Shown in pieces: positions 1 to 64,000 of a stretch of 64,000 bases of DNA. This DNA comes from Corallococcus sp. NCRR (GTDB lineage: Bacteria; Myxococcota; Myxococcia; Myxococcales; Myxococcaceae). Numbering within the stretch: the first letter of the stretch is position 1; each line of letters opens with the position of its first letter. The notes below the pieces were generated by a model, which saw only the letters and a program-made list of their open reading frames with translations, was not told the origin of the DNA and did not search any database. Where the stretch lies: the NCBI RefSeq assembly GCF_026965535.1, contig NZ_CP114039.1:4340001-4404000 (forward strand). Reading direction: 5' to 3'. A program made the translations under genes and the position numbers.

Positions 1-2
1 GC

Positions 3-893
3 TTCGACGAGGACGGCGTCTGCACGGTGGACGTGGACGTGTGGAGCGCGGGGCGCGAGGCCTTCGAGAAGCGGCTGGAGGCGGCGCTCGCCTCCGGGGA
101 CCTGGAGGCCTTCGAGCCCACCGCGGACGCGTGCCGCGCGTGGAAGCCGTTCCTCTGGGAGGTGGAGCACCGCAAGCTGGCCTTCGCGAAGGCGCAGCTG
201 TCCGGCCCCTTCACGGTGCGCTCCGTGGTGCGCACCGCCACGGGCGAGCCGGTGCTCGCGGTGCCGGGCCTGGACGCGGCGCTGTACCGGCTGGTGATGG
301 TGCGCGCGCTGGCCATGGTGCGGGCCCTCAAGCGCACGGGCACCACGCCCCTGTTCTACCTGGATGAGCCGGGCCTCTACGCCTACGTGCGGATGAACCC
401 GCAGCACCTGTTGGCGCAGCAGGAGCTGCGGCTGCTGGTGGTGGCGTTGCAGCGCGAGGGCGCGCTCGTGGGCATCCACTGCTGCGGCAACACGGACTGG
501 GGCGTGCTGCTGGACGCGCAGGCGGACCTGGTGTCGCTGGACGTGCGGCTGTCGCTGGACGCGATGCTGGAGGAGACGGACGCGCTCAAGCGCTTCCTGG
601 ACTCCGGCGCCACGCTGAGCCTGGGCGTCATCCCCACGGATCTGGCGTCCACGTATTCGGTGGAGGAGTTGTCGGACTCGGTGGAGGCGTCGTTGAAGGC
701 CGCGCTGCCCAACGACATCGGCTTCTCACGCGCGCTGTCCACGGTGCTGCTGACGCCCGCGTGCGGGCTGGCGATGCGCTCGGTGATGGACGCCGAGCGC
801 ATCCTGGAGGAGCTGAAGCAGGCCCAGCGCCGGCTGAAGCGGGCGCTGGAGTCCGAGCGCCCGGCCCTCCAGGGACTTCCGCCCGCGCACTGA
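3..893 (+). CDS. UROD/MetE-like superfamily protein, 5' end outside the window
   Basis: The reading frame is open from the first codon in the window, so the N-terminus is missing; the GTG at 27 is probably internal. The visible part has the features of the cobalamin-independent methionine synthase/uroporphyrinogen decarboxylase TIM-barrel superfamily. There is an FYLDEPGLYAY segment in the middle and, downstream, GIHCCGNTDW, which resembles the His-x-Cys metal-binding motif of MetE-type enzymes. The C-terminus ends in a charged helix rich in Lys and Arg. At about 300 residues it is much shorter than full MetE, so it is probably a member of the short archaeal/myxobacterial group of unknown substrate rather than a true methionine synthase. 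The family assignment rests on motifs only; the reaction is not known. Confidence 0.6.
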   Translation, partial: FDEDGVCTVDVDVWSAGREAFEKRLEAALASGDLEAFEPTADACRAWKPFLWEVEHRKLAFAKAQLSGPFTVRSVVRTATGEPVLAVPGLDAALYRLVMVRALAMVRALKRTGTTPLFYLDEPGLYAYVRMNPQHLLAQQELRLLVVALQREGALVGIHCCGNTDWGVLLDAQADLVSLDVRLSLDAMLEETDALKRFLDSGATLSLGVIPTDLASTYSVEELSDSVEASLKAALPNDIGFSRALSTVLLTPACGLAMRSVMDAERILEELKQAQRRLKRALESERPALQGLPPAH

Positions 894-919
894 AGAGCGC
901 GGGCGGCTGTCACGGCGGA

Positions 920-1162
920 CTACTGACGGCCGAGCCGCAGCTCGCGCTCCGCCTGGTGCCAGTCCTGCTCGGGGTTGCCGTGCGTGCCGCCCCGGGCCTG
1001 GAAGATTTCGTAGGCGCGGCGGGCGATCTGCTCCTGCGTGGGCGCGGCGGTCCTGTTCGTGGACGCGCTCGCCGTGGCCACCGGCTTCTTGTCCTCGGTC
1101 CGCTCCGGCGCGGCCTTGAGGGCCGGGTTCGGTTGCGACTTCTGCGCGTTCTGACGGGCCAT
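920..1162 (-). CDS. DUF2934 small protein
   Basis: This is an 80-residue protein. The start is the ATG at 1162, preceded by a strong AGGAGG ribosome site about 6 bases upstream; the longer open frame to 1309 lacks such a site. The first 45 residues are a basic, low-complexity Ala/Pro/Thr linker. The C-terminal part (QIARRAYEIFQARGG, then NPEQDWHQAERELR) is the DUF2934 signature, a short helical domain of unknown function common in rhizobia and myxobacteria. It lies downstream of mutY on the same strand, with a 199-base gap that could carry its own promoter. The family is clear; the role is not known. Confidence 0.75.
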   Translation of the reverse strand: MARQNAQKSQPNPALKAAPERTEDKKPVATASASTNRTAAPTQEQIARRAYEIFQARGGTHGNPEQDWHQAERELRLGRQ

Positions 1163-1361
1163 GGGGCTTCCTCCTGGAAAAGGCGACCTGAAGCTTCGGC
1201 CGCGCCCCTCTCTCGCGGAAGAGACCCAAGGCGTACGGGGTTGCCGGAGCGACATCCCAGGTCGCGAAGTGTTGAGGGACCAACGGGCCATTCCGCTCGG
1301 AAAATCCACCAGCGGAATACGCCCGGACGTGCGGTCCGGGAGTTGAAAGCCGCCAGGCGCT

Positions 1362-2549
1362 TCAGCGGCCGGTTGCCTTCCGGGAGACGCGGGCCGCTGT
1401 CTTCTTCACGGGCGCGGAGTCGGCACCCAGCACGCCGTGCCCCAGCGCCGCGTCGAGCGCGCGCTGCATCGCGGTGCTCATGCCCAGCGCCTCCGCCTCC
1501 TGCGGCGTGCACCAGCGCAGCTCCTGGAACGCGGCGGACTGCGTGGGGCGCTTGCCGCCCGTCACGCGCAACAGCCGCAGCGTGAGATCGCGGTGGGTGA
1601 GCTGCCGGCGCACGCTGTCCAGCGTGCCCTCCAGCGTGAGCGGCGCGCCCAGCGTCGTGGCCAGCCGCTCCGTCGCCTCCGCCTCGGACGTGTCCTCCTC
1701 CACCTCCACGGCGGGCAGCTCCCACAGGCCGCCGAAGAGGCCCTTGTCCGCGCGACGCGCGAAGAGGAGCGTGCCCGCGTGCGGCCACACGGCCAGCGCC
1801 AGGAACAGCTTGCGGGGCGCGGCGCGCACCTTGGCTGGAGGCAGCTCGTCCACGCGGCCCTTCTTGAACGCGATGCACGCGTCGCGCACGGGGCACAAGA
1901 GACACAGCGGGGACTCCGGCCGGCACACCGTGGCGCCGTGCTCCATCAGCGCCTGGTTGAAGTCTCCAGGCCGCGGGCCCTTCACCAGCGCGGAGGCCAG
2001 CGCCCAGAGCGTGGCCTCGCGGTCGCGGTCTCCGGGCAGGCCCTCCACCTCGAAGAGGCGCGACAGCACGCGCGCCACGTTGCCGTCCACGATGGGCGCC
2101 TCTTCACCGAAGGCGATGGAGGCCACGGCCCCGGCGGTGTAGCGCCCGAAGCCGGGCAGGGTGAGCAGCTCCTCCGCCGTGGACGGGAGCTTTCCGCCAA
2201 AGCGCTCCACCACCTCTTGCGCGGCCCGGTGCAGGTTGCGCGCGCGCGAGTAGTAGCCCAGCCCCTTCCACCCGGAGAGCACGTCGTCCAGGGGCGCGGA
2301 GGCCAGGGCCTTCACCGTGGGAAAGCGCGCGAGGAAACGCTCCCAGTACGGGATGACCGTGGACACCTGCGTCTGCTGGAGCATGACCTCGCTGAGCCAG
2401 ATGGCGTACGGGTCGCGCGTGCGGCGCCAGGGCAGGTCGCGCTTGTTCCGGTCGTACCAGGAGAGCAGCGGACCATGGATGGCGGCGTGGCGTTCAGGGG
2501 AGACGGGGGCGGGGAGTGCCGCGCTGTCGGTGCGCTTGCGTGGGCTCAT
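1362..2549 (-). CDS. mutY: A/G-specific adenine DNA glycosylase MutY
   Basis: This enzyme removes adenine mispaired with 8-oxoguanine and starts base-excision repair. The 395-residue protein has the full set of marks: SEVMLQQTQV with Glu54 as catalytic acid, a helix-hairpin-helix at LPGFGRYTAG (131-140), the catalytic Asp155 in VDGNV, and a [4Fe-4S] loop of Cys209-x6-Cys216-x2-Cys219-x5-Cys225. The C-terminal third is the NUDIX-like 8-oxoG recognition domain (about 240-365). A basic Lys/Arg tail of about 20 residues follows. It is transcribed away from the nuclease gene at 2693, with a 143-base divergent promoter region between them. Length and motifs are normal for the family. Confidence 0.97.
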   Translation of the reverse strand: MSPRKRTDSAALPAPVSPERHAAIHGPLLSWYDRNKRDLPWRRTRDPYAIWLSEVMLQQTQVSTVIPYWERFLARFPTVKALASAPLDDVLSGWKGLGYYSRARNLHRAAQEVVERFGGKLPSTAEELLTLPGFGRYTAGAVASIAFGEEAPIVDGNVARVLSRLFEVEGLPGDRDREATLWALASALVKGPRPGDFNQALMEHGATVCRPESPLCLLCPVRDACIAFKKGRVDELPPAKVRAAPRKLFLALAVWPHAGTLLFARRADKGLFGGLWELPAVEVEEDTSEAEATERLATTLGAPLTLEGTLDSVRRQLTHRDLTLRLLRVTGGKRPTQSAAFQELRWCTPQEAEALGMSTAMQRALDAALGHGVLGADSAPVKKTAARVSRKATGR

Positions 2550-2692
2550 GTGATTCTTCGCGGGGGTGGCGCGGCACCATACCTGTACGGTCGGGCGCGC
2601 CCGGCGTTTTTACCGACGGCGGGGGGCGGTTGTCCGGCCGTCCGTCCCTCTTCTGGCGGGGCGGGCGATCGTCTATAGGATGCCCCGCGTCC

Positions 2693-3658
2693 ATGGCCCG
2701 CCCTCCCATCACCAACGACTTCTCCTGGTCCAAGAGCCGCCACGAGAAGTTCTCCGAGTGCCTCCGGGCCTACTACCTCTACTACTACCGCTCCTGGGGC
2801 GGCTGGGAGGCGGAGGCGGCCCGGGACGTGCGCGAACTCTACGTCCTCAAGAAGCTGCACAACCGCTACACCTGGGCGGGCAGCATCGTGCACGAGGCCC
2901 TCAAGGACGTGCTGCTGGACTGGCGCGCCGGCCGTGACGTGGACCCCGCGAAGGTGGAAGCGCGCACGCACAAGCTGATGCAGGACGACTTCCGGCACTC
3001 GCGCTCCAAGGCCTACTGGACCACGAAGTACCGCAAGCCCTTCACCGGCCTCGCGGAGCACGAGTACGCGGAAGAAATCCCCAACGAGTCCTGGAAGCAG
3101 AACTTCGAAACGGTGCGCTCCGCGCTCGCGTGGTTCTTCCAGTCGCGCTGGCCCACCGTGGCCAAGGGGCTCAAGCCCGCGCAGTGGCTGGAGGTGGACG
3201 CGGGCTTCGACTTCGCCCACTTCGTCATGGACGGGGTGAAGACCTTCGCCATCCCGGACTTCGCCTACGTGGACGCGGAAGGCTCCGTCGTGGTGGTGGA
3301 CTGGAAGACGGGCCGCTCGCGCGAGGGCTACGACGAGCAGGTGCTGGGCTACGCGCTCTACATCGCGCAGCGCTACCGCTACCCGCTGGAGAAGGTGCGC
3401 GCGTCGCTCGTGTACCTCAACGAGGGGCTGGAGCATGACGTGACGGTGGATCCGTCCGCCATGGACTCCTTCCGCCAGCACTTCGCCCGGAGCGTGGAGG
3501 GGATGCGCGCGCTGCTCAAGGACGTGGCCACCAACACGCCGAAGGACTCAGAGGCCTTCCCGCAGACGGGGAACCTGGACGTCTGCGCCCGCTGCGTCTT
3601 CCGCCGTCCGTGCGGCCGGGAGCCCGCGGTGGCGCAGGCCCGGCCCCGGGTGGCTTGA
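2693..3658 (+). CDS. Cas4/RecB-like PD-(D/E)XK nuclease with predicted Fe-S cluster
   Basis: This is a predicted single-strand DNA exonuclease of 321 residues. The start is taken as the ATG at 2693, because homologous-looking sequence begins there and the upstream extension is low-complexity. The nuclease core shows His67, Asp189 in FAIPDF, and Asp203-x-Lys205 in VVVVDWKTG, followed by a DEQVLGYALY helix like the QxxxY motif of RecB nucleases. One cysteine near the N-terminus (Cys23) and three near the C-terminus (Cys298-x2-Cys301-x5-Cys307) match the split four-cysteine [4Fe-4S] clamp of Cas4 and AddB. There are no cas genes or repeats nearby, so a repair role is more likely than CRISPR adaptation. 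Confidence 0.8.
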   Translation: MARPPITNDFSWSKSRHEKFSECLRAYYLYYYRSWGGWEAEAARDVRELYVLKKLHNRYTWAGSIVHEALKDVLLDWRAGRDVDPAKVEARTHKLMQDDFRHSRSKAYWTTKYRKPFTGLAEHEYAEEIPNESWKQNFETVRSALAWFFQSRWPTVAKGLKPAQWLEVDAGFDFAHFVMDGVKTFAIPDFAYVDAEGSVVVVDWKTGRSREGYDEQVLGYALYIAQRYRYPLEKVRASLVYLNEGLEHDVTVDPSAMDSFRQHFARSVEGMRALLKDVATNTPKDSEAFPQTGNLDVCARCVFRRPCGREPAVAQARPRVA

Positions 3659-3676
3659 AACGCCGCCTGACGCGCG

Positions 3677-4576
3677 CTACCGCGCGGAGGCGAGCCGGCG
3701 CACCACCACGCCCGCCGCGTTCATGCCGAAGGCGGAGGTGACGAACGCCACGCTGCCGTCAATCTGCGTGCGGTGGTCGCAGGTGTGGAACTCGTTGTCC
3801 TGCGGGCAGACGCACAGGAAGCCGTCGGTCGCGTCGTCGTAGTTGAGCGGCACCGGCTGGCGGCGCGTCTCGATGGAGTACACGGCGGTGATGCCCGTGT
3901 GGCGCTCCGTCTCCACGCCGTACTTGCGCTTGAGCAGCTTGCGGATGTCCTTGGCGAACGGGTCCATGTGCGTCTCGCTCAGGTCCTCCACGCGGATGGC
4001 CGTGGGGTCCAGGCGTCCCGCCGCGCCCATGGAGCTGACCACCGGCAGGCCCAGGCTCACGCACCGGTGCAACAGGTGCAGCTTCGCCTTCACGTTGTCG
4101 ATAGCGTCCACCACGAAGTCGTACCTGCCCGCGGGCAGCAGCGTCTCCGCCAGCTCCTCGCGGTAGAACTCGCGCAGGGCCTCCACCTTCGCCTGCGGGT
4201 TGATCTCCTGGCAGCGCTGGGCCATCAGCTCCGCCTTCGACTTGCCCACCGACTTCACCGTCGCGTGCAGCTGCCGGTTGGTGTTGGTGACGCAGACATC
4301 GTCGTGGTCCACCAGCGTGAGGCGGCCCACGCCGCTGCGCACCAGGCCCTCCGCGGTGAAGCTGCCCACGCCGCCCAGGCCGAACACCACCACGTGCGCG
4401 TTGGCCAGCCGCTCCATGGCGTTGTCGCCCAGCAGGCGTGCCGTGCGGTCGAAGCGGCGCGACAGCTTGAAGGGCTTCGCCAGCGACGCTTCCGGCGCGA
4501 CGGTGTTCGAAGCGGCGGGGGAGGCGGTGGGCGCCTCGGGCTCGGCGGTGGGGGTGGGGGTGGGCTGCGGGTTCAT
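3677..4576 (-). CDS. tcdA: tRNA threonylcarbamoyladenosine dehydratase (TcdA/CsdL)
   Basis: This is an E1-like ThiF-superfamily enzyme that uses ATP to cyclise t6A37 of tRNA to ct6A. The 299-residue protein starts at the ATG at 4576, which has GAGGAG upstream; the longer frame runs antisense through the TatD gene and is ignored. The nucleotide-binding GLGGVGS lies at residues 66-72, followed by LVDHDDVCVTNTNRQ and DFVVDAIDNVKAK, both typical of the family. The C-terminal part carries the CVCPQDNEFHTC cysteines and SVAFVTSAFG. The first 30 residues are an unusual Pro/Thr/Ala-rich extension. It lies 29 bases downstream of the TatD gene on the same strand, so the two probably form an operon. Confidence 0.92.
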   Translation of the reverse strand: MNPQPTPTPTAEPEAPTASPAASNTVAPEASLAKPFKLSRRFDRTARLLGDNAMERLANAHVVVFGLGGVGSFTAEGLVRSGVGRLTLVDHDDVCVTNTNRQLHATVKSVGKSKAELMAQRCQEINPQAKVEALREFYREELAETLLPAGRYDFVVDAIDNVKAKLHLLHRCVSLGLPVVSSMGAAGRLDPTAIRVEDLSETHMDPFAKDIRKLLKRKYGVETERHTGITAVYSIETRRQPVPLNYDDATDGFLCVCPQDNEFHTCDHRTQIDGSVAFVTSAFGMNAAGVVVRRLASAR

Positions 4577-4605
4577 GAGGGGCTCCTCTATCACGCGACG
4601 CTCGC

Positions 4606-5403
4606 CTACCGCGAAGGGGAGGGGAAAGCTTCCCGGAACAGGCGCCGGGCGTTCTCGGTCGTCCGCTGGGCGAGCGCCTCCACCGGCTCCCCCAGCACCT
4701 GCGCCATGCCATCGAGGATGTGGGGCAGGTAGCCGGGTTCGGAGCGCTGCCCCCGGAAGGGAGTGGGCGCCTGGTCCGGCGAGTCCGTCTCCGCCACCAG
4801 CCGGTCCGCCGGAATCACGCGCAGGGCGTCCAGCGGCTTGCGCGCCTCCGCCCACGTCACCGGGCCCGCGAAGGAGAAGTGGCAGCCCTTCTGGATGTAG
4901 AAGCGCGCCAGCTCCGCGCCGCCGCTGTAGCTGTGCATCAGGATGCCGGCCTCCGGCCACGCCTCCGCCTTCAGGAACTCCATCAGCGCCGGGTGCAGCC
5001 GGTGGCAGTGCATCAGCACCGGCAGCCCGTGCTTGCGCGCCAGGGCCAGGTGCCCGCGCAGCACCGCCAGCTGCCGCTCCAGCGGGGCGCCGGGGAGGGA
5101 CGGGCCGTCCAGGCCGCACTCGCCCACCGCCACCGCGCCGCCCTGGGACAAGAGCGCGTCCAGCCGCTCCAGGTGCGCGCCGTCTTCCTCCGGCGGCAGG
5201 TCCGGCAGGAACTGGGGATGGATGCCCAGCCCCACCTGGATGCGGGGCTCCCTTCGCGGCAGCGTGAGCAGGGGCCCCCACGTGTCCGGGCCCACCGCGG
5301 GGATGAGGATGCCGTGCAGGCCCGCGGCCCAGGCGCGCGCGACAACGCTGTCGCGGTCCGGGTCGAAGCGCGAGGCGTCCAGATGGCAGTGCGTGTCGAT
5401 CAT
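4606..5403 (-). CDS. TatD-family metal-dependent hydrolase (DNase-like)
   Basis: This is a TIM-barrel metallohydrolase of 265 residues. The start is taken as the ATG at 5403 (MIDTHCHLD), because the family begins at the metal-binding THCHLD motif; a GTG at 5436 would add 11 residues with no family support. Metal and active-site residues are visible as His5 and His7, GECGLDG, LMHCHRLHP, HSYSGG and ETDSPDQAP. TatD proteins act as 3'-5' exonucleases on damaged DNA in some bacteria; others have different substrates, so the exact activity is inferred. It is the first gene of a probable pair with tcdA and is divergent from the lipoprotein gene at 5543. Confidence 0.9.
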   Translation of the reverse strand: MIDTHCHLDASRFDPDRDSVVARAWAAGLHGILIPAVGPDTWGPLLTLPRREPRIQVGLGIHPQFLPDLPPEEDGAHLERLDALLSQGGAVAVGECGLDGPSLPGAPLERQLAVLRGHLALARKHGLPVLMHCHRLHPALMEFLKAEAWPEAGILMHSYSGGAELARFYIQKGCHFSFAGPVTWAEARKPLDALRVIPADRLVAETDSPDQAPTPFRGQRSEPGYLPHILDGMAQVLGEPVEALAQRTTENARRLFREAFPSPSR

Positions 5404-5542
5404 TGAGCACCCTTCTTCCCAGACCCGTTCAATCACTGACAGCCCCGGATGCGAGGCCCTTCAAGGCAGCCCGTACCCGGTGAACGTGAAGCTATGACGC
5501 GCCGCCTGACTTTGAAGCCATCGCGATTGTGGAGGCGTGGAA

Positions 5543-7015
5543 ATGACCAAGCGAGTGGTGTTGGGGGCGTTGTTCGGGGCGCTGACGGTGTTGGGCACGG
5601 GCTGTGGCGACGAGTGCGTCGACCAGTTCGACTGCCGTGACAAGGGCGCCCCTCCGGCGGGACAGGAGTGGACCTGCAACGCGGACAACAAGTGCGAGCT
5701 GCAGAACCTCACGCCCCGGCCGGAAGAGGACGCGGGCACGGAGGAGGACGCGGGCACGGAGATGGACGCCGGCACGGAGATGGACGCAGGCACCGAGGAC
5801 GCGGGCACGGAGATGGACGCCGGGACGGAGATGGACGCCGGCACCGACGCGGGCATGAACGTGGCCAAGGGCGGCGCGTGCACCGCGTCCACGGACTGCA
5901 TGGCGGGCCTGCGCTGCGAGGCCGCCACCTGCCAGTCGCTCCACATCGCCGTGACGGGCAACGACGGCGGCACGCGCGCGCTGGTGACGGAATACGACGT
6001 GCCGGGCATGACGTCGCTCAGCGCCGACGGCGTCGCCAGCGCCTACCCGCGCTTCGGCCCGGACGGCACCCAGGTGGCCTTCGTGCAGGGCGACGTCACC
6101 GCCGCCGCGGGTGAGCTCGCGGTGCGCCCGCTGCCGCTCACGGCCGCCGCGCCCACGGTGCTGACCACGGGCACGGCCGCCGGCAACGCGCGCATCCGCT
6201 ACATGGAGTGGGAGCCGGGCTCCGTCATCGCCTGGGTGCGCGGCAGCACGGGCATCTCCACCATCCCGGCGACGGGCGGCACGCCCACGCAGGCCACCGT
6301 CAACGGCACGTTCCCGGACTGGGCGCCCAACGGGACGGACTACGCGTACAGCGCCGCGGGCAACGGCATCTACGTCTCCACGGGCGGCGGCGCGCCGGCC
6401 CCGCTGGCGGGCTCGCCCACCACGGGTGAGCAGCCGCACTACAGCCGCGCCACCTCGCAGCTGCTCTTCCTGGCCAACCCGGAGAATGAGACCGTGACCT
6501 TCGGCACGGACGTCACCCCGGTGCTCAAGCTGTACTCGCTGCCGGTGACCGGCGGCGGCTCGCCCACGACGATCGCGGACGCGACCTCCGACACCGTCAC
6601 GGGCGGCACCGTGGACTCGTACATCGCGAACCCCAACTGGTCGCCGGACGGCAGCTGGGTGGCGTACGTGCGCGCCTACTACCAGAACGTCGCTGGCGCG
6701 GCCACGCTGTGCGGCAACGCCGCCGCGACGCTGTGCGGGACCACGCCGGGCAACGTCATCTTCCTGCAGCGCGTGAACACCACCACGGGCGCGGTGGAGG
6801 GCGCCCCGGTGAAGCTCGCGGACAACGCCACGCTGCCGTCGTTCTCCCCGGATGGCCGCTTCGTGGCCTACATCCTGGGCGGCCAGCTCAACGTGCAGCC
6901 CATCGACCCGGCCACCGGCGCCGCGGCCGGCACGCTCATCACGCACCCCAAGGACACGTACACGGTGCTGACGAGCGAGGGTGACGACCACCGCCCGCGC
7001 TGGCAGCCCCGCTAG
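5543..7015 (+). CDS. TolB-like beta-propeller lipoprotein with DAGTEM repeats
   Basis: This is an exported protein of 490 residues. The ATG at 5543 has GGAGG 7 bases upstream and is preferred to the GTG at 5537. The N-terminus is a signal peptide ending in VLGTGC, a slightly atypical lipobox. A cysteine-rich stretch and a low-complexity Asp-Ala-Gly-Thr-Glu-Met linker follow (residues about 65-105). The rest contains repeated blades of WD40/TolB type, for example AYPRFGPDGTQVAFV, NPNWSPDGSWVAYV and LPSFSPDGRFVAYI, which mark a six- or seven-bladed propeller. It is probably an outer-membrane-anchored, periplasmic or surface protein. No enzyme motif is seen. A hairpin terminator follows at 7030. 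Confidence 0.75.
   Translation: MTKRVVLGALFGALTVLGTGCGDECVDQFDCRDKGAPPAGQEWTCNADNKCELQNLTPRPEEDAGTEEDAGTEMDAGTEMDAGTEDAGTEMDAGTEMDAGTDAGMNVAKGGACTASTDCMAGLRCEAATCQSLHIAVTGNDGGTRALVTEYDVPGMTSLSADGVASAYPRFGPDGTQVAFVQGDVTAAAGELAVRPLPLTAAAPTVLTTGTAAGNARIRYMEWEPGSVIAWVRGSTGISTIPATGGTPTQATVNGTFPDWAPNGTDYAYSAAGNGIYVSTGGGAPAPLAGSPTTGEQPHYSRATSQLLFLANPENETVTFGTDVTPVLKLYSLPVTGGGSPTTIADATSDTVTGGTVDSYIANPNWSPDGSWVAYVRAYYQNVAGAATLCGNAAATLCGTTPGNVIFLQRVNTTTGAVEGAPVKLADNATLPSFSPDGRFVAYILGGQLNVQPIDPATGAAAGTLITHPKDTYTVLTSEGDDHRPRWQPR
5728..5850 (+). repeat. In-gene tandem repeat encoding DAGTE(M/E) units
   Basis: About seven imperfect units of 12-18 bases (consensus GACGCGGGCACGGAGATG) follow one another inside the lipoprotein gene. 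They encode a flexible acidic linker between the lipid anchor and the propeller domain. Such runs are prone to slippage, so copy number may vary between strains. Confidence 0.8.
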
Positions 7016-7368
7016 TCGCAAGCCATCCCAAGCCCCGGACTCCGGGGCTTCCCGGCCCGTGTTCCCCGTTTCTCAAGGGAGCACGGGTCGTCGTGTTTCA
7101 GGTGCAAAGCGCGCCACCCACCCCGCGCGAAGTGACGAACGCGGGCAGTGCCGGGTCTTGATGAACCCGCGCGCGGATCCACTTCCCGGTCCAGCGGATC
7201 CAGGTTCCAGGACGAAAAGGGGAGGGGAGGAGGGCTCCACCCGCGCTCACGCGAAACGCGGCACCTGGTGGAGGAGGACTGACAGCCGTGTCGCGGCGGC
7301 GGGCGTGCCCGCGCGCTCCGTTACAGCGGAGCACGGCCTGGGCCCGAGCGCGCCGGGACGCGGTTCTT
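7016..7368. other. Intergenic region without a supported gene
   Basis: This is 353 bases between the lipoprotein gene and the small basic protein gene, which converge. It holds the terminator hairpin at 7030-7050. The short open frames on both strands show no ribosome site or recognisable protein. Nothing else is seen. Confidence 0.5.
7030..7050 (+). terminator. Hairpin terminator after the lipoprotein gene
   Basis: A perfect 9-bp stem (AAGCCCCGG and CCGGGGCTT) encloses a 3-base loop, 15 bases after the stop codon. There is no clear T-run downstream, so its strength is uncertain. Confidence 0.6.
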
Positions 7369-7617
7369 TCAGCCCACGACGACGATGCGGCGGCCCAGCG
7401 CGCGGGTCATCTGCGGGGAGGTGACGAGTTCCAGCACGCCGCTCATCTCTCCGCCCGCCGTGTCGAACGCCGCCGCGATGACCTCGCCCACGGTCAGCTG
7501 GGCCTTCTGGGCCGCCACCCGCGCGCGCTTCGCCGTGCGACGCAGCGCGGGCATCACCCGCCGACCCTGCCGCCGCACCGTGCCACCCTTCGTCTTGCCT
7601 GCGGTCCGCTTCGCCAT
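7369..7617 (-). CDS. Small basic protein of unknown function
   Basis: This is an 82-residue protein. The ATG at 7617 has a GGGAGGA ribosome site at good distance, which supports it as a real gene. The first 40 residues are very rich in Lys and Arg (for example MAKRTAGKTKGGTVRRQGRR), like histone-like or nucleic-acid-binding tails. The remainder (VGEVIAAAFDTAGGE, then SPQMTRALGRRIVVVG) looks like a short helical domain. It has no close neighbour on the same strand. It could be a DNA-binding accessory protein, but that is inference from charge alone; no family is recognised. Confidence 0.55.
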   Translation of the reverse strand: MAKRTAGKTKGGTVRRQGRRVMPALRRTAKRARVAAQKAQLTVGEVIAAAFDTAGGEMSGVLELVTSPQMTRALGRRIVVVG

Positions 7618-7985
7618 GGTTCCTCCCGCTACTGCCGACTCGCGGGTGAGTACCTCGTCGGTCTGACACCATGCAGGCGGGGTGCCAGGGCTCAGCCTCC
7701 CTGTCAGGTCCCTGAATCCAGGGGTTTTCCTTGCCGGTAGCGGGTTTCCGAGGGGCGGGCAGGCCTTCCTTTTTTCAGCCCTTCAGGGTCGTTCCTCGTT
7801 CTGTCGAGTTTTTCGTTCATCCAAAGCGGTGATTTCCACGCATCGTTCAATGGCGCCCAACCTGCCCTGAGGTCGTGCGACGACAGGGCTGGGTCAGGTG
7901 TCACCCCCTGGCCACACCCCCTGCGGGCAGGCAACCACGGTGCGGGTGGGACGGGGGCGGGCTTTGGGGTAGAGGGCGGGCGCCC
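7618..7985. other. Intergenic divergent region
   Basis: This is 368 bases between the small basic protein gene (leftward) and the DHH phosphoesterase gene (rightward). It should hold both promoters, but no convincing -35/-10 pair was found. The stretch 7765-7850 is visibly less GC-rich than its surroundings. No gene is supported. Confidence 0.45.
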
Positions 7986-8948
7986 ATGCGAGTCCAGGTC
8001 CTCTTCCACGACAACTGTTTCGACGGCGCGGCCAGCGCCGCGGTCTTCACCCGCTTCTACCGGGAGCGCGTGCGCGCGGACGCGACGTTCAGCTACCGGG
8101 GGTTGGCCCACAAGCCGGGGGCGGAGGGCATCGACCCGGCCGTCTTCACCGGCGACGAGAACGTCATCGTCGACTTCCGCTACAGCCAGGACGCGCGGCT
8201 CACCTGGTGGTTCGACCACCACGCCTCCGCCTTCCAGCAGCCCGGCGACGAGCCCCACTTCCAGCGCGACACCAGCGGACGCAAATTCCACGACCCGCAG
8301 CGCAAGAGTTGCACGCTGTACCTGGCGGACGTGGCGCGCGAGCGCTTCGGCTGGGACGCGTCCCCGCTGAAGGACCTGCTGCACTGGGCGGAGATCATCG
8401 ACGGCGCGCAGTTCCCCAGCCCCCAGATGGCGGTGGCGCTGGAGGAGCCCGCGCTGCGCATCATGACGGTGCTGGAGGCGACCAAGGACGACCTGCTCAT
8501 CCCGGAGGTCATCCGGCGCATGCAGACGGAGAGCCTGGCGGACATCGCCGCGTCGCCGCTCATCTCCGCCCCGCTGTCGCCGCTGCTCTTCAAGCACCAG
8601 CGCAACATCGACCTCGTGCGCGAGAAGGCCCGGTACGAGAACGGCGTCGTCTACTTCGACCTGGTGGACGAGGGCGTGGACAGCCTCAACAAGTTCATCG
8701 CGTACGCGCTCTATCCGGACGCGCGCTACACGCTGTGGGTGGGCAAGGGCGCGTCGCGCGCCAAGGTCTCGCTGGGCTCCAACCCGTGGCGGCCGGAGAC
8801 GCGCAAGCACGACCTGTCCGCCATCGCCGGCCGCTACGGCGGGGGCGGCCACCCGGTGGTGGCCGCGGCGAGCTTCAAGGCGGACCAGGCCGACAAGGCC
8901 CGGGCCGCGTACCAGGAGATCCTGGCGGAGCTGTCCAGCGCGCGCTGA
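7986..8948 (+). CDS. DHH-family phosphoesterase
   Basis: This is a predicted Mn-dependent phosphodiesterase of the DHH/DHHA1 superfamily (relatives degrade short oligonucleotides, cyclic dinucleotides or pyrophosphate), 320 residues long. The start is the ATG at 7986, where the family's first motif begins at once (HDNCFDGAAS). Further motifs are VIVDFRYS, the FDHHAS signature near residue 77, and the C-terminal GGGGHPVVAAASF of the DHHA1 substrate-binding domain. The upstream extension of the frame to 7875 is not supported. The gene converges with maf with only 12 bases between the ends. The exact substrate cannot be read from the sequence. Confidence 0.88.
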   Translation: MRVQVLFHDNCFDGAASAAVFTRFYRERVRADATFSYRGLAHKPGAEGIDPAVFTGDENVIVDFRYSQDARLTWWFDHHASAFQQPGDEPHFQRDTSGRKFHDPQRKSCTLYLADVARERFGWDASPLKDLLHWAEIIDGAQFPSPQMAVALEEPALRIMTVLEATKDDLLIPEVIRRMQTESLADIAASPLISAPLSPLLFKHQRNIDLVREKARYENGVVYFDLVDEGVDSLNKFIAYALYPDARYTLWVGKGASRAKVSLGSNPWRPETRKHDLSAIAGRYGGGGHPVVAAASFKADQADKARAAYQEILAELSSAR

Positions 8949-8960
8949 AGCGCTGGAGCC

Positions 8961-9542
8961 TCAGCGGCGGGCGAAGAGGTCGAAGCCCGCCTGCCGCAGG
9001 AGCCGCACCACCGACAGCATGGGCAGTCCCTGCACGTTGGTGCGGTCGCCCTCCAGCTTCTGGAGCAGCGCCTGCCCGCGGCCCTCCACGCGGTAGCTGC
9101 CCGCGCAGCCCTCCCACTCGCCGGTGTCCAGGTAGCGCTCCAGCTCCTCCGCTGGGACGGGGAAGAACGTGAGGCGCGTGTCCTCCACCGTCTCGGAGTG
9201 GTGGCCGCCGGGCCCCAGCAGGCACACGGCGGTGTGGATGACGTGGGTGTTCCCCAAGAGGCGCGTCAACTGCGCGCGCGCCGCGTCCCGGTCCTGGGGC
9301 TTGCCCAGCACGCTGTTGCCCACCTCCACCAGCTGATCCGCGCCCAGCACCCAGGCCTCCGGGTGGCGCTCCTGCACCGCGCGGGCCTTGCGCACGGCGA
9401 GCATCCGCACGGCTTCGTCCGCGGGCAGGTCGGCGGGGACTTGCTCGTCCACGTTGGGGGCTTCGGCGCGGTAGGGCACGCCCAGCCCGTCCATCAGGAC
9501 CCGGCGCGCGCTGGAGGTGGAGGCCAGGATGAGTTCTCTCAT
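8961..9542 (-). CDS. maf: Maf-family nucleotide pyrophosphatase
   Basis: This is a house-cleaning nucleoside triphosphate pyrophosphatase of 193 residues, the normal length. It opens with the family signature [14 protein letters not shown], has the central [10 protein letters not shown] and GKPQD, and ends with the [18 protein letters not shown] and [11 protein letters not shown] segments. Family members hydrolyse dTTP/UTP or modified nucleotides and can affect septum formation. The Gln in GADQ, where many members have Thr, may indicate a subgroup. The start at 9542 matches the family; the frame's long upstream extension is antisense to the next gene. Confidence 0.92.
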
Positions 9543-9647
9543 GGGAGGCCGGAGGGTAATGCAGCCGGGGAGGGGATGGGACCCCACAGGCGGGCAGGCA
9601 CGTCCCCGCTTCCTGTGCATGGGCCGGATGCCATAGCCTCCCCGCCC

Positions 9648-10901
9648 ATGTCGCGGCGCGGTCTGCTCGCTGTCTGTCTCCTCCTGTTCGCCTCCTGCAA
9701 ACGGCCCTCTCCGGCGAACGCCGACGCGGGCACGGATGCGGGCACGGCCACCACCGCCGTGGCGGCCGACGCGGGCGCGCTCGCGGAAGGCCCCGTGGAC
9801 GCGGAGCCCCACGGCGCCGTGAAGCGCCCGGACGACGCGGTGGCGGAGGTGCACCCGCTGGCGGTGTGCGACGCGAAGGGCCGAGCGCCCCTGGACGCGG
9901 CCCGCGACTCCTACGACGCCGGCCACTATGAGGAGGCGCTCTCCTGCGCCGCGCAGGCCGCCGCGCTGGAGCCGGACCTCGCCGCCGCCCATGCGGAGCG
10001 GGGGGCCGCGCTGGCCGCGCTCAACCGCGAGCCGGAGGCACAGCTCGCCTACGCCCGCGCGCTGGCCATCGACCCGGGGGACGCGGACGCGCTCCTGGGC
10101 GCCGCGCACCTGTACGCGGTGCAGCTGCCCTCCACGCGCGAGCGGGACGAACTGGGCGCCCTCTACGCCGAGCGTGGCCTGTCCCAGCCCTCCACGCCCC
10201 CGGAGCTCGTGCCGCCGCTGGCGCTGGTGGCCGCCATGGCCTTCAACGACCTGGGGCAGGCGGACCAGGCGTTGGACCGCGCCGCCATCGTGCTCGCCCG
10301 CGAGCCGGGCAACGCCGAGGCGAAGTACGAGAAGGCCCTGGCCCTCTTCGAGCTGTGCCGCTTCCGCGAGGCGAAGGCGGCCTTCGCCTCGCTCCTGAAG
10401 GACAAGGATCGCGCGGCGCACGCGCACCAGCACCTGGGCTTGCTGCTGGAGCGCGAGGGCCAGTGGGCGAAGGCGGAGGACCACTTCCAGAAGGCCCGCG
10501 CGCTGGAGCCCGAGGACTTCCCCCCGCCGCCCCTGCCGTCCGCGGACGAGTTCAAGGCCCAGGTGACGCGCGCGCTGGCGGACCTGCCCGAGGACATGCG
10601 CCGCGACCTGGAGGGCGTGCCGGTGGCCACGGAGGAGATTCCCTCCGAGGACGACCTGCTCGCCAACCAGCCGCCCCTGTCGCCCACCATCCTGGGCCTG
10701 TTCCGGGGGCCCTCCCTCCAGGAGCCGTGTGACGGCTCGGAGACGCCCTGCCGCTCGGTGGCCCTCTACCGGCGCAACCTGGCCCGCGCGGTCCGCACGC
10801 CCGAAGAGCTGCGCGAACAGATTCGCGTGACACTGCTGCATGAAATCGGGCATCTGCGCGGGGAAGACGACGAGGAACTGGCCGCGCGCGGCCTGGAGTG
10901 A
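9648..10901 (+). CDS. TPR lipoprotein with C-terminal zincin-like metallopeptidase domain
   Basis: This 417-residue lipoprotein has a signal peptide and lipobox (LLLFASC), then an Asp-Ala-Gly-Thr linker. Several TPR-like helix pairs span about 75-300 (for example [18 protein letters not shown] and [18 protein letters not shown]). The last 75 residues form a domain with [10 protein letters not shown], where His398, Glu399 and His402 fit the HExxH zinc site of the short zincin family (PF06262 type). The fusion of a TPR scaffold to this small peptidase on a lipid anchor suggests an envelope protein that holds partners near a protease domain; this is inference. It overlaps or abuts the methyltransferase gene that follows. 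Confidence 0.75.
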
Positions 10902-10909
10902 GCCCCCAC

Positions 10910-12088
10910 ATGCCTTCCCTTCCCACTGCCCGGGTCAGCCTCAAGGGCGCCAAGACGCTGCGTCGCGGCACCCCCTGGGTGTACCGCACGGAGCTCACCG
11001 ACGCCCCCGCCACCGACACGCCGGGCGCGGTGGTGGCCGTGGTGGATCCGCAGGGCAACCCCATCGGCCAGGCGCTCTACGCCCGCCGCTCCCCGCTCGC
11101 CCTGCGGCTGCTCACGCGCAAGGGCCCGAACGAGGAGAAGGTGGACGACGCCTTCTTCATCCGCCGCCTGGAGGCCGCGCTCGCCCGCCGCGCCGTGCTG
11201 CCGGGGCGGGACGGCCTGCGCCTGGTGCACGGCGAGGCGGACCTGCTCCCCGGCTTCTTCGTGGACCGCTACGGCCAGGGCCTCACCGTGCAGACGCTGT
11301 CGGAGGGCATGGACGCGCGCAAGGAGATGCTCGCGAAGGCGCTGGTGGAGAGGACGGGCGCGAGCCACGTCGTCTGCCGCGACGACGCCTCCGGCCGCGA
11401 CTTCGAGAGCCTGCCCCGCGAGGTGCGCCTGCTGCACGGCGAGGGCGCCGCGCGCTTCACCTACCACGAGGGCGACAACCGCTTCGACGTGGACCTCCTG
11501 GGCGACATGAAGACGGGCGCGTTCCTGGACCAGGTGGACAACCACCTGCGCGCGGGCGAGCTGGGCCGGGGCGAAGCGCTGGACTGCTTCAGCTACCACG
11601 GCGGCTTCGCGCTCGCGCTCGCGAAGCACTGCACGTCGGTGCTCGCGGTGGAGCAGGACGCGAAGGCCGCGGCCCGCATCCAGACCAACGCGGAGGCCAA
11701 CAGCCGCGCCCACGTGAAGGTGGAGAACGCCAACGCGTTCGACGTGCTGCGCCGCTTCGACCAGGAGGGCCGCCGCTTCGACACCATCGTCCTGGACCCG
11801 CCCGGCCTGGCCAAGCGCCGCGAGGGCCTGGCCACCGCGCTGCGCGCCTACCACGAGCTCAACCTGCGCGCCCTGCGCTGCCTCAAGCCGGACGGCCTGC
11901 TCGTCACGTGCTCGTGCTCCGGGAAGCTGGACCGGCAGGGCTTCGAGTCCATGGTCCTGGACGCCGCCGCGGACGCGAAGCGCCCGGTGCAGATTCTGGA
12001 GCGGCGGGGCGCCGGCCTGGACCACCCGGTGCTCGCGGGCCTCGCGGAGACGGAGTACCTCAAGGCCCTCTACGTGCGCGCCCTGTAG
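10910..12088 (+). CDS. Class I SAM-dependent rRNA methyltransferase (RlmI-like)
   Basis: This protein of 392 residues resembles the large-subunit 23S rRNA cytosine-5 methyltransferases (RlmI/RlmK family). A PUA-like N-terminal domain ([18 protein letters not shown]) is followed by the Rossmann methyltransferase core: [18 protein letters not shown] for SAM binding, [12 protein letters not shown], the catalytic-region [10 protein letters not shown], and TCSCSGKLD. The ATG at 10910 was chosen; a GTG at 10898 that overlaps the upstream stop is an alternative adding four residues. It is probably transcribed with the TPR-zincin gene. The exact target nucleotide is not known. Confidence 0.88.
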
Positions 12089-12099
12089 GCCCGGGCGCG

Positions 12100-12603
12100 C
12101 TACGGGATGCCCAGCTCCTTGCGCAGCCGGCCCACGACCTTGAAGTACTCGGTACGGGAAAAGCCCACGTTGAGGATGTGGAAGTCCTTCTTGGACAGCC
12201 CCACGCAGCCGAAGCAGTAGTTGCAGTCCTGCAGGTTCTTGCTCATCACCACGTACGCGCTGCTGGAGCAGTTCTCGCTCTGCACGCAGTAGGCGCACGC
12301 GTGGCAGTTCTTGCACTCCACGCAGTGCGAGCAGTTGGTGCACAGCTCGCACCGCGTGCAGTGCGTGCACTGGTGGCAGCTGTCGCAGTCCTTGCAGAAC
12401 ATGCAGTTGGCGCAGCGCTGACAGCCCTCGCACGCATAGGAGCCGGGGTTGCCCGGGTCCACCGCGTAGCTCTTGGACAGCTTCTGGAACTGATCCATGA
12501 ACTCGCGCTTGCCCAGGGACGACACGCCCAGGCGCGCCGCCTTCTCCTGCTCCATCAATTCCTGGGTCGTCTGGGGCCGCGACCCCTTCTCCTTCACCGC
12601 CAC
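12100..12603 (-). CDS. Protein with cysteine at every third residue
   Basis: This is a 167-residue protein. The start is taken as the GTG at 12603, which has AAGGAG five bases upstream. After a charged N-terminus (about 55 residues) comes a run in which 17 cysteines fall at strictly every third position (residues 58-106, codons 12286-12432), for example CEGCQRCANC and CTNCSHCVEC, then further cysteines in phase and a C-terminal DCNYCFGC. The C-terminal 40 residues (FHILNVGFSRTEYFKVVGRL) look like an ordinary folded segment. No signal peptide is seen, so it is probably cytoplasmic. It follows the lipoprotein gene at 12626 by 22 bases. The regular thiols suggest metal binding; no function is established. 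Confidence 0.7.
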   Translation of the reverse strand: MAVKEKGSRPQTTQELMEQEKAARLGVSSLGKREFMDQFQKLSKSYAVDPGNPGSYACEGCQRCANCMFCKDCDSCHQCTHCTRCELCTNCSHCVECKNCHACAYCVQSENCSSSAYVVMSKNLQDCNYCFGCVGLSKKDFHILNVGFSRTEYFKVVGRLRKELGIP

Positions 12604-12625
12604 AAACGCTCCTTGGACTCTTGAA

Positions 12626-13186
12626 TCACTGCAGCCGGGCGAGCCCGGCCAGGTCGATGCCTCGCGCCACCCGCCGCACCTCCACGGTGCTGGGGAAGCC
12701 GCGGCTGGTGACGGCCACCACGAACCGCTCGCCCACCAGGAGGTTCGCCTCCGCGACGGACTCGTCCGCGTCATAGCGCACGAAGCCCACGGCCTCCTTC
12801 CACTGGATGGGCGCCGTCGGGTCGCTTGCCGCGCGGCCCTTCGCCTTCTGCGCCGCCTCGCGGATGGCCTGCCCCAGCTTCAACCCCATGGTGGTGTCCA
12901 CGATGCGCACCTTCACCTCGCGGCCCTCGCCCCGGGTGTAGGTGCGCTCCGCCTCCGACACGGACACCTCGCCGTACTTCCCCGTGGAGCCCGCGGTGGC
13001 ACCCACCGTGAAGCCCTCCAGCGACTCCGGCAGGAACGGCGCCAAGTCCTTGAAGTACACGCACGGTGCGGCGGTCGTCACCACGTCGCGCGGGGTGGGA
13101 GATGTCGTGCGTTCGTCGTCAAGGCATCCGCCGCCCACGCCGAGCGCGAACGATGCGATGGCCAGCCGGAGGAAATAGTCGCGCAC
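12626..13186 (-). CDS. Putative lipoprotein of unknown function
   Basis: This 186-residue protein starts at the GTG at 13186, which gives a standard signal sequence (VRDYFLRLAIASFALG) ending at a glycine-rich lipobox (VGGGC). An ATG at 13240 would extend the frame into the start of the helicase gene on the other strand. The mature part is a mixed alpha/beta domain (SLEGFTVGATAGSTGKYGE through VEVRRVARGIDLAGLARL) with no recognised family. It is probably cotranscribed with the downstream Cys-rich protein. Its start is only 34 bases from the divergent helicase start, so the two promoters overlap. Confidence 0.65.
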   Translation of the reverse strand: MRDYFLRLAIASFALGVGGGCLDDERTTSPTPRDVVTTAAPCVYFKDLAPFLPESLEGFTVGATAGSTGKYGEVSVSEAERTYTRGEGREVKVRIVDTTMGLKLGQAIREAAQKAKGRAASDPTAPIQWKEAVGFVRYDADESVAEANLLVGERFVVAVTSRGFPSTVEVRRVARGIDLAGLARLQ

Positions 13187-13220
13187 GGACGAATCAAAGG
13201 GTATCCCTGGCCCGCGCGCA

Positions 13221-15287
13221 ATGGACCTTTCGAAGCTCAATCCTCCTCAGCGCGAGGCCGTGGTGACGCTCCAGGGCCCCCTGCTCGTGCTGGCAGGCGC
13301 TGGCAGTGGAAAGACGCGGGTCATCACCCACCGCATCGTCCACCTGCTCAACGAGCGGCCCAACCACATCATGGCCCGCAACATCCTCGCGGTGACCTTC
13401 ACCAACAAGGCCGCCACGGAGATGAAGGAACGCCTCATCCACATGGCCGGGCCGCGCGCCCAGGGCGTGCTGGTGTGCACCTTCCACGCGTTCGGCGCGG
13501 AGGTGCTGCGCGAGGACATCCACCGGCTGGGCTGGCCGAAGAAGTTCGCCATCGCGGACATGGGCGACCAGCTCTCCATCATCCGCCGCGCCATGCGCGA
13601 CAAGCGCATCGACGACCGCGCCTTCGACGCGCGCAAGGTCCTCACCCTCATCTCCAAGGCGAAGAACTCCGGCGAGGCGCCCCAGCCCAAACCCGAGGGC
13701 ATGGGCGACGACTACGACCTCATCACGTCGATGATCTTCGCGGACTACCAGCTCGCGCTGAAGGCGCAGGGCTCGGTGGACTTCGACGACCTGCTGGTGC
13801 TGCCCGCGCGCCTGCTGCGCGAGCACGCGGACCTGCACCGCAAGTACACGGCCCGCTTCCAGTACCTCCTGGTGGACGAGTTCCAGGACACCAACCACGC
13901 CCAGTTGGATCTGCTCAAGCTGCTCGCGGGCGAGGCGAAGAACGTGTGCGCGGTGGGGGATGACGACCAGTGCATCTACTCCTGGCGCGGCGCGGAGGTG
14001 CGCAACATCCTGGACTTCGACCGGCACTTCCCGGGCGGCAAGGAGGTGCGGCTGGAGCAGAACTACCGCTCCTCCCAGCGCGTGCTGGACGCGGCCAACG
14101 CCGTCATCGCCAAGAACCCGGAGCGCAAGGACAAGCGCATGTGGACCGACCGCAAGGGCGGTCCGCTGGTGAAGGTGGTGGCGTGCCCCAATGACGAAGA
14201 GGAGGCCCGCTTCGTCGCGCACGAAATCCAGAAGCACATCTCGCTGGGCGTCCCCGCGGACGACATCGCGGTGCTCTACCGCACCAACGGCCAGGCCCAC
14301 CCGGTGGAGGAGATGCTGCGTGAGAAGAACATCGCCTACGAAGTGGTGGGCGGCAGCGAGTTCTTCGACCGCAGCGAGGTGAAGGACGTCATCGCGTACT
14401 TCAAGGTCCTGGCGAACAAGCTGGACGAAATCTCCCTCATGCGCATCGTCAACGTGCCTTCGCGCGGCATTGGCGACGTCACCATGGAGCGGCTGCACGC
14501 GCACTCGCGCGCGGAGGGCGTGACGCTCTGGACGGTGATGCGCCGCGCGGACACCTATGACGACCTGCCCGCGGGCGCGGGCGGCAAGGTGCTGGAGTTC
14601 GTGGAGATGGTGGAGCGCTACCGCGACGCCTTCGCCCAGACGCCCCGCCTGTCGGAGGCCACGCACAAGCTCCTGGAGGAGATCGGCTTCCGCGAGGCCA
14701 CCCGCGCCAAGGCGGCCTCCGGCACCGCCGCGGACAAGAAGCTCAAGGGTGTGGATGGGGTGCTCGCGTCGCTGGAGAAGTTCGAGAAGCGCGAGGGCCC
14801 CAAGGCCAGCCTCCTCACGTACCTGAACCGCCTCAGCCTGGACACGCGCCAGGAGGAGGATGAGATCCCGGGGCAGAACAAGCGCGTCACGCTGATGTCC
14901 CTGCACGCCTCCAAGGGCCTGGAGTACCGGCTCGTCTTCTTCATCGGCATGGAGGAGGACCTGATGCCCCACGGCGGCATGCAGGGCGAGGCGCAGAACC
15001 TCGAGGAGGAGCGCCGCCTCTGCTACGTGGGCATCACCCGCGCCAAGGAGCTGCTCTACCTCACCCGCTCCACCGTGCGCGTGAAGCGCGGGAAGGAAGT
15101 GCCCCGCACGCCCTCCCGCTTCCTGGAGGACCTGCCCCCGGACGCCTTCGAGACCGTGGATGTGGACGCACCGCGTCAGGGCCCGCCGGATGAGAAGGAG
15201 AAGAACTTCTTCGCGAACCTGAAGGAGCGGTTCAAGAAGCCCACCGCCGGGGGACCAGGCCCGGGCACCCCTGGCCGGGCGCCCTGA
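13221..15287 (+). CDS. UvrD/PcrA/Rep-type superfamily 1 DNA helicase
   Basis: This is a 3'-5' ATP-dependent DNA helicase of 688 residues for repair and replication restart. The SF1A motifs are all present in order: LNPPQREAV (Q motif), GAGSGKT (Walker A), FTNKAATEMKERL, LLVDEFQDTN (Walker B), VGDDDQCIYSWRGA, EQNYRSSQRVLDAAN, MSLHASKGLEYRLVF and CYVGITRAKELL. The C-terminal 60 residues are charged and end in a Gly/Pro-rich tail, where UvrD/PcrA proteins usually carry a small Tudor-like domain; that domain is not evident. The ATG at 13221 gives the normal family start. Which of UvrD, Rep or PcrA it equals cannot be told by eye. Confidence 0.93.
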   Translation: MDLSKLNPPQREAVVTLQGPLLVLAGAGSGKTRVITHRIVHLLNERPNHIMARNILAVTFTNKAATEMKERLIHMAGPRAQGVLVCTFHAFGAEVLREDIHRLGWPKKFAIADMGDQLSIIRRAMRDKRIDDRAFDARKVLTLISKAKNSGEAPQPKPEGMGDDYDLITSMIFADYQLALKAQGSVDFDDLLVLPARLLREHADLHRKYTARFQYLLVDEFQDTNHAQLDLLKLLAGEAKNVCAVGDDDQCIYSWRGAEVRNILDFDRHFPGGKEVRLEQNYRSSQRVLDAANAVIAKNPERKDKRMWTDRKGGPLVKVVACPNDEEEARFVAHEIQKHISLGVPADDIAVLYRTNGQAHPVEEMLREKNIAYEVVGGSEFFDRSEVKDVIAYFKVLANKLDEISLMRIVNVPSRGIGDVTMERLHAHSRAEGVTLWTVMRRADTYDDLPAGAGGKVLEFVEMVERYRDAFAQTPRLSEATHKLLEEIGFREATRAKAASGTAADKKLKGVDGVLASLEKFEKREGPKASLLTYLNRLSLDTRQEEDEIPGQNKRVTLMSLHASKGLEYRLVFFIGMEEDLMPHGGMQGEAQNLEEERRLCYVGITRAKELLYLTRSTVRVKRGKEVPRTPSRFLEDLPPDAFETVDVDAPRQGPPDEKEKNFFANLKERFKKPTAGGPGPGTPGRAP

Positions 15288-15309
15288 GGGGTCTTACGTA
15301 CGCCCAACC

Positions 15310-15335
15310 TTGACTTGATCCCGCCGTCCTACTAG
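15310..15335 (+). promoter_or_regulatory. Weak candidate promoter of rplM-rpsI
   Basis: TTGACT (15310-15315) is a good -35 element, but the best -10 (TACTAG at 15330) lies only 14 bases away. It is in the right place, 120 bases before rplM. Low confidence. Confidence 0.25.
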
Positions 15336-15454
15336 GAGGGTCAGCCTTTCCGGGCTTCTGTCGGAGTTGAGGCGGAGGACCCGCGGTTGGTTCGCACGAG
15401 CACGCGGCCCCTGGCATGCACCTGGGCGCCGCGCCGAAGTCTGGAGTGCACGAA

Positions 15455-15901
15455 ATGTCGCAGAAGACCTACAGCGCCAAGGCTGGGGACATCAAGCGCC
15501 AGTGGCACGTCATCGACGTGTCCGACAAGGTGCTTGGTCGCGCCGCCAGTCAGATCGCCACCCTCCTGAAGGGCAAGCACAAGCCGACGTACACCCCGTC
15601 CATCGACACGGGTGACCACGTCATCGTCATCAACGCCGAGAAGGTGAAGGTGACGGGTACGAAGGAGACGGACAAGCAGTACTACCGTCACCCGTACGCC
15701 GGTTTCCCGGGTGCCCTGAAGATCACCAACCTCCAGAAGCTGCGCCAGCGTCACCCCGAGGACATCATCCTCAACGCCGTGCGCCGCATGCTGCCCCGCA
15801 ACGCCCTGGGCCGTCAGATGATGACGAAGCTCAAGGTGTATGCTGGTGACACCCATCCGCACACCGCGCAGAAGCCGGTGGCGTTCAAGGTCGAGGCGTA
15901 A
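15455..15901 (+). CDS. rplM: 50S ribosomal protein L13
   Basis: This is a structural protein of the large ribosomal subunit, 148 residues. The start is the ATG at 15455 ([11 protein letters not shown]), with GGAG about nine bases upstream; the frame's extension to 15416 has no family support. The family core is clear: [19 protein letters not shown], the [16 protein letters not shown] segment, [14 protein letters not shown] and [16 protein letters not shown]. It forms the usual two-gene operon with rpsI, eight bases downstream. Confidence 0.98.
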
Positions 15902-15909
15902 GAACAACC

Positions 15910-16311
15910 ATGGCGATCAATCCTGAACTCGGTTTCTACGCCACGGGCCGCCGCAAGGAGGCCACCGCTCGCGTCTGGGTGCGTCCTGGCAACGGCGCTG
16001 TCGTCATCAACGGCCGCGACATCAACGAGTACTTCGGCCGTGAGACGTCGAAGATGGTACTCAACCAGCCGCTGGAGATCCTGGAGCAGAAGGGCAAGCT
16101 CGACGTCACGGTCAACGTGCGCGGCGGCGGCCTCTCCGGCCAGGCCGGTGCCATCCGTCACGGCATCGCGCGCGCGCTGTGCGCCTTCAACCCGGAGTTC
16201 CGTCCGGCGCTGAAGAAGGCCGGCTTCCTCACCCGCGACGCCCGCGCGGTCGAGCGCAAGAAGTACGGCCAGCCCGGCGCCCGTCGTCGGTTCCAGTTCT
16301 CCAAGCGCTAA
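15910..16311 (+). CDS. rpsI: 30S ribosomal protein S9
   Basis: This is a small-subunit protein of 133 residues. It begins [18 protein letters not shown], has the conserved [19 protein letters not shown], and ends in the basic tail RRRFQFSKR, whose C-terminal Lys-Arg reaches the P-site tRNA in bacterial ribosomes. It is translated from the ATG at 15910 in the same transcript as rplM. Confidence 0.98.
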
Positions 16312-16454
16312 TCACGCTTGCCGGCCAGCTGTCCGGCCGCTCTTCGGCGGGGGTTTCCTTCGGGAAGCCTCCGCCGTCGTGCTTTGCGGGCAAGCGGGTG
16401 GGCGTCGCCCCGTCGCGACGCGCGCGGGCGTTCTGCTACCATCCGGACACCCTC

Positions 16455-17870
16455 ATGGAACTCAACGAAATCCTGCAGATCGCCCTGCGCGGCGGAGCCT
16501 CCGACATCCACCTGAAGGCGGGCCTGCCGCCCATGTTCCGCGTGGATGGTTCGCTGGTGCCGCTCAAGGACGGCCGCCGCCTGCCGCCGGAAGAGGTGGC
16601 GCGCATGGCGTTCGGCATCATGAACGAGTTCCAGAAGGAGAAGTTCAAGGTCAGCAACGAGGTGGACCTGGCCTACGGCGTGCCGGGCCTGGGCCGCTTC
16701 CGCGTGAACGTCTTCCAGCAGCGCGGTACGGTGGGCGCCGTGCTCCGCGTCATCCCCTTCAAGGTGATGACGATGAAGGACCTGCTGTTGCCCACGGTGC
16801 TGGAGAAGGTGTGTGGCGAGGAGCGCGGCCTGGTGCTGGTGACGGGCACCACGGGCTCCGGCAAGTCCACCACGTTGGCGGCGATGATCGACTACATCAA
16901 CTCCAACGAAACCAACCACATCATGACCATCGAGGACCCCATCGAGTTCCTCATCCGCGACAAGCGCTCTATCGTGAACCAGCGCGAAGTGGGTGTGGAC
17001 ACGATGAGCTTCTCGCAGGCCCTGAAGTCCGCGCTGCGCCAGGACCCGGACGTCATCCTGGTGGGCGAAATGCGCGACCACGAGACCATCGAAACGGCGC
17101 TCCACGCCGCGGAGACGGGCCACCTGGTGATGTCCACGCTGCACACGCTGGACGCCACGGAGACCATCAACCGCATCGTGTCCGCGTTCCCCCCGCACCA
17201 GCAGAAGCAGGTGCGCCTGCAGCTCTCCAGCGTGCTCCGCGGCGTCGTGAGCCAGCGTCTGGTTCCGCGCGCGGACGGCAAGGGCCGCGTGGCGGCGGTG
17301 GAGGTGCTTCGCGTCACCGCGCGCGTGCGCGAGCTGATTGAGGACAAGGACCGCACGAAGGAGATCCACGACGCCATCTCGCAGGGCACGGACTCCTACG
17401 GGATGCAGACGTTCGACCAGTCGCTGATGAGCCTGGTGCGCAACGGCCTGGTCACCTACGACGAGGCCCACCGCCAGGCCAGCAACCCGGACGACTTCGC
17501 GCTGCGCTTCTCCGGGATCAGCGGCACGTCCGACTCCAAGTGGGACAACTTCGACGCCAAGGCCGGCGAGGAGCGTCCCATCCCGGGCTCGGCGTCCTTC
17601 GCGCAGAAGGGCGCGCCCACCCCGGCGCCGGTGGCGGCCACGCCCGCGCCGGTGCCCCAGGCCCCGCGTCCCGGAGCGCCCATGGCCGCCCGGCCCATGA
17701 CGCCTCCGCCCGGCGTCGCGGCGCCGCGTCCCGCCACCCCGCCGCCCGGCGTCGTCCAGGGCCGGCCGCTGCCGCCGCAGGTGGCGGCCCGTCCGCCCAC
17801 GCCCGCCCCGGTGGCCGCGCCCGCTCCGGCGGCCGGCGGCGACGACGACTTCCAGATCGAACGCTTCTAG
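16455..17870 (+). CDS. pilT: Type IV pilus retraction ATPase PilT with Pro-rich tail
   Basis: This is a hexameric cytoplasmic ATPase of the kind that drives pilus disassembly. The start is the ATG at 16455; the frame's extension into rpsI is not real. The N-terminal PAS-like domain includes ASDIHLKAGLPPMFRVDG. The ATPase core has Walker A GTTGSGKST (131-139), the Asp-box IMTIEDPIEF, Walker B QDPDVILVGEMRD, and HAAETGHLVMSTLHT with its conserved His residues. After the normal end (about residue 375) comes a tail of some 90 residues rich in Pro and Ala, ending in acidic residues and FQIERF. The family is usually about 345-375 residues, so the tail is extra. Myxobacteria carry more than one PilT paralogue, so this may not be the main one. 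Confidence 0.9.
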   Translation: MELNEILQIALRGGASDIHLKAGLPPMFRVDGSLVPLKDGRRLPPEEVARMAFGIMNEFQKEKFKVSNEVDLAYGVPGLGRFRVNVFQQRGTVGAVLRVIPFKVMTMKDLLLPTVLEKVCGEERGLVLVTGTTGSGKSTTLAAMIDYINSNETNHIMTIEDPIEFLIRDKRSIVNQREVGVDTMSFSQALKSALRQDPDVILVGEMRDHETIETALHAAETGHLVMSTLHTLDATETINRIVSAFPPHQQKQVRLQLSSVLRGVVSQRLVPRADGKGRVAAVEVLRVTARVRELIEDKDRTKEIHDAISQGTDSYGMQTFDQSLMSLVRNGLVTYDEAHRQASNPDDFALRFSGISGTSDSKWDNFDAKAGEERPIPGSASFAQKGAPTPAPVAATPAPVPQAPRPGAPMAARPMTPPPGVAAPRPATPPPGVVQGRPLPPQVAARPPTPAPVAAPAPAAGGDDDFQIERF

Positions 17871-17901
17871 GCCTCCCAGCGCGAAGGGGGAGGGCGCCGC
17901 T

Positions 17902-18639
17902 TCAGGCGTCGTCATCCCCCAACTGCGCGCGCAGCCGGGTGAGGCGCATGGGCCCGATGAGCCCCTGGTGCGCCAGCGTCTGGAGCAGCGACACGGTGGC
18001 GCGCACGCGCGCGTCCTGCACCTCGTCGGACTCCTGGACGACCTCGTTGTCGAGCAGCGTCTCCAGGTGCTCCGGGTTGATGGACGTGGGGCCTTCCGAC
18101 CACGCGATGTCGAACAGCGCCCGCGCCATGTGCTCGCGCGCCTTGCGGTCCGCGTCGTTGGGCGCGGCCTTGGCGAACGCGACGAAGAGCGCGTCCACGG
18201 ACTCCTTGGACAGCGCGGCCAGGGAGGGCACCTCGCCCAGGGACTCCTTCACGTAGTCCGCGTCGAAGTTGTCCACCTCCTGCTCGTAGCCGAAGGCCTC
18301 CTCCAGCAGGATGGACGCGAGGAAGGCGTCCGACTCCTCGTCGCTCGCGCCTTCCTCCTTCAGCGCCTCGCGCGCCTTCTGCGTCGCGGCGGACAGGGAC
18401 TCGTCCTGGGTGAGCGCGCGGGCGGCGGCGTGCGCGGCCAGGAGCACCAGCGCGGCCTGGGCGTCGGAGGACAGCGCGCGTCCGCTCACGCCCAGCAGCA
18501 TGGCCTTCTGCTTGGGGTTGGCGTCCGCGGCGGCCACGAAGTGCTGCTCCTCGGGAGTCAGCGCTTCACCGGCCTTCTCCTTGCGGAGCGTCTCCCTGGC
18601 GGCGTCTGCGGTGAGGAAGCGGGCGAGGATGGGGTGCAT
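17902..18639 (-). CDS. Conserved hypothetical helical protein
   Basis: This 245-residue soluble protein begins MHPILARFLTADAARETLRK and is almost wholly alpha-helical and acidic. It has no signal peptide, membrane segment or catalytic motif. The codon use is typical of the window, which supports a real gene. It converges with pilT (31 bases between ends) and diverges from recX, whose start is 36 bases from its own. No family is recognised. Helical repeats of this type often mediate protein contacts, but that is only a guess. Confidence 0.65.
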   Translation of the reverse strand: MHPILARFLTADAARETLRKEKAGEALTPEEQHFVAAADANPKQKAMLLGVSGRALSSDAQAALVLLAAHAAARALTQDESLSAATQKAREALKEEGASDEESDAFLASILLEEAFGYEQEVDNFDADYVKESLGEVPSLAALSKESVDALFVAFAKAAPNDADRKAREHMARALFDIAWSEGPTSINPEHLETLLDNEVVQESDEVQDARVRATVSLLQTLAHQGLIGPMRLTRLRAQLGDDDA

Positions 18640-18675
18640 GGCTTCGGCCTGTTACCACATGGTAGGGACTCCGCG

Positions 18676-19182
18676 ATGGTTGACGAGCCCGAAGGCCCCG
18701 AGGCTGTCCAGCGCGCCACCGACGCCTGCCTGCGCCTGCTCAAGGCGCGCGGCCGAAGCCGGCATGAATTGACGCTCGCCCTGGAGCGCAAGGGCTACCC
18801 CGAATCCGTGCGCGACGCGGTGCTCGCCCGCCTTTCGGAGTGGGGCTACCTGGACGACGCGAAGTTCGCGCGTGAACGCGCCCAGGCCCTCTTGGGCAGG
18901 GGAAAACTGGGCCCCAGGGCCGTGCTCCAGCGGCTGCAGGCCCACGGGCTGGAGGGCACGCAGGCGCGGCGGGCGCTGTCCGAGGCGAAGGACGCGGTGG
19001 GCTTCGACGCGCTGGAGGCCGCCCGGCAGGTGCTGGAGCGCCGGCGCCTGGCCGGCCGCCCGCTGGACGCGAAGGAGCAGGCCCGCGCGGGGCGGCTGTT
19101 GCTCAGCCGGGGTTTCGCGCCGGACATCGTGACCCGGCTGGTGGGAGAACCTTCGCTGGACCCCTCCGGGCAGGACGAATAG
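18676..19182 (+). CDS. recX: Regulatory protein RecX
   Basis: RecX binds RecA filaments and limits strand exchange. The start is the ATG at 18676; the open frame upstream is antisense to the previous gene. The 168-residue protein has the three tandem three-helix repeats of the family: ACLRLLKARGRSRHELTLAL, then LSEWGYLDDAKFARERAQAL, and GRLLLSRGFAPDIVTRLVG. It is not next to recA here. It lies 12 bases before bamD in the same direction, so the two may be cotranscribed. Confidence 0.88.
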   Translation: MVDEPEGPEAVQRATDACLRLLKARGRSRHELTLALERKGYPESVRDAVLARLSEWGYLDDAKFARERAQALLGRGKLGPRAVLQRLQAHGLEGTQARRALSEAKDAVGFDALEAARQVLERRRLAGRPLDAKEQARAGRLLLSRGFAPDIVTRLVGEPSLDPSGQDE

Positions 19183-19194
19183 TTTGGGGGCGTG

Positions 19195-19965
19195 ATGCGC
19201 TCCGTCGTCCTCGTCCTGTCCGCCCTGATGTTGTCCGCCTGTGCCGCCCTCTCCGCGGGGCCCGCGGGCGAGCCCGACTACGCCACCATGGCCGCTGAGA
19301 ACCTGGCGCTGGGCGAGGCCGCGCTGGAGGACAAGGACTACTTCAAGGCGGAGAAGTACTTCGACCACGTCCGCACCAAGTTCCCCTACCTGGAGGCCGC
19401 CCGCGAGGCGGAGCTGAAGCTGGGGGACCTGGACATGGCCCGGGAGATGTACCCGGAGGCGCGCGAGAAGTTCGACTCCTTCATGCGGCTGCACCCCACG
19501 CACCCGAAGGTGGACTACGCCGCCTACCGCGCGGCCCTCTCCTACGTGGAGGAGTTCCCCTCGGAGTTCTTCGCCCTGCCGCCTTCCTACGAGAAGGAGC
19601 AGAAGCCCATGTACGACGCGCTGCGGGCCATGAACGTCTTCCTGCGCGAGTACCCGGAGTCGCGGTACGTGAAGGACGCCACGGCGCACCGGGATGACGC
19701 CAAGCAGCGCCTGGCGCGCCATGAGCTGTACGTCGCGTCCTTCTACGCGAAGCGCGAGCGCTGGAAGGCCGTGGCCCAGCGTCTGGAGGGGCTGCTCAAG
19801 AACTACCCGGGCACGCCGCAGGAGGAGGAGGCCCTCTTCGATCTCCACAACGCGTACGTGAAGCTCAACGACACGGAGCGCGCGCAGAACACGCTGAAGG
19901 AAGTCCTCAAGCGCCTGCCGGGCACGCCCGCCGCACAGCGTGCCCAGAAGATGCTGGGCTCGTGA
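19195..19965 (+). CDS. bamD: Outer-membrane assembly lipoprotein BamD
   Basis: This is a component of the beta-barrel assembly machine at the periplasmic face of the outer membrane. The 256-residue protein starts with a signal peptide and lipobox (LMLSAC). It then carries five TPR-like units typical of BamD/ComL, for example DYFKAEKYFDHVRTKFPY, YPEAREKFDSFMRLHPTH and WKAVAQRLEGLLKNYPGTP. ATG 19195 was chosen over GTG 19192 because it gives the cleaner signal sequence. It overlaps the next gene by four bases (GTGA), which implies coupled translation. Confidence 0.85.
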   Translation: MRSVVLVLSALMLSACAALSAGPAGEPDYATMAAENLALGEAALEDKDYFKAEKYFDHVRTKFPYLEAAREAELKLGDLDMAREMYPEAREKFDSFMRLHPTHPKVDYAAYRAALSYVEEFPSEFFALPPSYEKEQKPMYDALRAMNVFLREYPESRYVKDATAHRDDAKQRLARHELYVASFYAKRERWKAVAQRLEGLLKNYPGTPQEEEALFDLHNAYVKLNDTERAQNTLKEVLKRLPGTPAAQRAQKMLGS

Positions 19966-20666
19966 GGCGCTCGGAGGACTGGGGCCGGCTGGGGGGCATC
20001 GGCATCGCCGTGCTCGCCGCCGCCATCGTCCTCCTGTTCCTGGGCTCGCGCCTGCTGGGCGCCGCAGCCGGGCCGGAAGCGGAAATCATCACCACCCTGA
20101 AGCAGGCCGAGCACGACGGCGTGTCCCTGCCCGTGCCCGGTGCCCCGGCCCCGCTCGTCTCGCGCAAGCTCCAGTACGCCCGCATCTCCGTCTCCGTGGC
20201 GCCGGACGGCCAGCGCGCGGAGGCCTTCGCGACGCTGGACTTCGAGGGCGCGCTGGGCCCCACCACGGTCAGCACCGCGGGCGTGGAGGTGGTCGCCTTC
20301 ACCCGCGCGTCCGGCCGCTGGAGGCCCGAGTCCTCGGTGGCGCCCCGGCTGGTGGCCATGGTGGCGGCGCTGGAGGCGCGGCGGCAGGCCCTGGCGCAGG
20401 GGCGGCCGGAGGCGCTGTCACGGCTGGCGGGCCCGGGCGGAGACGGCGGGGCGGGGCGGACGTGGGCGGAGATGGCCCCCCTGAGCCGGCGGCGGCTGGC
20501 GGTCCAGGCCTGGTACGCCCGGCTGGAGCGGGACGAGGTGACGGTGACGGAGCACTACCGGGTGGAGGGAGACCTTCCGGCCCGGCCGGTGGACACGCGG
20601 GGCGAGCGGCCGCTTTTGCTCGTGCGCGAGGGCGATCAATTCTTGTTTTCGCCCGGGCTGATGTAG
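19962..20666 (+). CDS. Membrane-anchored protein of unknown function
   Basis: This 234-residue protein starts at a GTG overlapping the bamD stop codon. It has one N-terminal membrane helix (GIGIAVLAAAIVLLFLGSRL), then a periplasmic domain with a beta-rich part (LQYARISVSVAPDGQRAEA, VEVVAFTRASGRW), an Arg/Ala-rich helical linker, and a second beta segment (DEVTVTEHYRVEGDL, LLLVREGDQFLF). No family is recognised. Coupling to bamD suggests an envelope role, possibly in assembly, but this is inference from context only. Confidence 0.7.
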   Translation: MRRSEDWGRLGGIGIAVLAAAIVLLFLGSRLLGAAAGPEAEIITTLKQAEHDGVSLPVPGAPAPLVSRKLQYARISVSVAPDGQRAEAFATLDFEGALGPTTVSTAGVEVVAFTRASGRWRPESSVAPRLVAMVAALEARRQALAQGRPEALSRLAGPGGDGGAGRTWAEMAPLSRRRLAVQAWYARLERDEVTVTEHYRVEGDLPARPVDTRGERPLLLVREGDQFLFSPGLM

Positions 20667-20703
20667 GCTTCCCGAGGAGGCAGGGGCCCGCGCGGGCCGA
20701 GTC

Positions 20704-21426
20704 ATGGACGAAGCCCTCAAGCAACTACTGACCCTCGGGCGCGGCTCCTTCGAGAAGAAGCAGTACGCCCAGGCCGAGCAGTTCTTGACGAAGGTGGTCG
20801 AGCAGAATCCGACCTTCGCCGACGTCTACAACATGCTCGGCATCATCTACCACGACCAGGGCCAGTTCGCCCGGGCGCAGCGGGCCTTCGAGTCCGCGCT
20901 GCGGCTCAACCCCGCGTACACCGAGGCCGCGCTCAACCTGGCGGTCATCTACAACGACATGGGGAAGTACGCGGAGGCGAAGGAGGTCTACCAGGCCGCC
21001 TTGTCCCGCCAGAAGGGCGCCCCCGGCGAGCTGGACCCCTACGTCATGAAGAAGGTGGCCAACATGTACGCCGACATCGGCGACGTGTTCGCCTCCAGCG
21101 GCGTGTGGCAGAAGGCCATTGAAGAGTACCGCCGCGCGCTGGCCCACTTCCCGGAGTTCGTGGACATCCGCCTGAAGCTGGGCAACGCCCTCCGGGACGC
21201 GGGCGACAACGCGGCGGCCCTGGCGGAGTACGAACAGGTCATCGCGCAGAATCCGTCGTACATTCCTGGACGGATCAACTATGGAATCGCCCTGTACTCG
21301 GCGGGACGCCGTGACGAGGCGGTGAAGGTCTGGGAAGACGTGCTCGTGCGCAGCCCCGGCAACAAGAGCGCGCAGATGTACCTCAACCTGGTGAAGGACC
21401 CGGGGAAGGCGGAAGTGACGGGTTGA
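20704..21426 (+). CDS. TPR-repeat protein
   Basis: This is a cytoplasmic protein of 240 residues made almost entirely of tetratricopeptide repeats. Examples are KQYAQAEQFLTKVVEQNPTF, QFARAQRAFESALRLNPAY, KYAEAKEVYQAALSRQ and NAAALAEYEQVIAQNPSY, about six units in all. It has no signal peptide. TPR scaffolds hold partner proteins. The adjacent FHA-DUF4388 gene 37 bases downstream suggests the two act together in signalling or motility, but the partner cannot be read from the sequence. Confidence 0.8.
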   Translation: MDEALKQLLTLGRGSFEKKQYAQAEQFLTKVVEQNPTFADVYNMLGIIYHDQGQFARAQRAFESALRLNPAYTEAALNLAVIYNDMGKYAEAKEVYQAALSRQKGAPGELDPYVMKKVANMYADIGDVFASSGVWQKAIEEYRRALAHFPEFVDIRLKLGNALRDAGDNAAALAEYEQVIAQNPSYIPGRINYGIALYSAGRRDEAVKVWEDVLVRSPGNKSAQMYLNLVKDPGKAEVTG

Positions 21427-21463
21427 GCACCATGGCAACTTCCATCATCGAGGTCGCGGCACC

Positions 21464-22408
21464 GTGAGCACTCCTGGCGGTACGGCGAAGTCCTTTGCCC
21501 TCAAGTTCATCTCCGGGAAGTACCAGGGCGGTGAGTTCCCGCTGAAGGCCAACAAGCAGATCGTCGTCGGACGGTCGAGCGAGTTGGACATGGTGCTGGT
21601 GGAGGACATGGTCTCGCGCAAGCACGCGAAGATTTTGTTCTCCGACGGAGCCATCACCATCGAGGACCTGGGGTCCACCAACGGCACCTTCGTCAACGGC
21701 GAGAAGGTCAAGCAGGCCAAGCTGAAGGAGGGAGACCGCATCCTCATCGGGACCTCCATCCTCAAGCTGGTGCACCAGGGCGCGGAGAGCGCCCCGGTGG
21801 ACGAGAGCGTCGTGAAGCAGAAGCTGGAGGAGGCCGCCGCCGCCCAGGCCGCGCGGACCACCAAGGCCAGCTCCATGACGGGGAAGATTGAAGAGATTCC
21901 CCTCCCGGATCTGCTCCAGCTCTTCCACACGTCCAAGAAGAACGGCGTGCTCGTGGTCAACAACGCCCACGAGGGGAAGATCTACCTGCGCCAGGGCCGC
22001 GTGTACTACGCGGTCATCGACGACAACCACAACCTGGGCCCGCAGAAGAGCTTCAACCGCATCGTCACCTGGGAAGAGGGTGACTTCGAGCTGCGCCCCG
22101 CGGACACGCAGGAGTTCATGGTGGAGCTGGACTCCTCCACCGAAGCGCTCCTGATGGACGCCCTGCGGCAGCTGGACGAGTTCAAGCGCCTGCAGCCGAA
22201 CCTGCCGCCCATGGCCACGGCGCTGCGCCTCGCGCAGCCCATGACGGCGCCCTTGAAGGAACTGACGCCGGAGCACCTGGACGTGCTGCAGCTGGTGCAC
22301 AACCACGGCTCGCTGGGCGGCGTGCTGGACCACTCGGACGGCGACGACGTGCTCACCGCCGAGACGGTGGTGCAGCTCATGAAGCGCGACTACGTGCGCG
22401 CGGAGTAG
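21464..22408 (+). CDS. FHA-domain and DUF4388 (PATAN-like) signalling protein
   Basis: This 314-residue protein starts at the GTG at 21464, with GAGG nine bases upstream. Residues about 10-105 are a forkhead-associated domain that binds phosphothreonine: VVGRSSELDMVL, the SRKHAKI motif and DLGSTNGTFVNGE. Residues about 140-240 match DUF4388: MTGKIEEIPLPDLLQLFHTS, then GVLVVNN and GKIYLRQGRVYYA. A helical C-terminus follows. This pairing is common in myxobacteria and links Ser/Thr kinase signals to regulatory scaffolds. It sits between a TPR protein gene and selD, all in one direction. Confidence 0.88.
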   Translation: MSTPGGTAKSFALKFISGKYQGGEFPLKANKQIVVGRSSELDMVLVEDMVSRKHAKILFSDGAITIEDLGSTNGTFVNGEKVKQAKLKEGDRILIGTSILKLVHQGAESAPVDESVVKQKLEEAAAAQAARTTKASSMTGKIEEIPLPDLLQLFHTSKKNGVLVVNNAHEGKIYLRQGRVYYAVIDDNHNLGPQKSFNRIVTWEEGDFELRPADTQEFMVELDSSTEALLMDALRQLDEFKRLQPNLPPMATALRLAQPMTAPLKELTPEHLDVLQLVHNHGSLGGVLDHSDGDDVLTAETVVQLMKRDYVRAE

Positions 22409-22421
22409 GGCGGGGAACATC

Positions 22422-23486
22422 ATGGCGGGTGCGAAACCGGTGGCGCCGAAGAAGCGCCTCACGGAGATGAGCCACTGCGCGGGCTGCGCGGCGAAGCTCA
22501 AGGCGGGGGACCTGGCCACGGTCCTGGGCGGGCTGAAGGGGGCGGCGTCCCACCCCCGGGCCCTGGTGGGCTTCCACACGAATGACGACGCCGCCGTGTA
22601 CCAAGTGGCGCCGGGCATGGCCGTGGTGGAGACGGTGGACTTCTTCCCACCGCTCGTGGACGACCCGTTCCAGTTCGGCGCCATCGCCGCGGCCAACGCG
22701 CTGTCGGACATCTGGGCCATGGGCGCGAAGCCGCTGTTCGCGCTCAACCTGGTGTGCTTCCCGGACGAGCTGCCGCTCAAGACGCTGCAGAAGATTCTCG
22801 CGGGCGGCCAGTCCAAGGCGGACGAGGCGGGCATCCCCATCCTGGGCGGCCACAGCATCCGCGACCCGGAGCCCAAGTTCGGCATGGCCGTCACCGGCGT
22901 GGTGCACCCGAAGAAGGTGCTCACCAACGCGGGCGCGAAGCCGGGGGACGTGCTCCTGCTCACCAAGCCCGTGGGCACGGGCATCGCCACCACCGCCATC
23001 AAGCGGGGCCTTGCGTCCAAGCAGCTCACGAAGCGCGTGACGGCGCAGATGGCCACGCTCAACAAGGCGGCGGGAGAGGTCTTCGCGTCGGGTGCGTTCA
23101 AGGTCAACGCGCTCACGGACGTGACGGGCTTCGGCCTCCTGGGCCACCTCCTGGAGATGATGAACGGCGCGAAGACGCGTGCGGCGCTGGACCTGGAGCG
23201 CATCCCGCTCATCGCGGAGGTGCCCGCGCTGGCGGAGGCCGGCGTGATTCCGGGCGGCACGAAGACGAACCTCGCCCACGTGAAGAAGCAGGTCACGTTC
23301 CCGGAGGGGCTGCCGGAGCACATCCAGTGGCTGCTCGCGGACGCGCAGACCAACGGCGGTCTCCTGGCCAGCGTGCCCGCGCGTCACGCGCTCAAGGCCA
23401 TCCAGGCGCTGGAGAAGGCGGGCGTGGACACGGCCCTCATCGGCGAAGTGCGGGCGGGCCGCCCCGGCATCGACGTCATCGGCTGA
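22422..23486 (+). CDS. selD: Selenide, water dikinase (SelD)
   Basis: SelD makes selenophosphate from selenide and ATP for selenocysteine tRNA and selenouridine tRNA. The protein has 354 residues. The N-terminal catalytic loop is SHCAGCAAKL, with Cys22 and Lys25 at the places of the essential Cys17 and Lys20 of E. coli SelD; it is encoded by a normal Cys codon, not an in-frame TGA. The ATP-binding segments FHTNDDAAVY, ALSDIWAMGAKPLFALN and GGHSIRDPEPKFGMAVTG are intact, as is DVTGFGLLGHLLEM. selA and selB are not in the window. It is the last of a run of rightward genes from recX. Confidence 0.95.
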   Translation: MAGAKPVAPKKRLTEMSHCAGCAAKLKAGDLATVLGGLKGAASHPRALVGFHTNDDAAVYQVAPGMAVVETVDFFPPLVDDPFQFGAIAAANALSDIWAMGAKPLFALNLVCFPDELPLKTLQKILAGGQSKADEAGIPILGGHSIRDPEPKFGMAVTGVVHPKKVLTNAGAKPGDVLLLTKPVGTGIATTAIKRGLASKQLTKRVTAQMATLNKAAGEVFASGAFKVNALTDVTGFGLLGHLLEMMNGAKTRAALDLERIPLIAEVPALAEAGVIPGGTKTNLAHVKKQVTFPEGLPEHIQWLLADAQTNGGLLASVPARHALKAIQALEKAGVDTALIGEVRAGRPGIDVIG

Positions 23487-23549
23487 GGCACGCGCGCCCG
23501 GGAGCGGATTTCGCCTCCGGGCCGGGCCTCCGCTAACATCCCGGCGCGA

Positions 23550-24356
23550 ATGTCGCCGCGCCGTTTCCTCCTCTGCCTCCCCGTGCTCGCGTGTCTCCTG
23601 CCGGCCCTCGCCGGGGCGGGGGAGCGCGGCGCTCGCATCGTCATCGACCCGGGACATGGCGGGGCGAAGGAGGGCGCGAAGGGGCCCGGCGAGCTCTGGG
23701 AGAAGGAGGTCGCGCTCCAGATTGCCCAGCGCCTGCGCGAGAAGCTGGAGGCCGCGGGCAGCGAGGTGTTCCTCACGCGCGAGCGCGACACGCTGATGGC
23801 GCTGTCGGAGCGGGTGGAGTTCTCCAACATCCAGCGGCCGGACCTCTTCCTCTCCATCCACGCCAACTCCATGCCCACGAAGCGGCTGCGCGAGCGCACC
23901 GAGGGCATCGAGACGTACTTCCTCTCCGCCAACGCCTCCGGTGAGGCGGCGCGCGCGGTGGCGGACCGCGAGAACGCGGAGGCCCCCACGGCCCGCGCGG
24001 CACGGGGCCACTCCACGCTGGCCTTCATCCTGGATGACCTGGCGCGCACGGAGGCGCACTCGGACGCGTCCCGGCTGGCCTACGCCATCCACCCGCGCCT
24101 CGTGTCCAGGAGCGGCGCGGCGGACCGGGGCGTGCAGCAGGCGCCCTTCTTCGTCCTCACGGGCGTGGAGGCGCCGGCGGTGCTGATTGAAGTGGGCTTC
24201 ATCTCCCACCCGCAGGAGGGCGCGCGGCTGGGGAAGGCCGCGTACCAGGAGACGCTGGCGGAGGCCATCGCGGACGGGGTGTTGGCCTTCCTGCGGGAGA
24301 CGCGGAAGCGGGACTCGTCGCCCCCGCAACCGGTGGCTGGATCCACGGGGCCCTGA
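23550..24356 (+). CDS. N-acetylmuramoyl-L-alanine amidase (Amidase_3), exported
   Basis: This is a zinc-dependent peptidoglycan amidase of 268 residues. A signal peptide (MSPRRFLLCLPVLACLLPAL) is followed directly by the catalytic domain. Zinc-site and catalytic segments are IVIDPGHGGAKEGAKG with the first His, WEKEVALQIAQRLREKLE with the conserved Glu, LFLSIHANSMP with the second His, and VEAPAVLIEVGFISHP with the catalytic Glu. No SPOR, AMIN or LysM cell-wall binding domain is seen, unlike many AmiC proteins. It acts in the periplasm on the cell wall. The C-terminal 20 residues are a basic, Pro-rich tail. Confidence 0.92.
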   Translation: MSPRRFLLCLPVLACLLPALAGAGERGARIVIDPGHGGAKEGAKGPGELWEKEVALQIAQRLREKLEAAGSEVFLTRERDTLMALSERVEFSNIQRPDLFLSIHANSMPTKRLRERTEGIETYFLSANASGEAARAVADRENAEAPTARAARGHSTLAFILDDLARTEAHSDASRLAYAIHPRLVSRSGAADRGVQQAPFFVLTGVEAPAVLIEVGFISHPQEGARLGKAAYQETLAEAIADGVLAFLRETRKRDSSPPQPVAGSTGP

Positions 24357-24404
24357 TAAAGCGTGGGGGCTTCGCCTGTCCCTCCCTGTCAGGAGCCTTC
24401 CCTC

Positions 24405-25109
24405 GTGCGTTCCTTCAACCGTGGTGCGCTGGACCTCCGGCCCGTCACCCTCACGCCCAACGTCAACCGCTACGCGGAGGGCTCCGTCCAGGTGGAGTTC
24501 GGCCACACCAAGGTGCTCGTCACCTGCTCGGTGGAGGACCGCGTCCCGCCGCACCTGATGGGCAAGGGCAGCGGCTGGGTGACGGCCGAGTACGGCATGC
24601 TCCCGCGCGCCACGCACACCCGCGGCTCCCGTGAGGCCGCCAAGGGCAAGCAGTCCGGCCGCACCATGGAGATCCAGCGGCTCATCGGCCGCGCCCTGCG
24701 CGCGTCGGTGGACCTGCAGGCCCTGGGCGTGCGCACCTTCACGCTGGACTGTGACGTCATCCAGGCGGACGGCGGCACGCGCACCGCGTCCATCACCGGC
24801 GCGTACGTGGCGCTGGTGCTGGCCATGCGCTCGCTCAACAAGCCGGGCATCCTGAAGGGCCTCACCCCGCTGGCCGCGGTGTCCGTGGGCGTGGTGAACG
24901 GCGAGGTGCGCGTGGACCTGGACTACGACGAGGACTCCACCGCGGAGGTGGACCTGAACCTCGTGGCCACGGGCGACGGACGCATCGTGGAGGTGCAGGG
25001 CACCGCCGAGCACAAGCTCTTCGACCGCAAGTCGATGGACGCGATGCTGGACGGGGGCCTCGCGGCCATCCAGCAGCTCGCCGCCGCGCAGGCGAAGGTG
25101 CTGGGATGA
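24405..25109 (+). CDS. rph: Ribonuclease PH
   Basis: This is a phosphate-dependent 3'-5' exoribonuclease that trims tRNA 3' ends. The start is the GTG at 24405 ([14 protein letters not shown]), with AGGAG nine bases upstream; 234 residues is the normal length. Motifs are [54 protein letters not shown] and [21 protein letters not shown]. Since none of the tRNA genes in this window encodes CCA, 3' trimming by enzymes of this kind is needed before CCA addition. It overlaps rdgB by four bases (ATGA). Confidence 0.96.
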
Positions 25110-25696
25110 AGCCGAAGCTGCTCTTCGCCACTGGCAACGCCGGCAAGGTGCGTGAGCTGCGCCTGCTCGTGGGCGACGCGGTGGAGGTGGTGTCCCTCAA
25201 GGACCTGCCCCCCATCCCCGAGCCCGTGGAGGACGCCGCCACCTTCGAGGAGAACGCGGTGAAGAAGGCCCGCGAGTACTCGGAGGCCACCGGGCTGCCC
25301 GCGCTGGCGGACGACTCCGGGCTGTGCGTGGACGCGCTGGACGGGCGGCCCGGCGTGCACTCCGCCCGCTACGCGCCGGGGGACGACAAGGCCCGGTACG
25401 AGAAGCTCCTCGCTGAGCTGGCGGACGTGCCCGAGGAGAAGCGCACCGCCTCCTTCCGCTGCGCCCTGGCGCTGGTGACGGGCAAGGGCGACGAGGCCCG
25501 GGTGGAGGTGGGCCGCTGCGAGGGCGTCATCCTCCGGGCTCCGAAGGGGACGAACGGCTTCGGCTACGACCCGGTGTTCCAGGTGGAGGGGGAGGGCGGG
25601 CGCTCCATGGCGGAGCTGGCACCGGAGGAGAAGTCGCGGGTGTCGCACCGGGCCCGGGCCTTCCAGCTGATGCGGCGCCATCTGTTGGCGCTTTGA
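25106..25696 (+). CDS. rdgB: XTP/dITP pyrophosphatase (RdgB/HAM1)
   Basis: This enzyme hydrolyses non-canonical purine nucleotides (XTP, ITP, dITP) to keep them out of nucleic acids. The 196-residue protein begins [15 protein letters not shown] and has the family's [36 protein letters not shown] and [11 protein letters not shown] segments. It is coupled to rph through an ATGA overlap, the common rph-rdgB pair. The tRNA cluster starts 71 bases downstream. Confidence 0.96.
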
Positions 25697-25767
25697 CCGG
25701 GCGGGCGGGCGTCAGGAACAGCAAGCTTGCGCGTCCGTCCGCGTTAGGCGAAGAATGCGGCACTTCT

Positions 25768-25841
<74 letters not shown>

Positions 25842-25880
25842 TTTGAAGTGCTGTGAGGGTTCAGCAGTCAGGACGGGCCA

Positions 25881-25954
25881 GCTCCAGTAGCTCAGCTGGA
25901 TAGAGCACCGACCTTCTAAGTCGGGGGTCGCAGGTTCGAGTCCTGCCTGGGGCG
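25881..25954 (+). tRNA. tRNA-Arg (anticodon TCT)
   Basis: This is a 74-base cloverleaf. The acceptor GCTCCAG pairs with CTGGGGC (one G-U). The anticodon stem CCGAC/GTCGG has TCT at 25915-25917, and GGTTCGAGTCC forms the T arm. CCA is not encoded. It lies 39 bases after tRNA-Pro. Confidence 0.95.
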
Positions 25955-26047
25955 CAAATCTGCTGGCAGTTGGTTTTGGGCCTTGAACGGCTCCGGTTTC
26001 CACGGTAGGAGACCGCCGCTTTCCAAAGCCGTGACGTGTGAAGTGAC

Positions 26048-26122
26048 GGCGAATGTAGCTCAACTGGTTAGAGCGCCGGACTGTGACTCCGGAGGTTGCC
26101 GGTTCGATCCCGGTCATTCGCC
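26048..26122 (+). tRNA. tRNA-His (anticodon GTG)
   Basis: The 8-bp acceptor is complete: the extra G(-1) at 26048 pairs with C73 at 26122, the identity mark of tRNA-His. The anticodon stem CCGGA/TCCGG holds GTG at 26083-26085. CCA is not encoded. Confidence 0.95.
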
Positions 26123-26143
26123 CTTCTTCTCTCGCTTCCTGTC

Positions 26144-26217
26144 GCGCCTATAGCTCAACTGGATAGAGCATCGGCCTTCGAAGCCGAGGGTTGGGGGTTC
26201 AAGTCCCTCTGGGCGCA
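26144..26217 (+). tRNA. tRNA-Arg (anticodon TCG)
   Basis: This is a 74-base cloverleaf. The acceptor GCGCCTA pairs with TGGGCGC. The anticodon stem TCGGC/GCCGA has TCG at 26178-26180, and GGTTCAAGTCC forms the T arm. It is the last of four tRNAs in this run, and a terminator hairpin follows. Confidence 0.95.
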
Positions 26218-26252
26218 CACCCTTTCCCAGCCCCTTCCTGGTCTGAAAGCGA

Positions 26253-26287
26253 AACGCCCGCGCCCCTCACTCCGGGACGCGGGCGTT
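26253..26287. terminator. Hairpin terminator between tRNA-Arg and the Bet gene
   Basis: A perfect 10-bp stem (AACGCCCGCG at 26253 and CGCGGGCGTT at 26278) encloses a 15-base loop. It lies between converging transcripts, so it could end both the tRNA run and the recombinase gene. Confidence 0.7.
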
Positions 26288-26312
26288 GTTCATTTCGCGC
26301 TCACGCGGGACT

Positions 26313-27395
26313 TCAGGCGTCCGGGTTCGCGGCGCCGTTCTTCGCCGTGGGCACCTGGCAGCGCAGTTCCGTCTCCGCCTCCAGCGCGGTGAGGTTCTCG
26401 CGCATGGCCTTCGCCCATTTGGCCCGGGGCTGCTCCATCAGCTTCTCGTGCGCCAGGTCGATGGTCTCGCTCAGCTCGTCGTCGGACAGCTCGGACGTCG
26501 TCTTGCCCTTGTGCGGGCCGAACGCCACCACCACCGCGCTCGCCTTCGGACGCTCGGGCGTCTGGGCCACGGGCACCGCCGCCACCGTCTTGGCCGGCGC
26601 CAGCGGCACGTCCACGTCCAGCCGCGCCTCCTCCTTCTCCGCGGCCCGCGCCGTCTCCACCGCCTTGGGCGCCTCCGTGGGCGCCGGAGCCAGGGTGGGG
26701 AAGGACGCCTTCACCGGGCCGGGCTTCGAGCCCAGCACCTCGTAGGAACCGGAGGCGGGCGCGGGTTCGTCGTGCGCGTCGTACTCCTCGGCCGGCATCT
26801 CCTCGCGCACGTACAGTCCGCCGAAGGCCTCCGGGTACGCCTTGCGCAGGGCCGCCACGCGCGCGCACTTTTCAATCATCGTCGTGGGAATCTTGGCCCA
26901 CAGTGGCGTCTGCTGGACGTAGCCGGAGAAGTCCAGCCACACGACGACCGGCAGCTTCCCCTCGCGCACCACGCGCGACCAGGCTCCCACCAGGGCGCCC
27001 TTGCGCTTGGCCGGGTTGAAGCGGTGCACCACCTCGCCCTTGCCCTGGTCCACGACGATTTCGTCCTCGGCGAACACCGCGCTCGCCTGGATGCCCTTGA
27101 AGTCCGGGAAGCGCTCCGCCCGGGCGAGCATGCCCGCCTCGGAGGGCTGGAACTCGTACTTCGTCACCCAGTTGGGCCGCTCGCGGTTGCCCACGTTCTG
27201 CCGGCGCGCCACGCAGAACGCTTCCTTGAGCAGCGGATCCAACCCGCTGCGCTTGCACTGCTCGATGAAGAGGGCGAACTCGTCCTCGCTGATTCCCCGG
27301 GGGCAGATGGTCCGCTTCACCAGCTCCACCCGCTCCCGGTTCCAGGCCGCGCCCTGCGGCGACGTCGTTCCATCCGCCTTCACATTCGCATCCAT
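26313..27395 (-). CDS. Bet/RecT-family single-strand annealing recombinase with extra C-terminal domain
   Basis: This is a predicted ATP-independent annealing protein of the phage Red-beta/RecT superfamily, 360 residues. The start is the ATG at 27395, with GGAG eight bases upstream. The annealase domain (about 15-190) shows ELVKRTICPRGISEDEFALF, the FIEQCKRSGLDPLLKEAFC segment, and KCARVAALRKAYPEAFGGLY. A Pro/Ala-rich linker leads to a tail of about 65 residues with FGPHKGKTTSELSDDELSE, like the small domain at the C-terminus of ExoX-type proteins. No exonuclease, integrase or other phage gene is beside it. It faces the tRNA genes and could be a domesticated phage gene. Confidence 0.82.
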   Translation of the reverse strand: MDANVKADGTTSPQGAAWNRERVELVKRTICPRGISEDEFALFIEQCKRSGLDPLLKEAFCVARRQNVGNRERPNWVTKYEFQPSEAGMLARAERFPDFKGIQASAVFAEDEIVVDQGKGEVVHRFNPAKRKGALVGAWSRVVREGKLPVVVWLDFSGYVQQTPLWAKIPTTMIEKCARVAALRKAYPEAFGGLYVREEMPAEEYDAHDEPAPASGSYEVLGSKPGPVKASFPTLAPAPTEAPKAVETARAAEKEEARLDVDVPLAPAKTVAAVPVAQTPERPKASAVVVAFGPHKGKTTSELSDDELSETIDLAHEKLMEQPRAKWAKAMRENLTALEAETELRCQVPTAKNGAANPDA

Positions 27396-27728
27396 CACTG
27401 TGTCTCCAGCACCGCTCGAAAAGGCGGACGACCCTCGCCCGCCCACATGGTCGCCGCGGGAACACGGCGCACGCCCCGTGGAGCAGGGGCCCGGAAGGAG
27501 CCCTGCTACAGGCCTGCAGCGCGAATCGCGGCGTGGATCAACATGCGAGCCCGGCCGACCCTTCGCATCGCTTCCCGGTCGCGGGGACGGCCGGCCGCAC
27601 GCCGGGCATCCGGTTCCAACGCGGAGAATGGAAGGGGTGTGCAAAAACGTTTTGACAGGGCGGGCGGCGCCCGGTATTCACCGCGCCACCTCGGACGTCG
27701 CGCAGCCAACGCGGCCGAACGCAAAGCC
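27396..27728. other. Divergent intergenic region between Bet and tRNA-Lys
   Basis: This is 333 bases with no supported gene. It should hold the promoter of the Bet gene (leftward, not recognised) and contains a consensus promoter for tRNA-Lys at 27652-27680. Confidence 0.5.
27652..27680 (+). promoter_or_regulatory. Vegetative sigma-type promoter of tRNA-Lys
   Basis: A perfect -35 (TTGACA, 27652-27657) and a good -10 (TATTCA, 27675-27680) are spaced by 17 bases, with the tRNA starting 49 bases after the -10. This is the clearest promoter in the window. Confidence 0.8.
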
Positions 27729-27801
27729 GGGAGCGTAGCTCAATTGGCAGAGCAATGGACTCTTAATCCATAGGTTGTGGGTTCGATTCCCTCCGCTCTC
27801 A
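27729..27801 (+). tRNA. tRNA-Lys (anticodon CTT)
   Basis: This is a 73-base cloverleaf. The acceptor GGGAGCG pairs with CGCTCTC (one G-U). The anticodon stem ATGGA/TCCAT has CTT at 27762-27764, and GGTTCGATTCC forms the T arm. CCA is not encoded. It has its own promoter and terminator. Confidence 0.95.
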
Positions 27802-27805
27802 CTCG

Positions 27806-27846
27806 CAGGGCCCCTTCTGGAAACGGAAGGGGCCCTGTGTCTTTTC
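27806..27846 (+). terminator. Strong intrinsic terminator of tRNA-Lys
   Basis: A perfect 12-bp stem (CAGGGCCCCTTC and GAAGGGGCCCTG) with an 8-base loop is followed by TGTCTTTTC. Stem and T-rich tail together make a textbook rho-independent terminator. Confidence 0.9.
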
Positions 27847-27930
27847 CGGCACTCCCTCACCGGGAAGCGCGCGCCGCAAAGGCCCTGTCCCCCACGGACG
27901 TTTCGCGGTAGGACGGTCGCACGACGCGTC

Positions 27931-28012
27931 GGGCGGGTGGCGAAACTGGTAGACGCGCCAGACTTAGGATCTGGTACCGCAAGGTGTGAGGGTTCGAGTC
28001 CCTCCTCGCCCA
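27931..28012 (+). tRNA. tRNA-Leu (anticodon TAG)
   Basis: This is an 82-base cloverleaf with the long variable arm of leucine tRNAs. The acceptor GGGCGGG pairs with CTCGCCC. The anticodon stem CCAGA/TCTGG has TAG at 27965-27967. CCA is not encoded. It lies 103 bases before tig and may share its transcript. Confidence 0.95.
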
Positions 28013-28115
28013 TTTCGCGTTGACCCGTTCGTGCCTATCCCCTAAAGCCGCACGTCCCACTTTCCGGTTGCCGCCCCGGGACGTACTGCCCGTGGAGGCG
28101 GCGAGCGAGGCCCGC

Positions 28116-29393
28116 ATGAAGGTCCAGGTCGAAGAGCTCTCTCCCATCGAGAAGAAGCTCTCCATCGAGGTCGACTCCGCCCGCGTTTCTGAGGAGCTCA
28201 ACCGCGCGTACACCGCGCTCAGCGGCCAGGTGCGCCTGCCCGGCTTCCGTCAGGGCAAGGTCCCCCGCCGCATCCTCGAGCAGAAGTACCGCGAGCAGGT
28301 GGAGGACGACGTCATCCAGCGCGTCGTGCAGAAGGCCTACCTGGACGCCGTGCGCGAGCACAAGGTGGAGGCCGTCGCCTCGCCCCAGGTCACCAACTCC
28401 GGCCTCAAGCCCGGCGCCCCCTTCAGCTTCGAGGCGCGCGTGGAGGTGAAGCCGAAGGTGGAGGCCAAGGACTTCGAGGGCCTGTCGCTCACGAAGGTGG
28501 ACACCGCCGTCGCGGACGACGCGGTGAACCAGCAGATCGAGAACATGCGCCAGAACCTGGGCCGCATCGAGCCCGTCACCGACCGCGACACCGCGGCCCA
28601 GGGCGACCAGGTCACCATCGACTTCGAGGCGAAGGTGGACGGCAATGCGTTCCCCGGCAGCAAGGCGGACGGCATTGGCGTGCGCGTGCAGGACGGCGAC
28701 CTCATCCAGGGCAACATCCCGCAGCTGGCGGGCGTGAAGGTCGGCGAGTCCAAGGACGTGGAATACACCTTCGCCCAGGACTACCAGGCCGAAGAGGTCC
28801 GCGGGAAGACGGCCGTCTTCCACATCACCGTCAAGGAGCTGAAGAAGCCGGTGGTGCCGGAGCTCAACGACGACTTCGCCAAGCAGACCGGCGTCGCGCA
28901 GACGGTGGACGAGCTGCGCGCCAAGGTGCGCTCCGACCTGGAGAAGGCCAAGAAGAACCAGGCCACCGTGGACGAGCGCGACGGCCTCATCAAGGCGCTC
29001 TTGGAGAAGAACCCGTTCGACGTGCCCCGCGCCATGGTGGAGCGCGCCATCGACTCCATGATGGAGGGCGCCTTCCGCCAGATGCAGCGCCAGGGCATCG
29101 ACCCGCGCCAGCTGGGCCTGGACTTCAACCGCCTGCGCGACGAGATGCGGGAGAAGGCCACCCTGGAGGTGAAGGGCACGCTGCTCTTCGAGGCCATTGC
29201 CCAGCAGCAGAACATCCAGGCGTCCGACGAGGACGTGGAGAAGCGCATCGAGGACCTGGCCATCGAGGCCAACCAGCCGGTCGCCCAGGTGAAGAAGTAC
29301 TTCAAGGGCCCGGACGAGCGCCTTGGGTTGTCTCTGCGACTCCGCGAGGAAAAGACGATTGAATTCCTCAAGGGCCGGGCGAAGTATTCTTGA
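28116..29393 (+). CDS. tig: Trigger factor, ribosome-bound chaperone
   Basis: This peptidyl-prolyl isomerase and chaperone meets nascent chains at the ribosome exit. The start is the ATG at 28116 ([15 protein letters not shown]), where the family begins; the frame's extension overlaps tRNA-Leu flanking DNA. The ribosome-docking loop is [16 protein letters not shown]. The FKBP-like domain includes [14 protein letters not shown] and [19 protein letters not shown], and the C-terminal helical cradle has [17 protein letters not shown]. At 425 residues it has normal length. It leads the tig-clpP-clpX block found in many bacteria. Confidence 0.96.
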
Positions 29394-29440
29394 GGCTTTT
29401 CCTTCAAGACTCCTGAGTTCCTTCTAGAGGTCCATCCGAC

Positions 29441-30061
29441 ATGCCCTTCATGCCCGTCCCCTACGTCATCGAGCAGACCCACCGGGGTGAGCGCTCGTAC
29501 GACATCTACAGCCGGCTCCTGAAGGACCGCATCGTCATGCTGGGAACGGAGATCGACGATGACGTGGCCAACGCCATCGTCGCCCAGCTCCTGTTCCTGG
29601 AGTCGGAAGACCCGGACAAGGACATCAACCTCTACATCAACTCGCCCGGCGGGTCCGTGACGGCCGGTCTGGCCATCTACGACACGATGCAGTACGTCAA
29701 GGCGCCCGTCTCCACCATCTGCGTGGGGCAGGCGGCCTCCATGGGCGCGGTGCTGCTGCTCGCCGGCGCGAAGGGCAAGCGCTACTCGCTGCCCTCCAGC
29801 CGCATCATGATCCACCAGCCGCTGGGTGGCGCGCGCGGCCAGGCGACGGACATCGAAATCCAGGCCCGTGAAATCCTTCGCATGAAGGCCAAGCTCAACG
29901 AGCTCATCGTCAAGCACACCGGCCAGACGATCGAGCGCGTGGAGAAGGACACGGACCGCGACTACTTCATGGGCGCCGCGGAGGCGAAGGCGTACGGCAT
30001 CATCGACTCCATCCAAGACCCCCGGAAGGTCGTGGGCGTGAAGCCGGAAGAGAAGAAGTAG
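29441..30061 (+). CDS. clpP: ATP-dependent Clp protease proteolytic subunit
   Basis: This serine peptidase forms the tetradecameric barrel that works with ClpX. The 206-residue protein has the catalytic triad Ser100 in GQAASMGA, His125 in [10 protein letters not shown], and Asp170 in [11 protein letters not shown]. The N-terminal [20 protein letters not shown] is typical of the proteobacterial/myxobacterial type. It follows tig by 47 bases and precedes clpX by 232 bases, a gap long enough for a separate clpX promoter. Confidence 0.98.
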
Positions 30062-30293
30062 ACACACCGACATCCGAACGGGCCGGGGTGCCAATCACCC
30101 GGCTGGCGGCCGGGGGTGCTGGGAATCTTCTCCCGCGCCTCCGGCCTTCTCGTTTCTCCCGTCACCGGCATTTTCCCCTTGTTAAGTACCCGGAAGGTGC
30201 GTGGACGTTCCGGATGGGGGCTGACTAGATTGGGCAGGGGCAGGGGACCGGTGCGAAGCGGGTTGGGGCCTTTCAGGCGCAGCGAGGGATTTC

Positions 30294-31577
<1,284 letters not shown>

Positions 31578-31670
31578 TGCGAATCATCCTCTAGGGGCTC
31601 GCAAGGGCCTGACGGGGATGACGGGGCGCGTCACGGTCATTGGGCCGGGGCGCGCCCTTCGTCTTTTCAG

Positions 31671-31706
31671 GGGGCCCGGCGGCCGTGGGGGCGGGCCCCA
31701 CTTTTT
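31671..31706 (+). terminator. Intrinsic terminator after clpX
   Basis: A perfect 8-bp GC stem (GGGGCCCG at 31671 and CGGGCCCC at 31692) is followed by ACTTTTTG. It ends the tig-clpP-clpX transcript ahead of the peptidase gene. Confidence 0.75.
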
Positions 31707-31746
31707 GCGGGCCGGGGCGGGGGGCTTCTTGTATCTGCTATCCCCC

Positions 31747-33948
31747 ATGAGAAAGCTCCTCATGCCTGCCCTGTTGTCGCTCGTGGCCTGCACCTCCGCG
31801 AAGGAAGCCACGCGTGACGAAGCCCCCGCCGCGTCCACCGCGACGCAGAGCGCTCCGGCCCAGGAGGGCCCCTCCCGCATGGCCTACCCGGCGACCCGTT
31901 CCGACGCGGTGGTGGACACGCTGCACGGACAGCAGGTGGCGGATCCCTACCGCTGGCTGGAGGACGAGAAGGCCCCGGAGGTCCAGGCCTGGATGAAGGC
32001 GCAGGACGGCTTCACCCGCGACGCGCTGGCGAAGATGCCGGGCCGCGACGCGCTGGCGAAGCGCTTCACGGAGCTCTTCTACGTGGACTCGGTGACGGCG
32101 CCGTTCCGCCGGGGCAACCGCTTCTTCTACATGCGGACCCACAAGGACAAGGAGAAGGCCATCGTCTACTGGAAGGACGGCGAGTCCGGACAGGAGAAGG
32201 TGCTGCTGGACCCGAACGCCATGAGCAAGGACGCCCCGGTGTCCCTGGGCCGCTGGGTGCCGTCGTGGGACGGCAAGCGCGTGGCCTTCCCGGTGCGCCC
32301 CAACGCCGCGGACGAGGCCACCCTGCACGTCATCGACGTGGACACCGGCGAGTGGTCCAAGGTGGACGTGATTGAGGGCGCCAAGTACGCCAACACCAAC
32401 TGGACGCCGGACGGCAAGGGCTTCTACTACGAGTGGCTGCCCACGGACCCCTCCATCCCGGTGGACGCGCGCCCGGGCTACACCACGCTCAAGTTCCACA
32501 AGCTGGGCGAGGATCCGAAGAAGGACGTCGTGGTGCACGAGCGCACCGGCGACCCGACGACGTTCCTCCAGGGCGACCTGTCGCGAGACGGCAAGTACCT
32601 CTTCGCGTCCATCCTGCGCGGCTGGAGCGAGAACGACGTCTACTGGAAGCACCCGGCGGAGAAGGACTGGCGGCTGCTCGTGAAGGGCAAGGGCGCCAAG
32701 TACAGCGTGCTGGCCTGGAAGGACCGCTTCTACGTCGTCACCGACGAGGGCGCCCCGCGCCAGCGCGTCTTCGCTGTGGACCCCAAGAAGACCGACCGCG
32801 CGAACTGGAAGGAAGTGGTGCCGGAGGACCCCAAGGCCACGCTGGAGAGCGTGTCGCTGGTGGGCGGCCACCTGGCGCTGGAGTACCTCAAGGACGTGGC
32901 CACGGAGCTGCGCATCACCACGCTGGAGGGCAAGCCGGTGCGCACCGTGCAACTGCCGGGCGTGGGCGCCGCCAGCAACCTGTCGGGCCTGGAGGACCAG
33001 GACGACGCCTACTTCTCCTACAGCTCCTTCACCACGCCCCGGCAGGTCTACCGGACGTCCGTGAAGAGCGGGAAGGTGGACCTGTGGGCGAAGGTGGAGG
33101 TGCCCATGGACCCGGACGCGTACACAACGGAGCAGGTCTTCTACACGTCGAAGGACGGCACGAAGGTGCCCATGTTCCTCGTCTACAAGAAGGGCCTGAA
33201 GAAGGACGGCACCGCGCCCACGCTGCTGTACGGCTACGGCGGCTTCCTGGTGAGCATGCAGCCGGGCTTCCGCGCGAGCATCCTGCCGTGGCTGGACGCG
33301 GGCGGCATCTACGCGGTGGCCAACCTGCGCGGCGGCGGTGAGTACGGCACCGCGTGGCACGAGGCGGGCAAGGGCGCGAACAAGCAGAACGTGTTCGACG
33401 ACTTCGCGGGCGCGGCCGAGTACCTGGCGAAGGAGAAGTACACCCAGGCGAAGAAGCTGGCCATCTACGGCGGCAGCAACGGCGGCCTGCTGGTGGGCGC
33501 GGCCATGACGCAGCGCCCGGAGCTGTACGGCGCGGTGGTGTGCGGCGTGCCGCTCTTGGACATGGTGCGCTTCCACCTGTTCGGCAGCGGGCGGACCTGG
33601 GTGCCGGAGTACGGGTCGGCGGACGACGCCGGGCAGTTCAAGACCCTGTACGCCTATTCGCCCTACCACCACGTGCGTCAGGACGTGGCCTACCCGCCCC
33701 TCTTGATGATGAGCTCGGACCACGATGACCGGGTGGACCCCATGCACGCGCGCAAGTTCGTGGCGGCGGTGCAGAACGCGAAGGGCAATCCGGCGCCCAC
33801 CCTGCTACGCATCGAGGCCAACGCGGGCCATGGCGGGGCGGACCAGGTGGCCAAGGCCATCGAGTCCAGCGTGGACATGTATGCCTTCCTCTTCCAGGCC
33901 CTGGGCGTCGCATGGCCGGATGCCGGGGTAGCGGCCGAGAGCCGCTAG
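31747..33948 (+). CDS. Prolyl oligopeptidase family lipoprotein (S9A)
   Basis: This serine peptidase cleaves short peptides after proline. The start is the ATG at 31747, which gives a signal peptide with the lipobox LLSLVAC, so the enzyme should be lipid-anchored in the envelope. The 733 residues comprise a seven-bladed propeller (about 110-455) and a C-terminal alpha/beta hydrolase. The hydrolase has GGGEYGTAWHEAG, the nucleophile Ser577 in YGGSNGGLLVG, the Asp in SSDHDDRVDPMHA and the His in NAGHGG. Myxococcal prolyl endopeptidases are well known. Its place between clpX and lon groups it with proteolysis genes, though it acts in another compartment. Confidence 0.93.
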   Translation: MRKLLMPALLSLVACTSAKEATRDEAPAASTATQSAPAQEGPSRMAYPATRSDAVVDTLHGQQVADPYRWLEDEKAPEVQAWMKAQDGFTRDALAKMPGRDALAKRFTELFYVDSVTAPFRRGNRFFYMRTHKDKEKAIVYWKDGESGQEKVLLDPNAMSKDAPVSLGRWVPSWDGKRVAFPVRPNAADEATLHVIDVDTGEWSKVDVIEGAKYANTNWTPDGKGFYYEWLPTDPSIPVDARPGYTTLKFHKLGEDPKKDVVVHERTGDPTTFLQGDLSRDGKYLFASILRGWSENDVYWKHPAEKDWRLLVKGKGAKYSVLAWKDRFYVVTDEGAPRQRVFAVDPKKTDRANWKEVVPEDPKATLESVSLVGGHLALEYLKDVATELRITTLEGKPVRTVQLPGVGAASNLSGLEDQDDAYFSYSSFTTPRQVYRTSVKSGKVDLWAKVEVPMDPDAYTTEQVFYTSKDGTKVPMFLVYKKGLKKDGTAPTLLYGYGGFLVSMQPGFRASILPWLDAGGIYAVANLRGGGEYGTAWHEAGKGANKQNVFDDFAGAAEYLAKEKYTQAKKLAIYGGSNGGLLVGAAMTQRPELYGAVVCGVPLLDMVRFHLFGSGRTWVPEYGSADDAGQFKTLYAYSPYHHVRQDVAYPPLLMMSSDHDDRVDPMHARKFVAAVQNAKGNPAPTLLRIEANAGHGGADQVAKAIESSVDMYAFLFQALGVAWPDAGVAAESR

Positions 33949-33954
33949 AATCGG

Positions 33955-33973
33955 GGCAGGACACACTCCTGCC
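33955..33973 (+). terminator. Hairpin after the prolyl oligopeptidase gene
   Basis: A perfect 7-bp stem (GGCAGGA and TCCTGCC) with a 5-base loop lies just after the stop codon. There is no T-run, so it is a weak or rho-assisted terminator at best. Confidence 0.4.
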
Positions 33974-34142
33974 TCCCGGTGTTCCCTTGATGGCAGGGGG
34001 CGGACCCCCAATCTTGAGCGGGGAACGGGTCCTGCGACCGGCGTGTTATAGAGCAGCGTTTCACCCTGCATGCGCGCTTGGGCGGCATGTGGGCAACTCT
34101 TGAAGGGCCTGCCCGTACGGTGGGCCAGCGGGTGGCGGATAC

Positions 34143-36593
<2,451 letters not shown>

Positions 36594-36633
36594 GGTTGGG
36601 CTTCCGGCCCCCTTGAAGGGGCCGGGCAGTGAC

Positions 36634-36690
36634 GAAGCCAGGATGCCGGCCGACCAGGAGTCGCCGGTCTCCTGGCTTCTCTCTTTTTTA
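36634..36690 (+). terminator. Strong intrinsic terminator after lon
   Basis: A 10-bp perfect outer stem (GAAGCCAGGA and TCCTGGCTTC) with an inner CCGG/CCGG pairing is followed by TCTCTTTTTTA. A second GC hairpin, CCGGCCCC/GGGGCCGG, lies just upstream at 36604-36625. Together they should stop transcription fully. Confidence 0.88.
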
Positions 36691-36717
36691 CGGGCCGGTC
36701 GGGGTACAACGCGGGGA

Positions 36718-38424
36718 GTGGCTCCCCGCGCGCGAATCCTGTCCTACTCCCTGGTGCTGGTGATGGCCGCGGCCTGCGGGCCGTGCGGCTTCCAGCCCGA
36801 GCCGGGCGTGAAGGTGGTGGTGCCGGCGATGCCCACCACGCTCGACTGGAGCCATTCGGATCCGCAGAGCTGGGTGAACTACCCGGTGATGCTGGCCACG
36901 CAGAAGGGGCTCACCACGTTGGGGGCGGACCACTTGGTCCAGCCGGGCCTGGCGGAGCGGTGGGAGCGTGAAGCGGACGCGGCCGGGCATGAGGTCTACA
37001 CGTTCCACCTGCGCGAGGACGTGACGTGGTCGGACGGCTCTCCCGTCACGGCGCGCGACTTCGTCGTTGGGTGGCACCGGGCGCTCCTGGGCCGCGAGCG
37101 CGGCGAGATGGCGGACCTGGAGGGCGCGGAGGAGGTGCTCGCGCTGCAGGAGCGCGGGGCTCCGGAGGCGGAGGTGAAGGCCGCGCTGGCTCGCGTGGGG
37201 GTGGAGGCGCTGGATGCCCGGACGCTGCGGGTGACGCTGGCGCGGCCACGGAGCTACTTCCTGGCGCGGCTCGCGAACGTGTACCTGTTCTTTCCCGCGC
37301 CTTCGGCGGACCTGGAGGGCAAGTCGGACGAGGCGGTGCGCGACTACTTCGACCGGCCTCGCGATGGGCGTCCGCTGGCGGTGGGGCCGTATCGCGTCGA
37401 GCGGTGGGACCGCGCGGGGGAGCGCGTGCGGCTGGTCTTCAACCCGCGCAGTGCATTCCTCCCGCCGATGGGGCCCGGGGAGACGCCGGCGCCGGTGCTG
37501 ACGCTGATGAAGTCGGAGATCGGCCCGGCGCTGTATGAGCGGGGGCGGGTGGACTTCGTCTTCGTGGACAGCGCGGCGGCGTTGCGCGGGATGAAGGCGG
37601 CGGACCTGAAGCGGGAGCCGCTGCTGTCCACGTACTTCCTGGGCTTCAACACGGAGCGTCCGCCGTTGGACCGGCCGGAGGTGCGCCGGGCGCTGGCGCG
37701 GGCGTTGGACCGGGAGGCGCTGCTCGCGGGACTGCTGCCGGCCGCGCGCGCGACGAACGTGTTGCTGCCGCCGGAGCTGCCGGACGCGGCGACGCCGGAG
37801 CAGGCGGCGTTGTTGCCTCGCTACGAGCCGGAGCGGGCGAAGGCGGAGCTGGCGGGGGCGAAGGGGTTGGACCGGCCGCTGCGGCTGGTGGTGAAGGCGG
37901 GGGATTCCTTCGTGCCGGAGGAGGCGCTGGCGGAGCGCATCGCGGCGCAGCTCGCGAAGGTGGGCGTGCGGGTGGTGGTGGATTCGCGGTCGGACTTCTC
38001 CGCGGAGGTGGCGCGCAGGACGCCGCAGGGACCGCGTGCGTATGACCTGTACCTCCGGCGGCTGGGCGCGGACTACGCGCACCCGAACACGTTCTTCACG
38101 CTGTTCGAACGGCAAGGCAACCACCAGACGGGATGGGAGACGCAGGCCGGCGGCGAGCCGATGCGCCGCTTCGAGCAACTGCTGGAGGAGGCGGACGCCG
38201 ACCCGGATCCGGCGCATGCGCGCGAGCTGTACGCGAAGGCCCAGGAGGTGCTGGTGGGAGAGGAGGCCGTCATCGCGCCGCTGTACCACCCGGACCGCTA
38301 CTTCCGGGCGCGAGCGCGGCTGCACGGCCTGGACGTGGATCCGTTCAACTTCCTCGCACTGCGCGCATTGCGGCTGGGACCGGATGAAACGCCCTCGGCC
38401 CGCGCGGAAGGGCAGGGGCCCTAG
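36718..38424 (+). CDS. Peptide ABC-transporter substrate-binding lipoprotein (SBP family 5)
   Basis: This periplasmic binding protein of 568 residues is of the DppA/OppA kind. The start is the GTG at 36718, which gives a signal peptide with lipobox VMAAAC; it lies only 27 bases after the lon terminator's T-run, so the leader is very short. The family segments are [18 protein letters not shown], the [19 protein letters not shown] motif, [20 protein letters not shown], and [18 protein letters not shown]. It leads a probable operon with two permease genes. No ATPase genes follow, so the transporter must borrow one or be incomplete here. Confidence 0.88.
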
Positions 38425-38520
38425 AACATGGACCCCGTGATGCGAGGTGTGGCGCCTCCGCGTGAGTGGCTGTCACGAGGCATGAGCCCGCGCGCTTCCG
38501 CAAGGCAGGGGCCCTAGCGC

Positions 38521-39405
38521 ATGCGCCTCATCGCGACGCGCCTCGTGCGCCAGCTCGTGCTCGTTCCGGTGGTGGCGGTGGCCTCGTACTTCCTCATGGC
38601 CGCGCTTCCGCTCACCACGGAGAGCGACAACAAGCGGCAGGTGTCTCCGGAGCTGGCGGCTTCGTATCAGCGCGATTTGGGCATCGGTGAACCGCTCGGG
38701 TTCCTGCGGCCGTGGGAGAAGCTCTTCGCGGGCGAACGCCTGGGCACCAGCGCCCAGGGCATCACCGGCGATGAGCTGCTCCAGAAACTCTCCGGCAGCG
38801 TGGGCGTGGGCCTCGTCGCGCTTCCCCTCGCGCTCGGCTGGGCGGTGGGCTTCGCGCTCCTTCGCACCCGTTGGCGGCGGGGACGCTTCGCCGTGATGGG
38901 CGACGTGCTCCCCGCCATCGCGTTCGGGACGCCCGTGTTCATCCCCGCGCTGCTGCTGGCCCCCGCCGTGGTGGAGCGCGGACACCTGCTGCCGGAGCTG
39001 TGCGCGGCCGTGGTCATCGCCATCTGGCCCGGGACCTTCCTGGGCACGCTCGTCGGCGACGCGCTGGAGACCGAGCTGTCCCGTGACTACGTGCGCACCG
39101 CGCTCAGCAAGGGGCTGGACCCCGGCACCGTGCTGCGCCGCCATGTCCTCCCCAACGTGTGGCCCGCGCTCCTGGACGCCGTGACTCCCGTCGCCACCGC
39201 GCTGCTCGCGGGCTCGTTCGCCGCGGAGCGCGTCTTCGGCCTGCCGTACTTCGGCCAGCTCTACGTGCTCGCCGTCCTCAACAAGCAGGTCGCCGTCGTC
39301 GTCGTGTCCACCACCACCTTCGCCACCGTGCTCGTCGTCGTGAGCCTCACCGTGGAGCTCCTGCGCATGCTCGTGGATCCACGTGCCCGGGAGGCCCGCG
39401 CTTGA
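38521..39405 (+). CDS. Peptide ABC-transporter permease (DppB-type)
   Basis: This inner-membrane channel subunit has 294 residues with about six membrane helices, starting MRLIATRLVRQLVLVPVV. The EAA-type loop that contacts the ATPase is DYVRTALSKGLDPGTVLRRH, followed by VLPNVWPALLDAVTPV. The large periplasmic loop after the first helix (about 35-85) is typical of DppB. It overlaps the next permease gene by four bases. It is separated from the binding-protein gene by a 96-base gap that contains a small repeat of the preceding gene's 3' end. Confidence 0.88.
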   Translation: MRLIATRLVRQLVLVPVVAVASYFLMAALPLTTESDNKRQVSPELAASYQRDLGIGEPLGFLRPWEKLFAGERLGTSAQGITGDELLQKLSGSVGVGLVALPLALGWAVGFALLRTRWRRGRFAVMGDVLPAIAFGTPVFIPALLLAPAVVERGHLLPELCAAVVIAIWPGTFLGTLVGDALETELSRDYVRTALSKGLDPGTVLRRHVLPNVWPALLDAVTPVATALLAGSFAAERVFGLPYFGQLYVLAVLNKQVAVVVVSTTTFATVLVVVSLTVELLRMLVDPRAREARA

Positions 39406-40214
39406 ACCGCATCCCCGTGCGCGCCTGGGTGGGGCTCGTCCTCCTCGTGGGCCTGGGCGTTTTGAGCCTCGTGGCCGGCCGCCTGTTCCCCGAAGCCCTC
39501 ACGAACACCTGTCCGCTCGGCTGGGACCTGAACCGCCCGGACCGCAGCGTGTGCGAGCTGGCCTTCGGTGGCCTGTGGGTGTCGCTGGCCATCGGGCTCG
39601 CGGCCGGCGCGCTGTCCACCGTGCTGGGGCTGACCGTCGCGGCGCTCGCGCGGCTGTCCGGTGGCGGCACCGAGCAGGTGCTCCTGCGCGCGGTGGATGC
39701 CGTGTTCGCCCTTCCGGATGTCCTCGTGGTGATGGTGCTCCAGCTCGCGGGCCAGTCCCTCATGGACGCGGGCATGGGCGGGGGTCTGGGGCCCTTTGGC
39801 TTGATGGTGACGTCCCTGGCCCTGGTGGGCTGGGCCGGCCCCGCGCGCATGTTCCGCGACCGCCTGGCCACGCTGGAGGGCCAGGAGTACGTGGCCGCCG
39901 CTCGGGCCCTGGGCGGCGGTGGCGCGCACATCCTCCGCGTGCACCTGTGGCCGCTGTTGCGCCCCTTCGTGCTGGCCGTGTTCCTGAGCCGCCTGCCGAG
40001 CGCCATCCTCACCGAGTCCACGGTGAGCTTCTTCGGCATCGCCCGCATGGAGCCCATGTCCCTGGGCCGCTACCTGGGCACGTCCTACGCCGCGCTCATC
40101 TACGAGGGCGGCGGGCGCGTGGTGATTCCCGCCTGGGGACTGCTCGTGCTGCTGGTGCTTGGCGCCTCGCTCGCTTCCCAGGCATTGGGGGGAGGTACGC
40201 GTCGCGAAGTGTGA
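39402..40214 (+). CDS. Peptide ABC-transporter permease (DppC-type)
   Basis: This is the second channel subunit, 270 residues, with five or six membrane helices. The start is the TTG at 39402, which overlaps the upstream stop (TTGA) and has GGGAGG seven bases upstream; the longer frame to 39159 is in the wrong context. The ATPase-contact loop is EYVAAARALGGGGAHILRVH, then LWPLLRPFVLAVF. It pairs with the DppB-type permease. A hairpin that could end the transcript lies just downstream. Confidence 0.86.
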   Translation: MNRIPVRAWVGLVLLVGLGVLSLVAGRLFPEALTNTCPLGWDLNRPDRSVCELAFGGLWVSLAIGLAAGALSTVLGLTVAALARLSGGGTEQVLLRAVDAVFALPDVLVVMVLQLAGQSLMDAGMGGGLGPFGLMVTSLALVGWAGPARMFRDRLATLEGQEYVAAARALGGGGAHILRVHLWPLLRPFVLAVFLSRLPSAILTESTVSFFGIARMEPMSLGRYLGTSYAALIYEGGGRVVIPAWGLLVLLVLGASLASQALGGGTRREV

Positions 40215-40229
40215 GGAATGCCGCACATT

Positions 40230-40268
40230 GAGGCAAAGGTTTCACATGGACGGAAACCCTTTGCCCTC
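40230..40268 (+). promoter_or_regulatory. Long imperfect hairpin before the response-regulator gene
   Basis: GAGGCAAAGGTTTC (40230) can pair with the segment 40253-40268 (14 bp with two single-base bulges). It lies between the permease stop codon and the ribosome site of the next gene. It may be a terminator, or an operator/leader hairpin for the response regulator; there is no T-run. Confidence 0.5.
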
Positions 40269-40279
40269 AGGTGAACATC

Positions 40280-40729
40280 ATGTCCCTTCCGACGGAAGAA
40301 ATCCCCCTCTCGCCTGCCCGTGATGAGCGTCCGCGTGACGACGGTCTGCGCAAGGAGACCGTCCGGGGCTCGGTGCTGGTGGTCGAGGACGACGCCGCGC
40401 ACCGCGAGCTCCTGGTGGAGCTGGTGAGCACCTGGGGCTACGACGCCATGCCCGTGGGCAGCGCCGAGGAAGCCGAGTTCGCCGTGCGCAACAAGCGCAT
40501 GGACGCCGCCATCGTGGACGTGTTCCTGCCCGGCCGCAGCGGCACCACGCTCATGTCCAAGCTGCGCGAGAAGTTCCCGCAGGCCGTGCTCATCGGCGTG
40601 AGCGCCATGAGCGACGCGGCCACCGCTCGCAAGTGCAAGGGCCTGGGCGCGGACCTCTTCATCGGCAAGCCGTTGGATCCTGAGAAGCTGGCCAAGGCGC
40701 TGAAGTCCAAGCACCAGAGCTGGCACTGA
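40280..40729 (+). CDS. Stand-alone response-regulator receiver protein
   Basis: This 149-residue protein is a single receiver domain after a 30-residue acidic/basic leader. The start is the ATG at 40280, with AGGTGA close upstream. It has the acidic pair in VVEDD (Glu36/Asp37), phospho-acceptor Asp80 in AAIVDVFLPGRSG, the switch residue region GVSAMSD and Lys130 in IGKPLDPEK. There is no output domain, so it probably works by protein contact, as in motility or phosphorelay pathways. No histidine kinase is adjacent. Partner unknown. Confidence 0.9.
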   Translation: MSLPTEEIPLSPARDERPRDDGLRKETVRGSVLVVEDDAAHRELLVELVSTWGYDAMPVGSAEEAEFAVRNKRMDAAIVDVFLPGRSGTTLMSKLREKFPQAVLIGVSAMSDAATARKCKGLGADLFIGKPLDPEKLAKALKSKHQSWH

Positions 40730-40777
40730 AGTCAGCAGGGGAGCGGGTTCCGGTTGCGCGCCTCCGCCGGACACCCG

Positions 40778-41335
40778 ATGCTCCCTGGCGTGAAGAACCT
40801 CGCCTCCGGCTTCCTGCTGGCCATGCCCCAGCTTGGAGACCCGAACTTCTACCGCTCGGTCATCCTGATGATCGAACACGGGGAGACGGGCTCCATGGGG
40901 CTCGTCGTGAACCGGGGAGCGCCCCTGACGCTCGGTGAGCTGGCGCGCGGTCAGTCGATGGACATCTCGACGGACCGCGTGTCGCAGCCGGTGTTCGTGG
41001 GCGGCCCGGTGGAGCCCCAACGCGGCTTCGTCCTGCACGACGATGAATCCGTCGCGGAGAAGCACTCCGTCCTCCCGGGCCTCTACCTGAGCGTCACCCT
41101 GGACGCGCTGGGCCCCCTCCTGCAGCGGACGAGTCCGCGCGTGCGCTTCTGCCTGGGGTACGCGGGCTGGGGCCCCAAGCAGTTGGAGAATGAAATCGCC
41201 GCGGGCTCGTGGCTGTACGCCGACGCCACCGCGGACGCGGTGCTGGGACAGGACCCGGCGAAGTTGTGGGATGCCACCCTGCGCGGCCTGGGCGTGGACC
41301 CGGCCATGCTGGTGATGGGAAAGGGGATGAACTGA
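40778..41335 (+). CDS. YqgE/AlgH family protein (UPF0301)
   Basis: This 185-residue protein belongs to a widespread family of uncertain role. The start is the ATG at 40778 (MLPGVKNLASGFLLAMPQLG), matching the family; a TTG at 40754 would add eight residues. Signature segments are LGDPNFYRSVILMIEHG, then GSMGLVVNRGAPLTL and VFVGGPVEPQRGFVLH, plus RFCLGYAGWGPKQLENEI. It overlaps bolA by one base (TGATG), so translation is coupled. Confidence 0.93.
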   Translation: MLPGVKNLASGFLLAMPQLGDPNFYRSVILMIEHGETGSMGLVVNRGAPLTLGELARGQSMDISTDRVSQPVFVGGPVEPQRGFVLHDDESVAEKHSVLPGLYLSVTLDALGPLLQRTSPRVRFCLGYAGWGPKQLENEIAAGSWLYADATADAVLGQDPAKLWDATLRGLGVDPAMLVMGKGMN

Positions 41336-41592
41336 TGCTCGACGCCGAAACGCTTCGCCGTTACCTCCTGGACGCCCTGCCGGGCTCGGAGGTGGAGTTC
41401 AACGACACCACGGGGACGGGAGACCACTTCGAGGCGCGCGTCATCTCCCCCGCCTTCACCGGCAAGACGATGGTGGAGCAGCACCAGCTGGTGTACGCGC
41501 CGCTGCAGCAGTGGCTGAAGTCCGGCGAGCTGCACGCGCTGGCGCTCAAGACCTATTCGCCCGAGCAGTGGAAGAAGCTCGGGCCCCGCTGA
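41335..41592 (+). CDS. bolA: BolA-family protein
   Basis: This 85-residue protein has the BolA fold. The conserved stretch is EARVISPAFTGKTMVEQHQLVY, with the family's His in EQHQLVYAPLQQWL, and it ends HALALKTYSPEQWKKL, very close to the family's TYTPEEW motif. BolA proteins bind monothiol glutaredoxins and share a [2Fe-2S] cluster with them. Here the partner glutaredoxin gene starts 17 bases downstream, which supports that role directly by context. Confidence 0.93.
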   Translation: MLDAETLRRYLLDALPGSEVEFNDTTGTGDHFEARVISPAFTGKTMVEQHQLVYAPLQQWLKSGELHALALKTYSPEQWKKLGPR

Positions 41593-41609
41593 AGAAGGAG
41601 CAACGATTC

Positions 41610-41927
41610 ATGGACGCAAACCTCAAGGCCCAGTTCGACGAGACGGTGAAGTCGCACCCCATCGTCCTCTTCATGAAGGGCAACGCCCTGTTCCCCCAGT
41701 GCGGCTTCTCCGCGCGCGCGCTCCAGCTGCTCCAGCCGCTGGGCCCCGTGCACACGGTGGACGTGCTGGCGGACCCGGTCGTGCGCCAGGGCATCAAGGA
41801 CTACTCCAACTGGCCCACCATTCCGCAGGTCTACATCCACGGGAAGTTCGTGGGTGGGTCGGACATCCTGATGGAGCTGGCCGAGCGCGGCGAGCTGCAG
41901 GACCTGGTCGCCGCCGGCGGCAAGTAG
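41610..41927 (+). CDS. grxD: Monothiol glutaredoxin, Grx4 type
   Basis: This protein of 105 residues binds and transfers Fe-S clusters. The start is the ATG at 41610, with AAGGAG nine bases upstream. The active site FPQCGFS has the single Cys of the CGFS class, followed by NWPTIPQVYIHGKFVGGSDI, which holds the glutathione-binding TIPQV and GGSD motifs. It is transcribed with bolA and the YqgE gene, forming a probable iron-sulphur maintenance unit. Confidence 0.95.
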   Translation: MDANLKAQFDETVKSHPIVLFMKGNALFPQCGFSARALQLLQPLGPVHTVDVLADPVVRQGIKDYSNWPTIPQVYIHGKFVGGSDILMELAERGELQDLVAAGGK

Positions 41928-42020
41928 GCGCTTCCAGAGGGAGCGGGGCCGGGGGGAAGACCCGGGCCCCGTCCCCCGCGTAGACTGGGCGGCGGTCGCC
42001 AAGAGGGGTTGAAAGCCGCC

Positions 42021-43400
42021 GTGCTCACCGTCACACCGCCTGAGTCGAAGCCGCAGGACGCGTCCACCGAAGTGCCGGTCGAGGGGGGCCCCCTTCCTCC
42101 CGGCGCGAACGTCGCGGTCGCCACGCCCGGCGCCGCGGTCGCGGATCCGGACGACCTCGTCAGCACGGAGAAGCTGCCCACGCTGGTGGACCGCGTGCAG
42201 GCCTTCCGCGCGAAGTACGAGAAGCAGGAGATGGCCCTCTTCTTCTTCGCGGGCTTTCTCTACGACGTCCTCACGTTGAGCCCCGTCGACGACGCGCTCA
42301 CGGAGGTGCAGAACTTCGTCTACCTGGCCATCCTCGCGGGCCTGCTCGTGCTGGAGCAGCGCTATCCGGAAGGCGTGGAGCCGCCGAAGCTGCTGGCGAA
42401 GGTGTGGCGCTTCCGCGAGGACGCGCTGCACTTCTTCATGGGCAGCCTGCTCAGCGCGTTCACGCTGTTCCTCTTCAAGAGCTCGTCGGGCTTCACGCCG
42501 CTCTTGTTCATGGCGGGCATGTTCGGGCTGCTGGTGGCCAACGAGCTGCCGCGCTTCCGGCAACTGGGCCCCGTCATCCGCGTGGCCGTCTTCAGCCTGT
42601 GCGTGACGCTGTACTTCGCGTCGCTGCTGCCGGTGCTCTTTGGCCGGGTGGGGTGGTGGATCTTCACGCTGTCCGTCGTGCTGGGGTGCGGGAGCGTCTA
42701 TGGGCTCTTGCGCGTGCTCAAGCGGTGGCGCCCGGATGAGAAGGCGCTGCTGCGCACGGTGGCGATTCCCGGCTTCGGCGCGCAGGCGGTGCTGCTGGGG
42801 TGCTACTTCCTGGGCGTGATTCCGCCGGTGCCCCTGGCGGTGCAGTACAGCGGCATCTACCACGCGGTGGAGAAGGTCCCCCAGAGCGTCTATGGCACCA
42901 CGGGCGTGTATCGCCTGACGTCGGACGCGCAGCCCTGGTGGAAGGTCTGGACGGCGTTCCACCGCGGTGACCAGGAGTTCACGGTGCGCAACGGCGAGCA
43001 GCCCGTGTACTTCTTCCGCATCTTCGCGCCCAAGGGCTTCGAGAGCTACCACGTGGTCGTGCGCTGGTTCCAAGACCACCCGGAGAAGGGCTGGACGGCG
43101 CTGGGCAAGGGCTATCGTGCCTCGGTGAGCAGCAATGGCTCGGAGGGCGGCTTCCGCTACTACGCGCGGCCGGGCATCCCGCTCAAGCCGGGCGACTGGC
43201 GCGTCGTGGTGGAGACGGAGGCCGGGCACGAAATCAACCGCCTGAACTTCACCGTCATCGACGGCACGGGCACCGAGAAGCCCGAGGCGAAGGTGGACGT
43301 GTCCGTGCTCAAGACCACCAAGCCGCTGCCGCTGGAGGTCTGGGAGAAGGACCATCCCCCGAAGGCCACGGCCCCCGCGGCTACGGCGCCGGCGCCTTGA
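42021..43400 (+). CDS. Membrane protein with C-terminal DUF2914 domain
   Basis: This protein of about 459 residues starts at the GTG at 42021, with AAGAGGGG 12 bases before; a TTG at 42009 is possible. After a Pro/Ala-rich N-terminus there are about seven membrane helices (residues about 70-290, for example MALFFFAGFLYDVLTLSP and LLFMAGMFGLLVANEL). A periplasmic domain follows that fits DUF2914: RNGEQPVYFFRIFAPKGFES, then GFRYYARPGIPLKPGDWRV. Function unknown. Its last 20 bases overlap the end of the converging rsmE gene. Confidence 0.75.
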   Translation: MLTVTPPESKPQDASTEVPVEGGPLPPGANVAVATPGAAVADPDDLVSTEKLPTLVDRVQAFRAKYEKQEMALFFFAGFLYDVLTLSPVDDALTEVQNFVYLAILAGLLVLEQRYPEGVEPPKLLAKVWRFREDALHFFMGSLLSAFTLFLFKSSSGFTPLLFMAGMFGLLVANELPRFRQLGPVIRVAVFSLCVTLYFASLLPVLFGRVGWWIFTLSVVLGCGSVYGLLRVLKRWRPDEKALLRTVAIPGFGAQAVLLGCYFLGVIPPVPLAVQYSGIYHAVEKVPQSVYGTTGVYRLTSDAQPWWKVWTAFHRGDQEFTVRNGEQPVYFFRIFAPKGFESYHVVVRWFQDHPEKGWTALGKGYRASVSSNGSEGGFRYYARPGIPLKPGDWRVVVETEAGHEINRLNFTVIDGTGTEKPEAKVDVSVLKTTKPLPLEVWEKDHPPKATAPAATAPAP

Positions 43401-44121
43401 GCAGCGTCACCTGACCCAGCAGCACCGGCACCGCCGTCTCCACGCGCAGGATGCGGGGGCCCAGCGAGAAGGGCAGGAAGCCGTGGGCTTCCAGCAGCTC
43501 CGCCTCGAAGGGCACCCAGCCTCCATCCGGACCAATGGCGAGCACCACCCGCGTAGCGTGCGTGATGTCCCGGGCCTGGAGGGAGAGGCTGGCGGGCGGG
43601 TGGGGGAGCAGGCGCAGCGGCTCCGGGCCGAAGACAGCGTCCAACTCGTCCTCGACGAAGGGGCGGAAGCGCTCGCGGATCAGCACCTCCGGCATGCGCG
43701 TGTCGCGGGCCTGCTCCAGGCCCTGGAGGAGCAGCTCGCGGACGAAGGCCTCGTTGAGCACCTTGGAGTCGAAGTAGCTCTTCTCCACGCGGGCCGCGTT
43801 CACCAGGACGATGCGGTCCACGCCCAGGGATGCCACGGCGGGCAGGACCTTTTTGAGCGCCTTGGGGCGGGGGATGGCCAACAGCAGGTCCACGCCGGCC
43901 CTGGGCGGGGGCGCTTCCGTCAGCTCGACGCGCAGGTGGAGCAGGCCGGGGGCGTTCTCCAGCACCTCACCCGTGCCGGTGAGGCCGTTCAAGCGGCCCA
44001 CCCGCAGGGATTCGCCGGGTTCGGCCTTGAGCACGTCGCGGGCGTGCTGGGCGCGGCGGCCGGTGAGCCGGGCGGTGCCGTCCGGCTGGAAGTCCTCGTC
44101 CAAGAGCAGGAGCAGGTTCAC
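43381..44121 (-). CDS. rsmE: 16S rRNA m3U1498 methyltransferase RsmE
   Basis: This SPOUT-fold methyltransferase modifies U1498 of 16S rRNA. The start is taken as the GTG at 44121 (MNLLLLLDEDF), because the family begins this way and GGAGG lies five bases upstream; an ATG at 44133 has no ribosome site. The N-terminal PUA-like domain includes RRAQHARDVLKAEPGESLRV. The knotted SAM-binding part is LAIGPDGGWVPFEAELLE and SLGPRILRVETAVPVLL. At 246 residues it has normal length. It diverges from the DTW-domain gene. Confidence 0.94.
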   Translation of the reverse strand: MNLLLLLDEDFQPDGTARLTGRRAQHARDVLKAEPGESLRVGRLNGLTGTGEVLENAPGLLHLRVELTEAPPPRAGVDLLLAIPRPKALKKVLPAVASLGVDRIVLVNAARVEKSYFDSKVLNEAFVRELLLQGLEQARDTRMPEVLIRERFRPFVEDELDAVFGPEPLRLLPHPPASLSLQARDITHATRVVLAIGPDGGWVPFEAELLEAHGFLPFSLGPRILRVETAVPVLLGQVTLLKAPAP

Positions 44122-44235
44122 GGTCTCCTCCATGTAGCCGTTCCCGGGCGGGCAGGGGAGGGGGCGAGCTTCCGCGAGGGGCCGCGCCCGGTCGACCGGG
44201 GCAGGGCGGGGCGGGGCCGTGATAAAGGGCCCAGC

Positions 44236-45420
44236 GTGCGTACCTTCTGCATCAAATGTCTGCGTCCTGAAAGCGCGTGCTACTGCGCGCATGTCCCCCA
44301 GCTCCAGACGCGCACGCGCGTGGTGTTCCTCCAGCATCCGAGGGAGCGGCGCGTGGCCATTGGCACGGCGCGCATGGCGCACCTGTCGTTGCCCAACTCG
44401 GAGCTGCACCGGGGCGTGGACTTCACCGGCCATGCACGGCTGGAGGAGCTGGCGAAGAACCCCGAGCGCGTCGCGGTGCTCTTCCCGGGCGAGGAGGCCA
44501 TCTCCGTGGAGGACGCCCAGGCGAACCCGCCGGAGACGCTCATCGTCGTGGACGGCACCTGGCCGCAGGCGAAGAAGGTGGTGATGCGCAACCCGGTGCT
44601 CGCGGCGCTGCCGCGCATCGGGTTCGTGCCGCGCCGCCCCAGCAACTACCGCATCCGCGCGGAGCCGGCGGACCACTGCGTCTCCACCATCGAGGCGGTG
44701 GCGGAGATCCTGGGCCAGCTGGAGGGCAAGCCGGACTACTTCGACCGCATGCTGGGCGCGTTCGAGTTCATGGTGGACACGCAGCTGGAGCGGCAGGAGA
44801 CGCGCACGGGGCCCAACCGCCGCCGCATCTACAAGAGCGAGTGGCGCCCGCCGCTGGAGCTGCGCTCGCTGGCGGAGGCCTCCGAGAAGCTGGTCCTCTT
44901 CTACGCGGAGGCGAACGCGCACCCGTTGGAGTCAGGCATCCCGCCGGAGCTGGTGCACCTGGTGGCGGTCCGCTACGCGACGGGCGAGCGCTTCGAGGCG
45001 GTCATCGCGCCGGAGCAGCCGCTCGCGCACAGCACGTCGCTGCACGTGGAGCTGCCGGAGGAGGAGCTGCGCGCCGGTGAGCCGCGCGCCCAGGCGCTGG
45101 CCCGCTTCGAGGCGTTCCTGCGTCCGGACGACGAGCTGACGGTGTGGACCACGTTCGCGCTGGACCTGCTGTGGAGCAGCGGCCTTGCGCGCAGGGCCGC
45201 GCGCAACGTGCGGCTGGCCACGGCGCGGGCGCTCAAGGGCAAGGCGGGAGGCGTGGAACAGGCGGTGGGGCTGCTCAATGCGCCGGAGGTGGCCCCGTGG
45301 GGCCGGGGCCGCGCGGGCCGCCGCATCAGCGCGCTGGAGTCCGTGACGCGCGAGCTGGTGGCGCGCGGCAACGCGACCGAGCCTCCCGCGAAGCTGCCTC
45401 GCACCGGCTCCGAGGGCTGA
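44236..45420 (+). CDS. DTW-domain protein, predicted tRNA acp3U synthase (TapT-like)
   Basis: This protein is predicted to transfer the aminocarboxypropyl group of SAM to a tRNA uridine. The start is the GTG at 44236. It opens with a cysteine cluster (CIKCLRPESACYC), then HPRERRVAIGTARMAHLSLP and the name-giving VVDGTWPQAKKVV, then AEPADHCVSTIEAVAEIL. At 394 residues it is longer than the usual 200-250. The extra C-terminal half (about 230-394) has an acidic beta part and an Arg-rich helix and is not recognised. Either it is a second domain or a myxobacterial extension. Confidence 0.85.
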   Translation: MRTFCIKCLRPESACYCAHVPQLQTRTRVVFLQHPRERRVAIGTARMAHLSLPNSELHRGVDFTGHARLEELAKNPERVAVLFPGEEAISVEDAQANPPETLIVVDGTWPQAKKVVMRNPVLAALPRIGFVPRRPSNYRIRAEPADHCVSTIEAVAEILGQLEGKPDYFDRMLGAFEFMVDTQLERQETRTGPNRRRIYKSEWRPPLELRSLAEASEKLVLFYAEANAHPLESGIPPELVHLVAVRYATGERFEAVIAPEQPLAHSTSLHVELPEEELRAGEPRAQALARFEAFLRPDDELTVWTTFALDLLWSSGLARRAARNVRLATARALKGKAGGVEQAVGLLNAPEVAPWGRGRAGRRISALESVTRELVARGNATEPPAKLPRTGSEG

Positions 45421-45426
45421 CGCCGG

Positions 45427-46566
45427 CTACTGGCCCAGACGGGCGGTGCCGACGCTGGCTTCCAGCGTGGTGGAGCCCGTGCGCCAGGGACGGGCCTGCT
45501 CGCGGACCCAGCGGCCCGCCCGGGCGACGAGGTAGCAGCCGACCAGCAGCGCCACGGAGGTCCCCAGCGCCGCCGCGATGCCCAGCCGGGGACCGATGCG
45601 CTGCGCGAGGCCCGCGATGTCCGCCCAGCCGTACACCACCGGCAGGTGCAGCACGTAGATCCACAGCGACAGCCGTCCCAGCGGCGCCAGCAGGCCGCTC
45701 ACCCTCCGCGGCAGCAGGTTCACGACGCCCAGCACCAGCAGGCCCTGCGCCACGCGGTACATCACCATCGTGGGACTGGTGGGCGTCCACTCCACGGGCA
45801 CCCAGCGGGTGAGCGCCAGCAGCGCTCCTCCCAGCGCCAGCAGCGCGAAGCCCTGCGCCAGGCCCGGCTTGAGCAGGTGCAGCAGGTGCGCGGCGAACGC
45901 GCCCGCGAAGAAGAAGCCCGCCCAGGGGAAGAACGGGAAGCGGCTGCCCTCCCCATTGCCAATGAACTGCTGCAGCGGCACCGGCAGGTGCGCGCCCGCG
46001 AGCCACATCCCGGCGCTCGCCAGGGGGATGCCCACTGCCAGCCCGCCCAGCAGCAGCGCCCGGGCGCCCCGGTGCGGCGTCACCACCAGCGCCATCGCGC
46101 CCAGCAGCAGCGCCGCGCCAATGCACTGGAGCGCGTCGAACTGGAACACCTTGCGCAACATGGCGTCGGAGAAGCCCAGCTCGCGCACCGCGCCCCAGCC
46201 TGGCCAGTGCAACAGGTAGCCCAGGAAGAGCAGCAGCAGCGCGCGGCGGAACCGGCGGCCGAAGGAGTCCTTCGCGGCGCCCGGTTTCGTGCCCAGCGCC
46301 ATCACCACCGCCCAGCCGCTCACCAGCAGGAACAGCGGCGCGGTGATGCCCCGCAGCTTCCAATACTCCTGGACCCACGGGTGGTCCCGGAATGCGGGCG
46401 CCAGCAGCGCGTCCAGCGTGTGACCCATCACCATGGCGAGCACGGCCAGCCCGCGCGCGCCATCCAACGCGGGGTGCCGGGTCTGCCGGAAGCTGAGCGA
46501 GGGACCGAATCCTTTCAAAGCGGGCCGAGCATAAGCCCACCCCCGGGCCTCGTCTCCAAAACGCAC
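45427..46566 (-). CDS. Polytopic membrane protein, DUF1624/HGSNAT-like acyltransferase family
   Basis: This 379-residue inner-membrane protein has about ten helices. Near the N-terminus it shows RHPALDGARGLAVLAMVMGHT, like the catalytic-domain start of heparan-alpha-glucosaminide N-acetyltransferase and acyltransferase-3 proteins, with the conserved His in MGHT. Later parts include FFPWAGFFFAGAFAAHLL and LGRLSLWIYVLHLPVVY. Such enzymes move acetyl groups across membranes onto sugars. The true start is uncertain (GTG at 46566 as given, or an internal codon). It converges with the DTW gene, six bases apart. Confidence 0.72.
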   Translation of the reverse strand: MRFGDEARGWAYARPALKGFGPSLSFRQTRHPALDGARGLAVLAMVMGHTLDALLAPAFRDHPWVQEYWKLRGITAPLFLLVSGWAVVMALGTKPGAAKDSFGRRFRRALLLLFLGYLLHWPGWGAVRELGFSDAMLRKVFQFDALQCIGAALLLGAMALVVTPHRGARALLLGGLAVGIPLASAGMWLAGAHLPVPLQQFIGNGEGSRFPFFPWAGFFFAGAFAAHLLHLLKPGLAQGFALLALGGALLALTRWVPVEWTPTSPTMVMYRVAQGLLVLGVVNLLPRRVSGLLAPLGRLSLWIYVLHLPVVYGWADIAGLAQRIGPRLGIAAALGTSVALLVGCYLVARAGRWVREQARPWRTGSTTLEASVGTARLGQ

Positions 46567-46658
46567 CCACCGTGGGGGTCGGCAAGCGTGGAAACGGCCG
46601 GGATTTTCACTCTCCGCATAGGTCGCGTCCCGCGCGCGGGATGCTACAGGATGGATGC

Positions 46659-47438
46659 ATGTCCGCCCGCTCCGCGCTCGCCGCCCTCGTGCTCCTCGCC
46701 ATTCCAGCCTCGGGCCGGGCCGAGTCCGGCGATGACTGGTTTGGCCGCGACAAGCCCAAACACTTCATGGCGTGCGCGGCGGCCACGGGCGTGGGCTACG
46801 GCGCGGGCGCCGTCCTCTTCGATTCGCCGGGCGCGCGAGCGCTCACCGGCGTGGGACTGGGATTGGGCGTGGGGCTGGGCAAGGAGGTCTTCGACCGGGC
46901 CCGCGGCAAGGTCTTCTCCGTGAAGGACCTGGCGTGGGACACCGCCGGCACCGCGACGGGGCTATTGGCCTCGTTCCTCGTGGACCGGTTCATCACCGAG
47001 GTGCTCCTGCCCCCGTCCCGCAGCCTCGCCGTCGCCCGTCGTGGCGGCAGGAGCGTCCGGGCGCGCGCGGCGCTCCACGAACTTCAAGAGCAGGTCGCGC
47101 TGCAGCCGGGGCTCCACCAGCAGCAGGCGGCCTTCGGGATCATCGGAGTCGGAGACGAGCACGGTGACCTGCCGGCGCGGGCACTGGTTCATGCAGCCGG
47201 TGAGCGTGACGCGCACCTGTCCGGCGAGGCCCCGCTCGGCCAGCTCCCCCTGGAGCCAGCGCGGCAGGTCCTGCCCTCCGGTCCGGGCGCTCTTCCCCAG
47301 GCACTTGCGGCAGACGAGCACGTCCACCTCCCGCCCCTTGCCGCCCGAATCACCGTCCTGCATCCGCTGTCCTCCGTGGCGCCCCGCTTCCAGGCGGATG
47401 CGCCGCTGCGTGTCGCCGAGACCTTCAAGAAGAGGTAG
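46659..47438 (+). CDS. YfiM-like (DUF2279) exported protein with antisense-derived tail
   Basis: The start is the ATG at 46659. A signal peptide (LAALVLLAIPASGRA) is followed by a domain with RDKPKHFMACAAATGVGYGAG and LGVGLGKEVFDRARGKVFS, as in YfiM-like periplasmic proteins. That domain ends near residue 125 (about 47035). The frame then stays open for about 130 more residues, antisense to the ferredoxin-like gene at 46962-47363. This tail (for example HELQEQVALQPGLHQQQAAFG) has no protein-like pattern. The original stop codon was probably lost, or the tail is a chance open frame in GC-rich DNA. The domain is fairly sure; the tail is doubtful. Confidence 0.6.
   Translation: MSARSALAALVLLAIPASGRAESGDDWFGRDKPKHFMACAAATGVGYGAGAVLFDSPGARALTGVGLGLGVGLGKEVFDRARGKVFSVKDLAWDTAGTATGLLASFLVDRFITEVLLPPSRSLAVARRGGRSVRARAALHELQEQVALQPGLHQQQAAFGIIGVGDEHGDLPARALVHAAGERDAHLSGEAPLGQLPLEPARQVLPSGPGALPQALAADEHVHLPPLAARITVLHPLSSVAPRFQADAPLRVAETFKKR
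46962..47363 (-). CDS. 2Fe-2S ferredoxin-like (thioredoxin-fold) protein
   Basis: This 133-residue protein has an excellent ribosome site (GGAGG, eight bases before the ATG at 47363). The N-terminal half shows VLVCRKCLGKSARTGG, then LTGCMNQCPRRQVTVLV, a Cys arrangement close to the thioredoxin-like [2Fe-2S] ferredoxins (a first Cys region, then Cys-x3-Cys). After about residue 95 the sequence becomes low-complexity and lies antisense to the YfiM-like domain, so the stop may have moved. It probably carries electrons or senses redox state; no partner enzyme is adjacent. Confidence 0.75.
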   Translation of the reverse strand: MQDGDSGGKGREVDVLVCRKCLGKSARTGGQDLPRWLQGELAERGLAGQVRVTLTGCMNQCPRRQVTVLVSDSDDPEGRLLLVEPRLQRDLLLKFVERRARPDAPAATTGDGEAAGRGQEHLGDEPVHEERGQ

Positions 47439-47618
47439 CGGCGCGGGGATTGTTCCGCAGGAGTCCCGGGCCGCGTCCGCCGGGCCGGCGTCCAGGCGGG
47501 CGCTGACGGACTGATGGAATGGGAAAGCCCGCCCCGTGGGTGCGACGTTCTGTCGCGAAGCCAGCCGCCCGGGGCACTGCTACGGTGCGCTCCGCGACGC
47601 ATCCGGGAGGCTCTTCAC

Positions 47619-48740
47619 ATGACGCGAAATCGACTGCTGCTCGGGTTCACGCTGTCCGCGCTGGGCCTGGGCGCGCTCGCGGGTTGTGAGCGCTCCCCGG
47701 ACCAGGCTCCGGAGGCGAAGCCGCCCGTGCCCGCCCCCGTGGCGGAGCAGGCCCCGAAGCCGGCGGCGCCGGATGCCGCGGCGGTGGCGAAGCTGGCGTC
47801 GCACTTCTTCCAGGCGCCTCGCAACCAGGCGCCGCTGCCCGAGGACACCGCGGAGCAGGTGGCCCTGGGGCGCATGCTCTTCCACGAGCCCCGCCTGTCG
47901 AAGAACCACGACGTGTCCTGCAACAGCTGCCACGGCCTGGACACCTTCGGCGTGGACAACAAGGCGCTGTCGGAAGGGCACAAGAAGCAGAAGGGCAGCC
48001 GCAACTCGCCCACCGTCTACAACGCGGCCCACCACATCGCGCAGTTCTGGGACGGCCGCGCCGCCACGCTGGAGGCCCAGGCGGAAGGGCCGATGATGAA
48101 CCCGGTGGAGATGGCCATGCCGGACGCGAAGCGCGTCGAGGCCACGCTGTCCTCCATCCCCGAGTACACCACGCGCTTTCGCGCCGCCTTCCCCAAGACG
48201 GGCAAGCCCGTCACGCTGACCCACGCCGCCCGGGCGCTGGCCGCCTTCGAGCGCACGCTCACCACGCCGTCGCGCTTCGACCGCTTCCTCGCGGGGGAGC
48301 ACGCGGCCCTGAGCGCGCAGGAGCAGCGCGGCCTGGAGGCCTTCGTCACCACCGGCTGCACCACGTGCCACAACGGCCCGGCGGTGGGCGGCGCGTCGTT
48401 CCAGAAGCTGGGGCTGGTGGAGGCGTACCCGGCCCTCACCGACGCGGGCCGCTTCGACGCGACGAAGAACGAGGACGACCGGGGCTACTTCCGCGTGCCC
48501 ACCCTGCGCAACGTGGAGATGACCGGGCCCTACCTGCACGACGGCAGCGTGAAGGACCTGCCCACCATGGTGCGCTTGATGGGCCGCTACCAACTGGGCC
48601 GCACGCTGAAGGACGGCGAGGTGGACGACCTGGTGGCCTTCCTCAAGAGCCTCACCGGTGAGCTACCCCCCGCCGAGCGCATCTCCGCGCCGCCCCTGCC
48701 TCCCAGCACGAAGCGCACGCCCAAGCCGGACCCGTCATAG
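47619..48740 (+). CDS. Di-haem cytochrome c peroxidase-family lipoprotein
   Basis: This 373-residue lipoprotein starts at the ATG at 47619, with GGGAGG eight bases upstream, and has the lipobox LGALAGC. It contains two haem c sites: Cys101-x2-Cys104-His105 (CNSCHG) and Cys247-x2-Cys250-His251 (CTTCHNG). Family segments include ALGRMLFHEPRLSKN, GSRNSPTVYNAAHH, FWDGRAATLEAQAEGPMMN and FRVPTLRNVEMTGPYLHDG. It should reduce hydrogen peroxide in the periplasm, or act as a MauG-like oxidase. A Pro/Ala linker precedes the first domain. Confidence 0.93.
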   Translation: MTRNRLLLGFTLSALGLGALAGCERSPDQAPEAKPPVPAPVAEQAPKPAAPDAAAVAKLASHFFQAPRNQAPLPEDTAEQVALGRMLFHEPRLSKNHDVSCNSCHGLDTFGVDNKALSEGHKKQKGSRNSPTVYNAAHHIAQFWDGRAATLEAQAEGPMMNPVEMAMPDAKRVEATLSSIPEYTTRFRAAFPKTGKPVTLTHAARALAAFERTLTTPSRFDRFLAGEHAALSAQEQRGLEAFVTTGCTTCHNGPAVGGASFQKLGLVEAYPALTDAGRFDATKNEDDRGYFRVPTLRNVEMTGPYLHDGSVKDLPTMVRLMGRYQLGRTLKDGEVDDLVAFLKSLTGELPPAERISAPPLPPSTKRTPKPDPS

Positions 48741-48790
48741 CTCGCAGGAAACGTCGCGCCCCGCCCGGCGGGTGCTAAACCCTCGCGCCC

Positions 48791-49228
48791 ATGACCTTCT
48801 TCTTCCATCTCCACTCGGGTCTTCGCTACCTGGTGCTGTTGTCCGGTGTCATCGCGCTCGCGTTCTTCGCGTTCGCGGTCGCCACGAAGCGCCCGTTCGA
48901 CAAGGTGGGGCGCATCATCGGCGCGTCCTACTCCGGCCTGCTGCAACTGCAGGTGCTCGTGGGCGTCGGCGTGCTGGTGACGCGCGGGTACTACCCGGCG
49001 CTCATCGGGCACATTGTGATGATGATCCTCGCGGTGGGCGCCATCCAGGGCCCCCTGGGCGCCACCCGGCGGCGCCTGCGGTCCGCGGAGGCCCCCGCCG
49101 CGGGTGAGCCGCCGCGCGCGGCGCCCAACTTCGTGCCCGTGCTGGTGGGCACGCTGGTGTCTCTGCTGCTCGTGGTGGGGGGCATCCTGGCCATCCGCCC
49201 GGGCCTGTTCGTCTCCACCGCGTTCTGA
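48791..49228 (+). CDS. Four-helix membrane protein of unknown function
   Basis: This 145-residue protein has four likely membrane helices (YLVLLSGVIALAFFAFAVA, LLQLQVLVGVGVLV, LIGHIVMMILAVGAI and LVGTLVSLLLVVGGILAI). A short Ala/Pro-rich loop lies before the last helix. Two His residues near the N-terminus (FHLHSG) and one in LIGHIV could bind a metal or haem, as in small cytochrome b-like proteins, but no family is recognised. It lies 50 bases after the peroxidase gene and may be cotranscribed with it. Confidence 0.7.
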   Translation: MTFFFHLHSGLRYLVLLSGVIALAFFAFAVATKRPFDKVGRIIGASYSGLLQLQVLVGVGVLVTRGYYPALIGHIVMMILAVGAIQGPLGATRRRLRSAEAPAAGEPPRAAPNFVPVLVGTLVSLLLVVGGILAIRPGLFVSTAF

Positions 49229-49247
49229 AGCGCGTGAGGACAGCGAA

Positions 49248-49280
49248 GCGGCTGGGGGCTCCAGCCGCCTCGTGTGAGGC
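49248..49280. terminator. Double hairpin between converging genes
   Basis: A perfect 8-bp stem (GCGGCTGG and CCAGCCGC) and a neighbouring GCCTC/GAGGC hairpin share one base, so they are mutually exclusive at the join. CTTTCGTT follows on the + strand. It could end both the membrane-protein and the beta-helix transcripts. Confidence 0.5.
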
Positions 49281-49286
49281 CTTTCG

Positions 49287-50738
49287 TTAGCGGCGAGCGC
49301 GCCGGCGCAGGGCCAGGGGCACGAGCAGCCCCAGGAGCGCGGGCAGCAGGCCGGGGCTCGCGTTGCAGCCGCCGTCCTTGTCCTCGTCCTTGTCCTCGTC
49401 CCCGGACGGGTCCTGCTCCGGGCCCGCGTCCGGAACGACGCCCGCGTCCGTGGTGCCGGTGCCCGCGTCCATGCCGGTGCCGGTGCCCGCGTCCGTCGTT
49501 CCGCCGGTGCCCGCGTCGGTGCCACCGCCCGTGTTCGCGGGGCAGTCACCCAGCGAGTGCTCCAGCGCTCCCAGCGTGGCCGAGGCGGGCCGCGCACGAG
49601 CGCAGAAGTCCTCCGGCGCCAGCGTGTTGCGCGGGGCCGCGCCGATGAGCGACGACACGTCGCCCTTGAGCGTCAGGTCGCCCTTGAGCGGCGCCACGTA
49701 CCAGGAGGCGAAGGTGGTGGTCGTCACACTCGAGCGGTTGTTGCTCTGCGTGCCGGTGGCGCTGTCTCGGTTGCGGATGACGCCCGTCAGGACGTTGCCC
49801 ACGGCCTCACCGGTGGACGCGGCGTAGCGGTAGTCCACGCCCGTCGTGCCAATGAACGTGTTGAACAGCACGCGCGTGTTCGCGGCCTTGTTCAGGTACA
49901 CCGCGACGTCCGAGCAGTTGGCCACGATGTTGTTGCGGATGATGCCGTCCGTGTGCTCCGGCGAGCACGGCACGTTCGGGTCGAAGGCCGGCGCGCAGTA
50001 CTGATTGCCGGTGCCGCCACCGCCGAAGGACAGGCCGATGCGCGTGTCCCCCGCGGGGAAGTCCTTCACGCACAGGACGCGGTTGCGCTCGAAGAGGCCG
50101 CGCTTGCCGCCGCTCTTCATGAAGGCGCCGTAGGAGATGCCGCCCTGCTTGGAGAAGTCGTGCAGCTCGTTGTCGCGGACCACCCAGTCATCGCCGGTGT
50201 CGATGTTCAGCTTGTTGACCGGCGTGGACGTCACGCGCGCGCGCGTGTCGTAGATTTCGTTGTTCTCGATGAGACCCCGGTGCGGCATCTCCCACACGCC
50301 GCTGCCGTTCTGCGTCGCGTTCGCCTTGAGCTGCGAGTTGAAGTCGCGCACGCGGCTGTTGCGCAGGACGAAGTTCTCCGCGTGGCCGGTGACGTGGAAG
50401 GCGTGCTCACAGGTCTGGTCGTTGGAGCAGATGCCCTCCACCGTGAGCCCGTCGAAGGTCCAGTAGCGGCCGGACACCTTGAAGCCCTCCTGCGCGTTGA
50501 AGCGCACGACGGCCGCGTGGCGGTTCTTCGCGCGCACGATGATGGGCGCGGCCTGGGTGCCCTCCGCCGCGCAGGTGAGGTTCGCGTTGACGGTGTACGT
50601 GCCGTCCTCCAGCACGAGTTCGTCTCCGGCCTTCGCGGACGAGAGTGCGGTCTGGAACTCGGCCACGGTGGAGACGCTCTTCACGGCCGCGCCGCCCGTC
50701 AGGGGCAGCAGGAACAGGGCGAGGGAAAGGGTTCTCAA
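49287..50738 (-). CDS. Right-handed beta-helix protein with MYXO-CTERM-type anchor
   Basis: This 483-residue exported protein starts at the TTG at 50738 (MRTLSLALFLLPLTGGA), with GGGAG seven bases upstream. Residues about 25-390 form a parallel beta-helix like polysaccharide lyase family 6 or pectate-lyase-like proteins: GRYWTFDGLTVEGI, NFVLRNSRVRDFNSQ, GLIENNEIYDT and IIRNNIVANCSDVAVYL. A long Asp-Ala-Gly-Thr linker and a DEDKDEDKDGG run follow. The end is a Cys, a hydrophobic helix and RRRARR, the sorting tail typical of myxobacteria. It is probably surface-anchored and acts on, or binds, polysaccharide. Catalytic residues were not assigned. Confidence 0.85.
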   Translation of the reverse strand: MRTLSLALFLLPLTGGAAVKSVSTVAEFQTALSSAKAGDELVLEDGTYTVNANLTCAAEGTQAAPIIVRAKNRHAAVVRFNAQEGFKVSGRYWTFDGLTVEGICSNDQTCEHAFHVTGHAENFVLRNSRVRDFNSQLKANATQNGSGVWEMPHRGLIENNEIYDTRARVTSTPVNKLNIDTGDDWVVRDNELHDFSKQGGISYGAFMKSGGKRGLFERNRVLCVKDFPAGDTRIGLSFGGGGTGNQYCAPAFDPNVPCSPEHTDGIIRNNIVANCSDVAVYLNKAANTRVLFNTFIGTTGVDYRYAASTGEAVGNVLTGVIRNRDSATGTQSNNRSSVTTTTFASWYVAPLKGDLTLKGDVSSLIGAAPRNTLAPEDFCARARPASATLGALEHSLGDCPANTGGGTDAGTGGTTDAGTGTGMDAGTGTTDAGVVPDAGPEQDPSGDEDKDEDKDGGCNASPGLLPALLGLLVPLALRRRARR

Positions 50739-50864
50739 GGGGGGACTCCCGGTACGAAAGGGGGGCGCTGACGTTAGCGGATCCCCAGGCGGAGCAGGCA
50801 GCCGGGCGTGCGCAGGCATTCCGGGCGCTATGAACTCCGCCTTCGCGTGAACACCTGTCCCCTC

Positions 50865-51407
50865 ATGGCTCGCCAATCCAGAGGCTCGCGACGGGGACGG
50901 TCCATGCTCACGGTGTCCGCGCTCGCTGGAGTGCTGCTCATGGCCCCGGGCGCGTTCGCGCTGCCTTCACGGGGACAGCCGCTGCCGGAGTTCTCCGCGC
51001 GCGACCTGACGTCCGGCCAGCACGCGAGTGATGAGCTGAACGGGCGTCCCACCCTGCTGGTCGTCATCACCGACAAGGACGCGGGAGACCGGATGCGCGG
51101 GTGGTTCGATGCCGCGGACGCGCACGTGGCGGATTCGGTGCATCGCCAGTCGCTCATCACCCTCAAGCTGCCGTTCTTCGTCAGCGAGGGCGCCGCGCGG
51201 GGGAAGGCGAAGAACCAGGTGCCCCAGGCGTTCTGGAAGGACACCTGGATGGACAAGAACGGCGGCATGGCCAAGGCGCTGGGCCTCTCCCCCAGCGACA
51301 CCCCCTATGTCCTGGCGCTGGACGCGCAAGGACGGGTGGTGGCCAGCGTCCACGCCACCGTGGACTCGCCGGAGGCGCGGGCCATCTGGTCCGCGCTCCG
51401 ACGGTGA
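50865..51407 (+). CDS. Exported thioredoxin-fold protein lacking active-site cysteines
   Basis: This 180-residue protein has a signal peptide (SMLTVSALAGVLLMAPGAFAL). The mature part begins like peroxiredoxins (PSRGQPLPEFSARDLTSGQ) and continues through ELNGRPTLLVVITDKDAGDR, where a redoxin would place its CxxC or peroxidatic Cys; no cysteine is there. It ends with TPYVLALDAQGRVVASVHA. The start may be the ATG at 50865 or at 50904. It may be a structural or regulatory member of the fold. It converges with the DUF4476 gene. Confidence 0.65.
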   Translation: MARQSRGSRRGRSMLTVSALAGVLLMAPGAFALPSRGQPLPEFSARDLTSGQHASDELNGRPTLLVVITDKDAGDRMRGWFDAADAHVADSVHRQSLITLKLPFFVSEGAARGKAKNQVPQAFWKDTWMDKNGGMAKALGLSPSDTPYVLALDAQGRVVASVHATVDSPEARAIWSALRR

Positions 51408-51417
51408 CACCGGAAGG

Positions 51418-52104
51418 CTAGTAGCGCCCGCCGCTGTCGAGGATGGCCTGCAGCTGCTGCTTGTCGTTGGAGAAGGGGAACGCCTGGTACAGCTGGTAGC
51501 CGTTCTGCGGATCCAGCAGCGTGGGCCGCATCAGGCGCACCACCTCCAGCTTGTCATTGGAGAAGGAGAACTGCCCCAGCACCGACAGGATGTGCGTCAC
51601 GAGGAAGTTCTCGTTCGGGGCCACCTGCGACAGGATGCGCAGCTTCTCGCGCGGGAAGGACTCGCGCACCATCGCCGCGGTGATGTTGCGGAACTGCACG
51701 TCCGAGATGGGCCGCACCACCGGCGGCGGGGGCGGCATCGGCGCCGGCTGACTGACGACCACCGGGGGCGCGTCGTCCACGTACTCGCTCAGCTTGTCCA
51801 GCTCCTCCATGGCGTTGCGGATGCTGTCGCGGCCCTTGGCGTCCCGCGTGCGGGACATCGCGTCGCGCAGCGCCTTCTCCATCCGGTCGATGCGGCGCGC
51901 CATCTGCTCACGGTCGACCACGGCCTGGTTGCGCTGGGGCACCGGCTGCGGCATCGGCTGGGGCGTGGAGTGGCCCGGGGGCGGGGGGCGGCGGAACTCG
52001 GCGCCGCCAGCGATGTTGACTGAGTCCGCCGCTTTGGTGGGCGCCGTCTGGGCCAGGGCAGCGGCGGAGGACAGCAGGACGACGGCGAGGGTCAGGGCCT
52101 TCAT
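51418..52104 (-). CDS. Exported DUF4476 protein
   Basis: This 228-residue protein starts at the ATG at 52104, with AAGG nine bases upstream; an ATG at 52113 is the alternative. A signal peptide (LTLAVVLLSSAAALAQ) precedes a Pro/Gln-rich stretch, a helix (REQMARRIDRMEKALRDAMS), another Pro run, and the C-terminal DUF4476 domain (about 140-225) with its repeated FSNDKLEVVRLMRP and FPFSNDKQQLQAIL units. Proteins with this domain are common in myxobacteria and Bacteroidetes; the role is unknown. Confidence 0.8.
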   Translation of the reverse strand: MKALTLAVVLLSSAAALAQTAPTKAADSVNIAGGAEFRRPPPPGHSTPQPMPQPVPQRNQAVVDREQMARRIDRMEKALRDAMSRTRDAKGRDSIRNAMEELDKLSEYVDDAPPVVVSQPAPMPPPPPVVRPISDVQFRNITAAMVRESFPREKLRILSQVAPNENFLVTHILSVLGQFSFSNDKLEVVRLMRPTLLDPQNGYQLYQAFPFSNDKQQLQAILDSGGRY

Positions 52105-52215
52105 GGTGTGCATCCTTGGGGGTGTTCGTGCTTCGTCCCATATGACGGGACAGAGGCCTGCTCATTCAAGCCCCATCCCATCTTCCCCAGGAAGGCCCCG
52201 CCGTCAGGGCGTCCT

Positions 52216-52815
52216 TCAGCCGCGCTTGGAGAGGACCTGTCCGTCCGCGCCGAGTTCGTAGACGAGCGGCACGCCGGTGGCGAGCTCCAGGCCCACCACC
52301 GTCTCGCCGGACAGCTTGTCCAGGCGCATCACCAGGGAGCGGTTGGAGTTGCCGTGCGCCACGACGAGCACGTTCTTGCCCTGGCGCAGGTCGCCCGAGA
52401 TGGCCCGGTCGAAGAAGGGCAGCACGCGCTTCGCGGTCATCTCCAGGGACTCGCCGTTGGGGGGCGGCACGTCATAGGAGCGGCGCCAGATGTGGACCTG
52501 CTTCTCGCCGAACTCCTTGGCGGCGTCCGCCTTGTTGAGGCCCTGCAGGTCGCCGTAGTGGCGCTCGTTGAGGGCCGCGTCGCGGATGACGGGCGGGGTC
52601 TGCCCCAGCGTCTCCAGCAGGATGGCCAGCGTCTGTTGCGCGCGGCTGAGGGCGGAGGTGTAGGCGACGTCGAACTTCACGCCCTGGAGGGCTTCGGCGG
52701 CCTTGCGGGCCTCGGCGCGGCCCTGCTCGGTGAGGGGCACGTCCACGAAGCCGGTGAAGCGGTTCTCCAGGTTCCAGAGCGACTGACCATGACGGACGAG
52801 GGCGAGGATGGGCAT
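52216..52815 (-). CDS. gpmA: 2,3-bisphosphoglycerate-dependent phosphoglycerate mutase
   Basis: This glycolytic enzyme interconverts 2- and 3-phosphoglycerate. The 199-residue protein begins with the phospho-histidine motif [10 protein letters not shown] (His9), then [13 protein letters not shown], the [15 protein letters not shown] segment, [19 protein letters not shown] and [13 protein letters not shown] with the second active-site His. It is shorter than E. coli GpmA (about 250 residues) because a middle loop is missing, as in some other short GpmA proteins. Confidence 0.93.
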
Positions 52816-52911
52816 GGCCCCCCTGCTAGCCCAACCGGGGGCGGGGGGAAAAGAGGCAAGCCCCGTCCACCCGCCCGGCCCGTCGTCTTGCGGCCACGCG
52901 GTGGGGCGCGT

Positions 52912-53172
52912 TCAGCCGGCGGCCTGGGTCTCCTGCTGGAGCCGCTCGCAGACGGCCGCCACGGCGCTCAGCGTGTTGAACAGGTCCACCATGCCCACCT
53001 GGAGGCCCAGGTCGTCCTCGATGCGGTTGGCCAGCATCGTGGCCAGCAGCGAGTTGCCCCCCACCTCCAGGAAGTGGTCCTCCGGGCGCACGGCGTCCAC
53101 TCCCAAGAGCTCCTGCCAGTACCCCGCAAGCCGCGCCTCCATGGGCGAGGGGACCGCGCTCTGTGTGCTCAT
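52912..53172 (-). CDS. Free-standing carrier protein (ACP/PCP)
   Basis: This 86-residue protein carries a thioester-bound chain on a phosphopantetheine arm. The attachment site is in FLEVGGNSLLATMLANRIED, with the Ser after GGN; GGNS is more like peptidyl carriers than fatty-acid ACPs. The helices around it (YWQELLGVDAVRPEDHF before, VGMVDLFNTLSAVAAVCERL after) are complete. It diverges from the PKS at 53309 through a 136-base region and probably serves the same pathway. Confidence 0.9.
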   Translation of the reverse strand: MSTQSAVPSPMEARLAGYWQELLGVDAVRPEDHFLEVGGNSLLATMLANRIEDDLGLQVGMVDLFNTLSAVAAVCERLQQETQAAG

Positions 53173-53308
53173 GGTGTGGGCTCCCTGGGTTGGATTCGCC
53201 GTAAATTGAGGAAAATAGAACTACCGCGTCAAGGCTGGGCGCGCCAGGGCAGGCAGGCGGGCTTCGTGTTTCCCCTGGGTCCGGACTTCCCTGGCAGGCT
53301 CGGGAGCC

Positions 53309-56300
53309 ATGGACCACGACGCGAGCGAGGCCGGGACGGCCGCCGGGGACGAGGACGTGCCCATGGCGGTGGCGGTGGTGGGGTTGGCGCTGCGCTTTCC
53401 GGGGGCGGAGGACGCCCGCCAGTACTGGCGCAACCTGGTGGGCGGGGTGGACTCCATCACGCGGCTGGACGCGGCGGGCCGGGAGCGGCTGGGGCTGCCC
53501 CAGGGCGACGAGTGGATCACCGCGGCGGGGGTGCTGGAGGAGGCGGAGTCCTTCGACGCGGCGTTCTTCGGGTACTCGGCGCGCGAGGCGGAGCAGATGG
53601 ATCCGCAGCACCGGGCGCTCCTGGAGTGCGCGTGGGCGGCGATGGAGTCCGCGGGGTACGCGCCCCGGGGTCAGCCGATGCGCGCGGCGGTGTACGCGGG
53701 GGCGGGCTTCACGACGTACGGGGGGCGGGACGTGGCCGCGGGCCTGGCGGGGGCGCTGGGGCTGTCCGGGGACTTCCTCGCCACGCGGGTGTCGTACGAG
53801 CTGGACCTGACGGGGCCGGCGATGACGGTGCAGTCGGCGTGCTCCACGTCGTTGGTGGCGTTGCACCTGGCCTGTCAGTCGCTGCTCGCGGGGGAGTGCG
53901 ACCTGGCGCTCGCGGGGGGCGTGTCCATCCGTACGCCGCAACTGGGGGCGCACCGCAACCAGGAGGGCGGCATCCTGGCGCCGGATGGGAGATGCCGGCC
54001 GTTCGACGTGAACGCGGCGGGCACGGCGGTGGGCAATGGCGTGGGGATGCTGGTGCTCAAGCGGCTGGCGGACGCGGTGGCGGACCGGGACACCATCCGT
54101 GCCGTCGTGCTGGGCACGGCGCTGAACAACGACGGGGGCGCGAAGACGGGGTTCGCGGCGCCTTCGGTGCAGGGACAGGCAGCCGTCATCCGCGAGGCGC
54201 TGTCGGTGGCGGGGGTGGCTCCGTCGGACGTGTCCTATGTGGAGGCGCACGGGACGGGGACGGCGTTGGGGGATCCGATCGAGGTCGCGGCGCTCAAGCA
54301 GGTGTTCCAAGGCGTGTCGCCGGGCGCGTGTGGGCTGGGCGGGGTGAAGAGCAACTTCGGGCACCTGGACGCGGCGGCGGGCGTGGCGGGGGTCATCAAG
54401 ACGGTGCTGTCGATGGAGCACCGCACGCTGCCTCCGACGCTGAACTTCACGAAGCCGCATCCGATGCTGGAGCTGGAGGGGAGTCCCTTCCAGGTGGTGG
54501 GGAGCACGCGTGCGTGGGACGGCCCGCTGCCGCTGCGCGCGGGGGTGACGGCGCTGGGGATTGGGGGCACGAACGCGCATGTGGTCTTGCAGGAGGCGCC
54601 GGCTCTTCCGGAGACGGATGCGCCCCGGCGTGGGGAAGAGGTGCTGCTCCTGTCCGCGAAGACGGAGGGGGCGCTGGAGCGGATGACCGCTGCGCTCGCG
54701 GAGCGTGTGCAGGGGGCTTCGGGCGCATGGCTCGCGGACGTCGCGCATACGTTGCAGGTGGGGCGTGCTCGCTTCCCGTGGCGCCGCTTCGTCGTGGTCC
54801 GCCAGGGTGAGGACGCGGCGGCGTTGATGGAGGGGCGGCCTTCCGCTGGTGCGGATGCGCCTCCTCGGATCCGTACTGTGTTCGACGAGGGAGAGTCTCG
54901 CGGCGTGGCCTTCCTGTTCCCGGGCGGTGGCGCGCAGCGGGTGAACATGGGCGAGGCCTTCCTTCGCGAGCCCGCGTTCCGCGCGGCCATTGATAGGTGC
55001 GCGGAGTTGCTTCGCGGTCCCATGGGCGCGGACCTCCGCGACATCCTCTTCGCGGGCCCCGAGCGCTTCGACGCGGCGGCCCGTGAGTTGGACCGGCCGC
55101 TGTGGTCCCAGCCCGCGCTGTTCGTCTGCGACTGGGCGCTCGCGCAGCTGTGGCTGTCGTGGGGCGTGAAGCCGGAGGCGCTGCTGGGGCACTCGCTCGG
55201 CGAATACGTGGCCGCGTGCCTCGCGGGGGTGTTCACGCTGGAGGAGGCGCTGGGCCTCGTCGTCGCTCGCGGGCGCTTGATGGAGGCGATGCCTCCGGGC
55301 GGGATGGTGTCCGTGCTCGCGCCCGTGGCGCAGGTCTCGGAAGTCGTGGGGCCGGCCGTGTCGGTGGCGGCAATCAATGGCCCGGAGACCTGTGTCCTCT
55401 CTGGCCCGTTGCCGGAGCTGGAGGCCGCTGAGCAGGCGCTGACGTCGCGGGGCATCGAGCACAAGCGGGTGCGCTACGCGCGCGCGGCGCACTCCTCCAT
55501 GATGGAGCCGTCCCTGGAGGGCTTCGCTCGGGAGGTGGCTCGAGTGAAGCTCCGCGCGCCGTCGCTGCCCGTCGTGTCCAGCCTCACCGGCCGGTGGCTC
55601 CAGGAGCGCGAGGCGACGTCGCCGGACTACTGGGTCCGGCACCTGCGGCACACGGTGCGCTTCTCCGACGCGCTGGGCTGCCTGCTGGAGTCCGGCGACC
55701 GTGCCCTGATTGAAGTGGGCCCGGGAACGACGCTCACCGCGCTCGCGCGGCAGCACCCGGCGCGCAAGAAGCAGCCCGTGCTGGCCACCCTGCCGACGAA
55801 GGGCGACGCGCCCGGGAGCGCCTTGTCCGCCCTGGGCGAAGCGTGGGCCGCGGGCGTGGACGTGGACTGGGAACACCTCCGGGACGGCGAGCGGCGCCGT
55901 CGCGTGGACCTGCCGACCTACAGCTTCGACCGTGAGCACTACAGCCTGGATGACGCCGCGCCGAGCCCCGTCCCACGCGATGCCATGGCGGCCCGGGCGA
56001 AGGCGACCGGGCCTTCGAAGCCGAAGGGAGGTGCTCCCCGTCGCGGTGAGCGCGTGGCACCCCGTGATGCCACGGAGCAGTCCCTGGCCGAGTGCTTCCA
56101 GACGCTGTTCCGCCTGGACGACGTGGGCATCCACGACGACTTCTTCGCGTTGGGCGGCGACTCGCTGGTCGCGCTCCGGCTGCTCGCGATGATCTCCGAG
56201 CGCTTCGGGAAGCGGCTCGCGCTGAGGGAGATGCTGACCGCGCCCACGGTGGAGTTGCTGGCGCGGAAGCTGGGCGGACGGGACGAAACCCGGTCCCTGC

Positions 56301-56980
56301 CGCCCGGGGTCGCGCTGCTCCAGCAGGGCACTCGCGGTCCGCCGCTCTTCTTCGTGCACGCTGCCGGAGGCCAGGCCGTGTTCTACCGGGACCTGGCGCG
56401 CGCCATCGACGCGGGCCGGACCGCCTACGCCTTCGAGTCCCGAGGCCTGGAGCCGGACGGGCCGCTGCACACGTCCGTCGACGAGATGGCGACGGCCTAC
56501 CTGGAGGGCCTGCGCGCGTTGCAGCCCGTGGGGCCTTATCTGCTGGTGGGCGCGTCGTTCGGCGGCGCGGTGGTCTACGAGATGGCCCGCCGGCTGACGG
56601 CGGAAGGCCACGCGGTGCCGCTGTGCGCGATGCTCGACACGCCGGGCCCCGGGGACATCGCCCGGGCCCGGGCGGGCGGGGTGGGCTTCGCGCAGGAGCA
56701 GGTCCTCGCGGATCCGGAGCAGCAGCGGCGCTACGTGCGCGTCTGGGAGGCGAACATGACGGCCCTGCGCGATTACGCCATGCCTCGCTTCGAGGGTGGC
56801 TCCCTCCAGTTCTTCCGCGCGGCGACGGTCATCGAGCACATGCCGAAGCACGTGGAGCTCGAATGGCTGGACTCGGGCGCGGTGCTCCGGGTGGAGACCG
56901 TGCCCGGCGACCACCAGTCGATGCTCACGGGAGGGAACGCCGAAGGGCTGGGCGCGAAGCTCGCGGCCTTCCTTCCGTGA
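53309..56980 (+). CDS. Type I polyketide synthase, KS-AT-ACP-TE
   Basis: This single-module synthase has 1223 residues. The ketosynthase (about 20-440) has Cys178 in VQSACSTSLVAL and the two His residues in EAHGTGTALGDPIE and KSNFGHLDAAAG. The acyltransferase (about 530-830) has its Ser in GHSLGEYVAA; its selectivity region reads ARAAHSSMMEP, neither the classic malonyl nor methylmalonyl form. The carrier site is FFALGGDSLVAL (about 950). The thioesterase has GASFGGAVVYEMA, LDTPGPGD and GDHQSML. There are no ketoreductase, dehydratase, enoylreductase or methyltransferase domains, so one unreduced extension and chain release is the likely job. Confidence 0.95.
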   Translation: MDHDASEAGTAAGDEDVPMAVAVVGLALRFPGAEDARQYWRNLVGGVDSITRLDAAGRERLGLPQGDEWITAAGVLEEAESFDAAFFGYSAREAEQMDPQHRALLECAWAAMESAGYAPRGQPMRAAVYAGAGFTTYGGRDVAAGLAGALGLSGDFLATRVSYELDLTGPAMTVQSACSTSLVALHLACQSLLAGECDLALAGGVSIRTPQLGAHRNQEGGILAPDGRCRPFDVNAAGTAVGNGVGMLVLKRLADAVADRDTIRAVVLGTALNNDGGAKTGFAAPSVQGQAAVIREALSVAGVAPSDVSYVEAHGTGTALGDPIEVAALKQVFQGVSPGACGLGGVKSNFGHLDAAAGVAGVIKTVLSMEHRTLPPTLNFTKPHPMLELEGSPFQVVGSTRAWDGPLPLRAGVTALGIGGTNAHVVLQEAPALPETDAPRRGEEVLLLSAKTEGALERMTAALAERVQGASGAWLADVAHTLQVGRARFPWRRFVVVRQGEDAAALMEGRPSAGADAPPRIRTVFDEGESRGVAFLFPGGGAQRVNMGEAFLREPAFRAAIDRCAELLRGPMGADLRDILFAGPERFDAAARELDRPLWSQPALFVCDWALAQLWLSWGVKPEALLGHSLGEYVAACLAGVFTLEEALGLVVARGRLMEAMPPGGMVSVLAPVAQVSEVVGPAVSVAAINGPETCVLSGPLPELEAAEQALTSRGIEHKRVRYARAAHSSMMEPSLEGFAREVARVKLRAPSLPVVSSLTGRWLQEREATSPDYWVRHLRHTVRFSDALGCLLESGDRALIEVGPGTTLTALARQHPARKKQPVLATLPTKGDAPGSALSALGEAWAAGVDVDWEHLRDGERRRRVDLPTYSFDREHYSLDDAAPSPVPRDAMAARAKATGPSKPKGGAPRRGERVAPRDATEQSLAECFQTLFRLDDVGIHDDFFALGGDSLVALRLLAMISERFGKRLALREMLTAPTVELLARKLGGRDETRSLPPGVALLQQGTRGPPLFFVHAAGGQAVFYRDLARAIDAGRTAYAFESRGLEPDGPLHTSVDEMATAYLEGLRALQPVGPYLLVGASFGGAVVYEMARRLTAEGHAVPLCAMLDTPGPGDIARARAGGVGFAQEQVLADPEQQRRYVRVWEANMTALRDYAMPRFEGGSLQFFRAATVIEHMPKHVELEWLDSGAVLRVETVPGDHQSMLTGGNAEGLGAKLAAFLP

Positions 56981-57024
56981 CCGGAGTGTGAGTGTCGGAA
57001 AATAATGGGGGCGGAGAATGCTTG

Positions 57025-58782
57025 TTAAGGTGTGCTGCCTCGCGTTTGGCTTCTCAGTCTCTCTACAGCGGATGAGATTGCATTGGTGTCTGAAGGCTTT
57101 GCGCCCCATTCTTTCCAGAAATCTCGTGTTGCGCTGTCGGGAGCGATTTTGGGTGCGTCGAGTTTGACTCTAGAGGGCAGAAGGATGGCGTCACCAAGAA
57201 GCAATGCCTCCCCTGTGTCAAGTAGAGGCAGGGCGCTAGTAAGCCCTGCGAGAGAGTCGGGCATTAATCTTCGGATTACGCCTTGGTCTGATTCGTTCGT
57301 GAGGCGCATTGCCAGGAAGTTGTTGCACTGGCTGAGGATGGTCTTGCTGACGTCTGATGGACGCTGACTCACGACCAATAGAGAAAATCCGTATTTTCTG
57401 CCCTCTTTGGCGATTCTTTCAAATGAGCCAAGGGCCTGTCGCTGTACTGCGTCAGCATCATCTTTCGTCGGAAGGTAAAGATGGGCTTCATCACAGAGTA
57501 GTGTAACTGGAGTACGCTTGCTTGGAGAAAGCCAGAACTGAACGTCGTAGAGGAGTCGAGCAAGTGTGCCGGTTACAACTGGCAATACATCTGCCGGCAC
57601 CTCGGAGAAGTCAATAATTTTGATTCCCTGCCCAGTAGGCGATCCAAGCAGGCGCCGAATCTGAATGGAAAGCCAGTCGTATTCGAGAGTCTCTTTGGGC
57701 GGCGAAAACATGAATCCATAGCGACGGTCGTCAAGTTTTGCTTCAAGTCTCGAAATGAAGCGAGTGAGTCGGTCTTCCCATTCGCCTTTGACGGGGCCTG
57801 TTTTTCCAGTGCCTTTGGTTTTATTGTCGGTGTCCAGCAGTGCCAAGAGGTCTTTGATGTCGTAGGGAATTGGAGAGTCGACTGTGAATGTCTTCTTGAC
57901 GTCGAGCTTGCTCTTGGTTTCGAGGGTTCTTCCTTTGAGTTCACGAGCGTGTAGGGTGAACCTAGAAGCTTGGTTAGGGGCATTCTGGTCACTGCGGTCA
58001 AGAATCATCGAGAGCATTTCGTCTCGATTGAGCAGCCAGTAGGGAAGAAATAGAGCGTCAGTTCCAGGGGTTTCCAGGTCTCCAGGACCGGCAATTCTCA
58101 GTCGAGTCCCAAAACCACCTTTGGTGGAATCGGCGAGCGGCGCATACTCGCCATGCATGTCGAAAACAATGATGTTTGGGTGCTTTAGCTTTGATGCTCG
58201 TTCAAGTATTAGGGCGACTGCCCAGCTTTTGCCTGCTCCAGTGCTGCCAAGAATGGCGGCATGCCGCTGGAAGAACTTGTCTCCACTGGCAATCGCTTCT
58301 GCAGTCCTGTCGGCGACGAAAACACCGAGTTTGAGTTGCTCGTCAGCCGATAAGCCAGACCCCAGAATGCTCATGAAGCGTTGCAGGTTGCCGCCTTCGA
58401 TGACATAGCAGTCTCTGTCGATCTGAGGAAAACTGTCGGCACCTCGCTTGAACGTGTTCAGCCTGTTCCCCTCGATCGTGCGGAACGTGCCGATAAGTAC
58501 TGCTTGAAGGAGATCTGTTGGTGCTGTCGTAAGCATTAATCCCTCCTCTGAGCCATCCAGGTCGGAGGGGAGGTCGGCGCGCGTGCTTCTGGTTACGCGC
58601 TCATTGATGGCTATTAGGTATTCTTGCTCGGTTGTTCCTCGGATTGCGACAAGATTGCCGATTCCAATGCGTGTTAAGAGCTTGGAGTTTGTAACGTCGA
58701 TTGCGACACGGCTTGTGTCGACGCCTGATACCACTCCAATTTTGTCGTCTTCTGTGAACTGCAAAGCCGCTTTTGTTGTCAT
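57025..58782 (-). CDS. HerA-type ATPase of a SIR2-HerA defence system
   Basis: This DNA-translocase-like ATPase has 585 residues. An N-terminal HAS-barrel (about 12-65, DDKIGVVSGVDTSRVAIDV) is followed by the FtsK/HerA core: Walker A GSTGAGKS (179-186), the HerA mark VFDMHGEY (207-214), Walker B VTLLCDEAHLYL (426-437), and VSQRPSDVSKTILSQCNN (471-488). It overlaps the SIR2 gene by four bases (ATGA), so the two are translated together. Base composition is clearly lower in GC than the flanking genes, with many AT-ending codons, a sign of transfer. In known SIR2-HerA systems the two proteins form one large complex. Confidence 0.9.
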   Translation of the reverse strand: MTTKAALQFTEDDKIGVVSGVDTSRVAIDVTNSKLLTRIGIGNLVAIRGTTEQEYLIAINERVTRSTRADLPSDLDGSEEGLMLTTAPTDLLQAVLIGTFRTIEGNRLNTFKRGADSFPQIDRDCYVIEGGNLQRFMSILGSGLSADEQLKLGVFVADRTAEAIASGDKFFQRHAAILGSTGAGKSWAVALILERASKLKHPNIIVFDMHGEYAPLADSTKGGFGTRLRIAGPGDLETPGTDALFLPYWLLNRDEMLSMILDRSDQNAPNQASRFTLHARELKGRTLETKSKLDVKKTFTVDSPIPYDIKDLLALLDTDNKTKGTGKTGPVKGEWEDRLTRFISRLEAKLDDRRYGFMFSPPKETLEYDWLSIQIRRLLGSPTGQGIKIIDFSEVPADVLPVVTGTLARLLYDVQFWLSPSKRTPVTLLCDEAHLYLPTKDDADAVQRQALGSFERIAKEGRKYGFSLLVVSQRPSDVSKTILSQCNNFLAMRLTNESDQGVIRRLMPDSLAGLTSALPLLDTGEALLLGDAILLPSRVKLDAPKIAPDSATRDFWKEWGAKPSDTNAISSAVERLRSQTRGSTP

Positions 58783-59867
58783 GGCCCAAGAACCTCAGTG
58801 ACGAATTTACCTAAATCCCAAATCTCAATGCCGTTTATTGTAGTGGTCTTTTTGTTGACTGTCACTCGGGTGGCGACTGTGGATCCTGGATCAGGCGTGG
58901 AGTGCTCAAGCGAGATTACATTGGGAAAATTCTGTGCGAGCTTTGCTGCGTTGGGCGTGAGGCTGTGCGTGAGTAGGAGTGTTGGGCAGCCATTGCGGAT
59001 TTTATGTGTAAGGTGGGTTTCTAGGTGTTCGTCGTTGAATCCGTATCCGATAATGAGAAAGCGGCTGGCTTTGTCGATGGCGACATTCGCCTTTTCGCGA
59101 TGTCGATCGAATGGGCTTTCGTATCCGTTTCTGAACTTGTTTAGGCCTGGCGTGATGATGAGTCGAGGGGCATCCAAATCGCCCGAATATCTGACTGGAC
59201 GGCCTGCTCGATGGTACCAGTCGAGGCTTCCGTGGGGTTTGTAGATGTTTACGCGGTCTCGGAATTTTGTTTGGATTCTATTTTGGTTTGCGAGCTTAAC
59301 CTCTCGGCAAAAGCTAAGGCGGCTCTCTGATTCGTTGAGGGCGCCTGCGAATTGGCCGATGAACATTGTGTCGGCTCCGAGGCCTGCTTCCTCGGCAGCT
59401 ATTTCTACGAGGCGATCGTAGTTTGTGGTGATTAAAGGAATGCCGTCTGGCGGCTTGAGTATTCTCTTGAAAAGTTCGGTCAGTCTAAGGGTTTTCTCTC
59501 CTGTAAAAACTTTTGCTATTGTTTCTCGTTCGTGAGTTAGGACTAGCTGGCTTGTTTCTGCGACGATTTTGCTTTCAAGAGAGGGGGAGGGTGGTCTCTC
59601 AAGAAGAGCGCCTTCAAGGCCTTTGCTTGGGAACAGCTTCTTGATGTCGTTCCAGGTCGTTGAGTCGTCTGCGGAAAGACCAGGGCCGATGGTTTTTTCA
59701 AGGTGGGTCAGTAACGCCCACATGCCAGGTAGTCCCTCTGCGCATGAAAGGCCTGAGCCGACGATGGTTACCAAACCATCGCTAAAGTGACGTTGAAGGG
59801 CTATTTTTAGATCGTGTAGTCCTACAGCTGCAGTTTGAACCGAGCCCTTCGGGCCCGATAGTGGCAC
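58779..59867 (-). CDS. SIR2-domain protein (NADase effector), 5' end remodelled by IS insertion
   Basis: This is a SIR2-fold protein, predicted to degrade NAD when the complex senses phage. Motifs, numbered from the GTG at 59867, are IVGSGLS (35-41) for NAD binding, TTNYD (147-151), the likely catalytic His212 in YKPHGS, and IGYGFND (273-279). The first 16 residues come from the end of an IS element. Joining the IS flanks restores a frame that starts TTG-GAC-CTA-CAC (MDLHDLK), giving 348 residues, so the insertion lies at codon 3. The reading frame into SIR2 remains open from inside the IS, so a chimeric protein could still be made. Whether it is expressed is not known. Confidence 0.85.
   Translation of the reverse strand: MPLSGPKGSVQTAAVGLHDLKIALQRHFSDGLVTIVGSGLSCAEGLPGMWALLTHLEKTIGPGLSADDSTTWNDIKKLFPSKGLEGALLERPPSPSLESKIVAETSQLVLTHERETIAKVFTGEKTLRLTELFKRILKPPDGIPLITTNYDRLVEIAAEEAGLGADTMFIGQFAGALNESESRLSFCREVKLANQNRIQTKFRDRVNIYKPHGSLDWYHRAGRPVRYSGDLDAPRLIITPGLNKFRNGYESPFDRHREKANVAIDKASRFLIIGYGFNDEHLETHLTHKIRNGCPTLLLTHSLTPNAAKLAQNFPNVISLEHSTPDPGSTVATRVTVNKKTTTINGIEIWDLGKFVTEVLGP
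59816..59819. repeat. Target-site duplication, left copy (GTAG)
   Basis: GTAG directly before the IS left end is repeated at 61302-61305 directly after the right end. A 4-bp duplication fits IS701-like elements and shows a recent, simple insertion. Confidence 0.75.
59820..59840. repeat. IS left terminal inverted repeat
   Basis: TCCTACAGCTG at 59820 is matched in reverse complement at the right end, and the following ten bases match at most positions (AGTT is shared). It marks the left boundary of the IS element. Confidence 0.8.
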
Positions 59868-60000
59868 TGCATGGCCACGGCTTGGTGGTGGCGTCGCCAG
59901 CGACTCCACGCGAGGACATGCGCAAGCGGAGCCGCCACACGCCGCAGAAGCGCTACCAGAAGCACTCGCACTTCCTGGACGGAGTAGCGGACGAAGGCCG

Positions 60001-61224
60001 TTAGTGAAGGCCGCGCCGGGCGAGAAACGCGCGCATGGGGTTTCTGCGCCTCGGCAGGCCGAGTGCTTTTGGGGGCAGGCCCTCCTGGAGTTGCTGATTG
60101 GCCACGGCACGCGCGGCGGCGAGAAAGACGTGGGCCACCAGGCACAGCGTCATATGCCGGTGCCAGGCCGTCCAGGTGCGCACCTCATAGTCGGCGAGGC
60201 CCACCTCGTTCTTGGCGGATTCGAAGTCCTCCTCCACGGCCCACCGGCTGCCCGCGGCGCGCACCATCGACTCCAGTGAGGCATTGCGCCGGGCATGGGC
60301 GACGTAGAAGGCCACCTTGCCGTCCGCGAGGCCTCTGCGAAAGAGCAGCCACCGCGACAGGCCCAGGTGCCGGTTGAGCCGCATGCGCGCCCAATCATAG
60401 AGGCGAGGGCCCTTGGTGCCCGCGCCTGCGGACAGACGTGTCCAGTCCTCCGGAGGGACCTCCTCCACCATGTCTCCAGGCTTCACCTGGTAGAAGCCGC
60501 GCCAGACGTGCGTATTGGAGGCCACCGCCAGCACGTAGGGCTGGTGCAAGTCTTCGAGGAAGCGGCGCAGGGTGCTGTCGCGTCCATAGACTTCGTCCCC
60601 CACCACCCACGCCGGCTTCAGTCCCGCGCCCAGCGCCCGCTGCAGCATGCCTTGCGCGAGGGCCGGTTTGGATTCGAAGCCCACTTCGTCCGGAATCCCT
60701 CCCGCTTTGCGGCGGGCCGCATCCTCCGTCCAGGGCTCCGGCAGGTACAGTTCCCGGTCCACCAGCGCATGCCCGCGAGGCGTCACGTACGAGAGGAAGA
60801 CGCCCACTTGCGCGTTCTCCACCTTGCCCGCGGTGCCCGTGTACTGGCGCGCCACGCCCACGGACTTCTCTCCTTTCTTCAGGAAGCCCGTCTCGTCCAT
60901 CGCCAGGATGCCGCCTTCGCCCAACGCCCTGCGCGCGTACTCCAGCACGTCGTCGCGTACTGCATCCGCGTCCCACTTCGCTCGCAGCAGCAGGTGCTGG
61001 AAGGCATAGGGCGCTTGATGCCCCGCATCCTCCGAAAGGCCCCACACATTCTTGCGCTGTGCCCGTCCCAGGAGGGCCTTCACGTACTCGACCGCAGTGG
61101 CGTGCGCCTCGCGCCTGCGGAAGTGCGGCTGCAGCCAGGCGCCTATCTCCTCCAGCTCCGTCACGAGACGGCCAACCAGCCGGACTTCCGGTGCCTGCGC
61201 TTCTGTGGCTGATGGCTGCTGCAT
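60001..61224 (-). CDS. IS701-family DDE transposase
   Basis: This 407-residue transposase is full-length. Candidate catalytic residues are Asp110 in GGILAMDETGF, Asp210 in AWVVGDEVYG, and Glu in AVEEDFESAKNEVGLADYEVR (331-351), the typical spacing of the IS701/IS4-related group. The N-terminal domain (1-100) includes EYVKALLGRAQRKNVWGLSE, conserved in this family. No frameshift or stop is seen, so the element may still be active. It has no clear ribosome site. Confidence 0.92.
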   Translation of the reverse strand: MQQPSATEAQAPEVRLVGRLVTELEEIGAWLQPHFRRREAHATAVEYVKALLGRAQRKNVWGLSEDAGHQAPYAFQHLLLRAKWDADAVRDDVLEYARRALGEGGILAMDETGFLKKGEKSVGVARQYTGTAGKVENAQVGVFLSYVTPRGHALVDRELYLPEPWTEDAARRKAGGIPDEVGFESKPALAQGMLQRALGAGLKPAWVVGDEVYGRDSTLRRFLEDLHQPYVLAVASNTHVWRGFYQVKPGDMVEEVPPEDWTRLSAGAGTKGPRLYDWARMRLNRHLGLSRWLLFRRGLADGKVAFYVAHARRNASLESMVRAAGSRWAVEEDFESAKNEVGLADYEVRTWTAWHRHMTLCLVAHVFLAAARAVANQQLQEGLPPKALGLPRRRNPMRAFLARRGLH

Positions 61225-61280
61225 GGGAGGTCTCGTTCCTCCCCCTCCTGTTTCTTCAACAGGAGGAAGCCTGCGGAGTC

Positions 61281-61301
61281 TTCCGAACTACAGCTGTAGG
61301 A
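61281..61301. repeat. IS right terminal inverted repeat
   Basis: CAGCTGTAGGA ends at 61301 and is the reverse complement of the left end. The inner bases TTCCGAACTA match the left repeat imperfectly. Confidence 0.8.
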
Positions 61302-61305
61302 GTAG
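61302..61305. repeat. Target-site duplication, right copy (GTAG)
   Basis: This is the second copy of the GTAG found at 59816-59819. Confidence 0.75.
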
Positions 61306-61630
61306 GTCCAAGCGCGTATGCCCGAAACGATGCCGCTAGTTTTTCTGGATATTCCAGGTGGATATAACGTGGGATAGAAATGAGATTTCGTCAAGTTGAG
61401 TGAAGCGGTTGAGGAGTTGTACTGCGATTGCTGAAAAACGAGACCTCCTGGGGGGGGCGGCGCGTTTTCCAGATTTCGCCTTTGTAGAAGCTGGTTGGTT
61501 GGGGTGCGTCTGTGTGGGGTATGGTGCTTCGGCGTCAGGGGCGAGGCCAACTCTCAAGGGCCGAAGAGTAGGGCGGTCCTTTGTCGTGACCCTCTCCACT
61601 TCTGACGATCAAAGCCTTCTAAACTTGTTG
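61302..61630. other. AT-richer intergenic region, original 5' flank of the SIR2-HerA operon
   Basis: These 329 bases lie between the IS and the end of the NRPS gene. Read on the minus strand, they should hold the operon's old promoter and the TTG start (61306-61308). TTGACG (complement of 61389-61394) and TATATC (complement of 61361-61366) are present but 22 bases apart, which is too far for a standard promoter. No gene is supported. Confidence 0.45.
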
Positions 61631-64000
61631 CTAATGCTTGCCGCGCCGCTGGGCCATGCGCCGCAGGTTGTCCCGCCGTTGTGCACCCGGGTCCTGCGCG
61701 GGTGCGGGAGCCGCCGCCGGTGGCGTGTCCTTCGGCGGTGATAGGTGGCCGGCGAGCGCGCGCACCGTGGGGTACTGGAAGAGCGTGACCAGCGGGACCT
61801 TGCGGCCCACCAGTGCTTCCAGCTTCGCGTGCACGGACTGGAGCAGCAGCGAGTTGCCGCCCAGGTCGAAGAAGTTGTCGCTCGCGCCCACGCGCTCCAG
61901 CCCCAGCACTTCGGCCCAGAGCGCGGCCAGCGTCTGTTCCAGGCCTGCCTCGGGGACGCGGTAGTCTTCGCTCAATTCGGGCCGGTGCACGTCCGGCGCG
62001 GGCAGGGCCTTGCGGTCCAGCTTGCCGTTCGCGGTGAGGGGCAGCCGCTCCAGCACCACGAACGCGGACGGCACCGCGTGCTCCGCGAGCGACCGCCGCA
62101 GCGAGGCCCGCAGCGCGTCCACCGCGAACGTGGACCCATCGCGGAGCACCAGGTACGCGACCAACCGGCGTTGTCCCGGCACGTCCTCGCGCACCTGCGC
62201 CACCGCCTCCTTCACCGAAGGCTGTGAGAGCAGCGCGGCCTCCACCTCGCCCAGTTCGATGCGGAAGCCTCGCAGCTTCACCTGCGAGTCCGCGCGGCCC
62301 CGGAACTCCAACGTGCCATCCGCGAGCCACCGCACCACGTCGCCCGTGCGGTACAGCCGCGCGCCGGGTTCCTGGGAGAACGGATCCGGTCCGAAGCGCT
62401 CCGCCGTGAGCGCGGGCTGGCCCAGGTAGCCGCGCGCCACCTGGGCGCCTCCGAGGAACAGTTCACCCCAAAGGCCCACCGGCACGGGCTGTCCCGTGGC
62501 ATCCAGCACGTACACGCGCACGTTGGGCTCCGGGCTCCCGATGGGAGGCAGCAGGCCTTCGGGCGCGTCGCGCTTCACGACGCCGGAGGTCGCGATGACG
62601 GTGTTCTCCGTGGGGCCGTAGCAGTTGAGCCACTGCCCCGGAACGGAGGGCCCCGGACGGCGGTGCAGCACGTCACCGGCCACGTGCACCCGGCGCAGCG
62701 GCATGCCGGGCGGCCAGGGCTGCTCCAGCGCGGCCTCCGCCATGGGCGTGGGCAGCGTGCTGAGCGTGATGCCCTCCGCCGCGAGCCAGCGCACCAGTCT
62801 CGCGGGCTCCGCGCGCACCTCGTCCGTGGGCAGATGGATGCTGGCGCCATGCGAGAGGGCCGGCCAGGTCTCGAAGACGGTCGCGTCGAACGCGAGCCCC
62901 GTCAGCAGCGTGGCCCGGTCCGCCGGTCCCATCTCCGCCGCCGTGCCGAGCCCCGCGACGAGGTTCGCCAACGTCCCATGCGTCACCGCGACGCCCTTGG
63001 GTTTGCCGGTGCTGCCCGACGTGTAGATGACGTAGGCCATAGCCTCCGCGTGCAGTGGCACGCCGGGCGCGGTGACGGGCTGGGTCTCCAGCGCGGGCTC
63101 CGCGTCCAGGCAGAGCACGCGCACGCCACATCCCTCGAAGCGGGAGGCGAAGGACTGCCGGGTGACGACGATGCGCGCGCCACTGTCCGTGAGCACGTGC
63201 CGCCACCAGGCCTCCGGCCACGTCAGGTCCATGGGCAGATAGGCCCCGCCCGACTTCAGGATGCCCAGCGCGCCCCACACGTAGCCGGGCGTGCGGTCCA
63301 CGCACAGGGCGACCACGGTCTCCGGCTTCACGTCCTGCGCGCGTAGCAGGTTCGCGAGCTGGTTCGACCGGGCCTCCAGCTCCCCGAACGTCAGTTGCTG
63401 CCCGTCGCCCGCCAGCGCGAGCGCCTCCGGTCTCAGCCGTGCCTGATCCGCGATGCGCGTGGGCACGCGAAGGTCCACGGGGACCTCGAGCGCGGTGTCG
63501 TTCCACTCCACGAGGACCTGCTGGCGCTCCGCCTCCGTCAGCAGCGACAGCGACGCGAGCGGACGCTCTGGATTTCGCGTCACCTGCTCCAGCAGGCGCA
63601 GGTAGTGCCCGGCCATGCGCTCCACCGTCGCCGCGTCGAAGAGCGCGGTGTTGTATTCCCAGTGCGTCAGCAACCCGGTTACGGATTCGCGCATGAACAG
63701 CGTGAGGTCGTGCTTCGCGAGCCCTGGGTCGAAGGGCACCGGCGCTGTCTCCAGCCCTCGCAGGGGGAAGCCGGGGAAGTCCTTGAAGAGCGCGAACACG
63801 GCCTGGAAGACGGGCGTGCGGCTCAGGTCTCGCGGAGTCTGGAGTGCGTCCACCAGTTGCTCGAAGGGCACCTCCTGGTGCGCGTACGCGCCCAGGCACG
63901 TCTCGCGCACCCGGGCGAGCAGGACCTGGAAGGACTCGGCGCCGGAGACCTTCACGCGCAGGGGCAGGGCGTTGACGAAGAAGCCGATGAGCCCCTCCAC
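61631..64000 (-). CDS. Non-ribosomal peptide synthetase, C-terminal part (C-A-PCP), cut by the window edge
   Basis: The visible 789 residues are the end of a larger synthetase. First comes the second half of a condensation domain (IGFFVNALPLR, HQEVPFEQLVDAL, RDLSRTPVFQ). Then a full adenylation domain follows: YTSGSTGKPKG, the NCYGPTENT segment, YRTGD, KLRGFRIELGEVE and LTANGKLDRKALP. Then comes a peptidyl carrier (NFFDLGGNSLLL). There is no thioesterase after it, only a Pro/Ala-rich tail ending RRMAQRRGKH. Hand alignment gives the substrate-pocket residues D-A-F-T-H-A-C-V-I-K, which match no standard code I can name. Chain release must come from another protein, possibly the nearby PKS thioesterase. 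Confidence 0.93.
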   Translation of the reverse strand: MEGLIGFFVNALPLRVKVSGAESFQVLLARVRETCLGAYAHQEVPFEQLVDALQTPRDLSRTPVFQAVFALFKDFPGFPLRGLETAPVPFDPGLAKHDLTLFMRESVTGLLTHWEYNTALFDAATVERMAGHYLRLLEQVTRNPERPLASLSLLTEAERQQVLVEWNDTALEVPVDLRVPTRIADQARLRPEALALAGDGQQLTFGELEARSNQLANLLRAQDVKPETVVALCVDRTPGYVWGALGILKSGGAYLPMDLTWPEAWWRHVLTDSGARIVVTRQSFASRFEGCGVRVLCLDAEPALETQPVTAPGVPLHAEAMAYVIYTSGSTGKPKGVAVTHGTLANLVAGLGTAAEMGPADRATLLTGLAFDATVFETWPALSHGASIHLPTDEVRAEPARLVRWLAAEGITLSTLPTPMAEAALEQPWPPGMPLRRVHVAGDVLHRRPGPSVPGQWLNCYGPTENTVIATSGVVKRDAPEGLLPPIGSPEPNVRVYVLDATGQPVPVGLWGELFLGGAQVARGYLGQPALTAERFGPDPFSQEPGARLYRTGDVVRWLADGTLEFRGRADSQVKLRGFRIELGEVEAALLSQPSVKEAVAQVREDVPGQRRLVAYLVLRDGSTFAVDALRASLRRSLAEHAVPSAFVVLERLPLTANGKLDRKALPAPDVHRPELSEDYRVPEAGLEQTLAALWAEVLGLERVGASDNFFDLGGNSLLLQSVHAKLEALVGRKVPLVTLFQYPTVRALAGHLSPPKDTPPAAAPAPAQDPGAQRRDNLRRMAQRRGKH

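Follow-up and report, generated by a model that had tools for sequence, protein, structure and literature searches.

What kind of protein carries a cysteine at every third residue, without a break, over 49 residues? Such a protein is encoded in the window, i.e. the whole stretch of 64,000 nucleotides of the Corallococcus sp. NCRR genome that was analyzed. A sequence-only reading of this DNA had noted 17 cysteines at strict every-third-residue spacing, giving no strand, and had suggested either a three-residue-per-turn structure with all thiols along one face or a dense metal-binding ladder. The count and the spacing are exact. The gene lies on the minus strand and the Cys-x-x run occupies codons 12432..12286 (residues 58-106), with 17 consecutive cysteines (58, 61, ... 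106). The further cysteine described as in phase is residue 112 (12270-12268), the 18th of the series, and three more in-phase cysteines are found at 127, 130 and 133. All 21 cysteines in the translation of the 167-aa frame share one phase. The good ribosome site and the preceding lipoprotein gene of that reading were also recovered, as listed here with the other features of the locus:

12603 to 12100, minus strand: cysteine-ladder gene of 167 codons with a GTG start (sequence)
12614-12609, minus strand: ribosome binding site AAGGAG, 5 nt before the GTG (sequence)
12463..12570, minus strand: predicted N-terminal helical hairpin, residues 12-47 (AlphaFold2 (AF2) model and alignment columns)
12196..12432, minus strand: predicted beta-solenoid of 12-residue coils, residues 58-136 (conservation, covariation, AF2 model)
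12217..12399, minus strand: outer ladder F69-H81-H93-Y105-Y117-Y129, one residue per coil on a sheet face (alignment columns)
12142..12219, minus strand: invariant C-terminal motif YCFGCVGLxKKDFHILNxxFxRxEYF, residues 129-154 (alignment; the AF2 model is unsure after about residue 140)
12626..13186, minus strand: upstream, co-directional lipoprotein-like gene, separated from the ladder gene by a gap of 22 nt (sequence)
10898..12088, plus strand: convergent neighbour encoding a PUA plus SAM methyltransferase (RlmI-like; Pfam PUA_3)

When the residues of the ladder protein were shuffled 20,000 times, the longest Cys-x-x run was at most 7, against 17 observed, and none of the other frames of the window has a run of more than 5. 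The gene is present in a single copy in the 9.79-Mb Corallococcus genome. Of 195 Myxococcota genomes, 132 contain homologues (E<=0.001), as do 110 of the 149 near-complete ones, and synonymous differences exceeded non-synonymous differences in every orthologue pair tried. The homologues and the synonymous excess indicate that the ladder frame is a real, translated gene, and the concern that it might be untranslated was thereby removed. No signal peptide could be recognised in the protein by eye, and a promoter scan yielded nothing.

In the GTDB collection 71 loci were found by a scan that relied on close-relative patterns, the real distribution being possibly wider. Almost all of their titles name myxobacteria or deltaproteobacteria, among them Corallococcus, Myxococcus, Pyxidicoccus, Archangium, Anaeromyxobacter, Minicystis and Labilithrix. 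One locus titled 'Comamonas sp. KCTC 72670' (L049) carries a Myxococcus-like ladder copy with 81% identity to the query, and its title is probably wrong. The ladder protein gave no match in Pfam, NCBIfam or PDB sequences, and neither did its C-terminal segment. A role in anti-phage defence was rejected, as PADLOC gave no match. No relatives turned up in viral contigs, whether these were scanned with the protein, with the alignment or with a degenerate form of the C-terminal motif. Literature searches uncovered no paper on the family; several of the queries were narrow, which makes this absence weak evidence. The CPR 'caib/baif' cysteine-rich proteins, which might also carry the C-terminal motif FGCVGL...ILN, provide a lead. 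An uncharacterised protein family spread through the Myxococcota is defined, marked by its invariant C-terminal motif and a conserved aromatic/His face.

Homologue comparison had been proposed as a way to see whether it is the spacing that is conserved and not the sequence, and this is indeed what was found. In an alignment of 52 non-redundant sequences, in which homologues share 31-82% identity with the query, the repeat contains no insertion or deletion, even at 31% identity. The three-residue periodicity is thus kept among homologues, although the cysteine itself is replaceable. The every-third positions (58, 61, ... 133), referred to below as inner positions, hold Cys in 72%, Ser in 16% and Leu in 8% of cases, with few Val, Met, Ala and Thr. 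The number of cysteines per protein varies from 13 to 23, and only four columns (C64, C112, C130 and C133) hold Cys in 95% or more of cases. Because cysteine is replaced by Ser or Leu, the count varies and so few columns are nearly invariant, the requirement appears to be for a small or apolar residue that fits inward at a fixed spacing, rather than for the thiol itself. A loose alternation of the substitutes with a period of 6 was noted (p 0.005 for column similarity, p 0.07 in a Fisher test by position), resembling that in the consensus of the Tenebrio antifreeze protein described below.

The length of a turn was derived from the alignment alone, independently of any structure model. Autocorrelation of the entropy profile, taken within phase, was found at lags 12, 24 and 36 (r 0.55, 0.49 and 0.35; permutation p <0.0002, 0.0008 and 0.026), and none at lags 6, 9, 15 or 18. 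APC-corrected mutual information, averaged over the residue pairs at each separation, was maximal at a separation of 12, exceeding even that of adjacent residues. The covariation peak at 12 was recovered in each clade separately, with p<0.0002 for the H81 group of 72 sequences and p=0.0066 for the Y81 group of 20. A three-residue-per-turn helix (3-10 or polyproline II) was rejected in view of this coupling at 12. Structure prediction, another check that had been proposed, was run as AF2 with the family alignment and likewise yielded 12-residue coils, not three residues per turn: strands recur every 12 residues, at 56-58, 68-70, ... 116-118 (model numbering, protein minus 1). Over most of the solenoid the pLDDT is 92-98; it drops to 64-68 in the C-terminal tail. 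Conservation, covariation and model all point to 12 residues per turn with four inward positions per coil. The structure suggested by the sequence-only reading does not agree with this; the thiols would lie inside, occupying all four inner positions of each coil, and not along one face.

With perfect repeats AF2 has a known tendency to predict beta-solenoids too often and with high confidence (PMC11795689), and the solenoid might be a modelling artefact, the segment being in reality extended, disordered or otherwise folded. A Cys-poor homologue (L088) folded on its single sequence gave a pLDDT of 37 and no confident model, which tells that the family model leans on the alignment. The repeats of the ladder family, however, are imperfect, and the 12-residue coupling exists in the alignment without any model and in two clades separately; an artefact is regarded as improbable. 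A solenoid of 12-residue coils is considered likely, with good confidence.

Alignment of the AF2 model by VIA-align placed the Tenebrio antifreeze protein (TmAFP; 1ezg) on top, with a Z of 10.4 and an rmsd of 2.7 over all 82 residues, while the next unrelated chain scores 6.6. Foldseek alone gave no PDB match to the model at E<0.001. In a search of PDB sequences with the A1 profile, 1ezg also ranked first, weakly (E 0.0056), and this sequence match is largely Cys composition. In TmAFP the side chains point out-in-out-out-in, and of the consensus TCTxSxNCxxAx residues C2, S5, C8 and A11 face inward, with a C2-C8 disulfide in each coil (PMC8038014). The same inward rule would yield a Cys-x-x pattern. 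Given the 12-residue conservation and covariation, the AF2 coils and the TmAFP match, the cysteines most likely line the interior of a right-handed beta-solenoid of 12 residues per coil.

The cysteine-rich antifreeze proteins of Tenebrio molitor and Dorcus (1EZG, 1L1I; IPR016133) share with the predicted fold of the ladder family the 12-residue coil and the inward orientation of every third residue. They are secreted and disulfide-bonded, with two Cys, a Ser and an Ala inside the coil and a Thr-Cys-Thr ice face. The ladder protein, by contrast, has no recognisable signal, has up to four cysteines per coil, and possesses an aromatic/His ladder, a helical N-terminus and a C-terminal motif. Neither the TmAFP consensus nor a Thr-x-Thr face was found in the ladder family, and there is no Pfam match. 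The outer ladder face appears, from the structural alignment, to lie where the insect protein has its Thr-Cys-Thr ice-binding face. Its sheet-face columns, F/H/Y at 69+12k and K/T/V/F at 71+12k, read [F/H/Y]-C-[K/T/V]. Thus, although the nearest solved fold is that of an antifreeze protein, an ice-binding function is hardly credible: there is no Thr-x-Thr array, no secretion signal was seen, and the carriers are soil myxobacteria that presumably have no obvious cold habit. The solenoid would account for the sequence oddity through a known architecture, one that probably evolved on more than one occasion, in convergence with the insect protein; the one-in-three Cys rule is what a 12-residue beta-solenoid permits.

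Three other systems resemble the ladder. Pentapeptide-repeat proteins also form a quadrilateral right-handed beta-solenoid, but have five residues per side and four pentapeptides per coil, and their structural matches are weak (Z 4.5-4.6). Phage ladders of PHROG 15341 (Campylobacter phages CP21 and CP220, Vibrio phage 1.238) share the unbroken Cys-x-x pattern, and differ in their N-termini, in lacking the C-terminal motif and in having no clear 12-residue period. The PHROG 15341 profile matches 52 of 52 family members (best E 1e-10). Its match to the query is confined to residues 55-135 (profile 49-130 of 276), leaving the N-terminus outside. The similarity lies mainly in Cys spacing, and common descent is not claimed because such a similarity between Cys lattices is expected by composition.

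The third system are the heterocycloanthracin precursors (TIGR03601), thiazole (TOMM) bacteriocin precursors with the identical pattern of Cys at every third residue. These may lie far from their maturation genes (PMC2674419), and YcaO genes are present elsewhere in the genome of the window. Heterocycloanthracin precursors, however, are short, consist of a leader and a core, contain tripeptide indels and depend on a cyclodehydratase. In the ladder family the repeat is free of indels across the 52 non-redundant sequences and the C-terminal motif is long and invariant; the ladder gene also occurs in at least 20 near-complete genomes that lack a YcaO cyclodehydratase. The absence of YcaO and of indels nearly refutes the idea that the ladder protein is such a precursor, and its probability is judged to be very small.

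Several phage and plasmid ladders were encountered. CP21_166 of Campylobacter phage CP21 (L143:2096-2950) has 284 aa and 76 Cys in runs of 54, 5 and 12, is longer than the ladder of the window, and its gene directly precedes a T4-like DNA ligase gene. CP220 has 27 consecutive Cys-x-x units. The ladder of Vibrio phage 1.238 has 21, and its protein is annotated as an insect antifreeze protein. Ladders of Vibrio, Flavobacterium and metagenomic phages (L144:2483-2857, L145:2453-2872 and L151:1001-1500) have a common N-terminal domain, MKTQIF...REDKS.NGVS..FA...N, with 60% identity between two of them, followed by Cys-x-x ladders with different fillings. In Flavobacterium phage FL-1 an annotated Pro/Ala/Val-rich CDS (APZ82901.1; L145:2580-2924) overlaps the Cys-ladder ORF in a different frame; the ladder frame, which has the homologous N-terminus, is more likely to be the real gene. 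Plasmid pCfviMP1 of Campylobacter fetus (L146:2498-2899) carries a Cys-ladder ORF after DNA topoisomerase 3, for which no gene is listed in the incomplete PLSDB table; its N-terminus resembles those of the Campylobacter phage ladders. Fold matches in BFVD include a 'Caib/baif family protein' of Campylobacter virus IBB35. The top viral match is A0A5B8IEK9 of Mimiviridae sp. ChoanoV1 (138 aa, E 4.3e-8, 26% identity), which may be another ladder or a relative.

What the thiols do inside such a rod was considered next to the metal-binding ladder of the sequence-only reading. As a solenoid metallothionein, the protein would store Cu(I), Zn or Fe-S, bound within the rod or along it. Its 21 Cys in 167 residues in a presumably reducing cytoplasm, the strong preference for Cys over Ser or Ala, and the retention of two neighbouring outer-ladder His (81/93, or 93/105 in the Y81 clade) are in line with a metal or cluster store. 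Ser, Leu, Val and Met, however, which replace inner cysteines, are unable to act as thiolate ligands, and a total that falls from 23 to 13 with just four columns nearly always Cys does not fit with a store. The conserved Cys ligands of metallothioneins were not found, and no metal-handling gene recurs among the neighbours examined. Metal storage is therefore disfavoured and judged unlikely. Stacked thiols might alternatively oxidise reversibly to disulfides and thereby switch the protein, making it a thiol/redox or persulfide buffer or sensor. The positions of the C2-C8 disulfide of TmAFP (PMC8038014) are mostly Cys in the ladder protein. Coupled loss of cysteines six apart is absent, however (mean phi 0.003 at lag 6), which argues against fixed disulfide partners, and a redox function is held to be quite unlikely. 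Rather less probable still is a continuous thiolate channel, built from free thiols stacked in the four inner columns, that would hold a row of metal ions or persulfide sulfur, while ions or electrons would move in and out by way of the outer His/Tyr ladder.

Packing of the core, rather than metal ligation, is thus the probable role of the cysteines. The Cys-x-x run would form the interior of a tight, cytoplasmic, right-handed beta-solenoid with 12 residues per coil and about six coils. The side chain of every third residue would point inward and need to be small, with Cys as the usual residue and Ser or Leu as substitutes. How some twenty core thiols would be kept reduced, and why Cys is preferred over Ser or Ala, become testable questions. 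Helices would precede the rod, and F35 and L42 of the N-terminal hairpin are invariant in the 52 non-redundant sequences. The most conserved part of the protein is the C-terminal segment after the rod, with YCFGCVGLxKKDFHILN and R150, Y153, F154 and L160. The likely working surface is formed by the Phe/His/His/Tyr/Tyr/Tyr outer face together with the segment YCFGCVGLxKKDFHILN...R..YF. The outer ladder reads FHHYYY in 70 of 92 sequences and FYHHYY in 16 of 92, mostly of the Polyangia type. In the latter the His pair is retained, displaced by one rung; this shift is probably a single evolutionary change that should not be counted many times.

The gene neighbourhood gives hints on function. In the Myxococcaceae the ladder gene often follows the lipoprotein-like gene, which recurs in part of this family and in two more distant loci (L103 and L104), and faces the RlmI-like rRNA methyltransferase gene, with UvrD and a TPR gene nearby. 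Directly downstream and on the same strand, dtd (D-aminoacyl-tRNA deacylase) was found in 16 of the 16 non-redundant Polyangia-type loci:

L079, L080, L084-L087, L089, L091, L092, L094-L097, L099-L101: ladder gene followed by dtd, a fixed pair

The paired dtd was identified by sequence. Its reading frame ends about 450 nt past the stop of the ladder gene, which implies that dtd starts within a few bases of that stop. Across genomes, dtd (Pfam PF02580) was counted in 167 of 195, and in the window's own Corallococcus genome it lies about 1.1 Mb from the ladder gene. The pairing is clade-specific, other clades having other neighbours. One clade thus keeps the ladder family in a fixed partnership with a tRNA-proofreading gene, and this adjacency hints at a translation-linked role; the lead is real in this clade and only suggestive elsewhere. 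The ladder protein could be a non-enzymatic binding module near translation, interacting with tRNA, the ribosome or a translation factor. This binding role goes further beyond the data than any other part of the explanation and is put forward tentatively, as a possibility rather than an expectation. The explanation as a whole, a solenoid core combined with a binding module near translation, is on balance favoured. In one further locus (L116) an ABC-F-like gene lies directly downstream of the ladder gene, a weak additional hint towards translation.
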